A DNA stretch of 64,000 bases, taken from positions 195,546,565-195,610,564 of the forward strand of contig CM060988.1 of the NCBI GenBank assembly GCA_030765065.1, read 5' to 3'. Shown here piece by piece: positions 1 to 64,000 of this stretch; position 1 is the stretch's first letter; each line of letters opens with the position of its first letter. A program made the position numbers and the translations under genes. The DNA comes from Deroplatys truncata. Taxonomy: Eukaryota; Arthropoda; Insecta; Mantodea; Mantidae. The notes below the pieces were generated by a model, which was not told where the DNA came from, ran no database searches, and worked only from the letters and a program-made list of their open reading frames with translations.

Positions 1-362
1 GACTACGCTAGAAGCACAAAGGGCTACATCCTGACGCCGGCGGGACCCCACAGGTCTACCTCTTCCATGAAGAGGCCTCTCTGGGGTTCCGTTATTCACC
101 AAACGTCAGGCAGATAGTTTCATAAAGCAAACCACATCGTCGTCCACTCGCCTGATCCTTCTACCCTGAAATATGATAAGGAAAGAAATTACAGGAAATT
201 TGGGATACGGCATTGTATAATCCGCCTCAGCTTTCACCTACCAACCAGGGTAAATGGTGAGGGGAAAAAAAACTCCAGATTATAGTGGCCGGCCCAACCG
301 GAATCGAACTTGGGACCTGCCGAACGTGAGCTCTACACGTTACCACGAAGTAATCTCACTCA
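1..362 (-). mobile_element. tRNA-derived SINE, cut by the window's left edge
   Basis: On the minus strand the segment near 362-290 reads like a tRNA head: an A-box-like GTGGTAACGTGTAGAGC and a B-box-like CCAAGTTCGATTCC. A body of about 290 bp follows toward base 1. The head-plus-body layout is that of a tRNA-derived SINE. Its 3' end is not in the window and no duplication can be checked. Confidence 0.5.
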
Positions 363-710
363 GTTAGATTCGAAATTACCTAAGCGATTTGAATAATCCT
401 CTTTGTATGAGCAATGGCAGTTTGGACTTGTGGCCGGGATGGGATATATATGTAAGTGAAGTTACTTCATTCCCATGTCTCGTAAGCCAACGGCAAACGT
501 CCGTAGTTTACGCCCTTGAGTAAGTCGTGGTTGCCATCCACGACCTAAACTAAGGGGCTCGGCATATGTTTCCGCAGAATTGACAGTACAATATGTATGT
601 TACGCCTTAACAATCAAACTAGTGTAGCTGGTCATGGTTTTATAAAACAAAACTAAAACAGGGAGTCTATTGATATCCTAAAAATATACAATCAGACTGA
701 AAAATGCAAT
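363..710. other. no gene seen
   Basis: Mixed-composition sequence without a credible reading frame, splice-bounded exon or recognised repeat. Confidence 0.4.
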
Positions 711-783
711 GCCATAGGCGGGATTTGAACCAAGGATCTTCGGCTTACCGTACCGCTGCTCTAACAGACTGAGCAACCGTGGC
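711..783 (-). pseudogene. tRNA-like pseudogene (73 bp)
   Basis: The minus strand starts GCCACGG and ends CTATGGC, which pair as an acceptor stem with one mismatch. It has a D-arm (GCTC...GAGC), a four-pair anticodon stem CGGT/GCCG around the loop ACGGTAA, and a T-loop like GGTTCAAATCC. Loop position 33 would be C instead of U and the T stem pairs poorly, so a decayed tRNA or an isolated SINE head is likelier than a working tRNA. The nominal anticodon would be GGT. Confidence 0.45.
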
Positions 784-979
784 AACAGTCGGCATGACAT
801 TAAATTTCCTACTGACTCACATTTTTCTCGGTATAAAAGGTGTTCTTAGGTCCCGGCACTGCACTTTTGAATATATTTTTTGTCGTGTTTAACTTCCGCT
901 CTTGCTGCAAACGGCACCGCAGGCGGTAAACACTAATGATGCATGAAATAAAATGATAATTAAAAAAACTGTCAGAAAG

Positions 980-1046
980 GGCGTCCTGGCTGGATTTGAA
1001 ACGCGGACTTTTCACTCACGAGTCCGTGCTTTAACGACCATGTCGG
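980..1046 (-). mobile_element. tRNA-like SINE head fragment
   Basis: The minus strand shows GTCGTTAAAGCACGGACT and CGTTTCAAATCC, in the same order as the better head at about 35,865-35,925 (CGTTAAAGCATGAACCCGTG, CGGCTCAAACCCC). The two appear to belong to one SINE family. No body or tail is recognised. Confidence 0.4.
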
Positions 1047-1325
1047 ATTTTTCAGTCTGTTTCTAGCTTTCCAATCTTAACCTATCCACGGCGTGTGACG
1101 ATACCCGTCTGCAAAATTTATAAAATCCACAACTTCAGTTAGCTTTATTTAAAATGTTAATATAGCAGTTGGGGTTTAATGTAGAATATGTACTCCAAAT
1201 TTCAAAATCAGTTCTGGGGATTGTTTTTTTAATTATCTATTTTACAGATTTTTAAAGATTTATCCATAAGATGCAATTATTTTTTGAAAAAAAATAATAT
1301 TTTGTAATTAAACTCTTCAATAGTA

Positions 1326-2808
1326 CAGGGTTTGTCCAATAAGTCTTAGGATTGAAGTTATAAGAATAATGTTTTTGAAGATATTATGTGCAGTAAGTTA
1401 ATATTCTTCAAAATACGACCCTCCTGCATCGATACACCGCTGCAAGGGCTTTTTCTAGTCTTCTTCATACGCCCTCTGAAAGTCGGCAACAGCAAGGCTA
1501 TTCAGCCACTTGGACCACGTCTTGAAATGATGTCCTTTAAGATTCATTTTGATCCCAGGGAACAACAATAAACCTGGGGAGGCATATCTGGGTTATGGGG
1601 TAATTGGAGCGGCGTTACCACTTTCAGTTTGGCCAGTACCTCCCTTAGAGTTAGCGAAGAGTGATCGGGCTCATTGTCGCGATGAAGGTTCCAGAAAGAA
1701 ACGGACCCTAAGCCATGGTTTCATCGGTTCTCGTCGATGTCGGACGTTCACCGCGTTGTTCCTCTTGGCCTTACCGCCATATTTTTTGCACGTTTTATGC
1801 CACACAAAAAACACGCGTTCTGGACATGACTTCGCCCCTTGTAACCCTCACAAATCATATCAAAAGTACCCGAAGCAGATGTGTTCAGTTTAACACAAAA
1901 TTTGAAGGCACAGCGCTGCCCGATGGTTGCTGCATCTTGATTCTCGACGCCCACACTACATACACTGTTGCTTCAGGTGCGATCTACACACTCCAGAGGC
2001 TTTTTGTTGTTGTTTTTTGAGGGAAAAATGGTTTTAGGCACTAACCTCAGCCATGTGGGAGTGTGGGACTCGCCAAAGTGGCCATACTCACTAAAAGAAC
2101 CCTCCACCGGAAGGAAAGATGAAGGAGGAGGAATTCGTGAGAGGCATTACAGCAGTACCGCTAGTGCAGCTGCACATTCAGGGAGCGGATATATTGGTCG
2201 GTCTTAATGGGACCTAAGCCAGGACGCAAACATGGCCGAGACCCTGCTTACGCCCTGGGAAATTTTTAGTGATGGAGTGTAGATAGCATGGAGCGATGTG
2301 TTTAGGAAGTGCAGTGTGAATCCTTACCGATACCTCCGGCGGTTCTTGTAGAATCCAGTCTCGGGCGGTGTTGGTCCACCAGCGTTCTCCCAATTGGGCG
2401 GGCAGTGGTTCTCTGTTGGTCTCGGCAGTACTTCGTCCAGCATCATCTGCAGGGCTGACACTTCCTCCTTGACGAGCCTTCTGATGTTGAGCACGTTCTT
2501 GGACTGTGGGTCTATGAGATCCACTTTAGTTACTACGGGAAACCTTCGTCAGGGTAGATATCATTTCTGAGGTCCTGTATGATTCTTCAAGTGTGTTGAT
2601 CTTCTCAGTTAGATGTGAATTTCTGCCTGTGTGTCCTCCAGCTTTTGAAGGACCTACGTGGCGGCGAGGCGGGACCTTCAGTGCTGGAGGCAACTGAGTT
2701 GGTACCCTAGCTTATGTGGCACCCCCACCATCGATTCGGTCCAAGGAGACCTCCCTCAACCTCTTCGGCTGAAAAAAATCACTGCCGATATTTAGTGGAC
2801 AAACCCTG
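1326..2808 (-). mobile_element. mariner-like DNA transposon, decayed
   Basis: The ends are inverted: CAGGGTTTGTCCAATAAGTC on the left and, read on the minus strand from the right, CAGGGTTTGTCCACTAAAT. Both sit next to TA, the target duplicated by the Tc1/mariner superfamily. A transposase relic lies on the minus strand at 1,388-1,960. The GC-richer 2,010-2,790 part between the relic and the right end is not recognisable as transposase and may be a later insertion; one minus-strand frame there (2,324-2,524) has no family I recognise. Confidence 0.75.
1388..1960 (-). pseudogene. mariner-like transposase relic
   Basis: Minus-strand pieces match the mariner transposase order. First comes an HTH-type N-terminal part (KFCVKLNTSASGTFDMI, then TSTRTDET). 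Next is the second catalytic region as LHRDNEPDHSSL, where the family has HDNAxxH. Last is the C-terminus ending RCIDAGGSYFEEY with a stop near 1,388. The stretch with the first catalytic Asp between HTH and HRDN is missing, so it is internally deleted. It also has an in-frame stop and shifts of frame. It cannot encode an active enzyme. Confidence 0.7.
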
Positions 2809-2810
2809 TA

Positions 2811-3887
2811 TATTAACAAACTGTGGAGACGAATTTTAATTAGCCTACTAGTTCGGGAGAAAATAAATGTTAAATATCAGACTTCAATTTTTGTTGCTTA
2901 AGAATTTACAAAGTATTATTATTTAATAACATCACGACTAAGCATGTTAACAAATACTCATCTCATCGCTTTTTAACCTGTTATTTGCAAGGAGGTGTAC
3001 AAAATTTCATCGATTTTTTTTACTCAAAACTAAAACAATTTAAGAATGAGACCTTGCTGACAAATGAAAACCCCAGAAAAAAGAGTTTAAAACTATAACA
3101 TTAAACAATACTGTTTCTGACTTTATTTTGTTTAAAAAGCATTTAGTATGTGCATATACACGCCTTCTTTGGTTTTTTCTTTCTGTTCCTCTGCAGCTAA
3201 CTTAATGTTTGAACATTCCTGATTCATCTGTTGAATAGTTTGTTTACTTCAATGTTGGCAAAACTTATTGTAGTTCACTACAGTTTTATAGAAAGCTAAA
3301 ACTACAAACATTTAAATTGCTATATGAATTATGATATTCTTTAAGACAATGCACTCGTGAAAAATCTAAAAGTAATCAAGATTTTCATTTGAGCGACCTG
3401 AAAATTGTATCACAATATAACGATGTAATATAAATATCACATACAAATTTTCAATCAAGTATGTGCATCTATTTCAGAAACATTAATGCTTTTGTTTTCT
3501 GAATTTAATCCATTTAATTCAAATGAAACTATGGTAGAAAAGAAGATAAGCCCTTCGCATTTATAGATTTTTTTTCGATTTTATGAATAATATCAAGCTA
3601 TGAAAATATTTAACAAAAACTAGCGTAATAATTCTAAAATTTCAAAAGTGGCAAAATGAATCTCTTAAGTAATCTTCTACGAGCTTTCGTTGAAAATTAG
3701 AAGTTGATCGGCCAAAAATGTTTCTATGTGGAGCATTTTAAGTAATGGAAAATGCTGAGAAACACTACATTTAAATTGAAACCTGTATTATAGTACTACT
3801 ATGTTCAGGAGTATTTAATTTGCCGCAAAGAGCGCTAAACAGTGCAGCTATTAATAATTCAAGGACACCCAATGAAAACATGCAGTA
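2811..3887. other. AT-rich, no gene seen
   Basis: AT-rich non-coding sequence, probably intronic or intergenic. No long frame, tRNA-like box or inverted ends were noticed. Confidence 0.4.
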
Positions 3888-4525
3888 TACAGGGTGGACC
3901 ATTTAAGTTGAGACTGTACATTATCTCCAAAACTAAATGTTGTAGAAAGACATGTCTTCTATAAAAGTTGCTTGATATTTTGTTTTTTAATTCAATTTAT
4001 ACCCCGCCTCTAACTACACTGGTCTTATCGGCGGCCTTCCCTTTAGAACTTCTGGCTACTGGCAATGGTATTAACTCGTATTCTCTTGTCGTTGGGTTTC
4101 TGGCAATTTGGTTTTTAATCATTAGATCACACACACACACACACACATTCACACATTAATTTTGGCTAGAGAAAAATTCCCACCCCCAGTCGAACCCGGG
4201 AACCCTAGCACAACAGGCAGTTGCTCTACCGACAAAGCTACGGGGCCACCTGCTTGATATTATGGGCGAAAGTAAATGCCATTGGTCGAGTTTTATTTGT
4301 GATGATCTTTTTAGCGTCAATTTAACTTAACCCTAATTGTACCTTCTCATTTTAAAAAATTAAATTCATCCTAAAATGACCATCATAACGTCCTCCAAAC
4401 AAAACACGACTAATGGCATTTACTTTCCCCCATAATATCAAACAATTTTATTAAAGACATTTCTTTCTACAACGCTTAGTTTTTGGAGATATTGTACAGT
4501 CTCAACTTAAATGATCCAACCTGTA
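3888..4525. mobile_element. Tc1/mariner-type MITE split by a SINE
   Basis: The left end (CAGGGTGGACCATTTAAGTT) and the minus-strand reading of the right end (CAGGTTGGATCATTTAAGTT) match, continue as about 90 bp of inverted repeat, and are flanked by TA. There is no transposase. A SINE occupies 3,980-4,250. Without it the element would be about 360 bp and nearly all inverted repeat. Confidence 0.8.
3980..4250 (-). mobile_element. tRNA-derived SINE with target-site duplication
   Basis: It is flanked by the 11-bp direct repeat TGCTTGATATT (3,969-3,979 and 4,251-4,261). The minus strand starts with a tRNA-like head (CGTAGCTTTGTCGGTAGAGC, then CCCGGGTTCGACTGG) and ends A-rich beside the left duplication. 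It contains a short CA microsatellite at about 4,129-4,147. It inserted into the MITE that surrounds it. Confidence 0.85.
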
Positions 4526-5104
4526 TATAACGAGTCTTCAGATTTCCTCTGTCTTTACCGCCAGTCGGTTTAAATAAATGACGTCATTATTAGCTCAGTG
4601 AGCTCCTTATCTCAAAGGAGAGGTGCGGAATTGAACCTGGACTGCATGCGTTTCCGACTTCTTAACAGGTTGATATACTGTGGCGGTGCAGAACTGTTTT
4701 TCACTAAGACGTTTTGTGCGTTCTTTGCATGCGAAATAGAAGTGACAACCGATCACAGAATTTCCATGGTTGGTTGCTAAACCCAGACACTCTGCACCAC
4801 AAAAACCGTCCAATTATTTGAGTTATCTGTCAGCGTACATGCTGAAATTGCGAGTTTACGAGACGCAAGCGAAAGAAGTTCCAAATGTAAATATAGGAAA
4901 GGTACTATACAAGTCCCATTTCACTAAGGTGCCCTCAAAACTGTTGACATCCACCCTTTTCACTCATCTTTCGGTAGTCCTCTGTTAGAAGCACTGGTAA
5001 CGAACTCGCTTCATAGTATTGACGCCATGCGCGGACAACGGACTGGCGGCAACGGCCGAATAAATCTTAAGATGTCGAATAATACAAGGAAAATAATTCA
5101 AATT
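4526..5104. other. no gene; weak SINE-like head
   Basis: At about 4,590-4,700 on the minus strand a B-box-like CCAGGTTCAATTCCGC follows a possible A box, a weak sign of another SINE. The short frames on both strands have no recognisable protein signature. Confidence 0.3.
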
Positions 5105-5988
5105 TTACTTTCTCTACTACGTAGAGTAAGTAGGGGAAGTATTGTATTCCACCCAAAAATTCGATACCGAGATTTCACCGGAAATATATGTTTTGAGGCT
5201 CCCTGAATCCAAAAAAAAGCATTTTTGGAAACATGTCTGTGTGTGTGTGTGTGTCTGTGAACAACATAACTCAGAAACGAACAGTCGGATAAACACCAAA
5301 CTTGGTATTTAGGTTCAGTATCTTCCAGAGATGCGACACAAGGTTTTCAAGAAAATCCCCCACCCCAGATTACCCTTTACATGGAACATTTTTCGAAAAT
5401 TTTAATTTTCTCAAAAATGGCTCTAACGATTTTGATTAAAATATCACATGTTTAAGATATTTTCAAGACAAATAAAATGATCTCGAACTTTCTGGAAATG
5501 TCTCCAAAAGTATTCTTCATTGTGACTTTTGCATAACTGGTAAACCATAAGAGATAGATAAAATTTTACTACACAAAAATGTAGATCGCGTTAAAATACA
5601 CAATTTATGTCATATACATTTTTGTTGTTGAGTGAACCATTTTCGAGATATTGCTTGTCATTCCCTTAAAAATTTTAATACTTATTTTCTCAAATGCGAA
5701 TTCGTTATTCATTTTTTTGTTTTGGATATGCAAAGAGTATTAATCTGTGGCAAAGGGAATGGTGCTGCGCCTAGCAACCAGCTATTAAGAGATATGTATG
5801 TGCTTAAGGCTACTGTATTTCTATATTGCCCTTGTAAATATATATTCTCCTTACGTCTACAAGAGAATTAGCAATAAGATAGTCTGCAAATATTTATCTC
5901 GATTGACATGAAGTAGATGGTGAAAGCGTTTGTAAAAATAGTTTTTACAAGAGTAGAGAAGGTTATGTGAGTGTAACACATCAGATTT
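5105..5988 (+). mobile_element. E1 family repeat, copy a
   Basis: Near-complete copy of the 0.9-kb E1 family described at 6,110-7,014. It starts TACTTTCTCTACTACG after a T-run, has a short GT run at about 5,236-5,258, and ends AACACATCAGA followed by a T-run. It lies in the same orientation as the next copy, only about 120 bp away. Confidence 0.8.
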
Positions 5989-6109
5989 TTTAATCTTTAT
6001 CCCAGATTTTCCACCACTTTTACAGTTGCAATTGCTTTGAAACGTCGCACTGGTATAACAACTACATAGAACTAAAGTAGAAGGCTTTAGTTTGGCAATT
6101 TTTGGTGTT

Positions 6110-7014
6110 TTTTACTTTCTCTACTACGTATAGTAAGTAGGGGAAGTATTGCATTCCACCCAAAAATTCGATACCGAGATTTCACCGGAAATACACGTTT
6201 TGAGACCTCCTGAATCCAAAAAAAGCATTTTTAGAAACATGTCCGTGTGTGTGTCTGTGTGTGTGTGTGTGTGTGTCTGTGTGTGTGTGTGTGTCTGTGT
6301 GTCTGTGTGTGTCTGTGAACAGCATAACTCAAAAACGAACAATCGGATAAGCACCAAACTTGGTATTTAGGTTCAGTATCTTCCAGAGATGCGACACGAA
6401 GGTTTTCAAGAAAATCCCCCCACCCCAGACTACCCTTTACATGGAACATTTTTCGAAAATTTTAATTTTCTCAAAAACGGCTCTAACGATTTTGATTAAA
6501 ATATCATATGTTTAAGATATTGTCATGACAAATAAAATGTATATCTCGAATTTTCTGGGAATGTCTCCAAAAGTATTCTTCATTATGAACGACTTTTTCA
6601 TAACTGGTAAACCATAAGAGATAGACAAAATTTTACTACACGAAAAATGTAGATCGCGTTAAAATACACAATTTATGTCATATACATTTCTTTTGTTGAG
6701 TGAACCGTTTGCGAGATATTGCTTGTTATTCCCTTAAATTTTCCAATACTTATACTTTTTCTCAAATTCGTTATTCATTTTTTTATGTTCTGGACATGCA
6801 AAGAGAATGGAATGCCCCACATAGCAACCAGCGTTAAAATATTTGACTATCGCTTAAAAGCTACCATATTCCCCTTGCATCTACAAGAAAATTATCAATA
6901 AGATTGACATCTCGATATCTCGATTAACATGAAGCATATGGAGAATAGGCGTTTGTAAAATTAGGTTGTACAAGAGTAGAGAAAGTTATGTGAGTGTAAC
7001 ACATCAGATTTTTT
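6110..7014 (+). mobile_element. E1 family repeat, copy b (reference copy)
   Basis: E1 is the commonest repeat here. In this orientation it begins ACTTTCTCTACTACGTATAG, where CTACT...AGTAG can form a hairpin. Next come a conserved block (CCGAGATTTCACCGGAAAT), a GT microsatellite (6,243-6,318), ACAGCATAACTCAAAAACG, GGCTCTAACGATTTTGATTA, and the end AGTAGAGAAAGT followed by about 25 bp to CACATCAGA. ACTTTCTCTACT at one end and AGTAGAGAAAGT near the other are inverted repeats at unequal distances from the termini. Copies sit in T-runs. There is no credible ORF, so it is non-autonomous. Helentron-associated elements (HINEs) share this plan; that class is my inference. Confidence 0.8.
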
Positions 7015-7039
7015 ACTTAATGCTGATTTTTATTCATAG

Positions 7040-7162
7040 ATCTTAATGAGCTATGTGACAATTCAGAAGAGTGCACTGTGAGTTCCGGCCAAGCTACGTG
7101 TCTAAATGGGAGATGCCGCTGTGCAGTTGGCTACACTGCTGACAAGAACAACAACTGTGTTG
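7040..7162 (+). CDS. orphan exon, EB/EGF-like cysteine-rich module
   Basis: The 123-bp segment lies between a good acceptor (TTTTTATTCATAG) and a strong donor (G/GTAAGTCC). Read with two bases completing the first codon it is open and reads LNELCDNSEECT, ATCLNGRCRC and VGYTADKNNNC. The cysteine spacing with C-x-x-G-x-C-x-C resembles an EB or EGF-like module of secreted or membrane proteins. The exon starts in phase 2/3 and ends in phase 1. No partner exon is recognised in the window, so the rest of the gene is probably outside or in unrecognised short exons. An E1 copy ends about 26 bp before the acceptor. The module type is inferred from cysteine spacing; the exon call is firmer. Confidence 0.7.
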
Positions 7163-7383
7163 GTAAGTCCTCCATGTTGTGTACTTCCGCGTTAGCTGAA
7201 CAGGTGTCAACGTTGTGCTGGGGTGCTTATTTAATGCATATTTTGTCGTGACCCTTTATGTAAACTTCAGATTTCTGATACACCGAATGTCTAAAAGGTA
7301 GCATTCTTCTGCTGTGGATGCCACAATATGAACGAGACCGAGGAACAAAAACACTAATGATATACAATAAGAAGTCTGCACTA

Positions 7384-7824
7384 CCGAGCAGGATGGCTCA
7401 GGCGGTAAAGTGTGAGGTCCTGGGTTCAAATCCGGAGGGCCGACCAATCTGTCTGGGTTTTTTTTTTCGTGGTTTGCCTCAGTCCCCAAGGTAAATACCG
7501 GATTGGATATTTAATACCACGACCCAAAGTTCCACCTTAAGTCCAAAACAATAGCGAATACTATGCCATCTATCTGCAGACAATGAAAGCAGTTAGATTG
7601 GACGGCACCCTATCGCCATCTGCACGGCACGAAGCAGAAGATCCGGCTGCCATGCGCTGGTGGTCTCTGTGGGCACGTGACGAAGCAAGATGGCATTTCC
7701 AGAGATGAGACCTAGAAGGCTAACTGTCCATCACATATCGTTCTAAGAGTTATCCAGCAACAGATCCGTCGCGTTATGACCAAGGAGTTAAAGCGACGTA
7801 AAATAAAATAGGGAGAGAAAAAAA
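7384..7824 (+). mobile_element. tRNA-derived SINE with LINE-like 3' tail
   Basis: It is flanked by the 12-bp direct repeat AAGTCTGCACTA (7,372-7,383 and 7,825-7,836). The head has an A box (GGATGGCTCAGGCGGTAAAG) and a B box (GTCCTGGGTTCAAATCC). The 3' end reads GAGTTAAAGCGACGTAAAAT, nearly the same as the 3' end of the RNase H LINE at about 62,600 (GAGTTAAAGCGACTTAAAGT). This suggests the LINE's machinery mobilises the SINE. It looks full length. Confidence 0.85.
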
Positions 7825-8032
7825 AGTCTGCACTATCAGCTGTATTTTATTATTCTGTGTTTATCCTTAAGGCTGGTTCACAACAACGAGAACGCCAAAG
7901 TTGAAATACGTGTATTCTAATGGGAGCGTTCACAATTGACGGGAAGCTTTCCTGGGGCCGGAACGGAAAAGAAGTGTCTTCGCCAAGTTCTAACTCTCTC
8001 ATTTTTATTCCCGGACATGGTATATTAGATCC

Positions 8033-8434
8033 GGTCTACCCGGAGCGTCAACCGGGTGACTTTCTGTCTGTGGGTTTTCCATTAGGTCAATACCTGAAAA
8101 TTTAAAAAGCCCCGCTGCTTCCTCAGGGACGGAAGTGAATACACCACTTACACGCGTCAGCCCCAGAGGGGAGACTACCGAAGAACCTCGGTGAGGCCGA
8201 CAATCATCTAGCACATCGTCTACCGGAGGGCATTGAGGAGTCTCACAGCCCCGTCTGGGCATCACCGCCTAGACGTAGCCAATCTCTCAGGGGTTTAAGG
8301 AACCACTGCCCCACCGAGTGCAACCCAATCCGAACAGCTCCCTCCTGAGTAACGCCAGAAGTACCTCGAATGCTACGAGTACACAGCGCTCGCACCATGG
8401 AGCCTGAAGCGGTCGGAATCCCTCCCCCACGGAG
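8033..8434. mobile_element. GC-rich interspersed repeat with target-site duplication
   Basis: A GC-rich block of about 400 bp stands out from its AT-rich surroundings and is flanked by the direct repeat ATATTAGATCC (8,022-8,032 and 8,435-8,445), so it is an insertion. A relative lies at 18,480-18,870; shared stretches include GGGGAGACTA, AACCTCGGTG and GGTCGGAA(C/T)CCC. I could not assign it to a LINE 3' UTR, a SINE or another class. Confidence 0.7.
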
Positions 8435-8445
8435 ATATTAGATCC

Positions 8446-9068
8446 ATATTGTGCTTATTAAACTCTTCACAGTAGACAATATTCTAGGCGGCAGTGACAT
8501 GAAACAGCCACTAGTGCTCTCTATAGTCGCTAGCTGGAAACATGAAACTGGAGGAAATTCTAGCATATGTGGATCCTAACCTCAAATCCTGACTCCCGCA
8601 GATCCATTGAACTTTGATTCCTCTAGTGAAATCCTCATCTGTAGTTTGTTTATATGCAGTTCAGAACTGACTACTGCCTCGAAAACAATGCCGGTAAGAA
8701 CAATAAACAACTTTAATGTATGCCATTAAATAAAGGAATGAAAGCTTGGTGCGACTAGAGGGATTGGAAATGTAATGGATCTGTATTTAGATAATGTTTA
8801 CTCTATCGAATTCTGACTTGTTTAACTCGCACTATGTTGGCTGAATTGGAAGCAGATGAAAAAACACCATTGATCAGTTAAAAGCAAATGAAATCCCAAA
8901 TGCGGAAAATCGACTTTCCACTTTCTGATCGATATGCACTCCCGTTCTCGTGTTGTTATGAACCAGCCTTTAGATCTTGGTGTTTGAGGATTAAGAAAAC
9001 TATAAGCCTAAAAAAATGTAGCATCTTAAGCAATACTGTACGAAGTGTACTAACATTTTTGAGAAATA
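8446..9068. other. no gene seen
   Basis: AT-rich sequence with short frames only. Nothing recognisable. Confidence 0.35.
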
Positions 9069-9070
9069 TT

Positions 9071-9780
9071 AGGTTGTCTCATAAGTAATGTCGGTTTTTA
9101 AGTTTGGTGGTTTATAAGATAGAATTGATTTTCTTTGGCTCGCCACAGGATGCCATGGCTAGTACTGCAAGAATGTGTCAGTCGTCAGTTGTTAATACAC
9201 AATCACAAAATGGAAGTTACAAAGTTTGAGATTAGAGTTCTTCTAAAGCACTACTGGAAACAAGATTATAAAGTGCTGCCCCGGCTCGAAACATATGTGA
9301 AGTGGAAGGAGAAGGTGTCGTTAGTGAGCGTGTGGAACAACGATGGTTCCAACGTTTCAACACTGGAGAAGAAAACACTAAACATTTACCATTAGTTAAC
9401 CGAAATAGAGTTCTCTTGCAGCAGGACAATGCAACACCCCATACTGCACGAGCAACCATGACAAACATTCAGGAATTGGAAGGAATCAAACTGCTACCAC
9501 ACCCAGCATACAGCCCTGATCTTGAGTCTTCAGATTACCGTCTGTTTCAATCCATGGCCCGTTTCTTGCGTGGAAGAAATTTCGAAAACATTGAAGCTGT
9601 GGAAGGGGGTCTCACTGAATTCTTTAGAGACTGGTACGGTCGCGGGATAATAAACCTCGCTGAAACATGGCTAAAGACTATAGAATCTGATCGTCTCTAC
9701 TTTGAAGAGTAGTTTAATTTCTTATCAGAAAACGTTGCAAATAAAGTTTTGCTTAAAAACCGACTTTACTTATGAGACAG
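9071..9780 (+). mobile_element. mariner-like element with internal deletions
   Basis: Left end GGTTGTCTCATAAGTAATG and right end (minus reading) GCTGTCTCATAAGTAAAGTC form TIRs of about 30 bp that both run into TCGGTTTTTAAG. It is about 0.7 kb, half the usual length of roughly 1.3 kb, because most of the transposase middle is gone. The transposase is on the plus strand. Confidence 0.85.
9210..9712 (+). pseudogene. mariner transposase, deletion derivative
   Basis: The N-terminus starts MEVTKFEIRVLLKHYWKQ. After lost material, a frame at 9,302-9,712 keeps the catalytic C-terminal half: QQDNATPHTARA holds the second Asp, and YSPDLESSDYRLFQSM the third at the spacing of the DD34D group. It ends DRLYFEE with a TAG. 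The region with the first catalytic Asp is deleted, so the enzyme is dead. The TIRs could still be recognised by an intact relative. Confidence 0.85.
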
Positions 9781-9782
9781 CA

Positions 9783-10232
9783 TCTATACACAGTACAGTA
9801 ATTATAACGTATTTGCTTTCAAATATTTATATGGTAAGTTTGCGATAGCAAGTATGAGATTTTAAACGAAATCTTTACTTTTTCAGCTGGTGGCAGGAAT
9901 GCTGGACAAAGGACAACAAGTTGTGCCAACTCTGTGATATTTGTAACAACTGTCCTGTATCTACGTTATGCAGTATTCTAGACTCCGATTTTTGTTCATT
10001 GCTTGAGGTTGTTAGTCCAGGCGTCTTTATAATGGCTTGTTCCTGAAGCGTGCCTTTCTTAAATAACACCGTTATACAGAACCTTCGTTTAGACGCGCGG
10101 CCGGCCTAACGGGAATTTTCTTGTCACCGGGAAGCACGCTGTTTGCCGGCGGAGTCAGATATTTATAGCCCCATAAATTTAAGCGCACAGATTTCTCGTG
10201 CAAATTATAACTACAATATCCACACATGCTCG
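9783..10232. other. no gene seen
   Basis: A GC-rich patch at about 10,085-10,160 (GGCCGGCCTAACGGG and GTTTGCCGGCGGAGTC) may be the decayed outer end of the Tc1/mariner relic that follows, but no partner end was found. Confidence 0.3.
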
Positions 10233-10440
10233 TCATAGGAGAAGTTGGAAATGATGTCCTTGTGGCGCCGCACGTCTTTTAAGAACATTTGCATTAACAC
10301 TCATTAATTCTTCTCCTGAAATTGCAGCAATTTCTCTTCCTATATTATATTTAAGTTCTTTCAACATATACGGGTTACCCCAATACACTTTATCTTTTAA
10401 GGTCCGCTGGAAATATAGGGAACGCAGCATAAATCGGGTT
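10233..10440 (-). pseudogene. Tc1/mariner transposase C-terminal relic
   Basis: The minus strand reads TLKDKVYWGNPYMLKELKYN and ends APQGHHFQLLL with a stop. This parallels SLKDKVYRSNPRTLQELTEN ... AGQHFQNLL in the element at 12,303-13,437, so it is the end of a related transposase. Nothing upstream is recognisable, so only a fragment survives. Confidence 0.7.
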
Positions 10441-10502
10441 ACCAAAAGGCAAAGATGGCTGATGCCACAAGACAGGGCGGTCAACGTTCTAAATTGAGTC
10501 AC

Positions 10503-11340
10503 TAGTTATACAACCAGGGAAATCGCCAGACAAACTATTTACAAAAGACGCACTATTTCTGCTAGTATTATGAGTCATTGTCATATCGTATATTCTGCTG
10601 TATAATATTCTTTTCTTCGGTGCAAAGATTTGGTCAACACCTTCCTTCTCCGCCATAATCGCTGATTACCTATAACCTAAACGTACCTTAAGTGTTAAAT
10701 TATTGTTTATTTAGGCAGATCTTCCTTTAAAAATGAAATCCCACACAAACAAACAACGCTTACGGAACAAATTACAAAAACAATTCAAATATCTAGTTAA
10801 CCGCAAAGGTAAAGACCCAATAATTAATAATAACCCAACCTAATAATAATAATTAAATACTCGTTAAACAGTAATATAGATAATACATTAATAATATATA
10901 ATATTACAAACAGTGCGCCAGCTGGTGACTAAATGGTCGCCGTGCAAAGTTTGAACACCCGCGAATATAAAAACAGGGCACCAACGTAACACATACAATA
11001 TAACTAACCTTTCCGATACATGTAACAGGTGTGTATTTGTGGAGGAGTTGCCGGTTGTGAGTGAAACCTAACAATCTGAATATCACCAGATTTTAGTGAC
11101 TTATCCCATAATGGTGGGAAAATGTCAATGTTGCACTCTCGTATATTGTAACCTCTATAGAAGTGCATAGGGATGAGGAATCTCTAGGCTTGAATAAGAG
11201 TACCTAAAGTGAAATGTCTAAGTCTTGCAGTTTTTATCTAAATGTTTTCAAAATTTTGTCACACACTGCTTTGCCTCAATTATAAGCGTGTTATCTTTAA
11301 TACCTTTTGAGAAACATATTTTGCTTTAATTATGTTCATT
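10503..11340. other. AT-rich, no gene seen
   Basis: AT-rich sequence with short runs of AAT/ATT near 10,820-10,910. No supported gene or element. Confidence 0.35.
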
Positions 11341-11344
11341 AACC

Positions 11345-11770
11345 AACTGTACACTGCTATAATGTACAAATGGAAGGAGAATGGAGGGGATGTGCCATTG
11401 ATCCAGAGAATCCGGACATTGCACCGTACGGGAGGATGGGATGAGGTGGGGGGACACCGGGTGGCCGGAACCAGGAGCGATGGCACAGCAATGACAGGGT
11501 CCCTAAAGTTTCCAGATATAAACGCCCAGACAGGCGGACCCCGCCCCACTTGCGGTCCAACGCCCCCGCCGGGGGATCGCCGACACTTTCAACCCTGAAA
11601 TAGACCAAAAGGGGTGAAGGATGAATGAAATACAGGGACAGGGGATTCGGGATGTAATGATTCTTCCCACTATTCGCCTGGCGGCCCGGGGAAACCATGG
11701 GCCACGGGAATCCAACCCACGGCCCCCCGAATGCGGGTCGCAGACGCACCGCATCCCGATCGGTTAATGC
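11345..11770 (-). mobile_element. SINE, family B
   Basis: On the minus strand the head reads GACCCGCATTCGGGGGGCCG then GTGGGTTGGATTCCCG, followed by TTTCCCCGGGCC and a GC-rich body. The order matches the copy at 59,551-60,020 (GCATTCGGGAGGTCGTGGG, TTTCCCCGGGCC), including the shared TTTAGGGACCCTG. It is a tRNA-derived SINE of about 430 bp. Confidence 0.7.
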
Positions 11771-12302
11771 ACAAAATTGAAATATAAAATTGTATTCACT
11801 GCTGTGGTTGTCTCAGAAAACTTTTTAACCGTAAAAGATATATTTTGTAACAATTTATGTTTAGTGGTCGAATTAATTATGTCATACCTTGAGCAGTTTA
11901 AAGGTGTAGCAAAAACCATATGAGCTTAGGTATATTCTCTCTGAGTTTGTGCTGAAAATTTAAAGAAGATTACTTAGAAACTAAACCGTATTAATTTTAC
12001 GCAAAAGTGTAACAAAAACCAAAGTCGAGTAAAAGGCATTTGTAATTAATACAGTCCATTAGGACGTGTGTCTGGGGCATTTAAATGGTCACGTGCTGAA
12101 CCTTTAGGAGGCTCTGAGAGCAAAAACTATAGCGTGTAATTGAACCTAGCGGTTCAAAGAATTTTTCGCACACAAAAACTAAATATTGATTTTTATTTTT
12201 ACTTTGACATTTTAGCGTGCTACCCGGTGCAAGAAAATTCACGCTAGACCGGTCGCACATCCAAACGAAGCCTCTGTTTTATATAGCCGACCATTTAATA
12301 TA
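11771..12302. other. no gene seen
   Basis: AT-rich; nothing recognised. Confidence 0.35.
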
Positions 12303-13437
12303 TAGGGTAGTTAAATTATATTCGAACCCATTCGCGGCCTCTCTCTACTGCGCGAGACAGCCGGCAGTCGCCGGGGAAATGACGCCGGCAGAGGCGGACT
12401 AAAATCCTTACCTTATAATAGATGCTGGAAATATTGACTTTCTGCTCACAAATAGGCAGAATATCTCGTGTAAATATTCTCGCTCACTCTCCGAAGCTCA
12501 GCAGCAGGAATTCTTGTGATTGGTGCTGCCTTGGAGCGTTCGCCTCGAAAAATCGCTGAAAAAACTAGCGCAGCAAACAGGTGTATCTGGATCTTCTGCG
12601 AGAAATGCTACACGTCTGTTGAAACTGAAGCTCTATCGCTACACACGAATGTAAGTGTTAAAGCCAAATGATCCCGCTAAACGTGTGAATTATTGTAACT
12701 GGTTTTCCCAATCCATAGAAAGGGGTTTCATTGACTCACAGCTTTTGTTTTTCACTGATGAATCTTGGTTTCATCTAAGTGGATGTATGAATACTCACAA
12801 AAGTCGATACTGGCCTTCAGAAAAACCTGTGCTACTGGATGAAACGCCTCATTATGATCAGAAAATTGGAGTGTGGTGCGCGATAAGTGCTAGAAGAATA
12901 ATAGGGCCCATATTTTTTATGAAACAATAAATGCAGAGTGATATCAGAGGTTAATTCTGAAACCATTTTGCAAGCGCTTGACGGAAGGAGATCAATTGTA
13001 TGGTTGGTACCAGCAAGATTCTGCAACAGCACATACGACTGCCGAATCATTACATGCAATAAGAGAGGTGTTTGATGACAGAATAAATAGTGTTGATTTG
13101 TGGCCCCTTCGTTCTCCTGACCTAACAAGCTGTGATTTTTATGTATGGGTTCTTTAAAAGACAAAGTGTATCGTTCCAATCCTCGCACACTACAGGAACT
13201 TACAGAAAACATTGTGCAAGAAATCACAAGAATTCCTGCTGCTGAGCTTCAGAGAGTGAGCGAGAATATTTACACGAGATATGCTGCCTGTTTGAGAGCA
13301 GGTCAACATTTCCAGAATCTATTATAAGGTAAGGACTTTAGTCCGCCTCTGCCGGCGTAATTTCCCCGGCGACTGCCGGCTGTCTCGCGCAGTAGAGAGA
13401 GGCCGCGAGTGGGTTCGAATATAATTTAACTACCCTA
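12303..13437 (+). mobile_element. Tc1/mariner-superfamily element with long GC-rich TIRs
   Basis: The two ends are inverted over about 115 bp (12,303-12,418 and 13,324-13,437), start TAGGGTAGTTAAATTATATT, and are flanked by TA. The inner TIR is GC-rich (GCGCGAGACAGCCGGC) against an AT-rich background. The 1.1-kb body holds a plus-strand transposase with disabling changes. Confidence 0.9.
12500..13327 (+). pseudogene. Tc1/mariner-like transposase, three Asp at DD38D spacing
   Basis: The open stretch 12,655-12,930 holds the first catalytic Asp (LLFFTDESWFHLSG) and the conserved WCAISARRIIGPIFF. A later stretch has YQQDSATAHTT (second Asp) and LRSPDLTSCDFYVWG (third Asp). Counting residues between the second and third Asp gives 38, unlike 34 in classical mariner. 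The C-terminus 13,145-13,327 ends AGQHFQNLL. The frame is broken at the start, around 12,930 and before 13,145. All three catalytic Asp survive, so the copy is fairly young but not coding. Confidence 0.8.
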
Positions 13438-13852
13438 TAGAATGTTCTTTAGACGTTCTTCAAAATGTAATTGTCGGCTTATTGAATTCATTTTTGGTTT
13501 TGTACATTTTACAAGCTTTGGAAAGAAGTACATACCTACAGCACGCTTGAAAATTAAATGTAGGTATGTTAATTTTTATGAACTTTACTATTGATCTTTA
13601 TACTCCCATTTGAAAGGATAATTTTATTAATCATAAATTCGAAAATCTTAACAGTATCTTAATGATTATGAGTAGAATAAGTTGACTATACAAATACTGA
13701 TTATCGAAATTTAAGACGCGCACTTTTATACTACAGGCTGTATGAAAGTCTTCCTCTGAAGTGTGGACAAATCTATGAAAAGCCATTGTAACAACTTGTT
13801 TATATAAGAAGATGGTATACACTTAATTAAGACAGATGATCATCATTTAATC
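13438..13852. other. no gene seen
   Basis: AT-rich flank; nothing recognised. Confidence 0.35.
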
Positions 13853-14540
13853 CAGAGATCTGTGTGCAGACCGCCATGTCCATGGCACAGAATTATTCGC
13901 CTCCAGGTGGGTTGCGAAATCCTTCAAAACAAGGCTGGAGTGATGGATACAAACATATCTCGTACAGTTTGTTGCAGTTGCTCGGTTGCCTGATAAAGCT
14001 TTTTGGTGACTTCTTGTTGGATGTGGCCCCATAACATATTATCACGGGATGTCAGGACTTCGGGGTAAGTAGCTGGTATATCGGTGGTCCTCTTCCAATC
14101 CATCTGTGCTGAGATATTCTCTTAAACTTATTGCAAGAGTTGGTGCCACATCTTGTTGGAATGCGCGGTAGCAAAACCTTGTTGGAAAAACTACTCAGAC
14201 TAACATTCAACGTCGTTAAGCTGGTGTAAGTCATTCCTGTACCTCTCAGCATTTGTTTGTTCAAAAAATACAGGTCCTACAATTCTGTATGCATTTACAG
14301 CACACCACACACACCAATTTTAGTGTCATGCAAGGGAATCTCGTGTGTAACATCGGGTTTCTCTGTGCTCCAATATCTGTTATTTTACGTTGGAACATAA
14401 CGACGTAAAGGAACCATGCTTCGTCAGAGAAGAATATTAAACTTGGGTCAATTACTCTAACGTTAACAATTCGCAAAATCCAATTATAGAAATTTACCCG
14501 ACTCTGGTTATCGCGTAAAGAATGTGTATGCAACAAACCT
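13853..14540 (-). pseudogene. Tc1/mariner-like transposase relic
   Basis: The minus-strand stretch 14,536-14,261 reads SRVNFYNWILRIVNVRVIDP then LIFFSDEAWF, the first catalytic region, in the same context as the 12.3-kb element (RVNYCNWFSQ ... LLFFTDESWF). Decayed downstream parts continue to about 13,853. It is older than the 12.3-kb copy and has several frame breaks. Confidence 0.65.
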
Positions 14541-14690
14541 CATACATTGTAAGAACTAAAAGAAAACACCAGACGAGAAATTCACTCAATTTCGGATACT
14601 AAACTCTCGAGCGTGAATGTAAATTTCCTGAGAAGATACGAGAAATGTTGGATAGAGAAGGACATTTCCAAAATCGTTTATGATAGGTAT
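14525..14690 (+). pseudogene. Tc1/mariner transposase C-terminal fragment, opposite strand
   Basis: Plus-strand pieces resemble the C-terminal motif of the same lineage: ELKENTRREIHSISD, LSSVNVNFLRRYEKC and GHFQNRL with a stop. The first two are in one frame and the last in another. It lies head to head with the relic on the other strand, so two copies or an inversion meet here. Confidence 0.5.
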
Positions 14691-15219
14691 GTGTTTATTA
14701 TCATTGTAATTGTAACTACGAGAACGTGAGGTGATTGCGGGGATATTATAAATGTTTCGGCGGGAATCCAAGCTGTAGCGACCGATGAACCGCCGTACGT
14801 TGGCTAGTGTAAAAGGAAAAATTAAATAGGAGATCCAATTAAAACAACTGTAAAAAAACTAGAAGTGTAATTTTTGGCAATTTTGGCCATTTGTTCTCCC
14901 TAATATTGAAATATCTTCAAAATTTTCCCACAATGTAATCGTTCATGAGCCCAAGCATTCATGACGACCCGTTGTTCTACAGTGTAATTAGATAAATCGG
15001 CCCATTATTATGAAGAAGCAACATTGCCTGAAGGAAAGCCTATATATCAAAGAGCTAAGGATGGTTAATGATACTTTTGGTACGCCGTTGAACTTGGACA
15101 GAATTACCTGAAGACATTGTAAACCTGACTGAATTATTATATTTATTATTTTATCTTGTACATGTTTAGCAAATAAATGCTTTTCTTTTTTCACATTTGA
15201 TTGGTCGAATGTGTTTGGA
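14691..15219. other. no gene seen
   Basis: AT-rich; no supported feature. Confidence 0.35.
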
Positions 15220-15302
15220 CAGCATTTGCCAAACTACGGTCCGGGCCCGCACCCGACCCGCGAGCTGCTTTTGTTTGCCCCGCCTACAAACTTTAAAAAC
15301 AA

Positions 15303-16161
15303 ATATGATGTGATACATGCACATAACTTACTCTACTCTCTTTTATTAGTGGGTAAACAAATTATTCTTACTCAAGCTTATCTGTCTGTCTACTACATTT
15401 TAATCCAAATAAACCTTTGCAGAAATAGCTACATTACACATTTCGATATAGATACAAAGAGAACAGGGATAGTCAAATGTTTAACAACTGGACGCTATAT
15501 GCTGGCCTTAAAATTCCATATTACGAATATTTCTATAACATCGCGATAAAACTGAATGTTGAAAGGACTTTAACAGAATGACCAAGAAAAGAACAATTCG
15601 AATCTTTAATAACGGATATCCCAGAAACGGCTGATGCCACAAAAGACTTATTTTAAATAAATTGTGTGTTTTAAAGATATCTACATTTTTTGTGTAGTAC
15701 GTTTTTGTCTATCGCTTAACGTTTACCAGTTATACAAGATTATACAAAATTCCTTCCGAATGAAGATGACTTTATACGCTATTCTCCAAAAATTCAAGAT
15801 ATACATTTTGTCATTTAAGTATCTTTAATGTTTGATATTTAATCAAAACCGTTAGAGCCACTTTTTAGAAAATGAAACGTTTCGAAAACTATTCTATGTA
15901 AAGGGTAGTTTGGGGTGGGGGATTTTCTGAAAATCTTCGTGTCAGATCTTTGGAACATATTGAACCTAAATACCAAGTTTGCTATTTATCCGACTTTTCA
16001 TTTTTTTGAGTTATGGCGTTCACACACATATGGACATGATTCCAAAAATACTTTATATGGATTCAGGGGAACTCAAAACATGTATTTCTGGTGACATCTC
16101 AGTATCGAGTTTTTGGATGGAATGCAATACTTCCCCTACTTACTCTAGTAGTAGAGAAGGT
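15303..16161 (-). mobile_element. E1 family repeat, copy c
   Basis: Reversed copy: it starts like GATGTGATACATGCACATAA and ends GTAGTAGAGAAGGTAACA. It carries the block GTTAGAGCCACTTTTTAGAA. It is fairly diverged and lies inside a hAT relic. Confidence 0.75.
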
Positions 16162-16261
16162 AACAAAAGGGATAAAAAGGAACGGTGCGCCTGTAGTTAT
16201 TAATTTATTCACGAATTTCGAACTATGAAATACAATTAAGCTCTCATAGTTTTCATTTATA

Positions 16262-16500
16262 TACAGCATAATGACCCACTGAAGGACAAGTACAAGGAAG
16301 TTAATTTGGTTTAGTTTTACAACTGTCTGCCGAGTGACATATCCTCGTTTGAAACACTGATATTTTCGAAAATGAAATGTGTCAAATATAAATATAGAGT
16401 TGCTATATGATGAACATCTAAAGTCCGTTTTGATGATAGACAGCACAAAATTGGGACCACAAATGTCTGCAATTATAGCACAGAAAAGTCAATTAATTCT
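16262..16500 (+). pseudogene. hAT transposase C-terminal relic
   Basis: Plus-strand fragments read NDPLKDKYKEVNLV and FYNCLPSD, then IFSKMKCVKYKYRV, then DEHLKSVLMIDSTKL. They follow the order of the hAT C-terminal dimerisation region in animal GTF2IRD2/SPIN-like transposases (DKYKE..L..FY..LP, F S K M K, DEHL.S.L). There are stops and frame changes. It is a fossil of the surrounding element. Confidence 0.65.
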
Positions 16501-16758
16501 TCTTGTTCAAAATCAGGTTTTAATGAGTTACACTGTCATAAGACTATAAATGCAATACTGATTATTTGTTAAATATTTAATTACAACAGTTATTAATATG
16601 TAAATATAGATTTTAGTTCAAAAAACTGTGTTTGAAAGCTAATGTGAATTTCGTGCCTGCGAGTTTATGGTTCCCATCTTAAACTTGTGTGGCTTTGTCC
16701 GCGATTCATTCTTTGACGGTTAATGTTTCCCACGTTATGGAAAGTTTGGCAACCGCTG

Positions 16759-17499
16759 TATTAGGACATAGACAAAAATTCGTTGCAGCCAGTATTTAAA
16801 AACAAAATTCTACCATAAAAGAAGGAATACAGAATAATACATCCTCATCCCTGTCCTTTACTCCAACCAGAAATATGAATGTAACCTTGTGTCACGTTTT
16901 AAAAATCTGAAGCCGTCGAGGACCAAACATACGCTCCAGTGGGCTGCCCTCAGCCTGCCAACACGGACTGGAGTGACCCGGAAACTACAAGATTAGCCTC
17001 ACACGCTGAGGGTATGGGAAGCGCTCGGGAAAGGGGTGCGGGTACCAGCGACATTGATTTTGATTCTGAGATTTCACCAGAAATATACTTTTGAGATCAT
17101 CGCGTACTGTACCATTAGTGCCAACTGCTGAATTATGAAACAGTAATAGAAGAAAAGCGCAAACGTCTTTGTAATCCAACAATTAATGTTGAAACAAATT
17201 AATTAAATGATGACGGTTGATGAAACCTTAAAGCTGCCATTCTTTTACTCTCCCACAATTTGAAAAAAATGACGTGGGAGGCATAATTATTATTTTCTCT
17301 ATACGATAATCATCCTGTAACCAAGAAGCGATTGGCCGAATTCTTAAACGCTAGTTGTCCAATCGTGCTTACGACATCTGAGTGGAGTTAGGGGTAGTCA
17401 GGCATACAGTGATTGCAGAACAGTGCACGTATGCCATTGTAGGATCTTTATGTTTCCAACCTAAGAGAAAAGAAGAAGGGAAGACCCGAAGAGTGACCC
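16759..17499. other. no gene; tiny E1-like scrap
   Basis: A short match to the E1 block GAGATTTCACC(A/G)GAAATA lies at about 17,067-17,095. Nothing else is recognised. Confidence 0.3.
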
Positions 17500-17815
17500 A
17501 ATCCAGACCACGATGTGCGTTAGCCCTGCCTTAGCCACTCACACCCTGGGGGTCCCGGGAATAGAAAGACACTCCCAAGGAGGGGGCCCCAGCAGTCCCG
17601 CCAGAGAGAAGTCTTTCCGTCTGGAAAGACACAAAGGCGTCGCCTGAAACAAATGAAAGGAAATGACAGAGGCAGAAAATGATGACAGATAATTCGTCCT
17701 AAAAGCGGAACACCTGAGCACTCGACTACCGATTCCGTAAAACTACGCAAAAAACCTGGTCAGAGGGGCCGACCCGGCGGGAATCGAACGTACCAGTCTG
17801 TAACTACCTCACCTT
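17500..17815 (-). mobile_element. tRNA-derived SINE fragment
   Basis: The minus-strand head at about 17,815-17,765 has a B-box-like GTACGTTCGATTCCCGCC, and the body contains CATTTCCTTTCATTTG as in neighbouring SINE families. No duplication was found. Confidence 0.45.
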
Positions 17816-18398
17816 ATTACATATCTGGCTACTGGTGAAGTTCCTTCTTATATACAACTTATAAAAATACTCGTTGTGACCACGAAGGGCGTGGAGACGT
17901 TCTGTATGGCGTATCGTAATGGTCTGCCCCTGTGCCCTCAATTCGGCCAGCTTAAATATCCTACGTTGTGAGGCGTCAGCCTTCTGGTAATACCTGGGGT
18001 TCCTTTCCAGCCCTGTGTAGTTCAAATTCTATACTTTGGTGATATTTTTACGTACTATTAATTTTCCTGGTGTTCTAAAACAAGTTTGTGCAATTTCGAA
18101 CAAGTGGTTTGACTTATAACCTTTAAGCTGTTTACATCGTTTTCCTAGTATCATTTTTGATACTTTATTGGCTGGTAAGTGGGCTAGAGGATCCCTAACA
18201 CGGAATGCACGTGGGTTCGAGCCCACCCAGTACATGCGCACTCAGCATTGTGAAGAATTTGAGGAGCTGCAATAGTAGCGACGTGTGTGTCCAGTAAAGC
18301 AACAAGAAACATCGTGCTCCACATCTCTTAGAGATCACCGGCCTCTGCAGTGGGCATGAGGCCGCCAATCTGGTTGGTTCAAAAATAGTCTATGATCT
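17816..18398. other. no gene; tRNA-like boxes
   Basis: At 18,165-18,235 the plus strand reads CTGGTAAGTGGGCTAGAGG, then CACGTGGGTTCGAGCCCACC, which look like A and B boxes. This may be a SINE head or a decayed tRNA. Confidence 0.35.
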
Positions 18399-18479
18399 AT
18401 GACCAGAGGACAAGACACAAGGGGACTGCGCCCCCATGTCATGCGAGTGACACTCCTCCGAGAGCTTTCCGTTTGGGCC

Positions 18480-18870
18480 GGCACCTGGTTGCTTGATCCG
18501 GTCTCCCATTACAGGGTGGAAGTGGATACGCCACTTACGCGCGTCAATCCCCGAAAGGGGAGACTATCGATAACCTCGGTGGGGCCGACAGTCTCTAGCA
18601 ACCAGCTACCGGTATCCAGGGCGGTAGCGGAGGACCTTGAACGTCTCACAACCCCACCTGGACGGAGAACCGCCCAGACTTCCCCAATCTCCCATGGGTA
18701 TCGGGAAACGCTGCCCTGCCGAGTCCAACCCAATCAAACGACACCCTCACGGGTGGGGCTCGGACGTTTGACCCAGCGTACTTCTAGTAACGTTAGAAAA
18801 GCCATGAGTGCTCAGGATCTGCAGCGCCCGCACCACGGCAGCTGAAGGGGTCGGAACCCCCCGGCACCTC
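18480..18870. mobile_element. GC-rich interspersed repeat, second copy
   Basis: Related to 8,033-8,434, with shared blocks in the same order (CACTTACGCGCGTCA/CACTTACACGCGTCA, GGGGAGACTA, GGTCGGAA). No clear flanking duplication was found. Confidence 0.6.
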
Positions 18871-18959
18871 GACCCATTGAGGATCTTTTGTATTTACTAC
18901 TTCCGGTAGGAACGGATGAGATGAAGGAACCGCAGTAGACTACATGCCGGCTGACAGAT

Positions 18960-19260
18960 ACGCGCAGAGGTCCCTAAAAATTCCACACGGCGGGTTGCTC
19001 AGAAAAGGCTTCCCTGTGGCGGAAACGGGGAGAACTCAACCGATCTGAGGCGGCTGAGAGAAAGCTGCCATCTGGCAGGGTCATGAAGAACTTTTCAACA
19101 AGCAAGCACGTGTGACATCTGACTGACACTGCACAGCCCCTAGGCCCACCTGAAACATGAAAGAGGAAGTGAAATGAGTGAAAGGAAACCACCCCAGCAT
19201 TCGCCTTGACAACCAGGGAAAACCACAAGAAAACCAATGCTTAGAGTGGTTGTCCTCGCT
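18960..19260 (-). mobile_element. SINE fragment
   Basis: The minus strand contains TGGTTTTCTTGTGGTTTTCC and GGCGAATGCTGGGGTGGTTT, the conserved body of the family seen at 37,803-38,240. The tRNA-like head is missing or unrecognised. Confidence 0.5.
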
Positions 19261-19316
19261 CACTCAATCAACAAAGGCTATTGATTATTTGATATTCATT
19301 TAATTTCTTTACTAAA

Positions 19317-19743
19317 TTACATATTTAAGAGTGCAACACTTTGTAAATTAGGTTCTATGTATGGTGCAGAGTCTCTACAACAAATTACATGTCTTCCCTC
19401 CATTGCTTCTTCTTTGAGCCCTCCCCACTTCTTCCTCTCTCTTCTTACGAATCCCCCCATCCTACTAATTGCTTCTCCTCTATTATCCACTAACATTTTA
19501 ATTTCTGTCACATCTGTTGCTAATTTATTCCATTCCTCATTCCAAACACTCCTTCCACCTTTTAACCATTTTGCATTCAGTTAGGCAGGGGTAAATTCCT
19601 CTTGTTTCCAGGTTGCATCCTTCCATCAAGTTTGACCCTAATCCTTTAGGAAATAGTGGTACATTATTATTAAGTAATATATTTTGTTCTCTATCAGGAA
19701 AGGAAGTTTTACCAAAATTCACAATCCGTAGCATTCTGTACAT
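19317..19743 (-). pseudogene. unrecognised coding-like relic
   Basis: Two adjoining minus-strand frames (19,743-19,537 and 19,511-19,317) have protein-like composition, including CLTECKMVKRWKECLE and MGGFVRRERKKWGG, and end with a stop. I do not recognise the family. It may be a fragment of a repeat-encoded protein. Function unknown. Confidence 0.3.
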
Positions 19744-19874
19744 ACTTAGTAGAAAATAAAATATATCCCTCTTAAAAGATACTATATTTTGATAACATTG
19801 AGATTCGTCACATTTATGACTAATTTAATTGCGATTTCTATATTTTCTCACAGCATCCATCCAATATTAAAATA

Positions 19875-20324
19875 CACTGCTGTTTGTGAAAATTGCAACA
19901 CCAAGAAGGAAACACATGAATTCAATAGCACAGGTTAGGTACATGACAAGTAACAAATGATAAACTTTTCAAATCTATACATGACCTTTGAGCCCTAATA
20001 TTCAGTAATTGGTGCAGCCTCCATGCGCTGCAATTAGAGCTGCTATATGCCATGGCATTGAATCAAAAATGTTCTGAATAAGTTCCTGCGGGATTTCCCT
20101 CCACACAGTTTGTATTCAAGCCCACAAATCCATGACACTGGTTACTGGAGGACCATAACGCACCAACCACATCCCAGACATGTCAGGCGAACGTGTAGGC
20201 CAGGGAAGCAATGGTACCCGTCGCTCTTGTCACTTATTGCTTGCACACTCTTCTACACTTCCACCAAGTTTGGAGTTATTCGGGAAATTATTTCTTGGTG
20301 TTGCAATTTTCACAAACGGCAGTG
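19875..20324. mobile_element. Tc1-like short non-autonomous element
   Basis: Perfect-looking TIRs start CACTGC(T/C)GTTTGTGAAAAT and continue TGCAACACCAAGAA. They are flanked by TA on both sides. The motif resembles Tc1-type ends. The 450-bp body has no usable transposase. Confidence 0.85.
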
Positions 20325-20840
20325 TATTTCCACTAAACTTCTCAACTCAGTCCACCAGATAGCACTGGTTTTTTGTTTTCATTGATAAAATGAGTTTGGT
20401 ATTTACTACGAAAGGTAATTGAAAATACCACACATGCAGGCTGAGACATTCTTCAATTTATAACAAAACAAGTCAATATTAGTCATAACCTCATGAGGAA
20501 AAAAACAATGAACACTTTAAACCTTAAGAGGATGACCTCTGAAAATGCTGCTATCTAAAGCTTTTGGTCAATTTGGCTGAAATTTTAATCTGTAATCTTG
20601 ACTTGCATAACAATTAAATGGTTTAAAATTTTATTTCCGTATCTTCTTAAGTTTACAAATCACTAAGTTTCAAAACGAATTTTATTCTCCTATGCCAAAA
20701 GTTTTACATAATGAATTTTAAAAATAATGTTTATTTTAAATAACCATGCTATTTATCTGAACTTAACACACAAAATTGATGTATAGTCTTTTATCTGTAG
20801 TTTTAGTACAAAAAACAATAATTTCAAAAGCTTATCATTC
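20325..20840. other. AT-rich, no gene seen
   Basis: No supported feature. Confidence 0.35.
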
Positions 20841-20850
20841 TAAATTTCTG

Positions 20851-21148
20851 TCGTCTTCTGTGGTTTAGTGGTTACCATGCTAGCCTCTAGTTCCCGAGGT
20901 TGCGGCTTTAAACCCAGCAGAGGGTAATGATTTTTTCAGGCGCAAAAATCCTTTGCATGGCTTCCTTCAGAACAGAAGTAAAGCCAGTGGTCCCGTGTCG
21001 TAGGTTTATGGCACGTAAAAGAACCTCAAGCCTGTTAAAGAGGCCTCTGAGGAAAATTACCGGTCTTTCACGTGCGATTTTGAATGGGATGCTAAGGACC
21101 ATAGTAGTTATAGAGCGTCCATAAATAAAACTCAATTTAATTTAATTG
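20851..21148 (+). mobile_element. tRNA-derived SINE, family A
   Basis: It is flanked by the direct repeat TAAATTTCTG (20,841-20,850 and 21,149-21,158). The head reads TGTGGTTTAGTGGTTACCAT and resembles tRNA-Glu-type sequence. The body contains AAAGCCAGTGGTCCCGTGTC and AGAACCTCAAGCCTG, and the tail CATAAATAAAACTCAATTTA. Six copies of this family are seen in the window. Confidence 0.9.
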
Positions 21149-21159
21149 TAAATTTCTGT

Positions 21160-22078
21160 TTTTACTTTCCATACCATTTACTGCATAGCAAATAGAGGAA
21201 GTATTGCATTCCACAAGAATTCATTTTCGAGATTTAACTGCAGATTCATGTTTTGAGACCGTGAACAGCATAATCAAAAAACGTTGTTTAACTACCAAAC
21301 CTCCCTCACCCTAAACTAACCTTTATATGGAAAATGTTTTATTATTTTCTATTTTCTTAAAAATGGCTCTAACGATTTTGATTAAAATACCATATGTTTA
21401 AGATATTTGGCTGAAAAGTGAAATATTATCTGAATTTTAGGGATTAGCCTGTGAAGCCCTATTCATTGTAAATTACTTTTGTATAATTTATAAACCGTAA
21501 GAGATAGCAAAGATCTCTACAAAAAGAAATGTAGATCTCGATCTTGTTGAAGCACACAATTTATATCAAATTGAGTTTTATTTAACTGCGTGGTTCTTAG
21601 TGTCCCATTCTATATTGGGCATGAAAGACCGGTAATTTTGCTCAGAGGCCTCTTTATCAGGCTTGAGGTCCTTTTACATGCTGTAAATCTACAACACAGG
21701 ACCACCAGCTTTACTTCCCTTCTGAAGGAAGCAATGCTAAGGATTTTTACGCCTGAAAAAATGCATTGCCCTCTGCCGGGTTTTAACCCGTGACCTTGGG
21801 AACCAGAGGCTAGCATGGTAACCACTAGACCATGGAGGACGACATTTATATTGAATAAAATTTTTTGTGGCGTTAACCATTTCCGAGATATTCTTGACAC
21901 TATTCATTTTTTCTGCTGAAGTCTTGACTAGCATACTGTAACCTTCTTACAGCATCAAACCACTGTGCAATTGTGTTCTCGATTATCGGGAAGTAGATAG
22001 AACAATAAACATTTGTAAGAACAGTTTGTAAAAGAGTGAGTAGAAAAAGTCATGTGAATGCAATACCTACAATTTTTT
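21160..22078 (+). mobile_element. E1 family repeat, copy d
   Basis: A diverged copy that starts TTTTTACTTTCCATACC right after the SINE at 20,851-21,148 and ends near AATACCTACAATTTTTT. A reversed family A SINE lies within it. Confidence 0.7.
21560..21843 (-). mobile_element. SINE family A inside E1 copy d
   Basis: Minus-strand copy with head ATGGTCTAGTGGTTACCATG and tail reading AATAAAACTCAAT. The flanks share ATTTATAT on both sides, a probable duplication of E1 sequence. Confidence 0.85.
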
Positions 22079-22800
22079 TATATTTGTTTCTGCTTTAAAA
22101 ATCAATTACTAAAAAACACGCAAGAGAATGAACACTTTATGACAGTTTGTTTAATTATTTTAAATTGCTTTAATTGTTTAAATTAAATGAAAGCTCCATT
22201 GTGTAGAGGATTGTTAAAAAACCAAAAACGCTAAGAAAGAAAGAAAAAAAAAATGAAATTTTAAAATGAACATTTTTAATTCTAGTTTGTTACCTTTTTG
22301 CATATATGGGAAGACAGCCACAATAGGTACCAAAATTGAAAATAAATTTTGAAATTGTAGCTTCTGAATATTTCTCCAAAGTCCATTTTCCTCAGGTTTC
22401 CACATTTCAATGGTATATTCTCTTTAAACAGTTTATTTTAAAAAATATGTGCAGTATTTCTGCAGTCAGTTTTTTGTCGTTGTTTGTGGTTTCACATATA
22501 TATAAAATCCCAGATGGAGAAAATATAAACAGGAAGGATGTATTCAAATGAAAAGCAAATCCTGATAGAATAGCCTTTATTAGACATTTATTATTCACCC
22601 AACTGTTATGCACTTTATGCAAAGATGCAATTCAGAAATCTTGTAGGTGACCTTGACTGAATGATAGAGCATACTTTAATGTTTAAGTAGCAAAGACAAG
22701 CCATGCAAAGAGCCTCATAGCTTAATGCTAACATTGCAAGTTCTCTGCTCTGTGACTACACAAAGTTGGAAGAAACAAAGGCTGTAGCATTTCAACCCAA
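22079..22800. other. AT-rich, no gene seen
   Basis: Precedes the tandem array. The short frames here have no recognisable signature. Confidence 0.35.
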
Positions 22801-23877
22801 ATAACTGACTGTCATTCATCAACTGCAGCAATAGATTTAGCAAGGGATATTACACAAAATGCAAGCAAGAGTACAACATTTACCCCATTTCCTCAGAAAC
22901 TGTTACGCAGATAATGGCCCATATTCATCAACTGCATGAGGAATGGAGGCTTCTTCAGGTCTACATCAGGGAGACTTTCATAAACTGTGAGTAGAATAGC
23001 ATTTACTATACCAATTGCTCCAATTCCTAACAAGTGTTATTCAGATGCTCAACCATCTACAGTGAAATAGAGGCTTCTTTAGGTCTGTGTCAGTAGGACT
23101 TTCATTAAACTGTAAGACAATCACATTTTTTATGGTATTTGCTCAATTTTCTCAGAGAGTCTTGTTCAGATACTGGTGCTCATACATCAGTTACAGCAAA
23201 ATGAAGGTTTCTTCAGACTTATGCCACTGGGACGTTCAAAAACTGTGAGTAAGACCATGACTTTTGCCATAGTACTTACTCCATTACCTCAGAGAGCCTT
23301 GTTCAAATACTAAGCTCATCCATCTGCTACAGCAAAATGGAGGTTTCTTCAGATTTATGCCAGTGGGACTTTCATAAACTGTGAGTAAGACTATGAAATT
23401 TGCTACGCTAGTTGCTTCATTTCCTCAGAGAGCCTTATTCAAATACTAAGCTCATCCATCTGCTACAGCAAAATGAAGGTTTCTTCAGACTTATGCCAGT
23501 GGGACGTTCAAAAACTGTGAGTAAGACTATGACTTTTGCCATAGTACTTACTTCCATTCCCTCAGAGAGTCATGTTCAGGTACTACTAGTCATCTATCAG
23601 CTACAGTGGAATGCAGGCTTCTTCAGGCATATGCCAGTGAAACTGTCACAAACAGTAAGAGGATGGTATTTATTACAGTGGATGCTTCATTTCCTTAGAG
23701 CCTTATTCAGATACTGCCGCTTATCCATCAGCTTCAGGAGAATGTAGGGTTCTTCAGGTCTATACCAGTGGAATTTTCATAAACTCTGAGTAAGACAATC
23801 ACATTTACTATGGTAGTTGCTCCAATTCCTAATAACTCCTATTTAGACACTGGTGCTCACCATCAGCCACAGCAGTG

Positions 23878-24151
23878 TTGTCCTCCATGGTCTAGGGGTA
23901 CCATGCTAGCCTATAGTTCCCGAGGTCGTGGGGAAAACCCAGTGGAGGGTGATGGATTTTTTCAGGCATAAAAATCCTTCACATGGCTTCCTTTGGAAGG
24001 GAAGGAAAGTAAAGCCAGTGGTCTGGTGTCATAGATATATGGCAAACTTGATAAAGAGGCCTCTCAGCGAAATTTCTGGTCTTCACGCCCAATATAGAAT
24101 GGGATGCTAAGAAGCATAGTAGTAAAGAGCACCCATCAATGAAACTCAATT
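23878..24151 (+). mobile_element. SINE family A inside the array
   Basis: The head reads CCATGGTCTAGGGGTACCAT. The flanks repeat ATCAGC(C/T)ACAGCAG, a duplicated piece of the array unit. The insertion therefore postdates the local array units. Confidence 0.85.
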
Positions 24152-24152
24152 T

Positions 24153-26160
24153 AGTTATCAGCTACAGCAGAACCTAGTCTTCTTCAGGTCTATGCCAGTG
24201 GGACTTTCATAAACTGTGAGTAAGATGATGACATTTACTATAGTAGTTGCTTCAATTCCTAACAAGTTAGACACTGGTGCTGAGCATCAGCTAGAGTGAA
24301 ATAAAGGTTTCTTCAGGTCTATGCCAGTGGGACTTTCATAAACTGTGAGTAAGGTGATGACATTTACTATAGTAGTTGCTTCAATTCCTAACAAGTTAGA
24401 CACTGGTGCTGAGCATCAGCTAGAGTGAAATAAAGGTTTCTTCAGGTCTATGCCAGTGGGACTTTCATAAACTGTGAGTAAGGTGATGACATTTACTATA
24501 GTAGTTGCTTCAATTCCTAACAAGTTAGACACTGGTGCTGAGCATCAGCTAGAGTGAAATAAAGGTTTCTTCAGGTCTATGCCAGTGGGACTTTCATAAA
24601 CTGTGAGTAAGGTGATGACATTTACTATAGTAGTTGCTTCAATTCCTAACAAGTTAGACACTGGTGCTGAGCATCAGCTAGAGTGAAATAAAGGTTTCTT
24701 CAGGTCTATGCCAGTGGGACTTTCATAAACTGTGAGTAAGGTGATGACATTTACTATAGTAGTTGCTTCAATTCCTAACAAGTTAGACACTGGTGCTGAG
24801 CATCAGCTAGAGTGAAATAAAGGTTTCTTCAGGTCTATGCCAGTGGGACTTTCATAAACTGTGAGTAAGGTGATGACATTTACTATAGTAGTTGCTTCAA
24901 TTCCTAACAAGTTAGACACTGGTGCTGAGCATCAGCTAGAGTGAAATAAAGGTTTCTTCAGGTCTATGCCAGTGGGACTTTCATAAACTGTGAGTAAGGT
25001 GATGACATTTACTATAGTAGTTGCTTCAATTCCTAACAAGTTAGACACTGGTGCTGAGCATCAGCTAGAGTGAAATAAAGGTTTCTTCAGGTCTATGCCA
25101 GTGGGACTTTCATAAACTGTGAGTAAGGTGATGACATTTACTATAGTAGTTGCTTCAATTCCTAACAAGTTAGACACTGGTGCTGAGCATCAGCTAGAGT
25201 GAAATAAAGGTTTCTTCAGGTCTATGCCAGTGGGACTTTCATAAACTGTGAGTAAGGTGATGACATTTACTATAGTAGTTGCTTCAATTCCTAACAAGTT
25301 AGACACTGGTGCTGAGCATCAGCTAGAGTGAAATAAAGGTTTCTTCAGATCTACACCAGTGGGACACTCATAAACTGTGAGTAAGATGATGACATTTACT
25401 ATAGTAGTTGCTTCAATTCCTAACAAGTTAGACACTGGTGCTGAGCATCAGCTAGAGTGAAATAAAGGTTTCTTCAGATCTATACCAGTGGGACACTCAT
25501 AAACTGTGAGTAAGATGATGACATTTACTATAGTAGTTGCTTCAATTCCTAACAAGTTAGACACTGGTGCTGAGCATCAGCTAGAGTGAAATAAAGGTTT
25601 CTTCAGATCTATACCAGTGGGACTTTCATAAACTGTGAGTAAGATGATGACATTTACTATAGTAGTTGCTTCAATTCCTAACAAGTTAGACACTGGTGCT
25701 GAGCATCAGCTAGAGTGAAATAAAGGTTTCTTCAGATCTATACCAGTGGGACACTCATAAACTGTGAGTAAGATGATGACATTTACTATAGTAGTTGCTT
25801 CAATTCCTAACAAGTTAGACACTGGTGCTGAGCATCAGCTAGAGTGAAATAAAGGTTTCTTCAGGTCTATGCCAGTGGGACACTCATAAACTGTGAGTAA
25901 GATGATGACATTTACTATAGTAGTTGCTTCAATTCCTAACAAGTTAGACACTGGTGCTGAGCATCAGCTAGAGTGAAATAAAGGTTTCTTCAGGTCTATG
26001 CCAGTGGGACTTTCATAAACTGTGAGTAAGGTGATGACATTTACTATAGTAGTTGCTTCAATTCCTAACAAGTTAGACACTGGTGCTGAGCATCAGCTAG
26101 AGTGAAATAAAGGTTTCTTCAGATCTATACCAGTGGGACACTCATAAACTGTGAATAAGA
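24153..26160 (-). repeat. homogeneous 129-bp core of the exon-derived array
   Basis: The TATGCC/TATACC landmark recurs every 129 bp from 24,191 to 26,126, 15 intervals without any length change. Neighbouring units differ at only a few sites (GGTCTATGCC or GATCTATACC, ACTTTCAT or ACACTCAT, AAGGTGATG or AAGATGATG). The block from about 24,320 to 25,350 looks identical, and a second variant fills about 25,350-25,990. This pattern indicates recent local homogenisation. Confidence 0.95.
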
Positions 26161-26969
26161 CTGCTGCGGTAGTTGCTGCAATTCCTCAGAGAACCTTGTT
26201 CAGATACTAGTGCTCATCAATTAGGTACAGTAGAATGGAGGCTTCTTCAGGTTTATGCCAGTGGGACTGACACAAACTGAAAGGATTCTATTTATAACTG
26301 TAGTTGCTTCATTCCTTCAAAGAGTTTTGTTCAGATACTAGTGGTCATCCATCAGCTGTAGTCCAATGGAACCTTCTTCAGCGCTATGTCAATGGGACTG
26401 ACACAAACGGTGAGCAAACAAATGGTTGGAATTCACTACAGCAGTCACCCTTTTTCTTCAGAGACTGTTGTTTAAAATCAGTACCCACCACTGACTGCAA
26501 CAAAATGGTGGCTTCTTCATTGCTATGCCAGTGGGACTGACACAACTACAGGCAAAGGAATGGGTGAAATTTACTACGGTAGTTGTCCCATTTTCTCACA
26601 GACTTGTTCTGATACTGGTATCCTCTCACTGACTGGAACAGATGGTGGCTTCTTAAGGGTTATGCCAATGGAACAGCTATATGTACACCACCAGCAAGTA
26701 AATGGGAGAATACTAAGGGAATTGTCCTATTTGTTCAAAAGATGTTATGCAAACAATGTGACCATCCTTCAACTGCAGCAAAATGGAGGTTTCTTCAGGG
26801 GCATCCTAGTGATACTGTCACACATTGCTAGCAAGAGAATGGCATTTACAGCAGAGTTATTTCACTTCCTCTGGAATGTTTGTCCAGATGCTGATGGCTA
26901 CCTGTCAACTGCAGTGGAATGAAGGCTTCTTCAAGTGAGATTGACAGGCATAGTGAGCAATGTGGTATT

Positions 26970-27718
26970 TATTTAAAGGTGAGTCGGAATTGTTACACTA
27001 ACATCACTTAAGTTTACTCACTTAACATGTTTCGGGAAACGGTTGTTCCCATCCTCATAAGTTAATTCGACTGGCCCGTGTTGTTGGTGTTTCCGTTTTT
27101 TGGACTGGATACTGTGGTGGCATCTTGTGGTGGAGAAATGTACTTCCAGAGAAGATTTGGTGGCGGCAAATCAAAATTCATTAGATGTGTGTTGTGTTTT
27201 AGAATGGTGATCTTCTCCCATGCATCTAATTCGGCTGCAAATTTGGCTGGTTTGACTAATGTAATATTGGGTTTGATGTTGTGATTAGTGATCCAAAAAT
27301 GGTGTGAAACTGCAGATTTGTCCATTTGTTTGTATTTGATACATCTCATGTGCTCCTTTAGCCTAGTTTCTAGGTTTATTTTTGTCTTACCTATGTATAC
27401 TTTATTGCAATCTGAACAATTGATTTTATAGATTCCAGCTTTTTTGTCTTGTGGGATGGGGTCTTTTAACTTGTTACAAAGTAATTTCTCTATGTTAAAT
27501 TTGTTCTGTGGAGCTAGGCTGATGTTGTGTTTCATGAAAATCTTCTTAAATTTGTGAGATCCACCACAGTATCCAGTCCAAAAAATGGAAACACCAACAA
27601 CACGGGCCAGTCGAATTAACTTCTGAGGATGGGAACAACCATTTCCCGAAACATGTTAAGTGAGTAAACTTAAGTGATGTTAGTGTAACAATTCCGACTC
27701 ACCTTTAAATAAATTCAA
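26970..27718 (-). mobile_element. Penelope-like element fragment with inverted ends
   Basis: About 150 bp at the left end is repeated in reverse at the right end: AAAGGTGAGTCGGAATTGTT on the left and its complement on the right, continuing to the GGACTGGATACTGTGG region. Between them lies a minus-strand GIY-YIG frame, typical of Penelope-like elements. The reverse transcriptase part is absent. The right copy contains CTGAGGATGGGAACAACC, then TTTCCCGAAACATGTT, a hammerhead-ribozyme-like core. Such motifs are known in Penelope-like terminal repeats. Confidence 0.75.
27062..27535 (-). pseudogene. GIY-YIG endonuclease domain of a Penelope-like element
   Basis: An open 157-codon stretch. KKAGIYKINCSDCNKVYIGK is the GIY...YIG signature, followed by LETRLKEHMRC with the conserved Arg, and H and E further on (AAELDAWEKI). 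Upstream, KFNIEKLLCNKLKD resembles the linker from the reverse transcriptase part. In these elements the domain nicks target DNA for retrotransposition. The frame is intact in itself but lacks the polymerase, so the fragment is not autonomous. Confidence 0.85.
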
Positions 27719-27943
27719 TATACATCACTGTTTCTAGCTTCTTTTCATTACAATATCAACGTAATGTGGTTCTTTTCCTCAGATACCGTAGTTCAAATAC
27801 TGATGCTCATACATCAGCTGTAGAGGAATGGCGGCTTCTTCAAGGGTATGCCATTGGGATTGACACACATTAAGTACAACAAATATCAACCTTGGCATTT
27901 GTTGACAAGGTTGGCCCAGGAAGTATTGCCCAGACATTGAATC

Positions 27944-28188
27944 TCAACCATCACTGCAGCGGAATGGAGGCTTCTTCAGGGGTATACCAGTGGGACCATC
28001 AGAGTATTGACACACCCTGCGAGCAAGAGGGTGACATTTACTGTGGGGATTCCCCCATCTGCCCAGAAAGTGCATCCAGGAGGGGGTGTTTCCTTCAGAC
28101 AAAATCTCTAGTTTCTGCCAAGTCGCCCAAGGTATGCCATAACCTCCCTCGTCGTACAGCCGTGGCACTCGGACATACCTGTGACGAC
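27944..28188 (-). CDS. Vps62-like protein, exon 5 (terminal)
   Basis: Acceptor GGTCTGTTACAG; two bases complete a codon begun in exon 4. The frame then reads YVRVPRLYDEGGYGIPWATW, WMHFLGRWGNP, SKCHPLARRVC and DGPTGIPLKKPPF, ending with TGA at 27,944-27,946. These are C-terminal motifs of the Vps62/DUF946 type (W..F..RWG.P). The molecular function of the family is poorly defined; the name comes from a yeast vacuolar protein sorting gene. The last third of the exon is the parent of the tandem array that follows the stop. A poly(A) signal could not be chosen with confidence because array and insertion sequence follow at once. Confidence 0.88.
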
Positions 28189-29224
28189 CTGTAACAGACC
28201 ATCAACATGTACATAGGTTACCATTTAATTTAATTTTGTCTCAAGAATCTCTCCATAAAACAATAAACAGAGTTTGGAACCTTTTATTGAAGGCTTTGAG
28301 TAAAGCTGCAATATACTTAAACAGTTCTGTTGATAGCATTTTACACTTCCAGATGTACTTTTGCTGTATCATATGATAAAGACATGTATTTGTTAGTGGA
28401 TATGGTCTTATATTGTAGAATTTTATAACATGTTTTGAATAAAACACAGATTGAAAATTGAATAAATGCGATGCATTGCTAATAAAGAAACAATCCCACT
28501 ACTCTGCAATGAAATTCCTGCCTCCATAAGTTTGAATGTTTTTAGGGTATTATTAGCATGATAAAATGAAATTCAATTTCTGGCAGTTCTTATCATGTAC
28601 AATTTTTTGTTATTTTAATTTTAATTTTCTTATAATATATCAAGTAAAAATTATTAAAAATATGTCAACCACTCTTTGGTGAGAGACATATCCCGTCTGG
28701 TTCCTCTCACATTTCTTTAGTTTGTGTTTCATTTGGAAATGAAATCAATTTGAAGCTTTATTCTGGAGTAGAATGTTATGATTTTTAATTTAGTAAGAAA
28801 GTATTTACCATGTGGCATCGAGGATGTATAAATGAAAGAGAGAGAGTGAGAGAGAGAGAGGAAGGGAGGGGGAGGGGAGGGAGAGGGAGAGAGACACATG
28901 ATATTACAGAGTTTTGATTTTTGAGTGAAGAGCAAGGTGAACCAATTCTAAAGGATCTGTAGGAGGTACAAGGGATGCTAGAGCATCAGTATACTTACTG
29001 ACTATTGTTGGATGTTAAAGAGTGAAATATGTCAAGACAACACAAAAGAAAGAGGAGTAGGAGGACTTTCTCAACTAAGAAACAACAGGTGTAATATTTG
29101 CTATGATACATTGTGGTAATTTATGCATCCAGTAGTGAAGTAAACAAGACAAAACAGAGAAAAAATGCTCTACTGACATGTATGAACAACTTTATACATA
29201 ATATCAGCAAGTTGTGCTTTTTAG
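28189..29224. other. intron 4 sequence; GA-rich microsatellite
   Basis: AT-rich intron of the Vps62-like gene. A purine tract of GAGAGA and GGGAGG type lies at about 28,832-28,896. No other feature is supported. Confidence 0.6.
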
Positions 29225-30072
29225 TTTCTTTATCATGTACATAGTAGGTATAGCATTCCAGCCAAAAATTTGATAACAATGTTGCACCAGAAATACACGT
29301 TTTGCGGCCCCTGAATCCAAGAAAAGCATTTTCCATGTCTATGTGTCTGTCTGTGAACAACATAACTTAAAAACGAAAAGTTGGATCAATTCCAAACCTG
29401 GTATTTAAGTTCAGTACCATTCAAAGATGCGACATGAAGATTTTCAAGAAAATCTCCCTATGCTAAACTATCCTTTACATGGAACATTTTTAGAAACTTT
29501 TTATTTTCTAAAAATGGCTCTATCGATTTTGATTAAAGTACCACATATTAAAGATATTTACATCACAGATCTAATGTGTATCTTGAATTCTCTGGGAACA
29601 GCCTTTGAAATACTCTTCATTCGGAAGGAATTTTGTATAATCTTGTATAACTCATAAACGTTACGCAATAGACAAAAATGCGCTACATAGGAAATGTGGT
29701 ACACAATTGATTTCAAATAGCTTTTTCGTGGCATCAGTTTTTCCAAGATATCTGTTATTAATGGTTTGAACTGTTCAGTATTTTAGCCATTCTTTCAAAG
29801 TCCTGTCAGTATTCAGTTCCTTCTCATGATTGCATGGAAAACAGTATGTAATTTTAAGGCAGCACATAGCATCCACTTCTTAAACATTTGACTATCACTG
29901 TTCCCTTTGTATCTATAATAAAATGTATACTGTAGCTATTTCTACAAAGGTTTATTTGAATTCAAAACATAGTAGATATAAAAATAAGCATTAGTGAGAC
30001 TGGTTACAATATCCACTAATAAACGATAGAGGATAGAGAAAGTCATGTGAATGTATCACATCAGATTTTTTA
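29225..30072 (+). mobile_element. E1 family repeat, copy e (intron 4)
   Basis: Starts near AGTTTCTTTATCATG, keeps ACAACATAACTTAAAAACG and GGCTCTATCGATTTTGATTA, and ends TATCACATCAGATTTTTT. Moderately diverged and lacking a long GT run. Confidence 0.8.
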
Positions 30073-30229
30073 AAATATTGTTTCTAAATTTGAAATAAAA
30101 AAGTAAAACAAAAAAGACTGTGATGAGGTTCACATAATTATACAATACATTTAAAGTCATTTTGGAAAAAATACTGGCATGATGCAATTAAATGGACTAT
30201 AAATTCGGATTCACCACATTGAGATTATA

Positions 30230-31097
30230 CAGGATATTTCAGAAATACTTTTACAAACTTTGGGTATGGGTTCCTTACATCACAAGAAGGAAAAAGTTCA
30301 TATGAACATATGTCCCATAATCCAAACAATGGATTGGCTGTTTGTGCTACAAACCATCGGCAAAAGTTATCCCATGGTGGATAATCGGCAGGCGAAAGGC
30401 CCTGCACACGTTGAATGTGATATGGATACAGGAGCTGCTCGTGAAGTACCCTCCATGCTGTCACGTGTGATGTACCAGATGCCACAGACAATTGTCTTGT
30501 ACTGATACCTGGATCGTCTTCGACACACTTTAACATCTGTTCTTCGCATTCCGACGTACGAACAACTCTTGGTCTTCCTCGATCAATAGTCCATGGTGTA
30601 ACGGTTCCTATCTTAGCAAGGCTACGATAAACAGCGACAAACGTTGGATGACTTGGTTGTCTTCGGTCTGGAAACTCCATCTGATAGAGTCATGCAGCCT
30701 CACGTCCATTACCATTCGCGTGATCATACATAAAAATCATGTCTGCCTGTTCACGAAATGAATATCCAGCCATGGTGGAACGAAACACGTGCAGTTAACT
30801 CACTACATGTACACAATTGAAACAGACTAATGACAAATGACAAACCTAAACAAGTCTCCATGGCAACACTTCGCCATCTACCGTATGTATCACAATGGGT
30901 CAACGCCTTCTAGGAATGCTATGAGAAATGAAGTTTTGAGGTTGGACCCCGAAGGCCGTTGAACTCACACTTTCATTAAGACAGGAATAACGCAAAAACC
31001 AAGGAATATGGGACATACGTTCATATGAACTTTTTTCCTTTTTTTGATGTGAGGAACCCATACCTGAAGTTTGTAAAAGTATTTCTAAAACACCTGG
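30230..31097 (-). mobile_element. Tc1/mariner-superfamily element keeping only the N-terminal half
   Basis: Ends CAGGATATTTCAGAAATACT on the left and, on the minus strand from the right, CCAGGTGTTTTAGAAATACT are inverted, flanked by TA, and continue inward as TTTTACAAACTT and a GGGTTCCT(T/C)ACATCA stretch. The 0.87-kb body holds the start of a transposase on the minus strand. It lies in intron 4, the same strand as the host gene. Confidence 0.85.
30240..30778 (-). pseudogene. Tc1/mariner-like transposase N-terminal domain
   Basis: It starts MAGYSFREQADMIFMYDHAN. After an in-frame stop it continues from 30,680 as FPDRRQPSHPTFVAVYRSL, GRPRVVRT, DDPGISTRQLSVA and TAWRVLHEQLLYPYHIQRVQ. This is the paired-like HTH DNA-binding half of an insect transposase lineage. 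The DDE catalytic half is deleted. The relic at 58,018-58,960 is the complementary catalytic half of the same lineage. Confidence 0.8.
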
Positions 31098-31287
31098 TAT
31101 ACAATCACTTTATTTACTTTAGGCAACAATCATAAAGAGTAAATTCGTTGGTTAAAGTAATTGATTCAGCGGCTATTAATGACATATTTTCTGCAGTTTT
31201 ATGGAAATTTATTCAATTATAGAGTGAAAAAACAAAGGATATGCGGATTAGAATACTGTACGGAAATCGCATCCCTGTAATACTCAC

Positions 31288-31510
31288 CAGGAGCTGTCCA
31301 CAGACCATGGGACCCCTTGGCAGCAAATAAAACAGGGTGTTGTCCATTTGGTTGCATGAGATGTACTGTAGCAGGGAATGTGGGTCTCTGCACCACGCCC
31401 TTCCTCAACTCTTGGCGCTCGAACTTGAACTTGAGGGTCTTGGTGTCGAACCTGTAATAGGCCCCAGCATCGTGTGCTGACACATACATGGCTTCCGGAG
31501 TGCTCCGTCC
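31288..31510 (-). CDS. Vps62-like protein, exon 4
   Basis: Acceptor TTTTCTTGTGCAG and donor CTG/GTGAGTAT. It enters in phase 0 and leaves in phase 1. The frame reads GRSTPEAMYVSAHDAGAYYR, KFERQELRKGVVQRP, HPVLFAAKGSHGLW and ends TAPG. AHDAG and AKGSHGLW are the conserved middle motifs of the family. Phase and motif order fit exon 3 before and exon 5 after. No disabling change is seen. Confidence 0.9.
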
Positions 31511-31925
31511 CTGCACAAGAAAACTGAGTAGTTGCAATACAAATCAGAGTGATATTTATTTATGAATTAAGAAAGCAAAGTATTATTTAAACTCCTGTAG
31601 TAGACTAACAGTATTACTTTTCAAGAATAAATAATACGTTTTTTACTTTCTCTACTACGTATAGTAAGTAGGGGAAGTATTGTATTCCACCCAAAAATTC
31701 GATACCGAGATTTCACCGGAAATATATGTTTTGAGACCCCCTGAATCCAAAAAAAAAGTATTTTTAGAAAAAAGGTGCATGTTTGTGTCTGTGAACAGCA
31801 TAACTCAAAAATGAAAAGTTGGATGAATACCTAACTTGGTATTTAGGCTCAGTATCTTTCAAAGATGTGACACAAAGATTTTCAAGAAAATCCCCCCACC
31901 CCAAACCAACCTTTACATGGAACAT

Positions 31926-32219
31926 GTGGTCCTCTGAGGACTAGTGGTACCGTGCTAACCTCTAGTTCCCAAGGTAGCGGGTTCAAATCCGGTGGAGGGA
32001 GATGGATTTTTTTGGGTGTAAAAATCCTTGGCATGGCTTCCTTCAGAAGAAAAGTAAAGCCGGTGGTCCCGTGTGGTAGATTTACGGCACGTAAAAGAAC
32101 CTCAAGCCTGATAAAGGGCCCTCTGAGCAAAATTACCGATCTTTCACGCCCAATATAGAATGGGACGCTAAGGACCATAGTAGTTAAAGAGCGTTCATAA
32201 ATAACTCAATTTATTTTTA
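31926..32219 (+). mobile_element. SINE family A in E1 copy f
   Basis: Flanked by the duplicated E1 sequence ACATGGAACAT (31,915-31,925 and 32,220-32,230). The B box CGGGTTCAAATCCGG is intact. This is the best-preserved family A head in the window. Confidence 0.92.
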
Positions 32220-32500
32220 ACATGGAACATTTTTGGAAAATTTTTATTTTCTCAAAAATGGCCCTAACAATTTTGATTAAAAAATATATTTAAGATATTT
32301 TTATGATAAATATCTTGAATTTTCTGGGAATGTCCACAAAAGTCCGCTTCTTTCTGAATGGCATTTGCATAACTGGTAAACCGTGAGAGATCGACAAAAT
32401 TTTTCTACACAAAAAATGTAGAGCATGTTAAAACACACAATTTATGTCATATACTTTTTTTTGTGGAGTGAACCATTTCCAAGATATTCCTTGTTATTTG

Positions 32501-32714
32501 AAAATTCAATTGAGTTTTATTTATGGACGCTCTTTAACTGCTGTGGTCCTTAGCGTCCCATTCTATATTGGGCGTGAAAGACTGGTAATTTTGCTCAGAG
32601 GCTTCTTTACATGCCATAAATCTATGACATGGGCCCATCAGCTTTACTTCCCTTCTGAGGGAAGCCATGCTAAACATTTTTACGCCTGAAAAAATCTATT
32701 GCCCTCTGCCGGGT
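32501..32714 (-). mobile_element. 5'-truncated SINE family A in E1 copy f
   Basis: Flanked by the duplicated E1 sequence CTTGTTATTTG (32,490-32,500 and 32,715-32,725). It stops at the B box (CCCGGCAGAGGG), so the A box is missing, as expected for incomplete reverse transcription. Confidence 0.9.
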
Positions 32715-33018
32715 CTTGTTATTTGTTTGAATTTTCCAATACTTAAACTTTTTCTCAAATAGGAAATTGTTATTCATTCTTTTTATGTCCTGGACATGCA
32801 AAGAGAATGGAATACTCCACATAGCAATCAGCTCTTAAGATTTCACTATCGCTTAAAGCCTACCAATTTCCCTTGCATCTACAAGAAAATTAGCAATAAG
32901 ATAGTTTCTGCAAATGTTTCTCTTGATTAGCATGAAGTAGGTGGAGAATAAGCATTTGTAAAAATAGTTTGCACAAGAGTAGAGAAAGTCATGTGAGTGC
33001 AACACATCAGATTTTTTC

Positions 33019-34904
33019 TCTTGTATGTAGGTAGCTTTTAAACTCAAATGATGAATTAATTTCATGTACCTCCCCCCATTGTTTATGAAATTATTGTACA
33101 ATGTTTAGAAATTTTTATGGTGAATCCTTGCCTTTACCCCTTATAATTGTAATTTTGTACAGCCCCAGCTATTTCTAACAATGGATGAAAAATGTCCTGA
33201 TATTCATGCAAAAGAATGTGAAACATTGGCAGAACATCGGACTTCCCCTGGCAGTCTTCCAAACTCTAGAAACTTTACATAACCTATAAGTACCCTTTGG
33301 CTGTGGAGCAATCATTGATTGGAATGGTGATGTAGCTTGTTAGATAATTACAGTAGGTAAAATTTTAAACTTTTATGCAACTTCTTTGGTCCCACAGTTA
33401 TTTAAAACATAAAACCTACATAGTTTTCCATAATAAAGTAACCCTTAATATTAACCATGAAATAGAGGTTAAGCTAGTGAATATGTACATTCTGCACTCT
33501 CAGGACACCAAGTTAACCTCTTTGGAAAGGATACATAATGTGAGACCGTCGAGAAAAGTAGTCTTCACTGATTGCTAATGCTAGCAATTCTGTCTCTTTG
33601 GACAATTATTTAGTATGACCTGCTAATGAAGTTGATTACACTATAAGCAGAAAGGAAATAAAAAAAAACTTTCTTACTGACGTTTATTAAAATATTTTAG
33701 CGCTGCTGTCAAATGTGTTATAAACAGATTTGATTATGTTTTTGTTTTGCTATGTCTTAATTGCTAAATCATGACCATCTACACATACATTGCTTGGAAT
33801 GAAATATCAGTGGCATTTGTCTTATTTTACATGAATATTCTGTTGAACAACAACAACAACTATTTTCTACTCCATGGCATTCTCAACTATAAGTCAAGAC
33901 CTTCTTCGCAACTATGTTTTTTTATAGCCCAATGTGTTCGTATTGAAATATTAAAAGTGTAAATTCTTTTTAATATTTTAGTTGTTTATGAAATTAGAAG
34001 GTGTTTTATAGCACCAAGTCCATGAGAATGAATTGAGCTTTTCAAACCTGAAACAATTATCAAAATAAGATGAGTGTTATTTAAATTACTTTACATAGAG
34101 ATTAATTTTCTCTATTTACAACATTAATACAGGTTTTTGATAAGGGAAGTGTATTATATGCAGTGCATTTGATACTTTATTCTTAAGATAGCGCATTTAC
34201 TTTTAAAATGTACTATAACTGACATATCATATGAGTATAAGCCAACTTCTTGTTTTGTTTATATTGAGTCACCATGACTGATGATGACTGTTATACATCT
34301 AGAAATATAATATTTTTTTCATTGTAATAAGACATATGGTATTCTATTCCCTATGATGTGTAGTACTGCACCTTGAGCTCATTTTCTCTTACATTCATAA
34401 CCCTCCTTTTTTCAGTGGGCTCTTCATGTTCTAACAAAAAAGTGGGTATTGGAAGATGAGTTGGAGTAAATATGTATATGGAGGTAGTTTTCCATTGGGG
34501 TAGCAGTGCAATTAAAGTTGCTCTTGTCTGTTCTCTTAAGATGGTTAGGGTAAGTTTTAAAGTAGAAGCAGTTGTTTTGAATCTTCACTAGATCCCCAGT
34601 TTTTAACAAAGAACATATTGGTGGATTTCTAAGATAATGACACAGACACCTTTTTGTTGAAAAAGGTAAGCACCTTTGTGACTATAGTTTGTCATTCAGG
34701 GTCTAAGCTAGGTTTATGGCCGCATTAGAATTCCATGTTTCAGGTTGTTTTGGTAATGGTGGGTGATTTTTGGTGCAGAACTAAAGAAATGTCTTCTTAT
34801 TTATTTATTTTTTTTTTCTGGAGAGTGAATTAAAATATCCGCTCAGAATTGAAATTACCTCAGTTCAGGTTAAGAACAGCATCATATTTACTTCTCCATG
34901 AATG
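33019..34904. other. intron 3 sequence, no gene seen
   Basis: AT-rich sequence inside intron 3. A short plus-strand frame near 33,183 (MDEKCPDIHAKECETLAEHR) was considered and not accepted as an exon. Confidence 0.45.
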
Positions 34905-35335
34905 ATTAACTTAAACAGTCTGTTGCATTCACATAACTTTCTTACAAGATATAACAAGAATACAATAAGCTAAAGTGATAAGTTAAATGTTTTCAAAGTC
35001 GATAGCTATGTGATGGCTTTAAAATTCTGTCCCCTTTGCATGAACTTGAAACAGAAAGAAAGAACAAAAAAAGAATAGTGATTTGCAAATGAGAAAAGTA
35101 GAGCTATCTAGAAATTCAAACTAACAACAAACAATATGACAGAAATGGTTAATGCCACAAAAAATGCTATGTGACATAAATTGTTTGCTTCAACGAGATC
35201 TACTTTTTGGTGGTAAGATTTTGTCTATCTCTTTAGAAACATTTTTTTATAAAATAAAAACAAACGAAGCTGTTTCCATGTAAAGGAGTGTTTAGGGTTG
35301 GAGAAATATTTTGAAAACTGTCGCCACTTATTAAA
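34905..35335 (-). mobile_element. E1 family repeat, diverged fragment g
   Basis: Reversed blocks such as GCATTCACATAACTTTCTTA, TTTGTCTATCTCTTTAGAAA and TTTCCATGTAAAGGAGTGTT follow the E1 order with large gaps. Old copy. Confidence 0.55.
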
Positions 35336-35609
35336 GAGGGTTTGAGTTAAGTATGGGATCTTGTAAGAATACTCTTCGAGACTTTGAGATATGCTGCTTT
35401 TTCAACAATGTGAACTCACATAAAGGACTCAAATCTATTACTTCTGCCTGTTACAAAATAGCAGGAGATAAAAGATTAATCTTAATAGCCGGGGTTTGAG
35501 TTGTATTTATTTTAACCACTTCACATTTATCTACAAAATTAAATATGCAATGATAATGAAAGTGAAAAAAAATATTAAACTAACAAATACCTAGATACAG
35601 AGTATAGGT

Positions 35610-35762
35610 TATACAACTGAGGGGGACACCTTGCGCACTGCAACCTACATATATCTATTGTGGCTACCACCCCCCAGGAGGAAGGGATAAAGTGATAGAA
35701 GCACAGGAGGTTACAGTCCGCCGGTAGACAGGCCACAGAGACTCGCGGAAGTTCCTGGTCCA
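35610..35762 (-). mobile_element. SINE family C, 3' fragment
   Basis: TATTGTGGCTACCACCCCCC, AGGAGG and CGCGGAAGTTCCTGG match the reversed 3' part seen at 41,835-41,960 and the forward one at 38,098-38,225. Confidence 0.65.
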
Positions 35763-35864
35763 TCCGTGTGTTGTGTGTATCTGTGAACAGAATAACTCAA
35801 AAACGAAATGTCGGATAAATATCTAAGTTCAGCATCTTTCAAGTATGCGATACGACAGATACGG

Positions 35865-36050
35865 GTAGTCGAGTCCGTTAAAGCATGAACCCGTGAACGG
35901 GAGGTCTACGGCTCAAACCCCGCTACAACCGTCCTCGCTGACTGAGAATTTTACCAGGTTTTCCTCAGTCCTCACAACTGCAAACGCCGGGGAGGTAACC
36001 TAAAGTTAGGCCTGGAGCGTTTCCTTCCCAAGTTTCCTTTCCAAAAACAA
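35865..36050 (+). mobile_element. tRNA-derived SINE, family D
   Basis: The head reads GTCGAGTCCGTTAAAGCATG then GTCTACGGCTCAAACCCC. The body has CAGGTTTTCCTCAGTCCTCA and AAACGCCGGGGAGG. A related body lies at 40,075-40,135 (TGTTTTCCTCAGTCTTCAGA). Confidence 0.65.
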
Positions 36051-36051
36051 T

Positions 36052-36303
36052 TACATTGGGTTTTATTTATGGACGCTCATTAACTACTGTGGCCCCTAGC
36101 GCCCCATTCTATATTGGGCGTGAAAGATCGGTAATTTTGCTCAGAGGTCTCTTTGTCAGGCTTGAGGTTCTTTTACGTGCCGTAAATCTACGACACGGGA
36201 CCACCGGCTTTACTTACCTTCCGAAGGAAGCCATGATAAACATTTTTACGCCCGAAAAAAAATCCATCGCCCTCCGCCAGGTTTGAACTCGCGACCTCGG
36301 GAA
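36052..36303 (-). mobile_element. SINE family A, 5'-truncated
   Basis: Minus-strand copy with tail AAATAAAACCCAAT and body up to CCCGAGGTCGCGAGTTC at the B box; the A box is missing. It follows directly on the family D SINE. Confidence 0.8.
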
Positions 36304-36639
36304 CTAGAACTAAAGGAAATTTCGTTTCGAAATATCATTTTCAGTTCATACATCATGTTGTAGTGCTGATGAAGTAAGACCACCCCAAACTCCCTCTATA
36401 CGGAAAAACAAGATTTTGAAGGAATACTCTGTAAAAGAGCAGGAAAAGAAAGCTATGTGAATGTAACACATCAGGTATGTTTTCATTGAAATTCTTTGGC
36501 AAGAAATGCATTGTTGAAGACAAGGATACTATGATAAGTTACAGCACGAACTAAACGTACAAAAAAGCTGTTATGATGAATTCGTATAAAAACAGTGCAC
36601 ATAAGAGCGATAAAACCAAAACGAAATGTGGCCATAAGA

Positions 36640-37096
36640 AACGCATGGCTCGCATTCGGAAGGTCCCGGATTCGATTCCCTTCGACCGTCCAACCTGACC
36701 TTGGGTTTTTCGTGGTTTTCTCTGGTCGGTAGTCGATGCTGGGTGCTTTCTCATCTACCACGGTTTTCCTTTCATTATTTCTCTTTCATTCCGTTTCCTC
36801 TGTTGCGTGCTTCTAGGTTTTGTGGCGTATGGCGGTGCCGGACAGATGGCGCGGATGCTTGCCCAAAGGAAAGAGTACTCCCCGTGGACACTAGAGAGCT
36901 GCTTTGTTTACAGGTTGGTTATCGTCCTCTCTAGGCATCTTCAACAGTGGGACGGGTCTTTGAGTCTGGAATTCTTAGAGACTTCCGCGTGTGTCTCTGG
37001 CCTGTCTCCTGCGGTTCCTTCTCTTCATCCCTTCCTCATGGGGGTAGTAGCAGCAATAGATCGCAGTGCCCCCCTCCGTTATATAACCTAACCTAA
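36640..37096 (+). mobile_element. tRNA-derived SINE, family C
   Basis: The head reads GCTCGCATTCGGAAGGTCCC then GGATTCGATTCCC. Next come TTTTTCGTGGTTTTCTCTGG and a body to CCCCCCTCCGTTATATAACC. It ends with CCTAACCTAAC, two units of the insect telomere motif, probably by chance. Confidence 0.75.
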
Positions 37097-37800
37097 CGCA
37101 ATTTATCGAAATTCGCAATATTCTTGTACCAGATTGGTAATTAAATCGTGAGTTAACAGGATAAAATCAATGCCGCAGCGGTTTTTCTGTTTATTTATTA
37201 AATTTGTCAAACTTTTTATTTACTACCCAACTTCTATAACGAACTGGTCGTCTTGACTTCCCAAATGGGACAGGAGGCCTTGCAATTTGCTTGCTCTCGC
37301 CCCGTTGAGCGTGAACTCGGAAGGAAGTGAAATCCCATTGTGCAATTCTTTACCGGAAGAAAGCTGCGTTTCTTTTAGCGCGCTCACCGTGAAGTTTGGA
37401 CACGTTACGTGCTAATAAGAGCCTCACTTAGCAGTTCAAAACGTGAAATCCGGATCTTTGTATCTTAAATAGAGATTGTAAACATCCGCCTTTACAACGT
37501 TTTTCTAAAACAGATGGCAAACTTAATACTTGCTTTCGGAATTGTCTGTCTTACACCAGGTTAAAAAATTCCACACGTGTAAGTTACATTGCTTCTTGAG
37601 GTATTAACATAGAACTCTTAGTTTGGTTATTTGCTGGAATACGTCACTTAACTTGATTGCGTTCATCCTTACTGGAATGTACCTATTACAGTCAAATCTT
37701 AACAGTGAATTTTTTTAATTAAAAGGAAATAACCGATGAACCCGATTTGAAGTTATATACAGTGCGTAGTGAGACTATTTTAAATAATCCCGAAAACCGA
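37097..37800. other. intron 3 sequence, no gene seen
   Basis: AT-rich; no supported feature. Confidence 0.4.
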
Positions 37801-37802
37801 AC

Positions 37803-38240
37803 TACATGGCTCCCTGGCAACATATCAGGCTCGCATCCGGGAGATTTCGGGTTCGATTCCCATAGACCGCTCACTCTGACCTGGAGTTTTTCGTGGTTTT
37901 CTCTGATCGGTAGGCGAATGCTGGGGTGGTTTCTCGTATACCATCTCATTTCCCTTTCATTACACTTTCTGCGCAATTTTCAAGCGTGCTTCTAGGTTTC
38001 GTGGCGTGGACAGCGGAGGGCTGCTTGGTCCACCGGTAGTTTATCGCCCACTCTAGACAGTTCCAGGCGTGGGTCGGTTCGAGCCTGGAACTGTTAGGGA
38101 CTTCCGTGCGTCTCCGTGGCCTGTAGCCTCCTGTGATTCTTTCACTTCATCCCTAACTCCTGCGGCGGTGGTAACCACAGTAGATCTACGTAGTTTGCAG
38201 TGCACGAGGTGTTCCCCTGCGTTGTATCACCTATAACCTT
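37803..38240 (+). mobile_element. tRNA-derived SINE, family C
   Basis: The head reads TGGCTCCCTGGCAACATATC then TTTCGGGTTCGATTCCC. Next come GTTTTTCGTGGTTTTCTCTG, GGCGAATGCTGGGGTGGTTT, and a 3' part with GTGGCCTGTAGCCTCCTGTG. Confidence 0.75.
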
Positions 38241-38266
38241 AATAATGGTGAAAACATTCTTGAAAT

Positions 38267-38269
<3 letters not shown>

Positions 38270-38316
<47 letters not shown>
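38270..38316. repeat. (TA)n microsatellite
   Basis: About 23 uninterrupted AT dinucleotides in intron 3, 440 bp past the donor of exon 3. Confidence 0.98.
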
Positions 38317-38318
<2 letters not shown>

Positions 38319-38756
38319 GCAGAGCTGTTCGTAAGACGATCCCGCCATCTATAGGAAAGAATGATAATTCTGTGGAACACAATTATACTAGGTGTCCCAT
38401 CTGCTACGGCAGCTCTTGATTGGATTTTTTGCCGTGCAGACCGTGTTTTAAACAATTGCCGATTTACAGGCGTAATGAGGTTGCTCTATTGAATTTTTGA
38501 AGTAGCGGTAGTTTCACTGTTCTTGCACCTTCAACATAGAAAAGCTTCGTGGTTTCTCCTGCTTGAAAGTCCAACTGACACTAATGGTCCACCATTTGTA
38601 GCAACTGATTCGACCATTCTTAGGTAAAACAATAAAAAAGTACATACACATCCTTATATGAAGATAACAAGAGAATTTTAAAAAAGTGCTCCTTTTGGCT
38701 TCAGGGGAGTCATTACACACTTTAGAATCAGTTATGATATTAAACAGTTCTCTCAC

Positions 38757-39037
38757 CCTGAATATTAGACTCACGTGTTCCCAGTCGCCCACATGATTGC
38801 CGAACACTTTGGTGGTGCCCAGACAGCGACCTCGGAACAGCGGGATGGGCCAAGGCCCCAAGGGTCCTAGACTTAGCGTGCACATGGCTTTACCCTGGCT
38901 GTAGGGGTAGAACATCCAGTAGGTGACGTGGAACTCAGAATCTTCAGGACACGGTGTGAGGAGAGCATACGCGGGCACTGGGTGATGTGTCGGCCTCCTG
39001 CCATGCAAGAACGAGGATGCGTTCTTCACTAGGGCAT
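38757..39037 (-). CDS. Vps62-like protein, exon 3
   Basis: Acceptor GACATGTGTTTCAG and donor TTCAGG/GTGAGAGA. Two bases complete the codon begun in exon 2; the exon leaves in phase 0. It reads ALVKNASSFLHGRRPTHH, FHVTYWMFYPYSQGK, GPLGPWPIPLF, VFGNHVGDWEHVSLIFR. GxHVGDWEHV is the best-conserved motif of Vps62/DUF946 proteins. The first 60 or so bases and the acceptor are the parent of the array at 39,038-39,990. The exon is intact. Confidence 0.92.
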
Positions 39038-39990
39038 CTGAAACACATGTCACAGAGTGAGAAAAGTACTGAGTGTTGTCAGGGGCTCCTGCTGCGCAAG
39101 AACGAGGATGTGTTCATCACCAGGACATCTGAAACAGAAGGAGCAGTATGGGAAGCGCAGTGGGGATGTGTCGGACTCCTGCCATGCAAGAACGAGGATG
39201 TGTTCATAACCAGGACATCTGAAACAGAGGGAGCAGTATGAGAAGCACAGTGGGGATGTGTCGGACTCCTGCCATGCAAGAACGAGGATGTGTTCATAAC
39301 CGGGACATCTGAAACAGAGGGAGCAGTATGAGAAGCGCAGTGGGGATGTGTCGGATTCCTGCCATGCAAGAACGAGGATGTGTTCATAACCAGGACATCT
39401 GAAACAGAGGGAGCAGTATGAGAAGCGCAGTGGGGATGTGTCGGGCTCCTGCCATGCAAGAACGAGGATGTGTTCATAACCAGGACATCTGAAACAGAGG
39501 GAGCAGTATGAGAAGCGCAGTGGGGATGTATCGGTCTCCTGCCATGCAAGAACGAGGATGTGTTGTTCACCTCTTCACCAGGACATCTGAAACAGAGGGA
39601 GCAGTATGAGAAGCGCAGTGGGGATGTGTCGGGCTCCTGCCATGCAAGAACGAGGATGTGTTGTTCACCTCTTCACCAGGACATCTGAAACAGAGGGAGC
39701 AGTATGAGAAGCGCAGTGGGGATGTGTCGGGCTCCTGTCATGCAAGAACGAGATGTGTTGTTCACCTCTTCACCAGGACATCTGAAACACCGGGCATAGT
39801 GTGATAAGGACACCTGGTGTTGTATCGGGGTCCTGGCATGCAAGAACGAGATGTGTTCTTCACTTCTTCACCAGGACATCTGAAACTTAGGGAACAATGT
39901 AAGAAGGGCACTGGGTGTTGTATCGAAATTCTGGCCTTCAAGCACGGACGTGTTTTTCACCAGGGCATCTGAAAGTGAGGGAAGAGTGTG
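39038..39990 (-). repeat. tandem array of the exon 3 start and its splice acceptor
   Basis: The landmark AACGAGGATG recurs at 39,010 (the true exon), 39,101, 39,191, 39,281, 39,371, 39,461, 39,551, 39,649, 39,747 and 39,845, with a faint copy near 39,945. The spacing is 90 bp, then 98 bp after an 8-bp gain (TTCACCTC). On the minus strand each unit repeats the acceptor (CCCTCTGTTTCAG) and the exon start: DVLVMNTSSFLHG where the true exon has DALVKNASSFLHG. Five units are open in one frame from 39,570 to 39,079, but the unit next to the real exon has a stop. No unit contains a donor. Confidence 0.92.
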
Positions 39991-40009
39991 AGAAAGCCAC
40001 TGGATGTTG

Positions 40010-40240
40010 TGACAGACTTCGTGAGAAAACCTGACTGAGTTATTCATCCCGACAGTCCTCCGTGACTGAGATTCCTCCTATGTTTTCCTCAGTCTTCAGA
40101 ACTGAAAAACACCGGAAGTACCTTCCCAAATTTTCTTTTCGAATTATCACTTAATTTCAAGCATAATCTGTGTCCACTACCTGTGGTGCCGTGTGTAGTA
40201 AGAATGGATGTTAAACAGTGCTAAAAATAGGAAACTATTC
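40010..40240. mobile_element. SINE-like fragment (family D body)
   Basis: TGTTTTCCTCAGTCTTCAGA, CACCGGAAGTACCTTCC and a CTTAATTTCAAGC stretch resemble the body of the family D SINE at 35,865-36,050. No head or duplication was found. Confidence 0.4.
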
Positions 40241-40890
40241 TAGTTAAAGACAAATGTTCTCGCCCCAGGCGGGGATAGAATCCAGGGACTCTGGGTGACC
40301 TGAGAAACCAGAACGCTCACCATATGACCACAAAAGCAATCGAAACGTATTTTTGTGGAACTTGAAGAAAGAACTAAAGGAGAGATAACGGAAATGTTTT
40401 GATTGGGATGTACACTGTATAATACGGAAACCTGTACCTTGCGAAGAAGCGAGGGGAAAATACTGGGGGCGCTTTAAATGTAGAAGAAGAATACAATTTG
40501 CGAAATAGATGGTGAAAATAGGCATTTAGTAAAAATGTTTTTGAAAGAGTCGTAGAAGGAAAGATAATGCTGAAACTCATGAAGAAAAGCAACTGGCTGG
40601 AATAAGAAACTGTTTGCTAAGAGATGCAACAGAAGGATTGGGAAAGGATCAAGGGCAGAGGAAGACATCACATGACAGTAACAAAATAAATAGTTGATAA
40701 GCGGAGATGCAGAGGAGAACGGAGGAGTTTTTAATGAAGGACCTATCCTTCGGCAGAAACTACTTCAGAATCTCGCAACTCGGGGATTTTACATGTGTAA
40801 ATTGTTGTCTAAGTCACTCCTATGTATACAATGTATTTTAACATTATTCATAAACATCCTATATAAAACATTGATACAACGATGACTCAC
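40241..40890. other. intron 2 sequence, no gene seen
   Basis: AT-rich sequence with short frames only. Confidence 0.4.
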
Positions 40891-41052
40891 CTATGTCCAT
40901 ATTAGTGAATAGATACCAGGATTCTGAATCCTTCCCCTCAGGAATAGCACGTGCTGTCACGTGAGGCAGGAAGTCCTGCACCGCGCTGGGGAAGTACTGC
41001 TCTCCTGGTGCCAGCCATACAAGTGGTGCCCACAGTCTTACCAACTGTTCTA
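40891..41052 (-). CDS. Vps62-like protein, exon 2
   Basis: Acceptor TTAATGTTGCAG and donor ATAG/GTGAGTCA. With two bases completing the prior codon it reads EQLVRLWAPLVWLAPGEQYF, AVQDFLPHVTARAI and SWYLFTNMDI, and leaves in phase 1. The start (LV..APLVWL.P.E.YFPS) matches the beginning of the mature domain in secreted Vps62-like proteins. An alternative acceptor six codons downstream is less likely because TTGCAG is preceded by a better tract and fits the phase of the signal-peptide exon. Confidence 0.88.
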
Positions 41053-41120
41053 CTGCAACATTAATAAAGTATGATTTGTATTTTTAGGGAGAAACAAACG
41101 AAAAAACAATGTGTGTTTAC

Positions 41121-41815
41121 TCCTTTTTACTTTCTTTGCCATTCGCATAGTACATAGAGAAGGTTTTACATTCCACCCAAAAATTCGATACCGAGATTTT
41201 ACCGGAAATACACGTTTTGAGGCCCCTGAATAAAAAGAAAGCATTTTTAGAAAAAGGTGTGTCTGCGAACTGAAAAAGAAAATCCTATAAACACCAAATT
41301 TGGCATTTACGTTCAGTATCTTCTAAAGATGCGACACAGAATTTTCAAGAAAATCCCCCCACCCTAAACTACACTTTACATGGCCATTTTTTCGACATTT
41401 TTTATTTTCTCAAAAATAACTGTAACGATTTTGATTAAAATGCCACATATTTAAGATATTTACATTACAAATAAAATGTACATCTTGAATTTACTGGGAA
41501 GAGCTCTCTTCATTCGGAAGGAATTTTGTATATCGGGTAAATTATAAGAAACACACAAATGTAGACCTTATTAAAATACACAATTTGTATCAAATAAATT
41601 TTTCTGTGGCATCCACTATTTCCGAAATATTCGTTATTATTGGTTTGAACTTTTCAACGCTTTTGCTATTTTTTTAAACTAGTGTCGCTGATCAGTTGTT
41701 TCTCGCAGTATCATGGAGAGAGTGTGAATTGCAAGGCCATCATATCAGTGTCGAATAACTTTTAAATATCTGACTATCGATTCGATTTCCTCCATCCCCC
41801 TTGTAACTGAAACTA
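41121..41815 (+). mobile_element. E1 family repeat, copy i (intron 1)
   Basis: Starts TTTACTTTCTTTGCC, keeps CACCCAAAAATTCGATACCG and GTAACGATTTTGATTAAAAT, and fades near AACTGAAACTAAGTGTG. The terminal block is missing. Confidence 0.75.
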
Positions 41816-41819
41816 AGTG

Positions 41820-42262
41820 TGTGGGATGGGGTAGAGTGGAGAGGAACACCTCGCGCATTGCGACCTACATAGATGTATTGTGGCTCTCATCCCCCAGGAG
41901 GCAGGGGTGAAGTGAAGGAATTACAGGAGGCTTCAGGTCGCAGAGACGGGCGGAAGTCCCTAATAATTCGTGTTAGAAGACCCTCCCACTGCTGGAGCTG
42001 CCTAGAGAGGGCGTTGAACGACCCGTAGACCAAGGGGCCCTCTAGTGTCCACGGGAAGTATCCGTACCATATATCAGGCACCACCATACAACACGAAATC
42101 TAGAAGCACCCCTGAAAGATGAGAAGGAAACAGGATGAAAGAGAAATGATGGAAAGGAAATCGTGTTAGATAAGAAACCACCTCAGCATTTGCCTCTCGA
42201 CCAGGGAAAACGACGAAAAACACAAGGTCGAATGGGTGGCCAACGGAAATCGAACCCGGGAC
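41820..42262 (-). mobile_element. tRNA-derived SINE, family C
   Basis: The minus-strand head (GGGTCCCGGGTTCGATTTCC) leads into TTTTTCGTCGTTTTCCCTGG and ends with CTACATAGATGT-type sequence and CCCAC. It resembles the copies at 36,640 and 37,803. Confidence 0.7.
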
Positions 42263-43880
42263 CCTTTCAAGAAGTAAATTACTTTTCCCGTGTTATACTT
42301 TCTTCCGTGTTCATTTGAATCGTCGGCTGAAGTTGAAAGAAAATTTTCTGCTGGTTGACAATATAAAATCTTTTTTATTTAAATTTTTGCACAAGGTATT
42401 CATTGTACATTGTAACTCTGTGTCTAAAGCTGAAATAGAAACAAGTATGCGAAAAAAAATCACCGAATACATTAACTATGGAACTATAATTTTAATACAG
42501 TAAAAAGCATACTACAATATCAAATTCCATAGTTAGCTTGCTTCCCTGTGCATTTCGTTCTTAAATAAGTAGTTAATTGTCGTAATGTTATTTAATTTCA
42601 TTTACGACCGGTTTTTTTCTTTTGCATATTATGCTGATTATAAAAATCCTAGCCCTAATCATAAAAAATTATATGCATACTTTTGAAATGTCTGCCTATA
42701 GCCTGTAAAATAATTTTCAATATTACTGAATTTTGTTTAACTGGGAAACAATAAAAGATACAGAAAAGTTCACTGCAGGAAACATATATAGCTCATTAAA
42801 ACACAAAATGTTTGTCCAATAATTTTTCTGGTAGCATTAACAATTTCAGAAATACTCAGTAATGCTTTTTCGAATTTTTCAGACTTTGAATAGTATATTT
42901 GAAATATTAAGTGGACAGTCTTTTGTTGCTCTAGCGCTCATGAAAAGCGAGTGTAATATCAAGACAACATTTGTCTAACCACTTTTTTTAAACGGTTGAT
43001 TCATTCTTAAGTCTCTTGTGTGCCTTTGCATAACTACAACTAAATGTGTGCTGGAGCCATTTCCAGGAATATGTATCATTGTTAGCGAGAAGTGGATAAT
43101 ACTGTATGAGTAAATTCTAAATTAGCGATGAAAATAAATAATAATTAAGGTCGGTGTTTGCTATAAACTGCAGCAACCAGATCACGCTAGGTACTCATTT
43201 GTTCTGGCGTGGGCAGCGTGACTCAGCTTTTAACACAGAGTTATTGGGTTGGCCTAGAATGATGCTGGGGGCTTTGCAAACCGGAACATTACATTATTGT
43301 GGGTCGCCTAACAGCTGCTTGTCTCAAGATCTCCTTTTCCACTCATGCATCAGAGTTCGCTGCTCTAGAACCCTGTATGTTATTACGTAAGAGCAACATT
43401 GGGGTTATGTCACTTATTTGTAATTATAACTTCACACGTTCTTCCGCAGAGGAAGCAAATCACTGTGGCGCTGCACAACATTTAGGTTATACTCTTGGTA
43501 TATACTATTACACCGACAATTTAGATTTCTTAGCAGTGATATCGTCCAAGACCAGTGGGTTTTAACTGCTCCATTAGCTGAGGAAGCTTCCTTAAATTTT
43601 ACGATGACTAGTCTTTTTTTTAATGCTCAGAAGTGCAGAGCTTTGATAAATCTCTGTAAACAGAGAAGTTTGGTTAGAATTCCACTTCATTTGACTTAAT
43701 TCCATTACTCTTTTATATTTGACGGTCTGATCACAACCTATATTAAAAATCCATTATTTGCTCAACCTCAAAACCAGAGGTAGCTGCGTGGAATCACGCC
43801 AGTAAAAGCTATTCGTTCATTCGCTGTGCGTTTAAAAACGCTTCACTGCAAATTCGCCCAATGTAATATCGAGGTTTAAG
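42263..43880. other. intron 1 sequence with an old E1 scrap
   Basis: At about 42,735-43,115 scattered E1 blocks remain (AAACAATAAAAGATACA, ATTAACAATTTCAGAAATA). Otherwise AT-rich with no gene. Confidence 0.4.
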
Positions 43881-43884
43881 AATG

Positions 43885-44548
43885 AATGTGAAAAGGTCGG
43901 ATGTGTTATGTGGGTAGAGAAAGCTTTTATGTAGCTTCTACAAAATATTTAAAAAGCTTTATGTTCCATCTACTTCGTGTTAATACAGGTAAACCTTTGA
44001 AGAACAGTTTGATTACACATTTCGTTGCAGGTACAAGCGTGATAGAGGTAACCAGATGTTTAAAAGCGAGTTGCTGTATGCTGGATTTCAAACTTTTCTG
44101 CAATGCATTTTTTGTACAGCACGCTTTTATCTTATCTCTTAACGTTTGCCAGTTATAGAAAACCACTTCCGAATGAAGAAGGCTTCATAGGCTGTTTCTA
44201 GAAAACTATTCCTAGAAAATTCAAGATATACATTTATAATGAAATATCTTAAATATATGGTATTTTTTTATTTATTTATTTTTAAATCGTTGGGTCACAT
44301 TGTTGAAAGATACTGAACTTATGTACCAAGTTTGTATTTATCGGAATTTTCGCTTTTCAGTTATGCTGTTTACACATACAGAGATTTTTTGGGGGGGGGT
44401 TCAGGGGATCTAAAAACATGTATATACTTCTGGTGAAATATCGACATCGAATCTCTGAGTGGAGTACAATACTTATTCTACTCACTGTTAAGTAGTGGCG
44501 GCGGCGGCGGTGGCGGTAGCAGTAGTAGTAGTAGAGAAAGTAAAAATA
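43885..44548 (-). mobile_element. E1 family repeat, copy k (intron 1)
   Basis: Reversed, diverged copy. It ends GTAGTAGTAGAGAAAGTAAA after a local (GGC)n and (TAG)n expansion at about 44,499-44,535, which seems to have grown from the CTACTACG hairpin of the E1 end. Confidence 0.7.
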
Positions 44549-44716
44549 AAATCAAAGTCATATTTAGTTCCAAGCAACACTTTTAGTTAGATGTAACAAC
44601 TAAGCAAAGCAGAAGGCACAGCTAAACAGCAAACAACTGAAGTACTGGATTCCGTTTATAAATTACGCTAGTCTGCATTTTCAAACTTTTTGTCACATCA
44701 TTTCTTAAAGGTTCTT

Positions 44717-46901
44717 GAATCAAGTTTTTATGCTGATTTCAGAAATAACTTCCGTTTTTTTTCTATCACGTCAGGTTTTTACACAAAATAAGAAGTAATG
44801 TTTTGACATTTTACTAATGAGCGTAGAAAAGTATTCAAATACCATTTCACACAAGGCAAGTTTTTATTCAAGAAACATTTTAAGAATACTCTCAAGAACT
44901 CCCCTAATTTATTTCATGACTACATTTTAACAAATCAAGAAGCCAAAGTGTTTCATTTAATTTTTTTCAAACTTTCTCTTCTTTGACTTCCTTGCAGATC
45001 CTTGAAGATGACTGTCCCTCCTCAGCATCCAACAGTAGTCGGCCATCATAGTTTCATTCCATCTCCCCTAGTATCTCCTCTCCATTTCCTTAATATCTTG
45101 GTGAAAACGTTCACCCTGCTCTTCACTTTAATGTCCCAGATTTTCTGGAAAGTAGTCGATATGTGAATGCAGAAAATGCACCTTTACACTCATGTTACAA
45201 CCCATCTTCTTGAAATTTTCCAACATTGTTTCGACAATGGCTTTGTAATTAGGATCTTTGTTATTGCCTAAGAAGTTTTCAGTAACTGATCGGAAGGCGG
45301 TCCATGCTTCTATTTCTCTCTCATTCATTGTCTTCTCAAAATCTTCATCCTTCATCAATTTCATTTGAGAACCAAAAAAATTCCAGCCTTTAATTTGTCT
45401 TGTGTAATGAAGGGAAATTTCTTGGAAAGGTACTTGAAGCAGGGTCCATCCTTTGGTAGAGCCCTTACAAATTGCTTCATCAAGCCCAATTTTATGTGTA
45501 GTGGCGGAAGCAATATCTTTTGTCTCTCTACAAGCGGTTCGTGCAGGATGTTTTTAGTTCCAGGCAACAAGTTTCTCCGCTGTGGCCATACTTTCACACT
45601 CCAATGTCTTTGCTATGCCCAACTGTCCCATTCGCACAGAAAACAAGGCATTTTTGTGAACCCAGCTTGTTGTCCTAATAGTATTCCAATAACTTTGAAA
45701 TCACCGCAGATACGCCATTTGTGTTCCTCGTATTGGATACTTGTTAAAAGTATCTTCTTGTTTTCAACTGTCTCTTTCATTTGAACTGAATGTGCGACAG
45801 GAATGGACCCATACACATTCCCATTATGCAGTAACATGCCTTTCAGGCTCCTGTTTGATGAATATATAAAAAGTCTCCACTGAGTAGGATCCTGTTCAAT
45901 GTCATAAAAGTGCATTAACTCGTTTATGTTATTGCAGTAAACCAAGGACTTGATCTGTGAGAAAAAAAAGGCACTAGCTCTTGTTCTCTGTGTCTGTACC
46001 ATGAGTAATGTGCTCCTGGTTCCAGAAGATTCTAATTTTTAAGACGGGAGTCTAGTAACTCTGCAGATTCCTTAGACAAATTCAAATCACATACTAGATC
46101 ATATAGTTCACTCTGAGAGAACAGCTGTGGAGTCACGTCGTATTCAGGGCGGTAGACATCAGAATCGTCTTCGATGATTGCATGAGGTTCACTTTCAACA
46201 CCATCTTCTTCCAAGTTCTCTAAAACAGCTGTAGGAAGAAGAGCAGCAGATCTTCTCCGTGTGGAACTGGCCTGATGGCTGAAGGAATACTTGGATACAC
46301 AATGTGTTTATTATTTTTCGAATTGCACCCCTGAACATTAACTAAACAGAAATAACAGTCTTTAAGGTGGTCTATAGGCTCCCTCCACACCATAGGAATT
46401 GCAAATGGCATGCATGATTTCTTTCCTTTTATCCACAATCTTAACCTCTCAACACAATAGCGGCAAACTGTCTTTGGAGCCCAGGCCTTGTCTTGGTCGT
46501 ACACTTTTTTCACAAAGTCTGTTATATCAGTTCTCTGCTGAAGCACTGTATAATTTCCACAAATGTAGCAGAAAACATTTGGATTGTTCACACACTTGCG
46601 TGTAGACACAATGTATTTATAACTTCAATCACGATATAGCACTGGTAATGCAAGCCTCTGATATTAACAACAATGCCTAAATTACAAATAGCAACCAGCA
46701 TCTACAGGTGTAACAACCTAAAGACTTACAAGTCTGTATTGAGAAATTTCCCTCCAAGAAGTGACAAATTTCCCTTCAACAATACTCATCATCTACTGGC
46801 TCAACTCTATATTTTTGAAGTGAAATTGTGAAGAAAAAAAAACTGTACGTGATAGAAAAAAACTGAAAGCAGTTCTGAAATCAGCATAAAAAAGTGAGTC
46901 A
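44717..46901 (-). mobile_element. DNA transposon of unassigned class with about 50-bp TIRs
   Basis: The left end reads TTTTTATGCTGATTTCAGAA. The right end read on the minus strand is TTTTTTATGCTGATTTCAGAA, and both continue to a T-rich stretch and TCTATCACGT. A TGA(A/C)TCA motif precedes both. A minus-strand gene of about 550 codons fills the inside. No target-site duplication could be fixed. Superfamily is not assigned. Confidence 0.7.
44957..46609 (-). pseudogene. multi-copy CYFC-type protein of a TIR element, broken
   Basis: Successive minus-strand frames follow the order of a protein I recall as highly multi-copy in arthropods and Hydra and of unknown function. In order: VCRYCVERLRLW, MVWREPIDHLKDCYFC, IRPVPHG (46,609-46,220); LYDLVCDLNLSKESAELLDS (46,214-46,032); EQDPTQWRLFIYSSNRSLKG, LLHNGNVYGSIPVAHS, GFTKMPCFLCEWDSW (46,002-45,613); LLPPLHIKLGLMKQFVRALP (45,597-45,361); FLGNNKDPNYKAIVE, VHFLHSHIDYFPENLG (45,364-45,128); then SEEQGERFHQD and KSKKRKFE to a stop at about 44,957. 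There are a few frame changes and stops. Conserved Cys pairs suggest zinc-binding N-terminal and central modules. A nuclease role is not established. Confidence 0.75.
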
Positions 46902-48007
46902 GAATCGCTTATTAGTTTTCAGTCATCCGATATCATGCAGACTAGTGTTATAGTTATTGTTTATTCATACATGCAAATGTAAACTTTAGGTTTATCCTCC
47001 TCGGAACCTTTGAATAACCTTAATCTAATAATGTATACCTTGAGGGTTATGTTTTTATAAGATCGTGACAGTTATAATTTTATATGGCTAAGAATGTTTA
47101 GGATAAAATTGTTTAACAGGAACGATAAAACGTCAGGGCCGGAGATACAGTGGCATGGGGTACTCTGGATAATTAAAATAAATTTGGAAGCAGAGTTACA
47201 AGTAGTTGTTGCCTCCCTTGCAGCCCCTCGCCGAGCTTAAAGTTACGTCACAATGAAGAGTTTAGAAATTTTAATAATTTATTGGGATTACCTACATCAT
47301 CATCAAAGTTGTCGCTTCCAACTCGAACCAGATTTTCTTTTATCAGTCAAATTTTCTAATAGTTCCTAGCACCGTCATTAAAACGTCAGTGATGAACAGA
47401 ACTCAGCATTTGTTTATTTTGTTCCTTTGCTTAGAATTAGACTTTATATATATAAATACGTTTCATGCTTACTGGAGTAAAATATACTAATTTTATTAAG
47501 CCTATAGTTTCGTATTTCAATAGTGTGCGCATTTCCGTAGCTTAAGCGTCTATGATAGATTATTTTTTTTTATTTGTAATGAAAACTTTTATCAAGGTTT
47601 TTACCTATCGTAATTTCATTATTGGTGATTATTTTATATTACTTATTCATGTGATACTAATTAGTATTGCAATTAATATTTCACGCTCTCAGCCAAAAAA
47701 CCATTGTTGAAAGTTTGTAATACCTAAATTCCTTTCCTAATGTCTGCAGTTGCACTGTTTCGTGTAATAATAAAATAATAGGTTACTTAGCACAATAAAG
47801 CGTGCGGTAAATGATCAAATGGAAAAAAAACTACTGGTTTACGACTGAGAAATCTATCATTTTAGAATTAACTCATCGCTTTGTTCATTAATATGATGTT
47901 TTATTGCTTTCTACTTCCCGCGTGGGCGAAAACACAATACTGGCCTAAACCGACTAGACTCATTTAATTGCAAAAGCAACAATAATCTTTGACAATAATA
48001 CATAACT
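46902..48007. other. intron 1 sequence, no gene seen
   Basis: AT-rich; no supported feature. Confidence 0.4.
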
Positions 48008-48235
48008 AAGGTGACCAGACCTTAGTTATTAGCCGGGACATTCCTTTTTGTTTTGTTTTGAATCTCTGTCCCGTCTTTTTTTAAGGTAGAAATGGGACGC
48101 CAAAATGTCCCCTTTTTGTGGAAATGACTTATCGGCACAAAACGCCGTCCTCAAAAATTCCAAATGTCCTGTTTTGCACTAGTTTGATGAACAATTTAAA
48201 GATGCTAACAACTGGAAAAGCAACGCGCTGTTTAC
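48008..48235 (+). mobile_element. possible hAT left end
   Basis: GGTGACCAGACCTTAG followed by GCCGGGACATTCC, CTGTCCCGTC and AATGTCCCC resembles the GTGACCAGAC...GGGACA...TCCCG ends of a hAT lineage in insects. The N-terminal zinc-finger frame at 52,877 would belong to such an element, with later insertions between. Confidence 0.4.
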
Positions 48236-49275
48236 ACAGAGTGAGCGAAAAGACTCCGAACCGCCTACGCGGTGTTTTTCCTGTCCGCGTCCTCGGCGCT
48301 CGTTGCTGTCTGCCGCTATCATAGAAAGGCGCGGATGAAACCATACAATATTTTTAAAACTACTTTTAAAGGCTTTACTTACCAACTTTATGAAAGGAAA
48401 TGCTGAAACTGGCCAGCGTCGATGTCCATAAATTTTTGGCACCTCTTTAGGAAACTATCCATCATGGAATTTTAGGGGGGAATTTTTCAAACGATGACCG
48501 ACGTCGTCTAATGTTTCTTCGGTAAGAACCGAACGCCGTCTTTTAGATTCTTAGCCTGAACACTCCCTGTAGCCTGAAATTTACTGTAAAGTTCATGGAT
48601 TGTTGTACGGCCTGCAACTTTTACACCTGGAAATCTTTCTGCAAATCGTACTTTCACTTGGGAGCTGACCGAGTTAACACATACGAATCATAAATAAATA
48701 CACGCTGTGCAGTAGAAAACATATACTGAGCCATAATATGCTTTGTGACTAAGTACAGGACAAAATAATAAATAATTCTTAATAACTGAACTACATCACG
48801 TCACCGTCAACTCAAAACCGCACAGCAAAACCACAACAGTGTGACTGTTTATAGCAGCAGTGCGTTATCATGTTTTTATCATATTTGCACACGTCCAGTG
48901 GAAAAACACCGCACAGCCGGTAATATTGTTCATAAAATACCTCTCCGGGGTAACTTAAAACAAAGTGTATAAAACAAACCTACACACCCTGGAAGAATTA
49001 AAACAAAATATCCGCCAGCAAATTCCTCAACGTGAACTACGGCGAGTGATGGATAGTTTCCTAAACAGTTGCCAAAAATGTATGGACAACGACGGTGGCA
49101 AGTATCAGCATCTCCTTTCATAAAGCTGGTAAGTAAAGCTTTTAAAAGTACTTTTAAAAATGTTTTATGGTTTCATTCGCGCCTTTCTATGATAGCGGCA
49201 GACGGCAACGAGCGCCGAGGACGCGGACAAGAAAACCACCGCGCAGGCGGTTCGGAGTCTTTTGGCTCACTCTGT
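48236..49275 (-). mobile_element. Tc1/mariner-type foldback derivative, about 230-bp inverted ends
   Basis: The left arm 48,236-48,470 (CAGAGTGAGCGAAAAGACTC ...) and right arm 49,030-49,275 (minus reading CAGAGTGAGCCAAAAGACTC ...) are inverted copies. The right arm reads RVMDSFLNSCQKCMDNDGGK on plus, and the left arm reads FLKRCQKFMDIDAGQF on minus, so both carry a transposase C-terminus. Between them the minus strand has a transposase start (MAQYMFSTAQRVFIYDSYVL; then RFAERFPGVKVAGRTTIH). It is a deletion and inversion derivative, not coding. Confidence 0.8.
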
Positions 49276-52176
49276 ATTACGGCTCTACAGTACATATACA
49301 CCTGCAACCAAAGCACTGCTTACACAATACGATCCCGACATCATAACGGCAAATGAGACAAAACTAAAGCCATACAACACCTTCAGTTTCCCCCCCTACC
49401 AGGTATACAGACATGACCGCCAATCAGAACCAGGAGGAGGAGTACTTATGCTAATCAAACCGCAACACCGGACTAAACTCATATCACTACCGGACCAATT
49501 TAAAGCAGAAGAGGCAGTGCTAGTCCAAATTAAAATCCACACGCAAGTACTGCATATAGCCACGATTTATGCCACACCGACGAACATGTCGACAAAGAAT
49601 AACCATTTCCCTGCAGCTCTGCTTAAATATATGGACGCCAAATACAACAGCCTCCTGGTAGTAGGGGATCTAAACGCCCAACATCAGAGCCTCCTGGATG
49701 TAACTACCAACTATTATGGAAAGCAACTACTCAAACTCTTATCCAACACATCACTGCAAGTTGCACTAATACCAGGATCCACCAGAATCGGTACAAGAAA
49801 TCAGCAACCCTCATCACCGGATAAAATACTAACTTCACCACAGCTATACCACAAAATCATCGGCATAACCACCGACGCACCCATCAACACCGACCATCTG
49901 CCTGTAATAGTTACCCTGGCCACCCAAAGATGGCACTATGAAGTGCGACAACCATACGAAGTACCGGACTTCACCAGAGCAGACTGGAAGGCCTACAGGC
50001 AAAAGATAACTGAACAAATCAACAACACACCTCCAAACGCCCAGGGCACCACCGTGCAACAGATAGAAACAGAAGAGGCAACACTACGAAACATAATTAC
50101 AGCCGCTAAACAGCACGCTATACCAACAACCAAAAGGAACCCGGACAGAAATATTAATACACTCCCAACAGACATAATCGCCGTCATCAAGCAGAAGAGA
50201 AAGGCCCACAGGCAGTACATGAAAACGCATCACCCATATGACAAAATGGTGTTAAATCACCTGCAGGAGGCCGTTAAAACAGCAATTACAAAGTATAGGG
50301 AATCAAAATGCACGCACTACATCAACACACTAAATGAAAAAAGAACCAACGACCCGCGGACATTCTGGCAGCTAATCAGAGCAACAAGAGGTAAACATCA
50401 CACCACATACCCAATCAAACAAAATGGACGTCACATCTGGAACACAACAGAGAAACTAAACATTTTTAAAACACATTATGACAATGTATTTAAAACGCCA
50501 GATGACCCAAAGTTTAATAGCCAATACTTCAATCGAATCAACTATCATGTCAACAACAGCCCACATCTGTACACACCGCAGGAGCAACTATGCGAGCCCC
50601 CTGAAGCGGACGGTCCCGCCAAACCCATCACCAAAAATGAATTGAAGACCACAATACAAATCCAAGGAAATACTGCCCCCGGGCCTGACCAGATAACCTA
50701 CCAGATGTTAAAAGAACTACCAGATAGCATAATAAACCGTCTGCTGCAACTCTACAACGCCTGCCTTCATCATGGCTACCACCCGACCAACTGGAAACAT
50801 GCGCATATCCTCTTATTCGAAAAACCAGGAAAAGACCACACGGATCACCAAAACTACAGACCTATCTCACTCACAGCAACGCTATAAAAAATCTTGGAAA
50901 AAATACTGGTCACTCGTCTGCAGTCTTATCTCAAGCACCACAACATAATTCCAGAAACTCAGGCGGGCTACAGAAACGATATAACAATACAGGACCAACT
51001 ACTCAGGGTGATATCAGACATGCAAGACAACTTCAATAAAAGCAAGACAACCGTTGCAGCCTTTCTGGACATAAAATCCGCGTTCGATAAATGCTGGATC
51101 AACGGCCTCCTATACAAAATGACCTCTCTTAACCTTCCGAGAAAGATAATTCGATGGACGGCCAGCTTCCTGCAGAATCGGACAGCCAATCTCAAAATCA
51201 ACAACACACTATCGGATACAATTCATCTAAAAGCCGGCACGCCGCAAGGGAGCGCCATTTCCGGCCTCTTGTATATAATCTACACTGCTGACACGCCAAA
51301 ACCAATAGTACCCACCGTCAATCTAGCGCAATATGCCGACGATACACTCTACTGGTGCTCGGAGTTCAGAGCAACAGTAGCCAAAAAAAGACTGGAACGC
51401 CAGCTCAAGGAGTTCGTACAATGGGCAAAAAACTGGCGAATTTCAATTAACATGGATAAAACCCAAATACTTACCATCAAGAGAAAAGGCCGCTTTGCAA
51501 AGACTGCACTTCGGTCAACATCGATGGGAAACTCATTAAATCAAAAGAAACGGCCAAATATCTGGGCATTACAATCACAAATAAACTAAAAACTAACCAG
51601 CACTTCAATCAGAAAATAAAGCAGACCAAAGCCATGCTATCAACAATGAGATACCTGGCAAACAAAACTAACGCAGGCCTCACCACAAAAGCCCTACTCC
51701 ACCTATATGTAGCACTCGTCAGGCCGGTACTAACCTATGGAACAACAGCGCTGGCGCCCATAACGTCAGCAACAACAATACATCTCCTACAGACAGTAGA
51801 ACGTAAATGCCTTCGGATAGCAGCAAAGGTGCCCTACTGTTATTCCAACAGGAAACTATACCAACTAGTAAAGACCGAAACGCTGCCAGACTTCATAGAG
51901 AGAGGGCTCCTCAACTACGCAGCAAAAGCCAGCAAACTCCAACACAGGCAACAACTACTGCAAAATTCTGAAAATTACAAGAAAGACGCACCTAACCAGT
52001 GCAAAAAAATCACGACACCACCCCTAGCATACATAAGGGCACTAGTCCAAGAGAGAGAGAGACACAAGACCAAATGGAAGCAACGCTCTATCTCCAGAAT
52101 CTCCTTCAATGAAGCAAGAAGAATATTAACCTACAATATTAAAATGACTGGCCATGGTTACCACACCTTCAAATAA
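49276..52176 (+). pseudogene. LINE ORF2: endonuclease and reverse transcriptase
   Basis: Frame 49,262-50,887 holds an APE-type endonuclease: DIITANETKL with the catalytic Glu, EPGGGVLML, LLVVGDLNAQH and INTDHLPVIV. The reverse transcriptase then starts with NTAPGPDQITYQML and YRPISLTATL. An in-frame stop at 50,885-50,887 is followed in the same frame by KILEKILVTRL, TVAAFLDIKSAFDKCW, GTPQGSAISGLLYIIY and LAQYADDTLYW with the YADD active site. A frame change near 51,500 precedes the C-terminal part (51,634-52,176, LQTVERKCLRIAAKVP). One stop and one frameshift make this a fairly young copy. It would cut target DNA and prime reverse transcription if intact. Confidence 0.9.
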
Positions 52177-52600
52177 AAATGAACAACCACAGACAAATAA
52201 CCCTCATCCTAGTCCCAAGACAAATACAAACACCAGACCGAGAAGTGTGTTCTATTTACAAAAAATATATATATATATATATTAAAAAAAATTAAATAAA
52301 CAAAAAAAAAACAAAAAAAAAGGCATACAAAACTATGATAGCCTTAATTAAAAAAAATATATATATAATAATAATTAAAACTCAAATAAATAGACACACA
52401 AACTAAGAAGCAATGGTCACCACAGTAAAACCCAAGACTCGACACTCGGCACCTGCGCGCTCCTCACCTTCTCCTTTGCCCCCTCCCCCAAACCATCATT
52501 ACCATCAAGCTGCTGTTGCCAAGTGACTGCGGAGGGTCGAAGCCACCCCAAATAAAAATAACCATTTGGCTGAAGAGGGACATAAACCCTAACCGGCCAT
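49276..52600 (+). mobile_element. Jockey-like non-LTR retrotransposon (LINE), 5' truncated
   Basis: It begins exactly where the preceding transposon ends, inside the endonuclease start, so ORF1 and the 5' UTR are missing. ORF2 runs to a stop at 52,176. The 3' region is A-rich with (TA)n runs at 52,265-52,285 and 52,357-52,370, and probably ends near 52,600. It lies in intron 1 antisense to the host gene. Confidence 0.85.
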
Positions 52601-53290
52601 GGTTAGCCTAGGCTAACCTAAATTACGCATTTGTTGTTGTTGTGGAGACTGCTTGAAAAAGTACAGTTGAACTGTGCCGGCCTGCGCTATCAACAAACAA
52701 ATCGTGTTTGATGTGAATGCCGCCAACAATAACGAAAACTGCAAGCGCATATAATTGAGTCAAAAGAAAATAATTACAGTTGTGACTTTGGTAGACGGCA
52801 ATACTGTGCTCTGCATTCGTGAATTAATAAAATACAGTGAACTTTTGTAAGTGCTAAAACACTTAAAATTAATAATATGCCACCGCCGAAAAGCAAGTGT
52901 GTTTTTAACAGTGACATACAAAAGGAATATCCATACATTAAAAAAAACAATTTCTGACTCAGATGTTCGATGCAATAAGTGTGCATCTGCTTTCAGTATA
53001 AGCCATGGGAGCGATCGGGTATATCACAACATACAAACAATGAAAAACATAGACTGGGTCATGCAAGTGCTTCTTCTAGCATCGTATTAATTTGTTTAAA
53101 AGCGAAAGTTTTGGTGACAAAGATGTGAAATTAGCAGCTGTTGAAGGGGCGTTCGCTTATCGCGCCTGTTACGCCAAGCTCAGGCAACCACTACTCCGCG
53201 GAAGACGAAGGAAACAACCTACCCTAACTCTGTTCAAGGTTATCTTACTCACTATTCTACCGATATTTACAGTTAAGGCCTGAAACAATT
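52601..53290 (+). pseudogene. N-terminus of a hAT-type zinc-finger transposase, truncated
   Basis: From ATG at 52,877 the plus strand reads MPPPKSKCVFNSDIQKEYPY. In a neighbouring frame it continues SDSDVRCNKCASAFSISHG (a C-x2-C zinc-finger start), then SASSS and LFKSESFGDKDVKLAAVEGA and AFAY. This order matches BED-like N-termini of a hAT family in insects. The catalytic domain is absent. The AT-rich leader 52,601-52,876 is probably its 5' UTR. Confidence 0.55.
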
Positions 53291-53904
53291 ATTGCACAGT
53301 TTGTCATATTTTACGCTTCATAACATGAGCTATAAATAAAAACTGTCACAAAAGCTGAGAAAAGTATATCGCACGGCATAGAATGCGAATAGGATAACAG
53401 TTTACGTGAGGAAGTTGGCTTTATAATTCATGGCACCCATTTACTATTACCTACAGTGGTGCAATCAAATTTTAAACCCACAAGTTACGTATTTTGTTAC
53501 AGCTCAATGAAGGGGGACCATGATCATGATGAAGGCTAGACACACAGATAAGCTCTGGTCTATCATAACACTGTACAGAATTAACGCGGTACATGCAGTC
53601 TGTAATCGTAAGTTACAATATAATGCACTGTCATATTCATAGTGAAAATCTGTAACATTTCGAATCTGGCCTCCGCTCACGTGCGTTTTACGGGCAAACC
53701 GTAAAAGTTGGCAAGTATGTAACAAGAGTTTGATGAAATTGGAACAAGCAGTATATGGTCTAGTACAGTATGAAGTGAAAATAAACAATTACAGAAACAA
53801 AAGGCGGAAAAGTATAAACATAACATTTACACAAATCTATATTAATATTACTCATAAAAGAGAAAATTTATGTATGTAGGGTAATCTAAAAAACCGGTCA
53901 GCGA
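53291..53904. other. intron 1 sequence, no gene seen
   Basis: AT-rich; nothing recognised. Confidence 0.4.
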
Positions 53905-54410
53905 ACGGGATGACTGAGGCGGTCACGTCTGTGGCCCGCATTCGGGAGGTCGTGGGTTTGGTTCCCGTGGTCGACCTTCTTGACCCATGGGTTTATTTCG
54001 GGGGTTTCCCCGGGAAACTGGGAATGATAATTACATCCCCTGAATTAGTGTCCCTCCATTCCCGTTTCACTTCACCTCTCATCAGTTTGGTCTCTTTCAG
54101 GGTTGTACTTATTGGTAGGAGGTCTCGATGTGTGCATGGCAGAGGAAAAGCATGCCTGTGGAAATCTTCGGCCCCCAGGGGATGGTAAGCCCCAGAGCGG
54201 GGAGGGGAGCCGGCTTCACCAGTGCCCATCCGGGGAGTTTCAATCGTAAATGTCGTGTCCCGCCCTCTGTCTCCTGTCACCTCATCCCTCCCGTCCGGGG
54301 CATAGGTATAACCGATCTATGTAGGTCGACGTGCTGAGTCTCCTTCACCATTGAAAAGCCAAGTCTTTCTGACGGATATGGGGCTGCAGAACACCATCTA
54401 ATTTCATTCA
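53905..54410 (+). mobile_element. tRNA-derived SINE, family B-like
   Basis: The head reads GCGAACGGGATGACTGAGGC then GGAGGTCGTGGGTTTGGTTC. GGGTTTCCCCGGGAAACTGG follows, as in family B. The 3' half (CTCTGTCTCCTGTCACCTCA, ATCTATGTAGGTCGACG) resembles family C instead, so it may be a mosaic. Confidence 0.7.
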
Positions 54411-54540
54411 GAAATTACTAAAATATTAAAAAGTATTTACAAAACCCTTGTATTTAAATACGAACACACTGGAGTTATAAAATAGCATGCTTGCAAAGAC
54501 TGCGTTTTTTTAAGTTGCGGGTGCCTTGGAATAGAAAATA

Positions 54541-55239
54541 GAGGGGCGTCCAATGAGTAAGTTTCCCTGTTTTATAAAAAACATTACACACAATTGATCA
54601 TGTTGAATCAATGTTATTTATATTGTACAATCCTCGTGTTACTTTTCTACATAGTCAACATGTTTTCCAAGCATTTTTGCGGACGTGACACAAGTTTTTC
54701 CAAACCAGTGTTGTACCAGGTCGGTCCTGTGCTCGTAACCAGCTGTTCACTTCTGTTTCATCTTCGTCACGGTGTTAAAGTGCTTATCTTCAAATTGACC
54801 TTTGAGTCAGGGGAACATGTGAAAATCACTTGGGAAATGATCTGGTGAATGGAGGATGCGAGAAAACTTCCCAGTTGAATCTTCTGAGCTCCGCCTGGGT
54901 CAAGATTCAACTTGGAAGTTTTCTCGTATCCTCCGTATTCACCGTAGCTTGCCCCAAGTGATTTTCACATGTTCCTCCAACTCAAAGGTAAGCACTTTTT
55001 AACACCGATGATGAAGTCAAGTCAGTGAACAGCTGGTTACGAGCACAGGACCCGACCTACAACACTAGCTTGGAGAAACTTGTGTCACGTCCCCAAAAAT
55101 GCTTGGAAAAACATGTTGACTATGTAAGAAAGTAACAGAAGGATTGTACAATATAAATAAAATTAATTCAACATGATCAATTGTATGTAATGTTTTTTTT
55201 TTTATAAAATGGGGAAACCTACTTATTGGACGACCCTCG
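54541..55239. mobile_element. mariner-derived foldback element (near-perfect 0.7-kb palindrome)
   Basis: The arms (about 54,541-54,885 and 54,895-55,239) are inverted copies separated by fewer than 20 bp. They start GAGGGGCGTCCAATGAGTAA and, on the minus strand, CGAGGGTCGTCCAATAAGTA, next to TA. Outer sequence in the right arm translates as NSWLRAQDPTYNTSLEKLVS, a mariner-like transposase C-terminus. Each arm is thus the 3' end of one element joined head to head to its mirror copy. Confidence 0.9.
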
Positions 55240-56990
55240 TAGTTGTTGTTACACCAAAGAAAATACACGTAAAATAAGACAAATGCCGCGGATATTTCAT
55301 TCTAAGCAATATTTATGTATGAATAGATGGCCACGATTTAACAATAAGACATAGCAAAAGAAAAGAGAAACGAATCTATTTATAAGGCTACGATACCAAT
55401 ACTTGCTGTAATCAAGTTTGTTAGCAGGGCATGCTAAATAATTGTATAAAGAGAAAATGGCTAACATTAGAAATGAACGAACCTACATGTTTTAATTAAG
55501 AACTGAGAAGATTCTTTTTCTCAATGGTGGCAGACGGTCTTTTACAAAGAGGTTAACTTGGTAGTCTAGGAGTGATAATCTACACATTCACCAGCTTCAC
55601 CTCTTAGTTGTATAATGTTAAAGTGTTTTATGTAATTAAGGGGGTGGTCGTCAAGCCCCCCAAAAAACATTTTTTTTTTTGCATTTTATAAGAAATTGGT
55701 TAATTTTGCTTCATTTGGTGTTTAGTTGATTAAAACATACAAGTATTTTCTATTATAAATTAATTTCTATAAATATTAGTGTATTCAGGTTTTAGAGTAA
55801 TAATTTCCCAACGTTTCACACACACACACAAATATTTGGAATAGGAAGGCAGAGATTACAGTAACAAAGAGGCAAATATCCAAGAGAAGGAGGGCAACAA
55901 TAGATGGGCAAAGATGGAGATAAGGACTACATTCCAGAAGGATTTTATATTTTTTCTATGACTAAGTGAGTTTTATAGACATTTTAACTTTAACTGTGAA
56001 TTACTCAAAACATTTTTCAACATAAATGACCCGTTTTCTCTCAAACTACAAGCCCATCTGCATAATACAAACAATCCCATGATCACGTGGAATTGCTTTA
56101 GTTGAGGTTGCTCTTATTTTTTTTTTAAATCAGTATTTTAACATCAAAACGAATGAGTTTATTCAGAAGGAATGAATAAACATCATACTTCTAGGTGAAG
56201 GGGGTTGAGAAAACGGGCCATTAACATTAGTGAGACCTTCCCTTAAGTAACTATGGGATCAAAGAGAAGGCACAAAGGTTTAAAATTTCACCTACTGTAA
56301 TTTGTCTCAATCTTAAAAGACAGTGTGGAGGTAAATGGGATATCTCTGTCTCTATCCAACACATACATGTTGCCATTAGCTTTGTCCTTTTCTACTCTCG
56401 CGCCGTCGCCAAGTTGCTAATAACATGGCGTAAATATTGTTATAAATTTCAGCTTTAAACATAACCTATGCAGAGTATTTTTTCTTTATCAGTTTTAGAG
56501 ACTTTATAGACTTCTGCGGGCACAAATTTCTTTAAAAAAAATAGTTTTTCAGTAAAAGTTCAAAATTTGCTGTTTCTATGCTTATCACGCAGTAACTAAT
56601 AAGCTAAAGGGTAGAACGCAACAATACTTTTTTTAAAGCTAGAATAAACTAGAGTGAGATACCTGCTCACTTTAAATTCTTTATCTTTAATAAGATGAAC
56701 GTTATAGTTTTTTAAATTAAATATTTTCGGAAAACTATACCAATGCAGTACAAGAATCAGCCAGCGAGAAAAGTTTTTGTTATGGGGTTTATAACAGGAA
56801 CCAAGCGAGAGAAAATGATGAGGAGGGTTAGAGACAGTTTTTTTTAAAGCAAACCAGAATTCTGTAACCTCTTGCATTCATTGTATATGACAAACGAAAG
56901 TCATCCATCTATTAAGCTAATAGGCACCAGGCGCGAGGAAGGCAGTGACGGTTAATATCAGCTGTAAGGACGTGTGTACGTTTATAACGT
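55240..56990. other. intron 1 sequence; short CA repeat
   Basis: AT-rich with a CA run at about 55,818-55,830. No gene or element recognised. Confidence 0.45.
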
Positions 56991-56991
56991 T

Positions 56992-57898
56992 AAAAATCTG
57001 ATGTGCTACACTCACATGACTTTCTCTACTCTTGTACAAACTATTTATACAAACGCTTATTCTCCATCTACTTCATGTTAATCCAGATAAATATTTGCAG
57101 GGTCTATCTTATTGCTAATTTTCTTGTAGATGCAAGGGGAATATATATATTTACAAGGGCAATTTGGAAATACAGTAGCCTTAAAGCACATACACATCTA
57201 TTAATAGCTGGTTGCTAGATGCAGCACCATTCCCTTTCCCACAGATTAAAACTCTTTGCATATCCAAGACAAAAAAATGAATAACGAATTCCCATTTGAG
57301 AAACTAAGTATTGAAAAATTTAACGGAATAACAAGCAATATCTCGAAAATGGTTCACTCAACAAACAAAATGTATATGACATAAATTGTGTATTTTAACA
57401 CGATCTACATTTTTTGTGTAGTAAAATTTTGTCTATCTCTTATGGTATACCAGTTATGCAAAAGTCGTTCATAATGAAGAATACTTTTGGAGACATTCCC
57501 AGGAAATTCAAGATATACATTTTATTTGTTATAAAAATATCTTAAACATGTGATATTTTAATCAAAATCGTTAGAGCCATTTTTGAGAAAATTAAAATTT
57601 TCGAAAAATGTTCCATGTAAAGGGTAATCTGGGGTGAGGGGATTTTCTTGAAAACCTTCGTGTCGCATCCTTGGAAGATACTGAACCTAAATACCAAGTT
57701 TGGTGTTTATCCAACTGTTCGTTTCTGAGTTATGCTGTTCACAGACAGACAGACAGACACACAGACATGTTTCCAAAAATGCTTTTTTTGGATTCAGGGG
57801 GTCTCAAAACATGTATTTCCGATGAAATCTCGGTATCGAATTTTTGAGTGGAATACAATACTTCCCCTACTTACTATACGTAGTAGAGAAAGTAAAAA
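56992..57898 (-). mobile_element. E1 family repeat, copy l, near complete
   Basis: Read on plus it starts AAAAATCTGATGTGCTACAC and ends TACGTAGTAGAGAAAGTAAA. It keeps all blocks: TCGTTAGAGCCATTTTTGAG, CTGAGTTATGCTGTTCACAG, a short CAGA microsatellite, and TCGGTATCGAATTTTTGAG. Together with copy b it defines both termini. Confidence 0.9.
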
Positions 57899-58017
57899 TA
57901 CTATGAAGTGTTATGTAGGTTATTTATTTAACATTTTAAGTGACTTTTTATGGTTATGGAGGGAGACGCTAGGAAGGGACGAGATGTAGGTAAACTAAAA
58001 AGAAACACAAAATAATA

Positions 58018-58960
58018 ATGAATGTGTTAGATTATTTTTCAAGTAAAATAAGTGTTAGTAAGGCAGTAAAAGAAACAGCTAAAGCTACCGAGTGTTCAGA
58101 AACAGTAATGTATAGGATAAAAAAGAAACGAATGAAAAGACCTCTAGAGGACCTCTTGGGTTACTAGAATTCTGCGCGAACAGCAATTATATCCATATAA
58201 TCTCACCCGAGTTCAAACACTGGAGCCAGATGACTTTCCACCCCGACTACACTTTGTCCAGTGGTTTCTTCATAAATACATTGATCAACCAAGATTTCCT
58301 ACAACCATATTGTGAAGGACGAGGGTTTTACACGAGAGGGCATGTTTAACACACATAATAGTCACATTTGGGCAAAAGAAAACCCTAGAGCTATTAGAGT
58401 TACAAACTACCAACAACGGTTTGCAGTGAACATTTGCGCTGGCATTGCGAATGACACACTCATAGGGTCCTAGTTTACTACCTCCACGTTTGCCGGGCCA
58501 CATTTACCTTCAGCTTTTACAACATACTTTGCCAGAACTTCTGGAAGATGTCCTTCAGGAACATGCCAGTTAATGTGGTTCCAAGACGATGGGGCACCTG
58601 CACATTATTCGGGTGACGTAAGGGATTTCCTAACTGTAACGTATCCTGATCGGTAGAGGAGCCCGGAGATGATGGCTAACACATTCACCAGATCTAACCC
58701 CTTTGGACTTTGGGGACATGTTCAGACTCTTGTGTACGAGACGCCGGTTAATAGAGAAGAGTTGATGACCAGGATCTTTGTAGCATTTGATGATATTCGT
58801 AATATGTAAGGTGTTTTTGAAAGAACTCGGCAATCATTACATCGACGCTATCAACTATACTCCGAAGTCAAAGGTCGAAATGTTGAACATTTTTTATAAA
58901 CACTTACGTACTTATTCAATTCCTGTTTTATTCTTAGTTAAGCTATGTTTGAAGCCTTTT
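58018..58960 (+). pseudogene. Tc1/mariner-like transposase, catalytic half, decayed
   Basis: Plus-strand pieces in changing frames include SPEFKHWSQMTFHPDYTL, then LHERACLTH, then FALALRMTHS, LLPPRLPGHIYLQLLQHTLP, ELLEDV and SPDLTPLDFG (third catalytic Asp). The order matches the DDE half of the lineage whose N-terminal half lies at 30,240-30,778. An HTH-like start (SVSKAVKETAKATECSETVM) precedes it at 58,040-58,110 and may belong to a different protein. Many frame breaks; old. I found no TIRs. Confidence 0.65.
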
Positions 58961-59334
58961 AAAACATTTGTTTACAATTTAACATTGTTTTAACTTTTCC
59001 TAAGTAATCTGTATAATGGCGGAGAAAAATTGACCAACAAATAGTATTATTTGTATAAATTATTGACAATAACCTGTATTCGCAGCTGAGATCGGTTAAA
59101 AAAACTTTGACCTACTTCAGAGCACATGATTTAATGCCATATAATTAAATAAATATTCACAAGTCACTAAATCAATTTAAGAGAGTTTTGCATTGTTTAA
59201 AATTTAAAGATGCCGGCTACTCTTCAGAACTCTCCCAATGCCTTGCAGCAAGATGCATAACGGCCTGTTCGGCGGAATTTCATCTAACCCGACGTGTATG
59301 CCCTCTAGGTTCGCTAACGTTTACGGCATACATT
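58961..59334. other. no gene seen
   Basis: AT-rich; nothing recognised. Confidence 0.35.
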
Positions 59335-59548
59335 TGTATCCGAGTTACATGAATCACTTGTTTCTCGCGATGTCATGGAAACAGTATGGAATTTTAAGGC
59401 AGCATATAGCGTCCAGTTGTTAAACATTTGACTGTCGCTGTTTATTTGGATTAGAATGTAGTAGATAGAAAAAATAAGCTTTAGTAATTCTTTGTATACC
59501 CACTAATAAAGATAGAGGGTAGGGAGAAAGTCATGTGAATGTATATCA
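59335..59548 (+). mobile_element. E1 family repeat, 3' fragment m
   Basis: AACATTTGACTGTCGCTGTT, GATAGAGGGTAGGGAGAAAG and TCATGTGAATGTAT match the E1 3' end, close to copy e. A SINE interrupts the terminus. Confidence 0.65.
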
Positions 59549-59550
59549 GA

Positions 59551-60020
59551 ACCGAGCGGGATGGCTCAGGTGGTTGCGTCTGTGGCCGGCATTCGGGAGG
59601 TCGTGGGTTCGATTCGATTCCTGACCTATAGTTTCTTTCGGGATTTCCCCGGGCCTCCAGGCGAATGCTGGGAAAGATCCTTACATCTCCCGAATTTCCT
59701 ATCCCTTCATTTCATTTATCCTTCACCCCGTTTCGTCTGTTTTAAGGTTGCAAGCGTGGCTGGGAAAAATGATACTCCCGTATGTCTTCTCCGTCCTCGG
59801 CTAGTTGTCGGGGTACAAGGACCGCTCCCAGTCTGCCGGGGAGTTAATATCTGGAAAGTTTAGGGACCCTGCCATTGCTATACCTTCGCCCCTGGTTCCG
59901 GTTGCTGAGTGTCTCCCTTCACCTCATACCTTCCTCCCGGGAGCGCAGCGCCCTCTTGTGATACAATGTCCGAACTCCCTGGATCAGTGCAGCTTCCCAT
60001 TCCATCACATCAGACCTTTT
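59551..60020 (+). mobile_element. tRNA-derived SINE, family B
   Basis: The head reads ACCGAGCGGGATGGCTCAGG then GAGGTCGTGGGTTCGATTC. Next come GGGATTTCCCCGGGCC and AGTTTAGGGACCCTGCCATT. It is inserted in the terminus of an E1 copy: ATCAG precedes it, and CACATCAGACCTTTTTT follows. Confidence 0.8.
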
Positions 60021-60029
60021 TTTCCTGGG

Positions 60030-60130
60030 TGGGGGGGGTTGTTGAGGAGATCTAAGAGCGTGCATTTCCGGTGAAATCTCGGTATCGAAGTTTTGGGTGG
60101 AATGCAATATTTCCTCTACTTAGTATGGTT
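60030..60130 (-). mobile_element. E1 family repeat, terminal fragment n
   Basis: GCATTTCCGGTGAAATCTCG, GTATCGAAGTTTTGGGTGG and TTTCCTCTACTTAGTA are the reversed E1 start. Only about 100 bp remains. Confidence 0.75.
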
Positions 60131-60562
60131 AAATATGATTCACAGAATCTTCTGCAAACAAATGAGCTTTGCTGCTACGAGAGTAAGAGTAGAACAGGCA
60201 TCGTTGGTGGTTTTTCAGGGGCTTGCAAAGAAATGCATCCAATGGTGTTGCGCAAATATCTGGACCCGCCTCTATAAGTGGGGTTCTGCCTCACATTCAA
60301 GAGGTTTAGAGTTGGAATCTCGGTTACAGTAAATTATCCGAAGGTCTTTTTTATTCTCGGACACTAAGAAGAATGTAGAGCAACTTTAACCTCTATGGAC
60401 CTCGGGCTCGTTTGAGCATTTCATTCATTCATCGTCCGGTATGGTCCACCAGGTTAGAGGACGTTAAAGTTAAAAGACGGCTGTGATTGGCCCAAATTAA
60501 AGGAGTTGTATCACCGATTAGTCTCTTGATATACCTATGTGTATTCAAAAATACGTACTCAC
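60131..60562. other. intron 1 start; weak SINE-like boxes
   Basis: TCTATAAGTGGGGTTC and GTTTAGAGTTGGAATCTCGG at 60,269-60,325 could be a decayed tRNA-like head. Nothing else recognised. Confidence 0.3.
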
Positions 60563-60614
60563 CCCGAGAAGCCGACCCGGCACAGGCCACCACACACAGC
60601 AGTAGCAGAAGCAT
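60563..60614 (-). CDS. Vps62-like protein, exon 1 (signal peptide), proposed
   Basis: ATG at 60,614-60,612 starts MLLLLLCVVACAGSASR, a typical short signal peptide, and runs into a strong donor (TCTCGGG/GTGAGTACG). It ends in phase 1, exactly what exon 2 needs; the join gives SASRVEQLVRLWAPL. With exons 2-5 the total is 963 nt, divisible by three. A start further upstream would need a GTG and is not preferred. Linking it across a 19.5-kb intron is inference, because a 52-nt exon alone is weak evidence. If right, the protein is secreted or lumenal. Confidence 0.55.
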
Positions 60615-61039
60615 GACTCGTGTATACAACTTACCTATTGCTTTCACCGTTCAAACTGTCATACCCGTTGCGTAACTTTATGGGTTATGATGCACTGGTT
60701 TCGGAGGAAGAAAAGAGAGAGTGAAAGTAGTACAAGGAAAGGAGAAAGAATTAGGTGGAGTGTAAAAAATGCCGTGATTGCGTAAACATTGCCGCAGCAG
60801 ATTTGGGAATAATCTCGCAGTATGCCGTAATTACACGAGACACGCTTCTCGGTGGGCTGGTAATTTTAACGCAAGCAAAACGCTTGACTTGTCTATGTCC
60901 AGGAGTTTGCGAAATAAGCGTCCTAATGTAAGCGCATATTCTGTTTTTAGCTTCTCTGTGGTGGCAGAGAAGTATAGTGTTCCCTAAAAAAATACTCTGT
61001 GGTAAATTCACATGACGTCCTCTACACACTATAGTTTAT
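60615..61039 (-). promoter_or_regulatory. probable 5' UTR and promoter region of the Vps62-like gene
   Basis: This is the upstream side of the proposed first exon. I see no clear TATA box at a convincing distance, and an AATAG/GTAAGT site lies 26 bp before the ATG. The assignment rests only on position. Confidence 0.25.
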
Positions 61040-61616
61040 TACTTTCTATACCGCGTACCTAGTATCTCGAAAATGGTTCACACGAAAAAAAAATATGTAG
61101 GTATATGACATAAATTGTGTATTTTAACGCGATCTACATTTTGTGTGTAGTAAAATTTTGTCTATCTCTTATGGTTTACCAGTTATGCAAAAGTCGTTCA
61201 CAATGGAGAATACTTTTGGAGACATTCCCAGAAAATTCAAGATATACATTTTATTTGTCATGAAAATATCTTAAACATATGATATTTTAATCAAAATCGT
61301 TAGAGCCATTTTTGAGAAACTTAAAATTTTCGAAAAATGTTCCATGTAAAGGGTAATCTGGGTGGGGGGATTTTCTTGAAAACCTTCGTGTCGCGTCTCT
61401 GGAAGATACTGAACCTAAATACCAAGTTTGGTGTTTATCCGACTGTTCGTTTCTGAGTTATGCTGTTCACAGACACACAGAAATGTTTCCAAAAATGGTT
61501 TTTTTGGATTCAGGGGGTCTCAAAACATGTATTTCGGGTGAAATATCGGTATCAAATTTTTGGGTGGAATACAATACTTCCCCTACTTACTATACGTAGT
61601 AGAGAAAGTAAAAAGA
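61040..61616 (-). mobile_element. E1 family repeat, copy o (5'-truncated)
   Basis: Reversed. It starts within the block at TCGAAAATGGTTCAC and ends TACGTAGTAGAGAAAGTAAA. High identity to copy l. Confidence 0.85.
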
Positions 61617-61617
61617 A

Positions 61618-62640
61618 CAGACTGCCACCGCTGTTTACCAACAACTCTTTAAAGGAATTTCTGGAACCTACTATGACTATGACAAAATATTTGCAGATGG
61701 TTCAAAAACCCAAATTCATATACAAGTCTCTCTGGTTACTTATCAATTTATTCTAGTGAGTTATATGCTCTGAAATAAGCATTTTCATACATTACAGAAT
61801 CCCATAAACAACTATACACAATTTTTTCAGATTCAAAAAGTGCTATCTTAGCCACTCAAAATATACATACAAAAAACAAACTTATCCAAGAAATACAGAT
61901 GTCTTATAACCATGCAATGGAACAAGGAAAACAAGTGTTTTCAATTCCATCGCACCAACAAATACGAGGCAATGAGAGAGCGGACGAAGCAGCTAAAGCG
62001 GCTATCCAAAAACCAACATTTAATACAGAGATAACAACAAGCCATTCAGACAGCTCTATACAACCGAACCAAAATCATTACTTCATGCAAAAATATATGG
62101 TCTCAAAAAACAAGCTGATTACTGTAAAAGGATCTTCAAACAACAAATGTATTTTTACAAACTTAAACAGGAAACATCAAGTTATCATTACCAGCTTAAG
62201 AATTGGAAATACAAAGATGACACACTCTTATCTGATCAGCACAGAAACTTGGCTGCAGTGTTGAACATGCAAAACTCCATTGACAGTTTCCCATGTACTT
62301 GCAGAATGCCAACATTATAACCCACACAGGAAAATATATAACATCCCAAATAATATTAGCTGTCTTAATGATTCAAAAATGTAGAAAAAGATTATAATGT
62401 TCTTACAAACTATACAAATGTGTAATGAGATTTAAAACAATTGTAATACTATTAAAACTGTTCTTTAATTGTATTGTTCACATAAGAAAAGCTATATCTG
62501 TGTATTATCAAATGATATTATGTATGTATATTCCTAGAAATCTATTAATGTTCATCCACCACTATATGAATGTAAGAGTTGCGAATAGACCTTTGTGAGT
62601 TAAAGCGACTTAAAGTAAATAAATTAAAAAAGAAAGAAAG
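61618..62640 (+). mobile_element. LINE 3' end with RNase H domain
   Basis: A 5'-truncated LINE starts directly after the E1 end. It holds an RNase H domain, a 3' UTR, and the end GAGTTAAAGCGACTTAAAGT followed by an A-rich (AAAG) tail at about 62,624-62,650. The 3' end is shared with the SINE at 7,384-7,824. Confidence 0.8.
61660..62264 (+). pseudogene. LINE-encoded ribonuclease H domain, partial
   Basis: The plus strand reads DKIFADGSKTQ (first Asp), SSELYALK (Glu), FSDSKSAILA (Asp) and IPSHQQIRGNERADEAAKAA (His and last Asp), so all RNase H active-site residues are visible, across one or two frame changes before 61,899. The open part 61,899-62,264 continues to a stop after WLQC. This domain follows the reverse transcriptase in I-type LINEs. 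The polymerase is missing. Confidence 0.85.
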
Positions 62641-63383
62641 AAAAAAAAAGCATGTGCACTAATGCAATCGCATTTGTCAGACACATTGACTGTTTAACTA
62701 GATCACACAAGAACAGTTATGGCACTCCCCATGTCTATAGCAATAATATGTGAAGACTTATGGCACCTTAACTCAGCAGTGTTCATCAAAATATGGAGCA
62801 AGGACCAGTTCCTGATAAATCAGCATATACAGCACCTGTAGAAACAAAAGACAAGTGGTCATTTCTAGCCAAATATTCGATGTACATAGTTCCTGTGATG
62901 ATGCTTGTGGTACTTTCTGGTGCTGGTGGGGGTGGAGCCGGATGGTAACAGCATCAGAGCATAGGCATGGGGGTGCACTCAAGTGTGTTGGTGCAAGTGT
63001 TTCAGGTTTTTATTCCGATTTAAAACACAGATCACAGAAACTGTAAAAGATTTGTTTGGAGCTCTGAAACACTAGATATTTTGCTTTAGAAACATGTTGT
63101 CTATTAATAATAAGAAAAAAAGTGTAATGTAACTATTTCTGCAAAGGCTTATTTGGATTAAAATGTAGTAGACAGAAAAATATGCTTTAGTATGTATGTA
63201 TATACTTATTTCTATAATGCTATACAAAATTCTTAGTTTTTTTATACATTACTTTGAGTTGCTATTTTATTGTTTAGTCTATCATGCATTTTAACACCGT
63301 GGTTATTTATGCATGGTGGGTCATAACAAATTCATATTGCTTTCTTTTTCTAAACCATTTTTCTCTTACTTATATTCTCCTAT
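62641..63383. other. no gene; small E1 scrap
   Basis: About 63,125-63,195 (TATTTCTGCAAAGGCTTATT, ATGTAGTAGACAGAAAAATA) matches the E1 3' part of copies e and m. Otherwise AT-rich. Confidence 0.45.
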
Positions 63384-64000
63384 TTTTACTTTCTCTACTA
63401 CGTATAGTAAGTAGGGGAAGTATTGCATTCCACCCAAAAATTTGATACCGAGATTTCACCGGAAATACATGTTTTGAGACCTCCTGAATCCAAAAAAAGC
63501 ATTTTTGGAAACATGTCCGTGTGTGTGTCTGTGTGTGTGTCTGTCTGTCTGTGTGTGTGTGTGAACAGCATAACTCAAAAACGAACAGTCGGATAAACAC
63601 CAAACTTGGTATTTAGGTTCAGTATCTTCCAGAGATGCGACACGAAGGTTTTCAAGAAAATCCCCCCACCCCAGACTACCCTTTACATGGAACATTTTTC
63701 GAAAATTTTAATTTTCTCAAAAATGGCTCTAACGATTTTGATTAAAATATCATATGTTTAAGATAATGTCATGAGAAATGAAATGTATATCTCGAATTTT
63801 CTGGGAATGTCTCCAAAAGTATTCTTCATTGTGAACGACTTTTGCATAAGTGGTAAACCATAAGAGATAGACAAAATTTTACTACACAAAAAATGTAGAT
63901 CTCGTTAAAATACACAACTTATGTCATATACATTTCTTTTGTTGAGTGAACCGTTTTCGAGATATTGCTTGTTATTCCCTTAAATTTTCCAATACTTATA
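63384..64000 (+). mobile_element. E1 family repeat, copy q, runs off the window
   Basis: Starts TTTTTACTTTCTCTACTACG, has a GT/CTGT run at 63,518-63,562, and remains close to copy b up to the window end (CCAATACTTATA). Confidence 0.9.

Follow-up and report, generated by a model that had tools for sequence, protein, structure and literature searches.

A Vps62-like gene and the tandem array behind its stop codon

The locus occupies part of a 64-kb window (the whole stretch of DNA analysed, in whose coordinates all positions are given) and consists of a Vps62-like gene on the minus strand and a tandem array that follows its stop codon (Table 1). Joining exons A to D at their GT-AG boundaries gives a single frame of 270 codons that stays open up to a TGA stop. 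The joined protein matches the Vps62 family (PF06101) with 27.6 bits against a cut-off of 22.1; the single exon frames score below the cut-off (A, 13.8; B, 11.7) or give no match (C and D). Membership in the family is further indicated by the C-terminal WGN...C...GPTG..K region, which the gene has in common with 51 bacterial relatives in the alignment. No additional upstream exons and no 5′ end of the gene were detected at E values up to 0.05 with the N-terminal parts of bacterial relatives as queries, and a search for plasmid relatives yielded none at 0.01, with two poor Streptomyces matches at E values of 5 and 6. Judged by its sequence, the parent gene looks ordinary and intact. Its introns and the numerous mobile-element remains give the window a eukaryotic character, and an insect origin may be guessed.

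Table 1 Features of the Vps62-like locus and its tandem array
Feature	Coordinates	Strand	Remarks
Exon A, most upstream exon found	40891-41052	-	Joined open frame, GT-AG
Exon B	38757-38941	-	Splice sites aag/ATT and CAGG/gtgaga
Exon C	31288-31510	-	Splice sites cag/GGA and CCTG/gtgagt
Exon D (terminal, with stop codon; array parent)	27944-28188	-	Open to stop, GT-AG sites
Unit-homologous part of exon D	27944-28075	-	Upstream edge uncertain by ~30 nt; nhmmer match to 28071
Proximal units u26240-u27833, split by an insertion	26211-27938	-	Strongest divergence in the six units next to the exon
GIY-YIG fragment insertion	26967-27762	-	ORF 27065-27655, inverted arms, flanks AATGTGGT at 26959-26966 and 27763-27770
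Homogenised core, period 129	24180-26159	-	14 consecutive units anchored at 24306-25983, 9 identical (TRF)
SINE-like repeat insertion	23876-24156	.	14-nt flanking repeat, 13/14 alike (by eye)
Distal units	22832-23861	-	Intermediate divergence, dimeric higher-order repeat u23206/u23478, partial unit at end
Partial distal unit	22832-22947		Without anchor motif, outside the 30 units
AATAAA pair just past the distal end of the array	22576-22592	-	First bases 22592 and 22581

The array spans approximately 22.83-27.94 kb and comprises 30 anchored units and one partial distal unit. A pattern scan for the unit motif returned 28 matches, with none expected from 100 shuffles; three more anchors were added by eye, so that the 31 anchors represent the 30 units and the exon itself. 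Anchors are spaced 123-141 bp apart, save at two insertions. Tandem Repeats Finder (TRF) delineated a core of 15.3 copies with 98% matches and looser runs on either side. The units are arranged head to tail and evolve in concert, i.e., they are both tandem and homogenised, as in a satellite. The initial annotation had placed a 5-kb array immediately after the stop codon; the array is indeed there, although about 1.1 kb of that length corresponds to two later insertions.

The larger insertion carries an ORF with a GIY-YIG domain (PF01541, 26.6 bits versus a cut-off of 22.6). It has inverted arms with 97.5% identity over 159 nt, lies between two copies of an 8-nt repeat, and is presumably derived from a Penelope-like element. 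The other is a SINE-like repeat that recurs five more times in the window at 73-77%. Both entered the array at a later stage. Searches of the 22.5-28.3 kb region for Rfam families, including the hammerhead ribozyme, gave no match at E values up to 1, and a 25-nt word from the core had no occurrence in viral contigs.

Several other features of the window should be mentioned. Another tandem array lies within the same gene, in the intron that precedes exon B (38942-39971, minus strand), and is composed of 11 units, mostly of 90 or 97-98 bp. Each of these opens at an acceptor-like TTTCAG, and the last one abuts the acceptor of exon B itself; if used as an acceptor, the CAG at 39040-39038 would add 32 codons with the frame remaining open. 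At 45128-46624, also on the minus strand, there are three successive open frames of 134-141 aa, two of which were scanned against Pfam without a match at E values up to 1. Remains of mobile elements are located at 9272-9712, 30228-30689, 49196-52176, and 61779-62264; among them are mariner-type sequences (PF17906 above and PF13358 below the cut-off), a weak Tc-type helix-turn-helix and an RNase H stretch, neither of which reaches its cut-off, and long plus-strand frames which we take to be non-LTR reverse transcriptase. Across the whole window, the only Rfam hit was a tRNA-like match at 710-783, at the gathering threshold, and ARAGORN predicted no tRNA.

Homology between the units and the terminal exon, and its direction

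A profile built from 21 unique units matches exon D at 28071-27969 (envelope to 28081) with an E value of 6.8e-14. It should be noted that one of these units, u27833, carried about 25 nt of the exon tail, which lies outside the matched segment. All matches of the profile at E values up to 10 fall within 22784-28081, and the rest of the window is free of them; the outermost match with good support is at 22946-22850 (envelope to 22832; E=2.8e-10), and a single match beyond it is not significant (E=0.32). In pairwise comparisons, the exon and the units share 54-66% identity over 101-138 ungapped columns. Alignment scores reach 51-91 in 17 of the 19 units tried, compared with maxima of 32-39 for dinucleotide-shuffled units, the score of u27833 being inflated by the exon's own tail in that cut. 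Of the two remaining units, u26925 scored 36 against a shuffled maximum of 34, and u22955, which was cut out of phase, scored 29 against 33. The E value of the exon match and the motif count given above together uphold the proposal that the tandem array is real and related to the exon. The homologous stretch had been described as the last coding third of the exon; it in fact covers approximately half of it (~28075-27944), and only its best-conserved part amounts to a third.

The peptide PTGIDLKKP, noted earlier in several units, is encoded exactly in 14 of the 30 and as a looser pattern in 25. The nucleotide motif CTGAAGAA is likewise present exactly in 25 of the 30 units and absent from the partial distal one. 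Shortly before its stop codon (27944-27962), the exon is without one base that the aligned units have; as a consequence, units whose frame is intact reach their TGA two codons sooner. This difference may reflect a change either in the exon or in the founder copy, each requiring one step. We also considered an exact duplication breakpoint marked by GAGATT at both ends and rejected it, since the flank behind the stop codon aligns at another place, with a score that is not clearly above chance: 100 shuffles out of 2000, and 31 genomic windows out of 732, score as high.

The resemblance and adjacency of exon and units would equally be expected if an older satellite unit had been captured as the last coding stretch of the gene, since adjacency by itself has no direction. 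The direction can be read from bacterial outgroups. Six search patterns matched 55 stretches of genome contigs, 51 of which encode a relative. In tblastn comparisons, the match extends beyond residue 255 of 271 in 45 of the 51 relatives and stops short of it in six, but all 51 could be aligned once read on to their own stop codons. In the stretch of the exon that has its homolog in the units, W235, G236, and P256 are conserved in 51/51 relatives, G255 in 50/51, N237 in 48/51, C250 in 45/51, K263 in 40/51, G258 in 35/51, and T257 in 22/51, and C242 is the same in 37 of the 45 relatives with a residue at that column. The proposal that protein motifs conserved in the family lie in the exon is thereby borne out. 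W235 was partly selected for, because it falls within one of the six search patterns (residues 228-235), and the relatives are not independent of each other, many being closely related myxobacteria or streptomycetes.

The spacing between C250 and PTG (C-x5-PTG) in the exon is that of the family. By contrast, all 30 units have a gap before PTG, of 11 nt in 28 of them, 12 nt in u26510, and 7 nt in u26647; this gap arose in the founder copy or very early. Because the family-like state, i.e., the conserved stretch together with the spacing, sits in the exon and the units share the gap, the exon is the parent, as the initial annotation had considered likely. The bacterial outgroups thus rule out the exon as recipient, a reading to which we assign a negligible probability. 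The isoleucine of PTGI, present in the exon and most units, falls in a column that is empty in all 51 bacterial proteins; allowing that the placement of this gap is the aligner's, this would fit descent of the units from the exon of this lineage. Accordingly, the single-copy segment from which the array derives is identifiable and older than the array, although the bacterial homologs are too distant to show the birth of the array itself.

Coding potential and turnover of the units

The recurrence of the peptide raises the question whether the units serve as alternative last exons or coding repeats, selected for PTGI-LKKP. Besides the loose motif in 25 of 30 units, this reading could draw on the splice-acceptor-like CTCACAG just ahead of the motif in many units and on the unusual conservation of CTGAAGAAGCCT. 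Selection on a protein leaves an excess of changes at third codon positions. In the 39 nt from PTG to C of the 16 outer units (all but the 14 core units, and including the mosaic units u24177 and u26112), minor letters amount to 40/208, 41/208, and 43/207 at the three codon positions, i.e., there is no bias, as counted on an alignment with one misjoined unit, u26925. This result leads us to reject units selected as coding sequence, and PTGIDLKKP in the units is best regarded as a fossil. Furthermore, the 11-nt gap shifts the stretch before PTG out of the frame of the exon, and the acceptor-like CAG is gone from several proximal units. The 14 exact readings of the peptide are found in the core and at its edge, and are not independent evidence, since those near-identical units are recent copies of each other. 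Altogether, working alternative exons are most improbable.

In all likelihood, the array is local satellite DNA without a function. The purine-rich CTGAAGAAGCCT is a point against a purely neutral array, which would not predict such a block: it represents the most conserved 12 columns of the 16 outer units (P=0.004, by column permutation that ignores kinship), with the proviso that the same motif had served to find the units and that the partial distal unit does not contain it. That partial unit was left out of all alignments, codon and conservation counts, and trees.

Divergence is distributed unevenly along the array. The median K2P distance between the exon and the 16 outer units is 0.57; it is 0.61 within the six proximal units u26371-u27833, 0.37 within the seven distal units, and 0.59 between the proximal and distal groups. 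The proximal units are therefore about as diverged from each other as they are from the exon. Taken as time, a distance of 0.57 might correspond, at a guess, to tens of millions of years. In the core, by contrast, nine of the 14 units are identical. Comparison with the exon alone reveals no gradient, because identity is 54-66% at all distances. A tree of the units with the exon as one tip, as had been proposed, places the exon beside u26788 and u27833, but on weak branches, with bootstrap values of 47-83 (one of the nine identical core units being retained) or of 64-74 when the exon was set as outgroup.

Mosaic units, dimeric repeats, and graded divergence are the marks expected under the unequal exchange model. 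Units u26112 and u24177 at the core edges are each half core and half old unit. In the distal part, u23206 and u23478, which are two units apart, differ by a K2P distance of 0.09, compared with 0.16-0.18 to the unit between them, and thus form a dimeric higher-order repeat. These patterns suggest unequal exchange, and turnover would be active farther from the exon.

Two other accounts of the young core have to be weighed. The exon-derived unit might have become a dispersed satellite, with this locus being one of many arrays and possibly re-expanded from elsewhere; such a history would agree with the large difference in age between the young core and the older edges. However, u24177 and u26112 provide transitions between core and edge units at this very locus, and the absence of the unit from the rest of the window does not point to dispersal, making this account improbable. 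Alternatively, the identity of nine core units might partly be an artefact of assembly with a wrong copy number, which would be compatible with a local origin of the array. This we regard as very improbable: the 14 units comprise five distinct sequences, some of which combine letters of others, and the diverged edges need no such explanation.

Origin of the array and comparison with known satellites

Collectively, these observations make it highly probable that the end of exon D was duplicated, decayed, and expanded into a local array. We infer that the array began with a tandem copy, placed directly behind the exon, of a ~130-140 bp piece made up of the last ~44 codons with the stop codon and the first few bases beyond it. 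As the shared gap and the outgroups show, the founder copy lost about 11 bp, so that it no longer encoded the C-terminus of the family. Freed from coding, the copies probably multiplied by unequal exchange or slippage and diverged. Later, the middle of the array was apparently re-homogenised, old units being left at the edges, a pattern that is directly visible and for which exchange is the presumed mechanism.

Throughout, the gene would have kept its own exon and presumably its own 3′ end, which would now lie ~5 kb farther off, at 22.58-22.59 kb, where the AATAAA pair is a candidate for the original 3′ end of the gene. Between the stop codon and the end of the array, AATAAA occurs on the minus strand only at 27406, 27380, and 26973, all within the insertion, and at 23674, within a unit. 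Nevertheless, the pair is suggestive only, because five other such close pairs are found on the minus strand of the window. It follows from this placement that the array may lie in the 3′ UTR of the gene. About 30 decayed copies of the last exon would then be co-transcribed, and only crossovers that spare the exon would be tolerated, leaving the proximal units frozen while the core turns over; we consider this extension unlikely. If it were true, copy number would tune the length of the 3′ UTR, and the GIY-YIG insertion would now be a source of earlier poly(A) signals.

Many satellites, to our knowledge, have no traceable parent. Here, a single locus holds the parent next to old copies, intermediate ones, and a young core, and the direction of change can be read from protein outgroups, making it an unusually readable example of a satellite-like repeat starting from a gene. 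The locus offers a testable case of a piece of a selected coding exon turning into concertedly evolving non-coding DNA, in which it can also be tested whether selection on the parent shields neighbouring units from exchange.

In alpha-satellite arrays, diverged edges surround a homogenised core. The array described here resembles them in its young core, old edges, and higher-order repeat, but consists of only ~30 units and is not known to be centromeric. As to seeds, rDNA spacers and transposable elements are given as origins of satellites in the portion of a review consulted (PMC5615363), coding exons not being named in that portion; such satellites likewise have an identifiable seed that expanded in tandem, but their seeds were already repetitive. 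The CharSat01-52 array is, like ours, a satellite at a gene 3′ end, in the 3′ UTR or last intron of ppfia1, where the authors suggest that it was inserted (PMC8210747). The present array, in contrast, is homologous to the exon itself. A satellite seeded by a coding last exon was not encountered among the matches listed (titles and abstract starts, open-licence literature). Although the initial annotation fairly called the array unusual, there is a precedent for a satellite traced to a gene: according to extracts of two later articles (PMC7210261, PMC8210747), the CapA satellite of New World monkeys has been traced to an intron of NOS1AP (Valeri et al. 2018). CapA, too, has a single-copy protein gene as its seed, and its authors invoke duplication and unequal crossing-over; however, its seed is intronic, its unit is ~1,500 bp long, and it is found at several chromosomal sites (same extracts). 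Our array derives from a coding last exon, stop codon included, has a unit of ~130 bp, lies at its parent's own 3′ end, and is known from this one locus in the 64-kb window. By analogy, the coding last-exon seed may be viewed as a variant of gene-intron-born satellites such as CapA.
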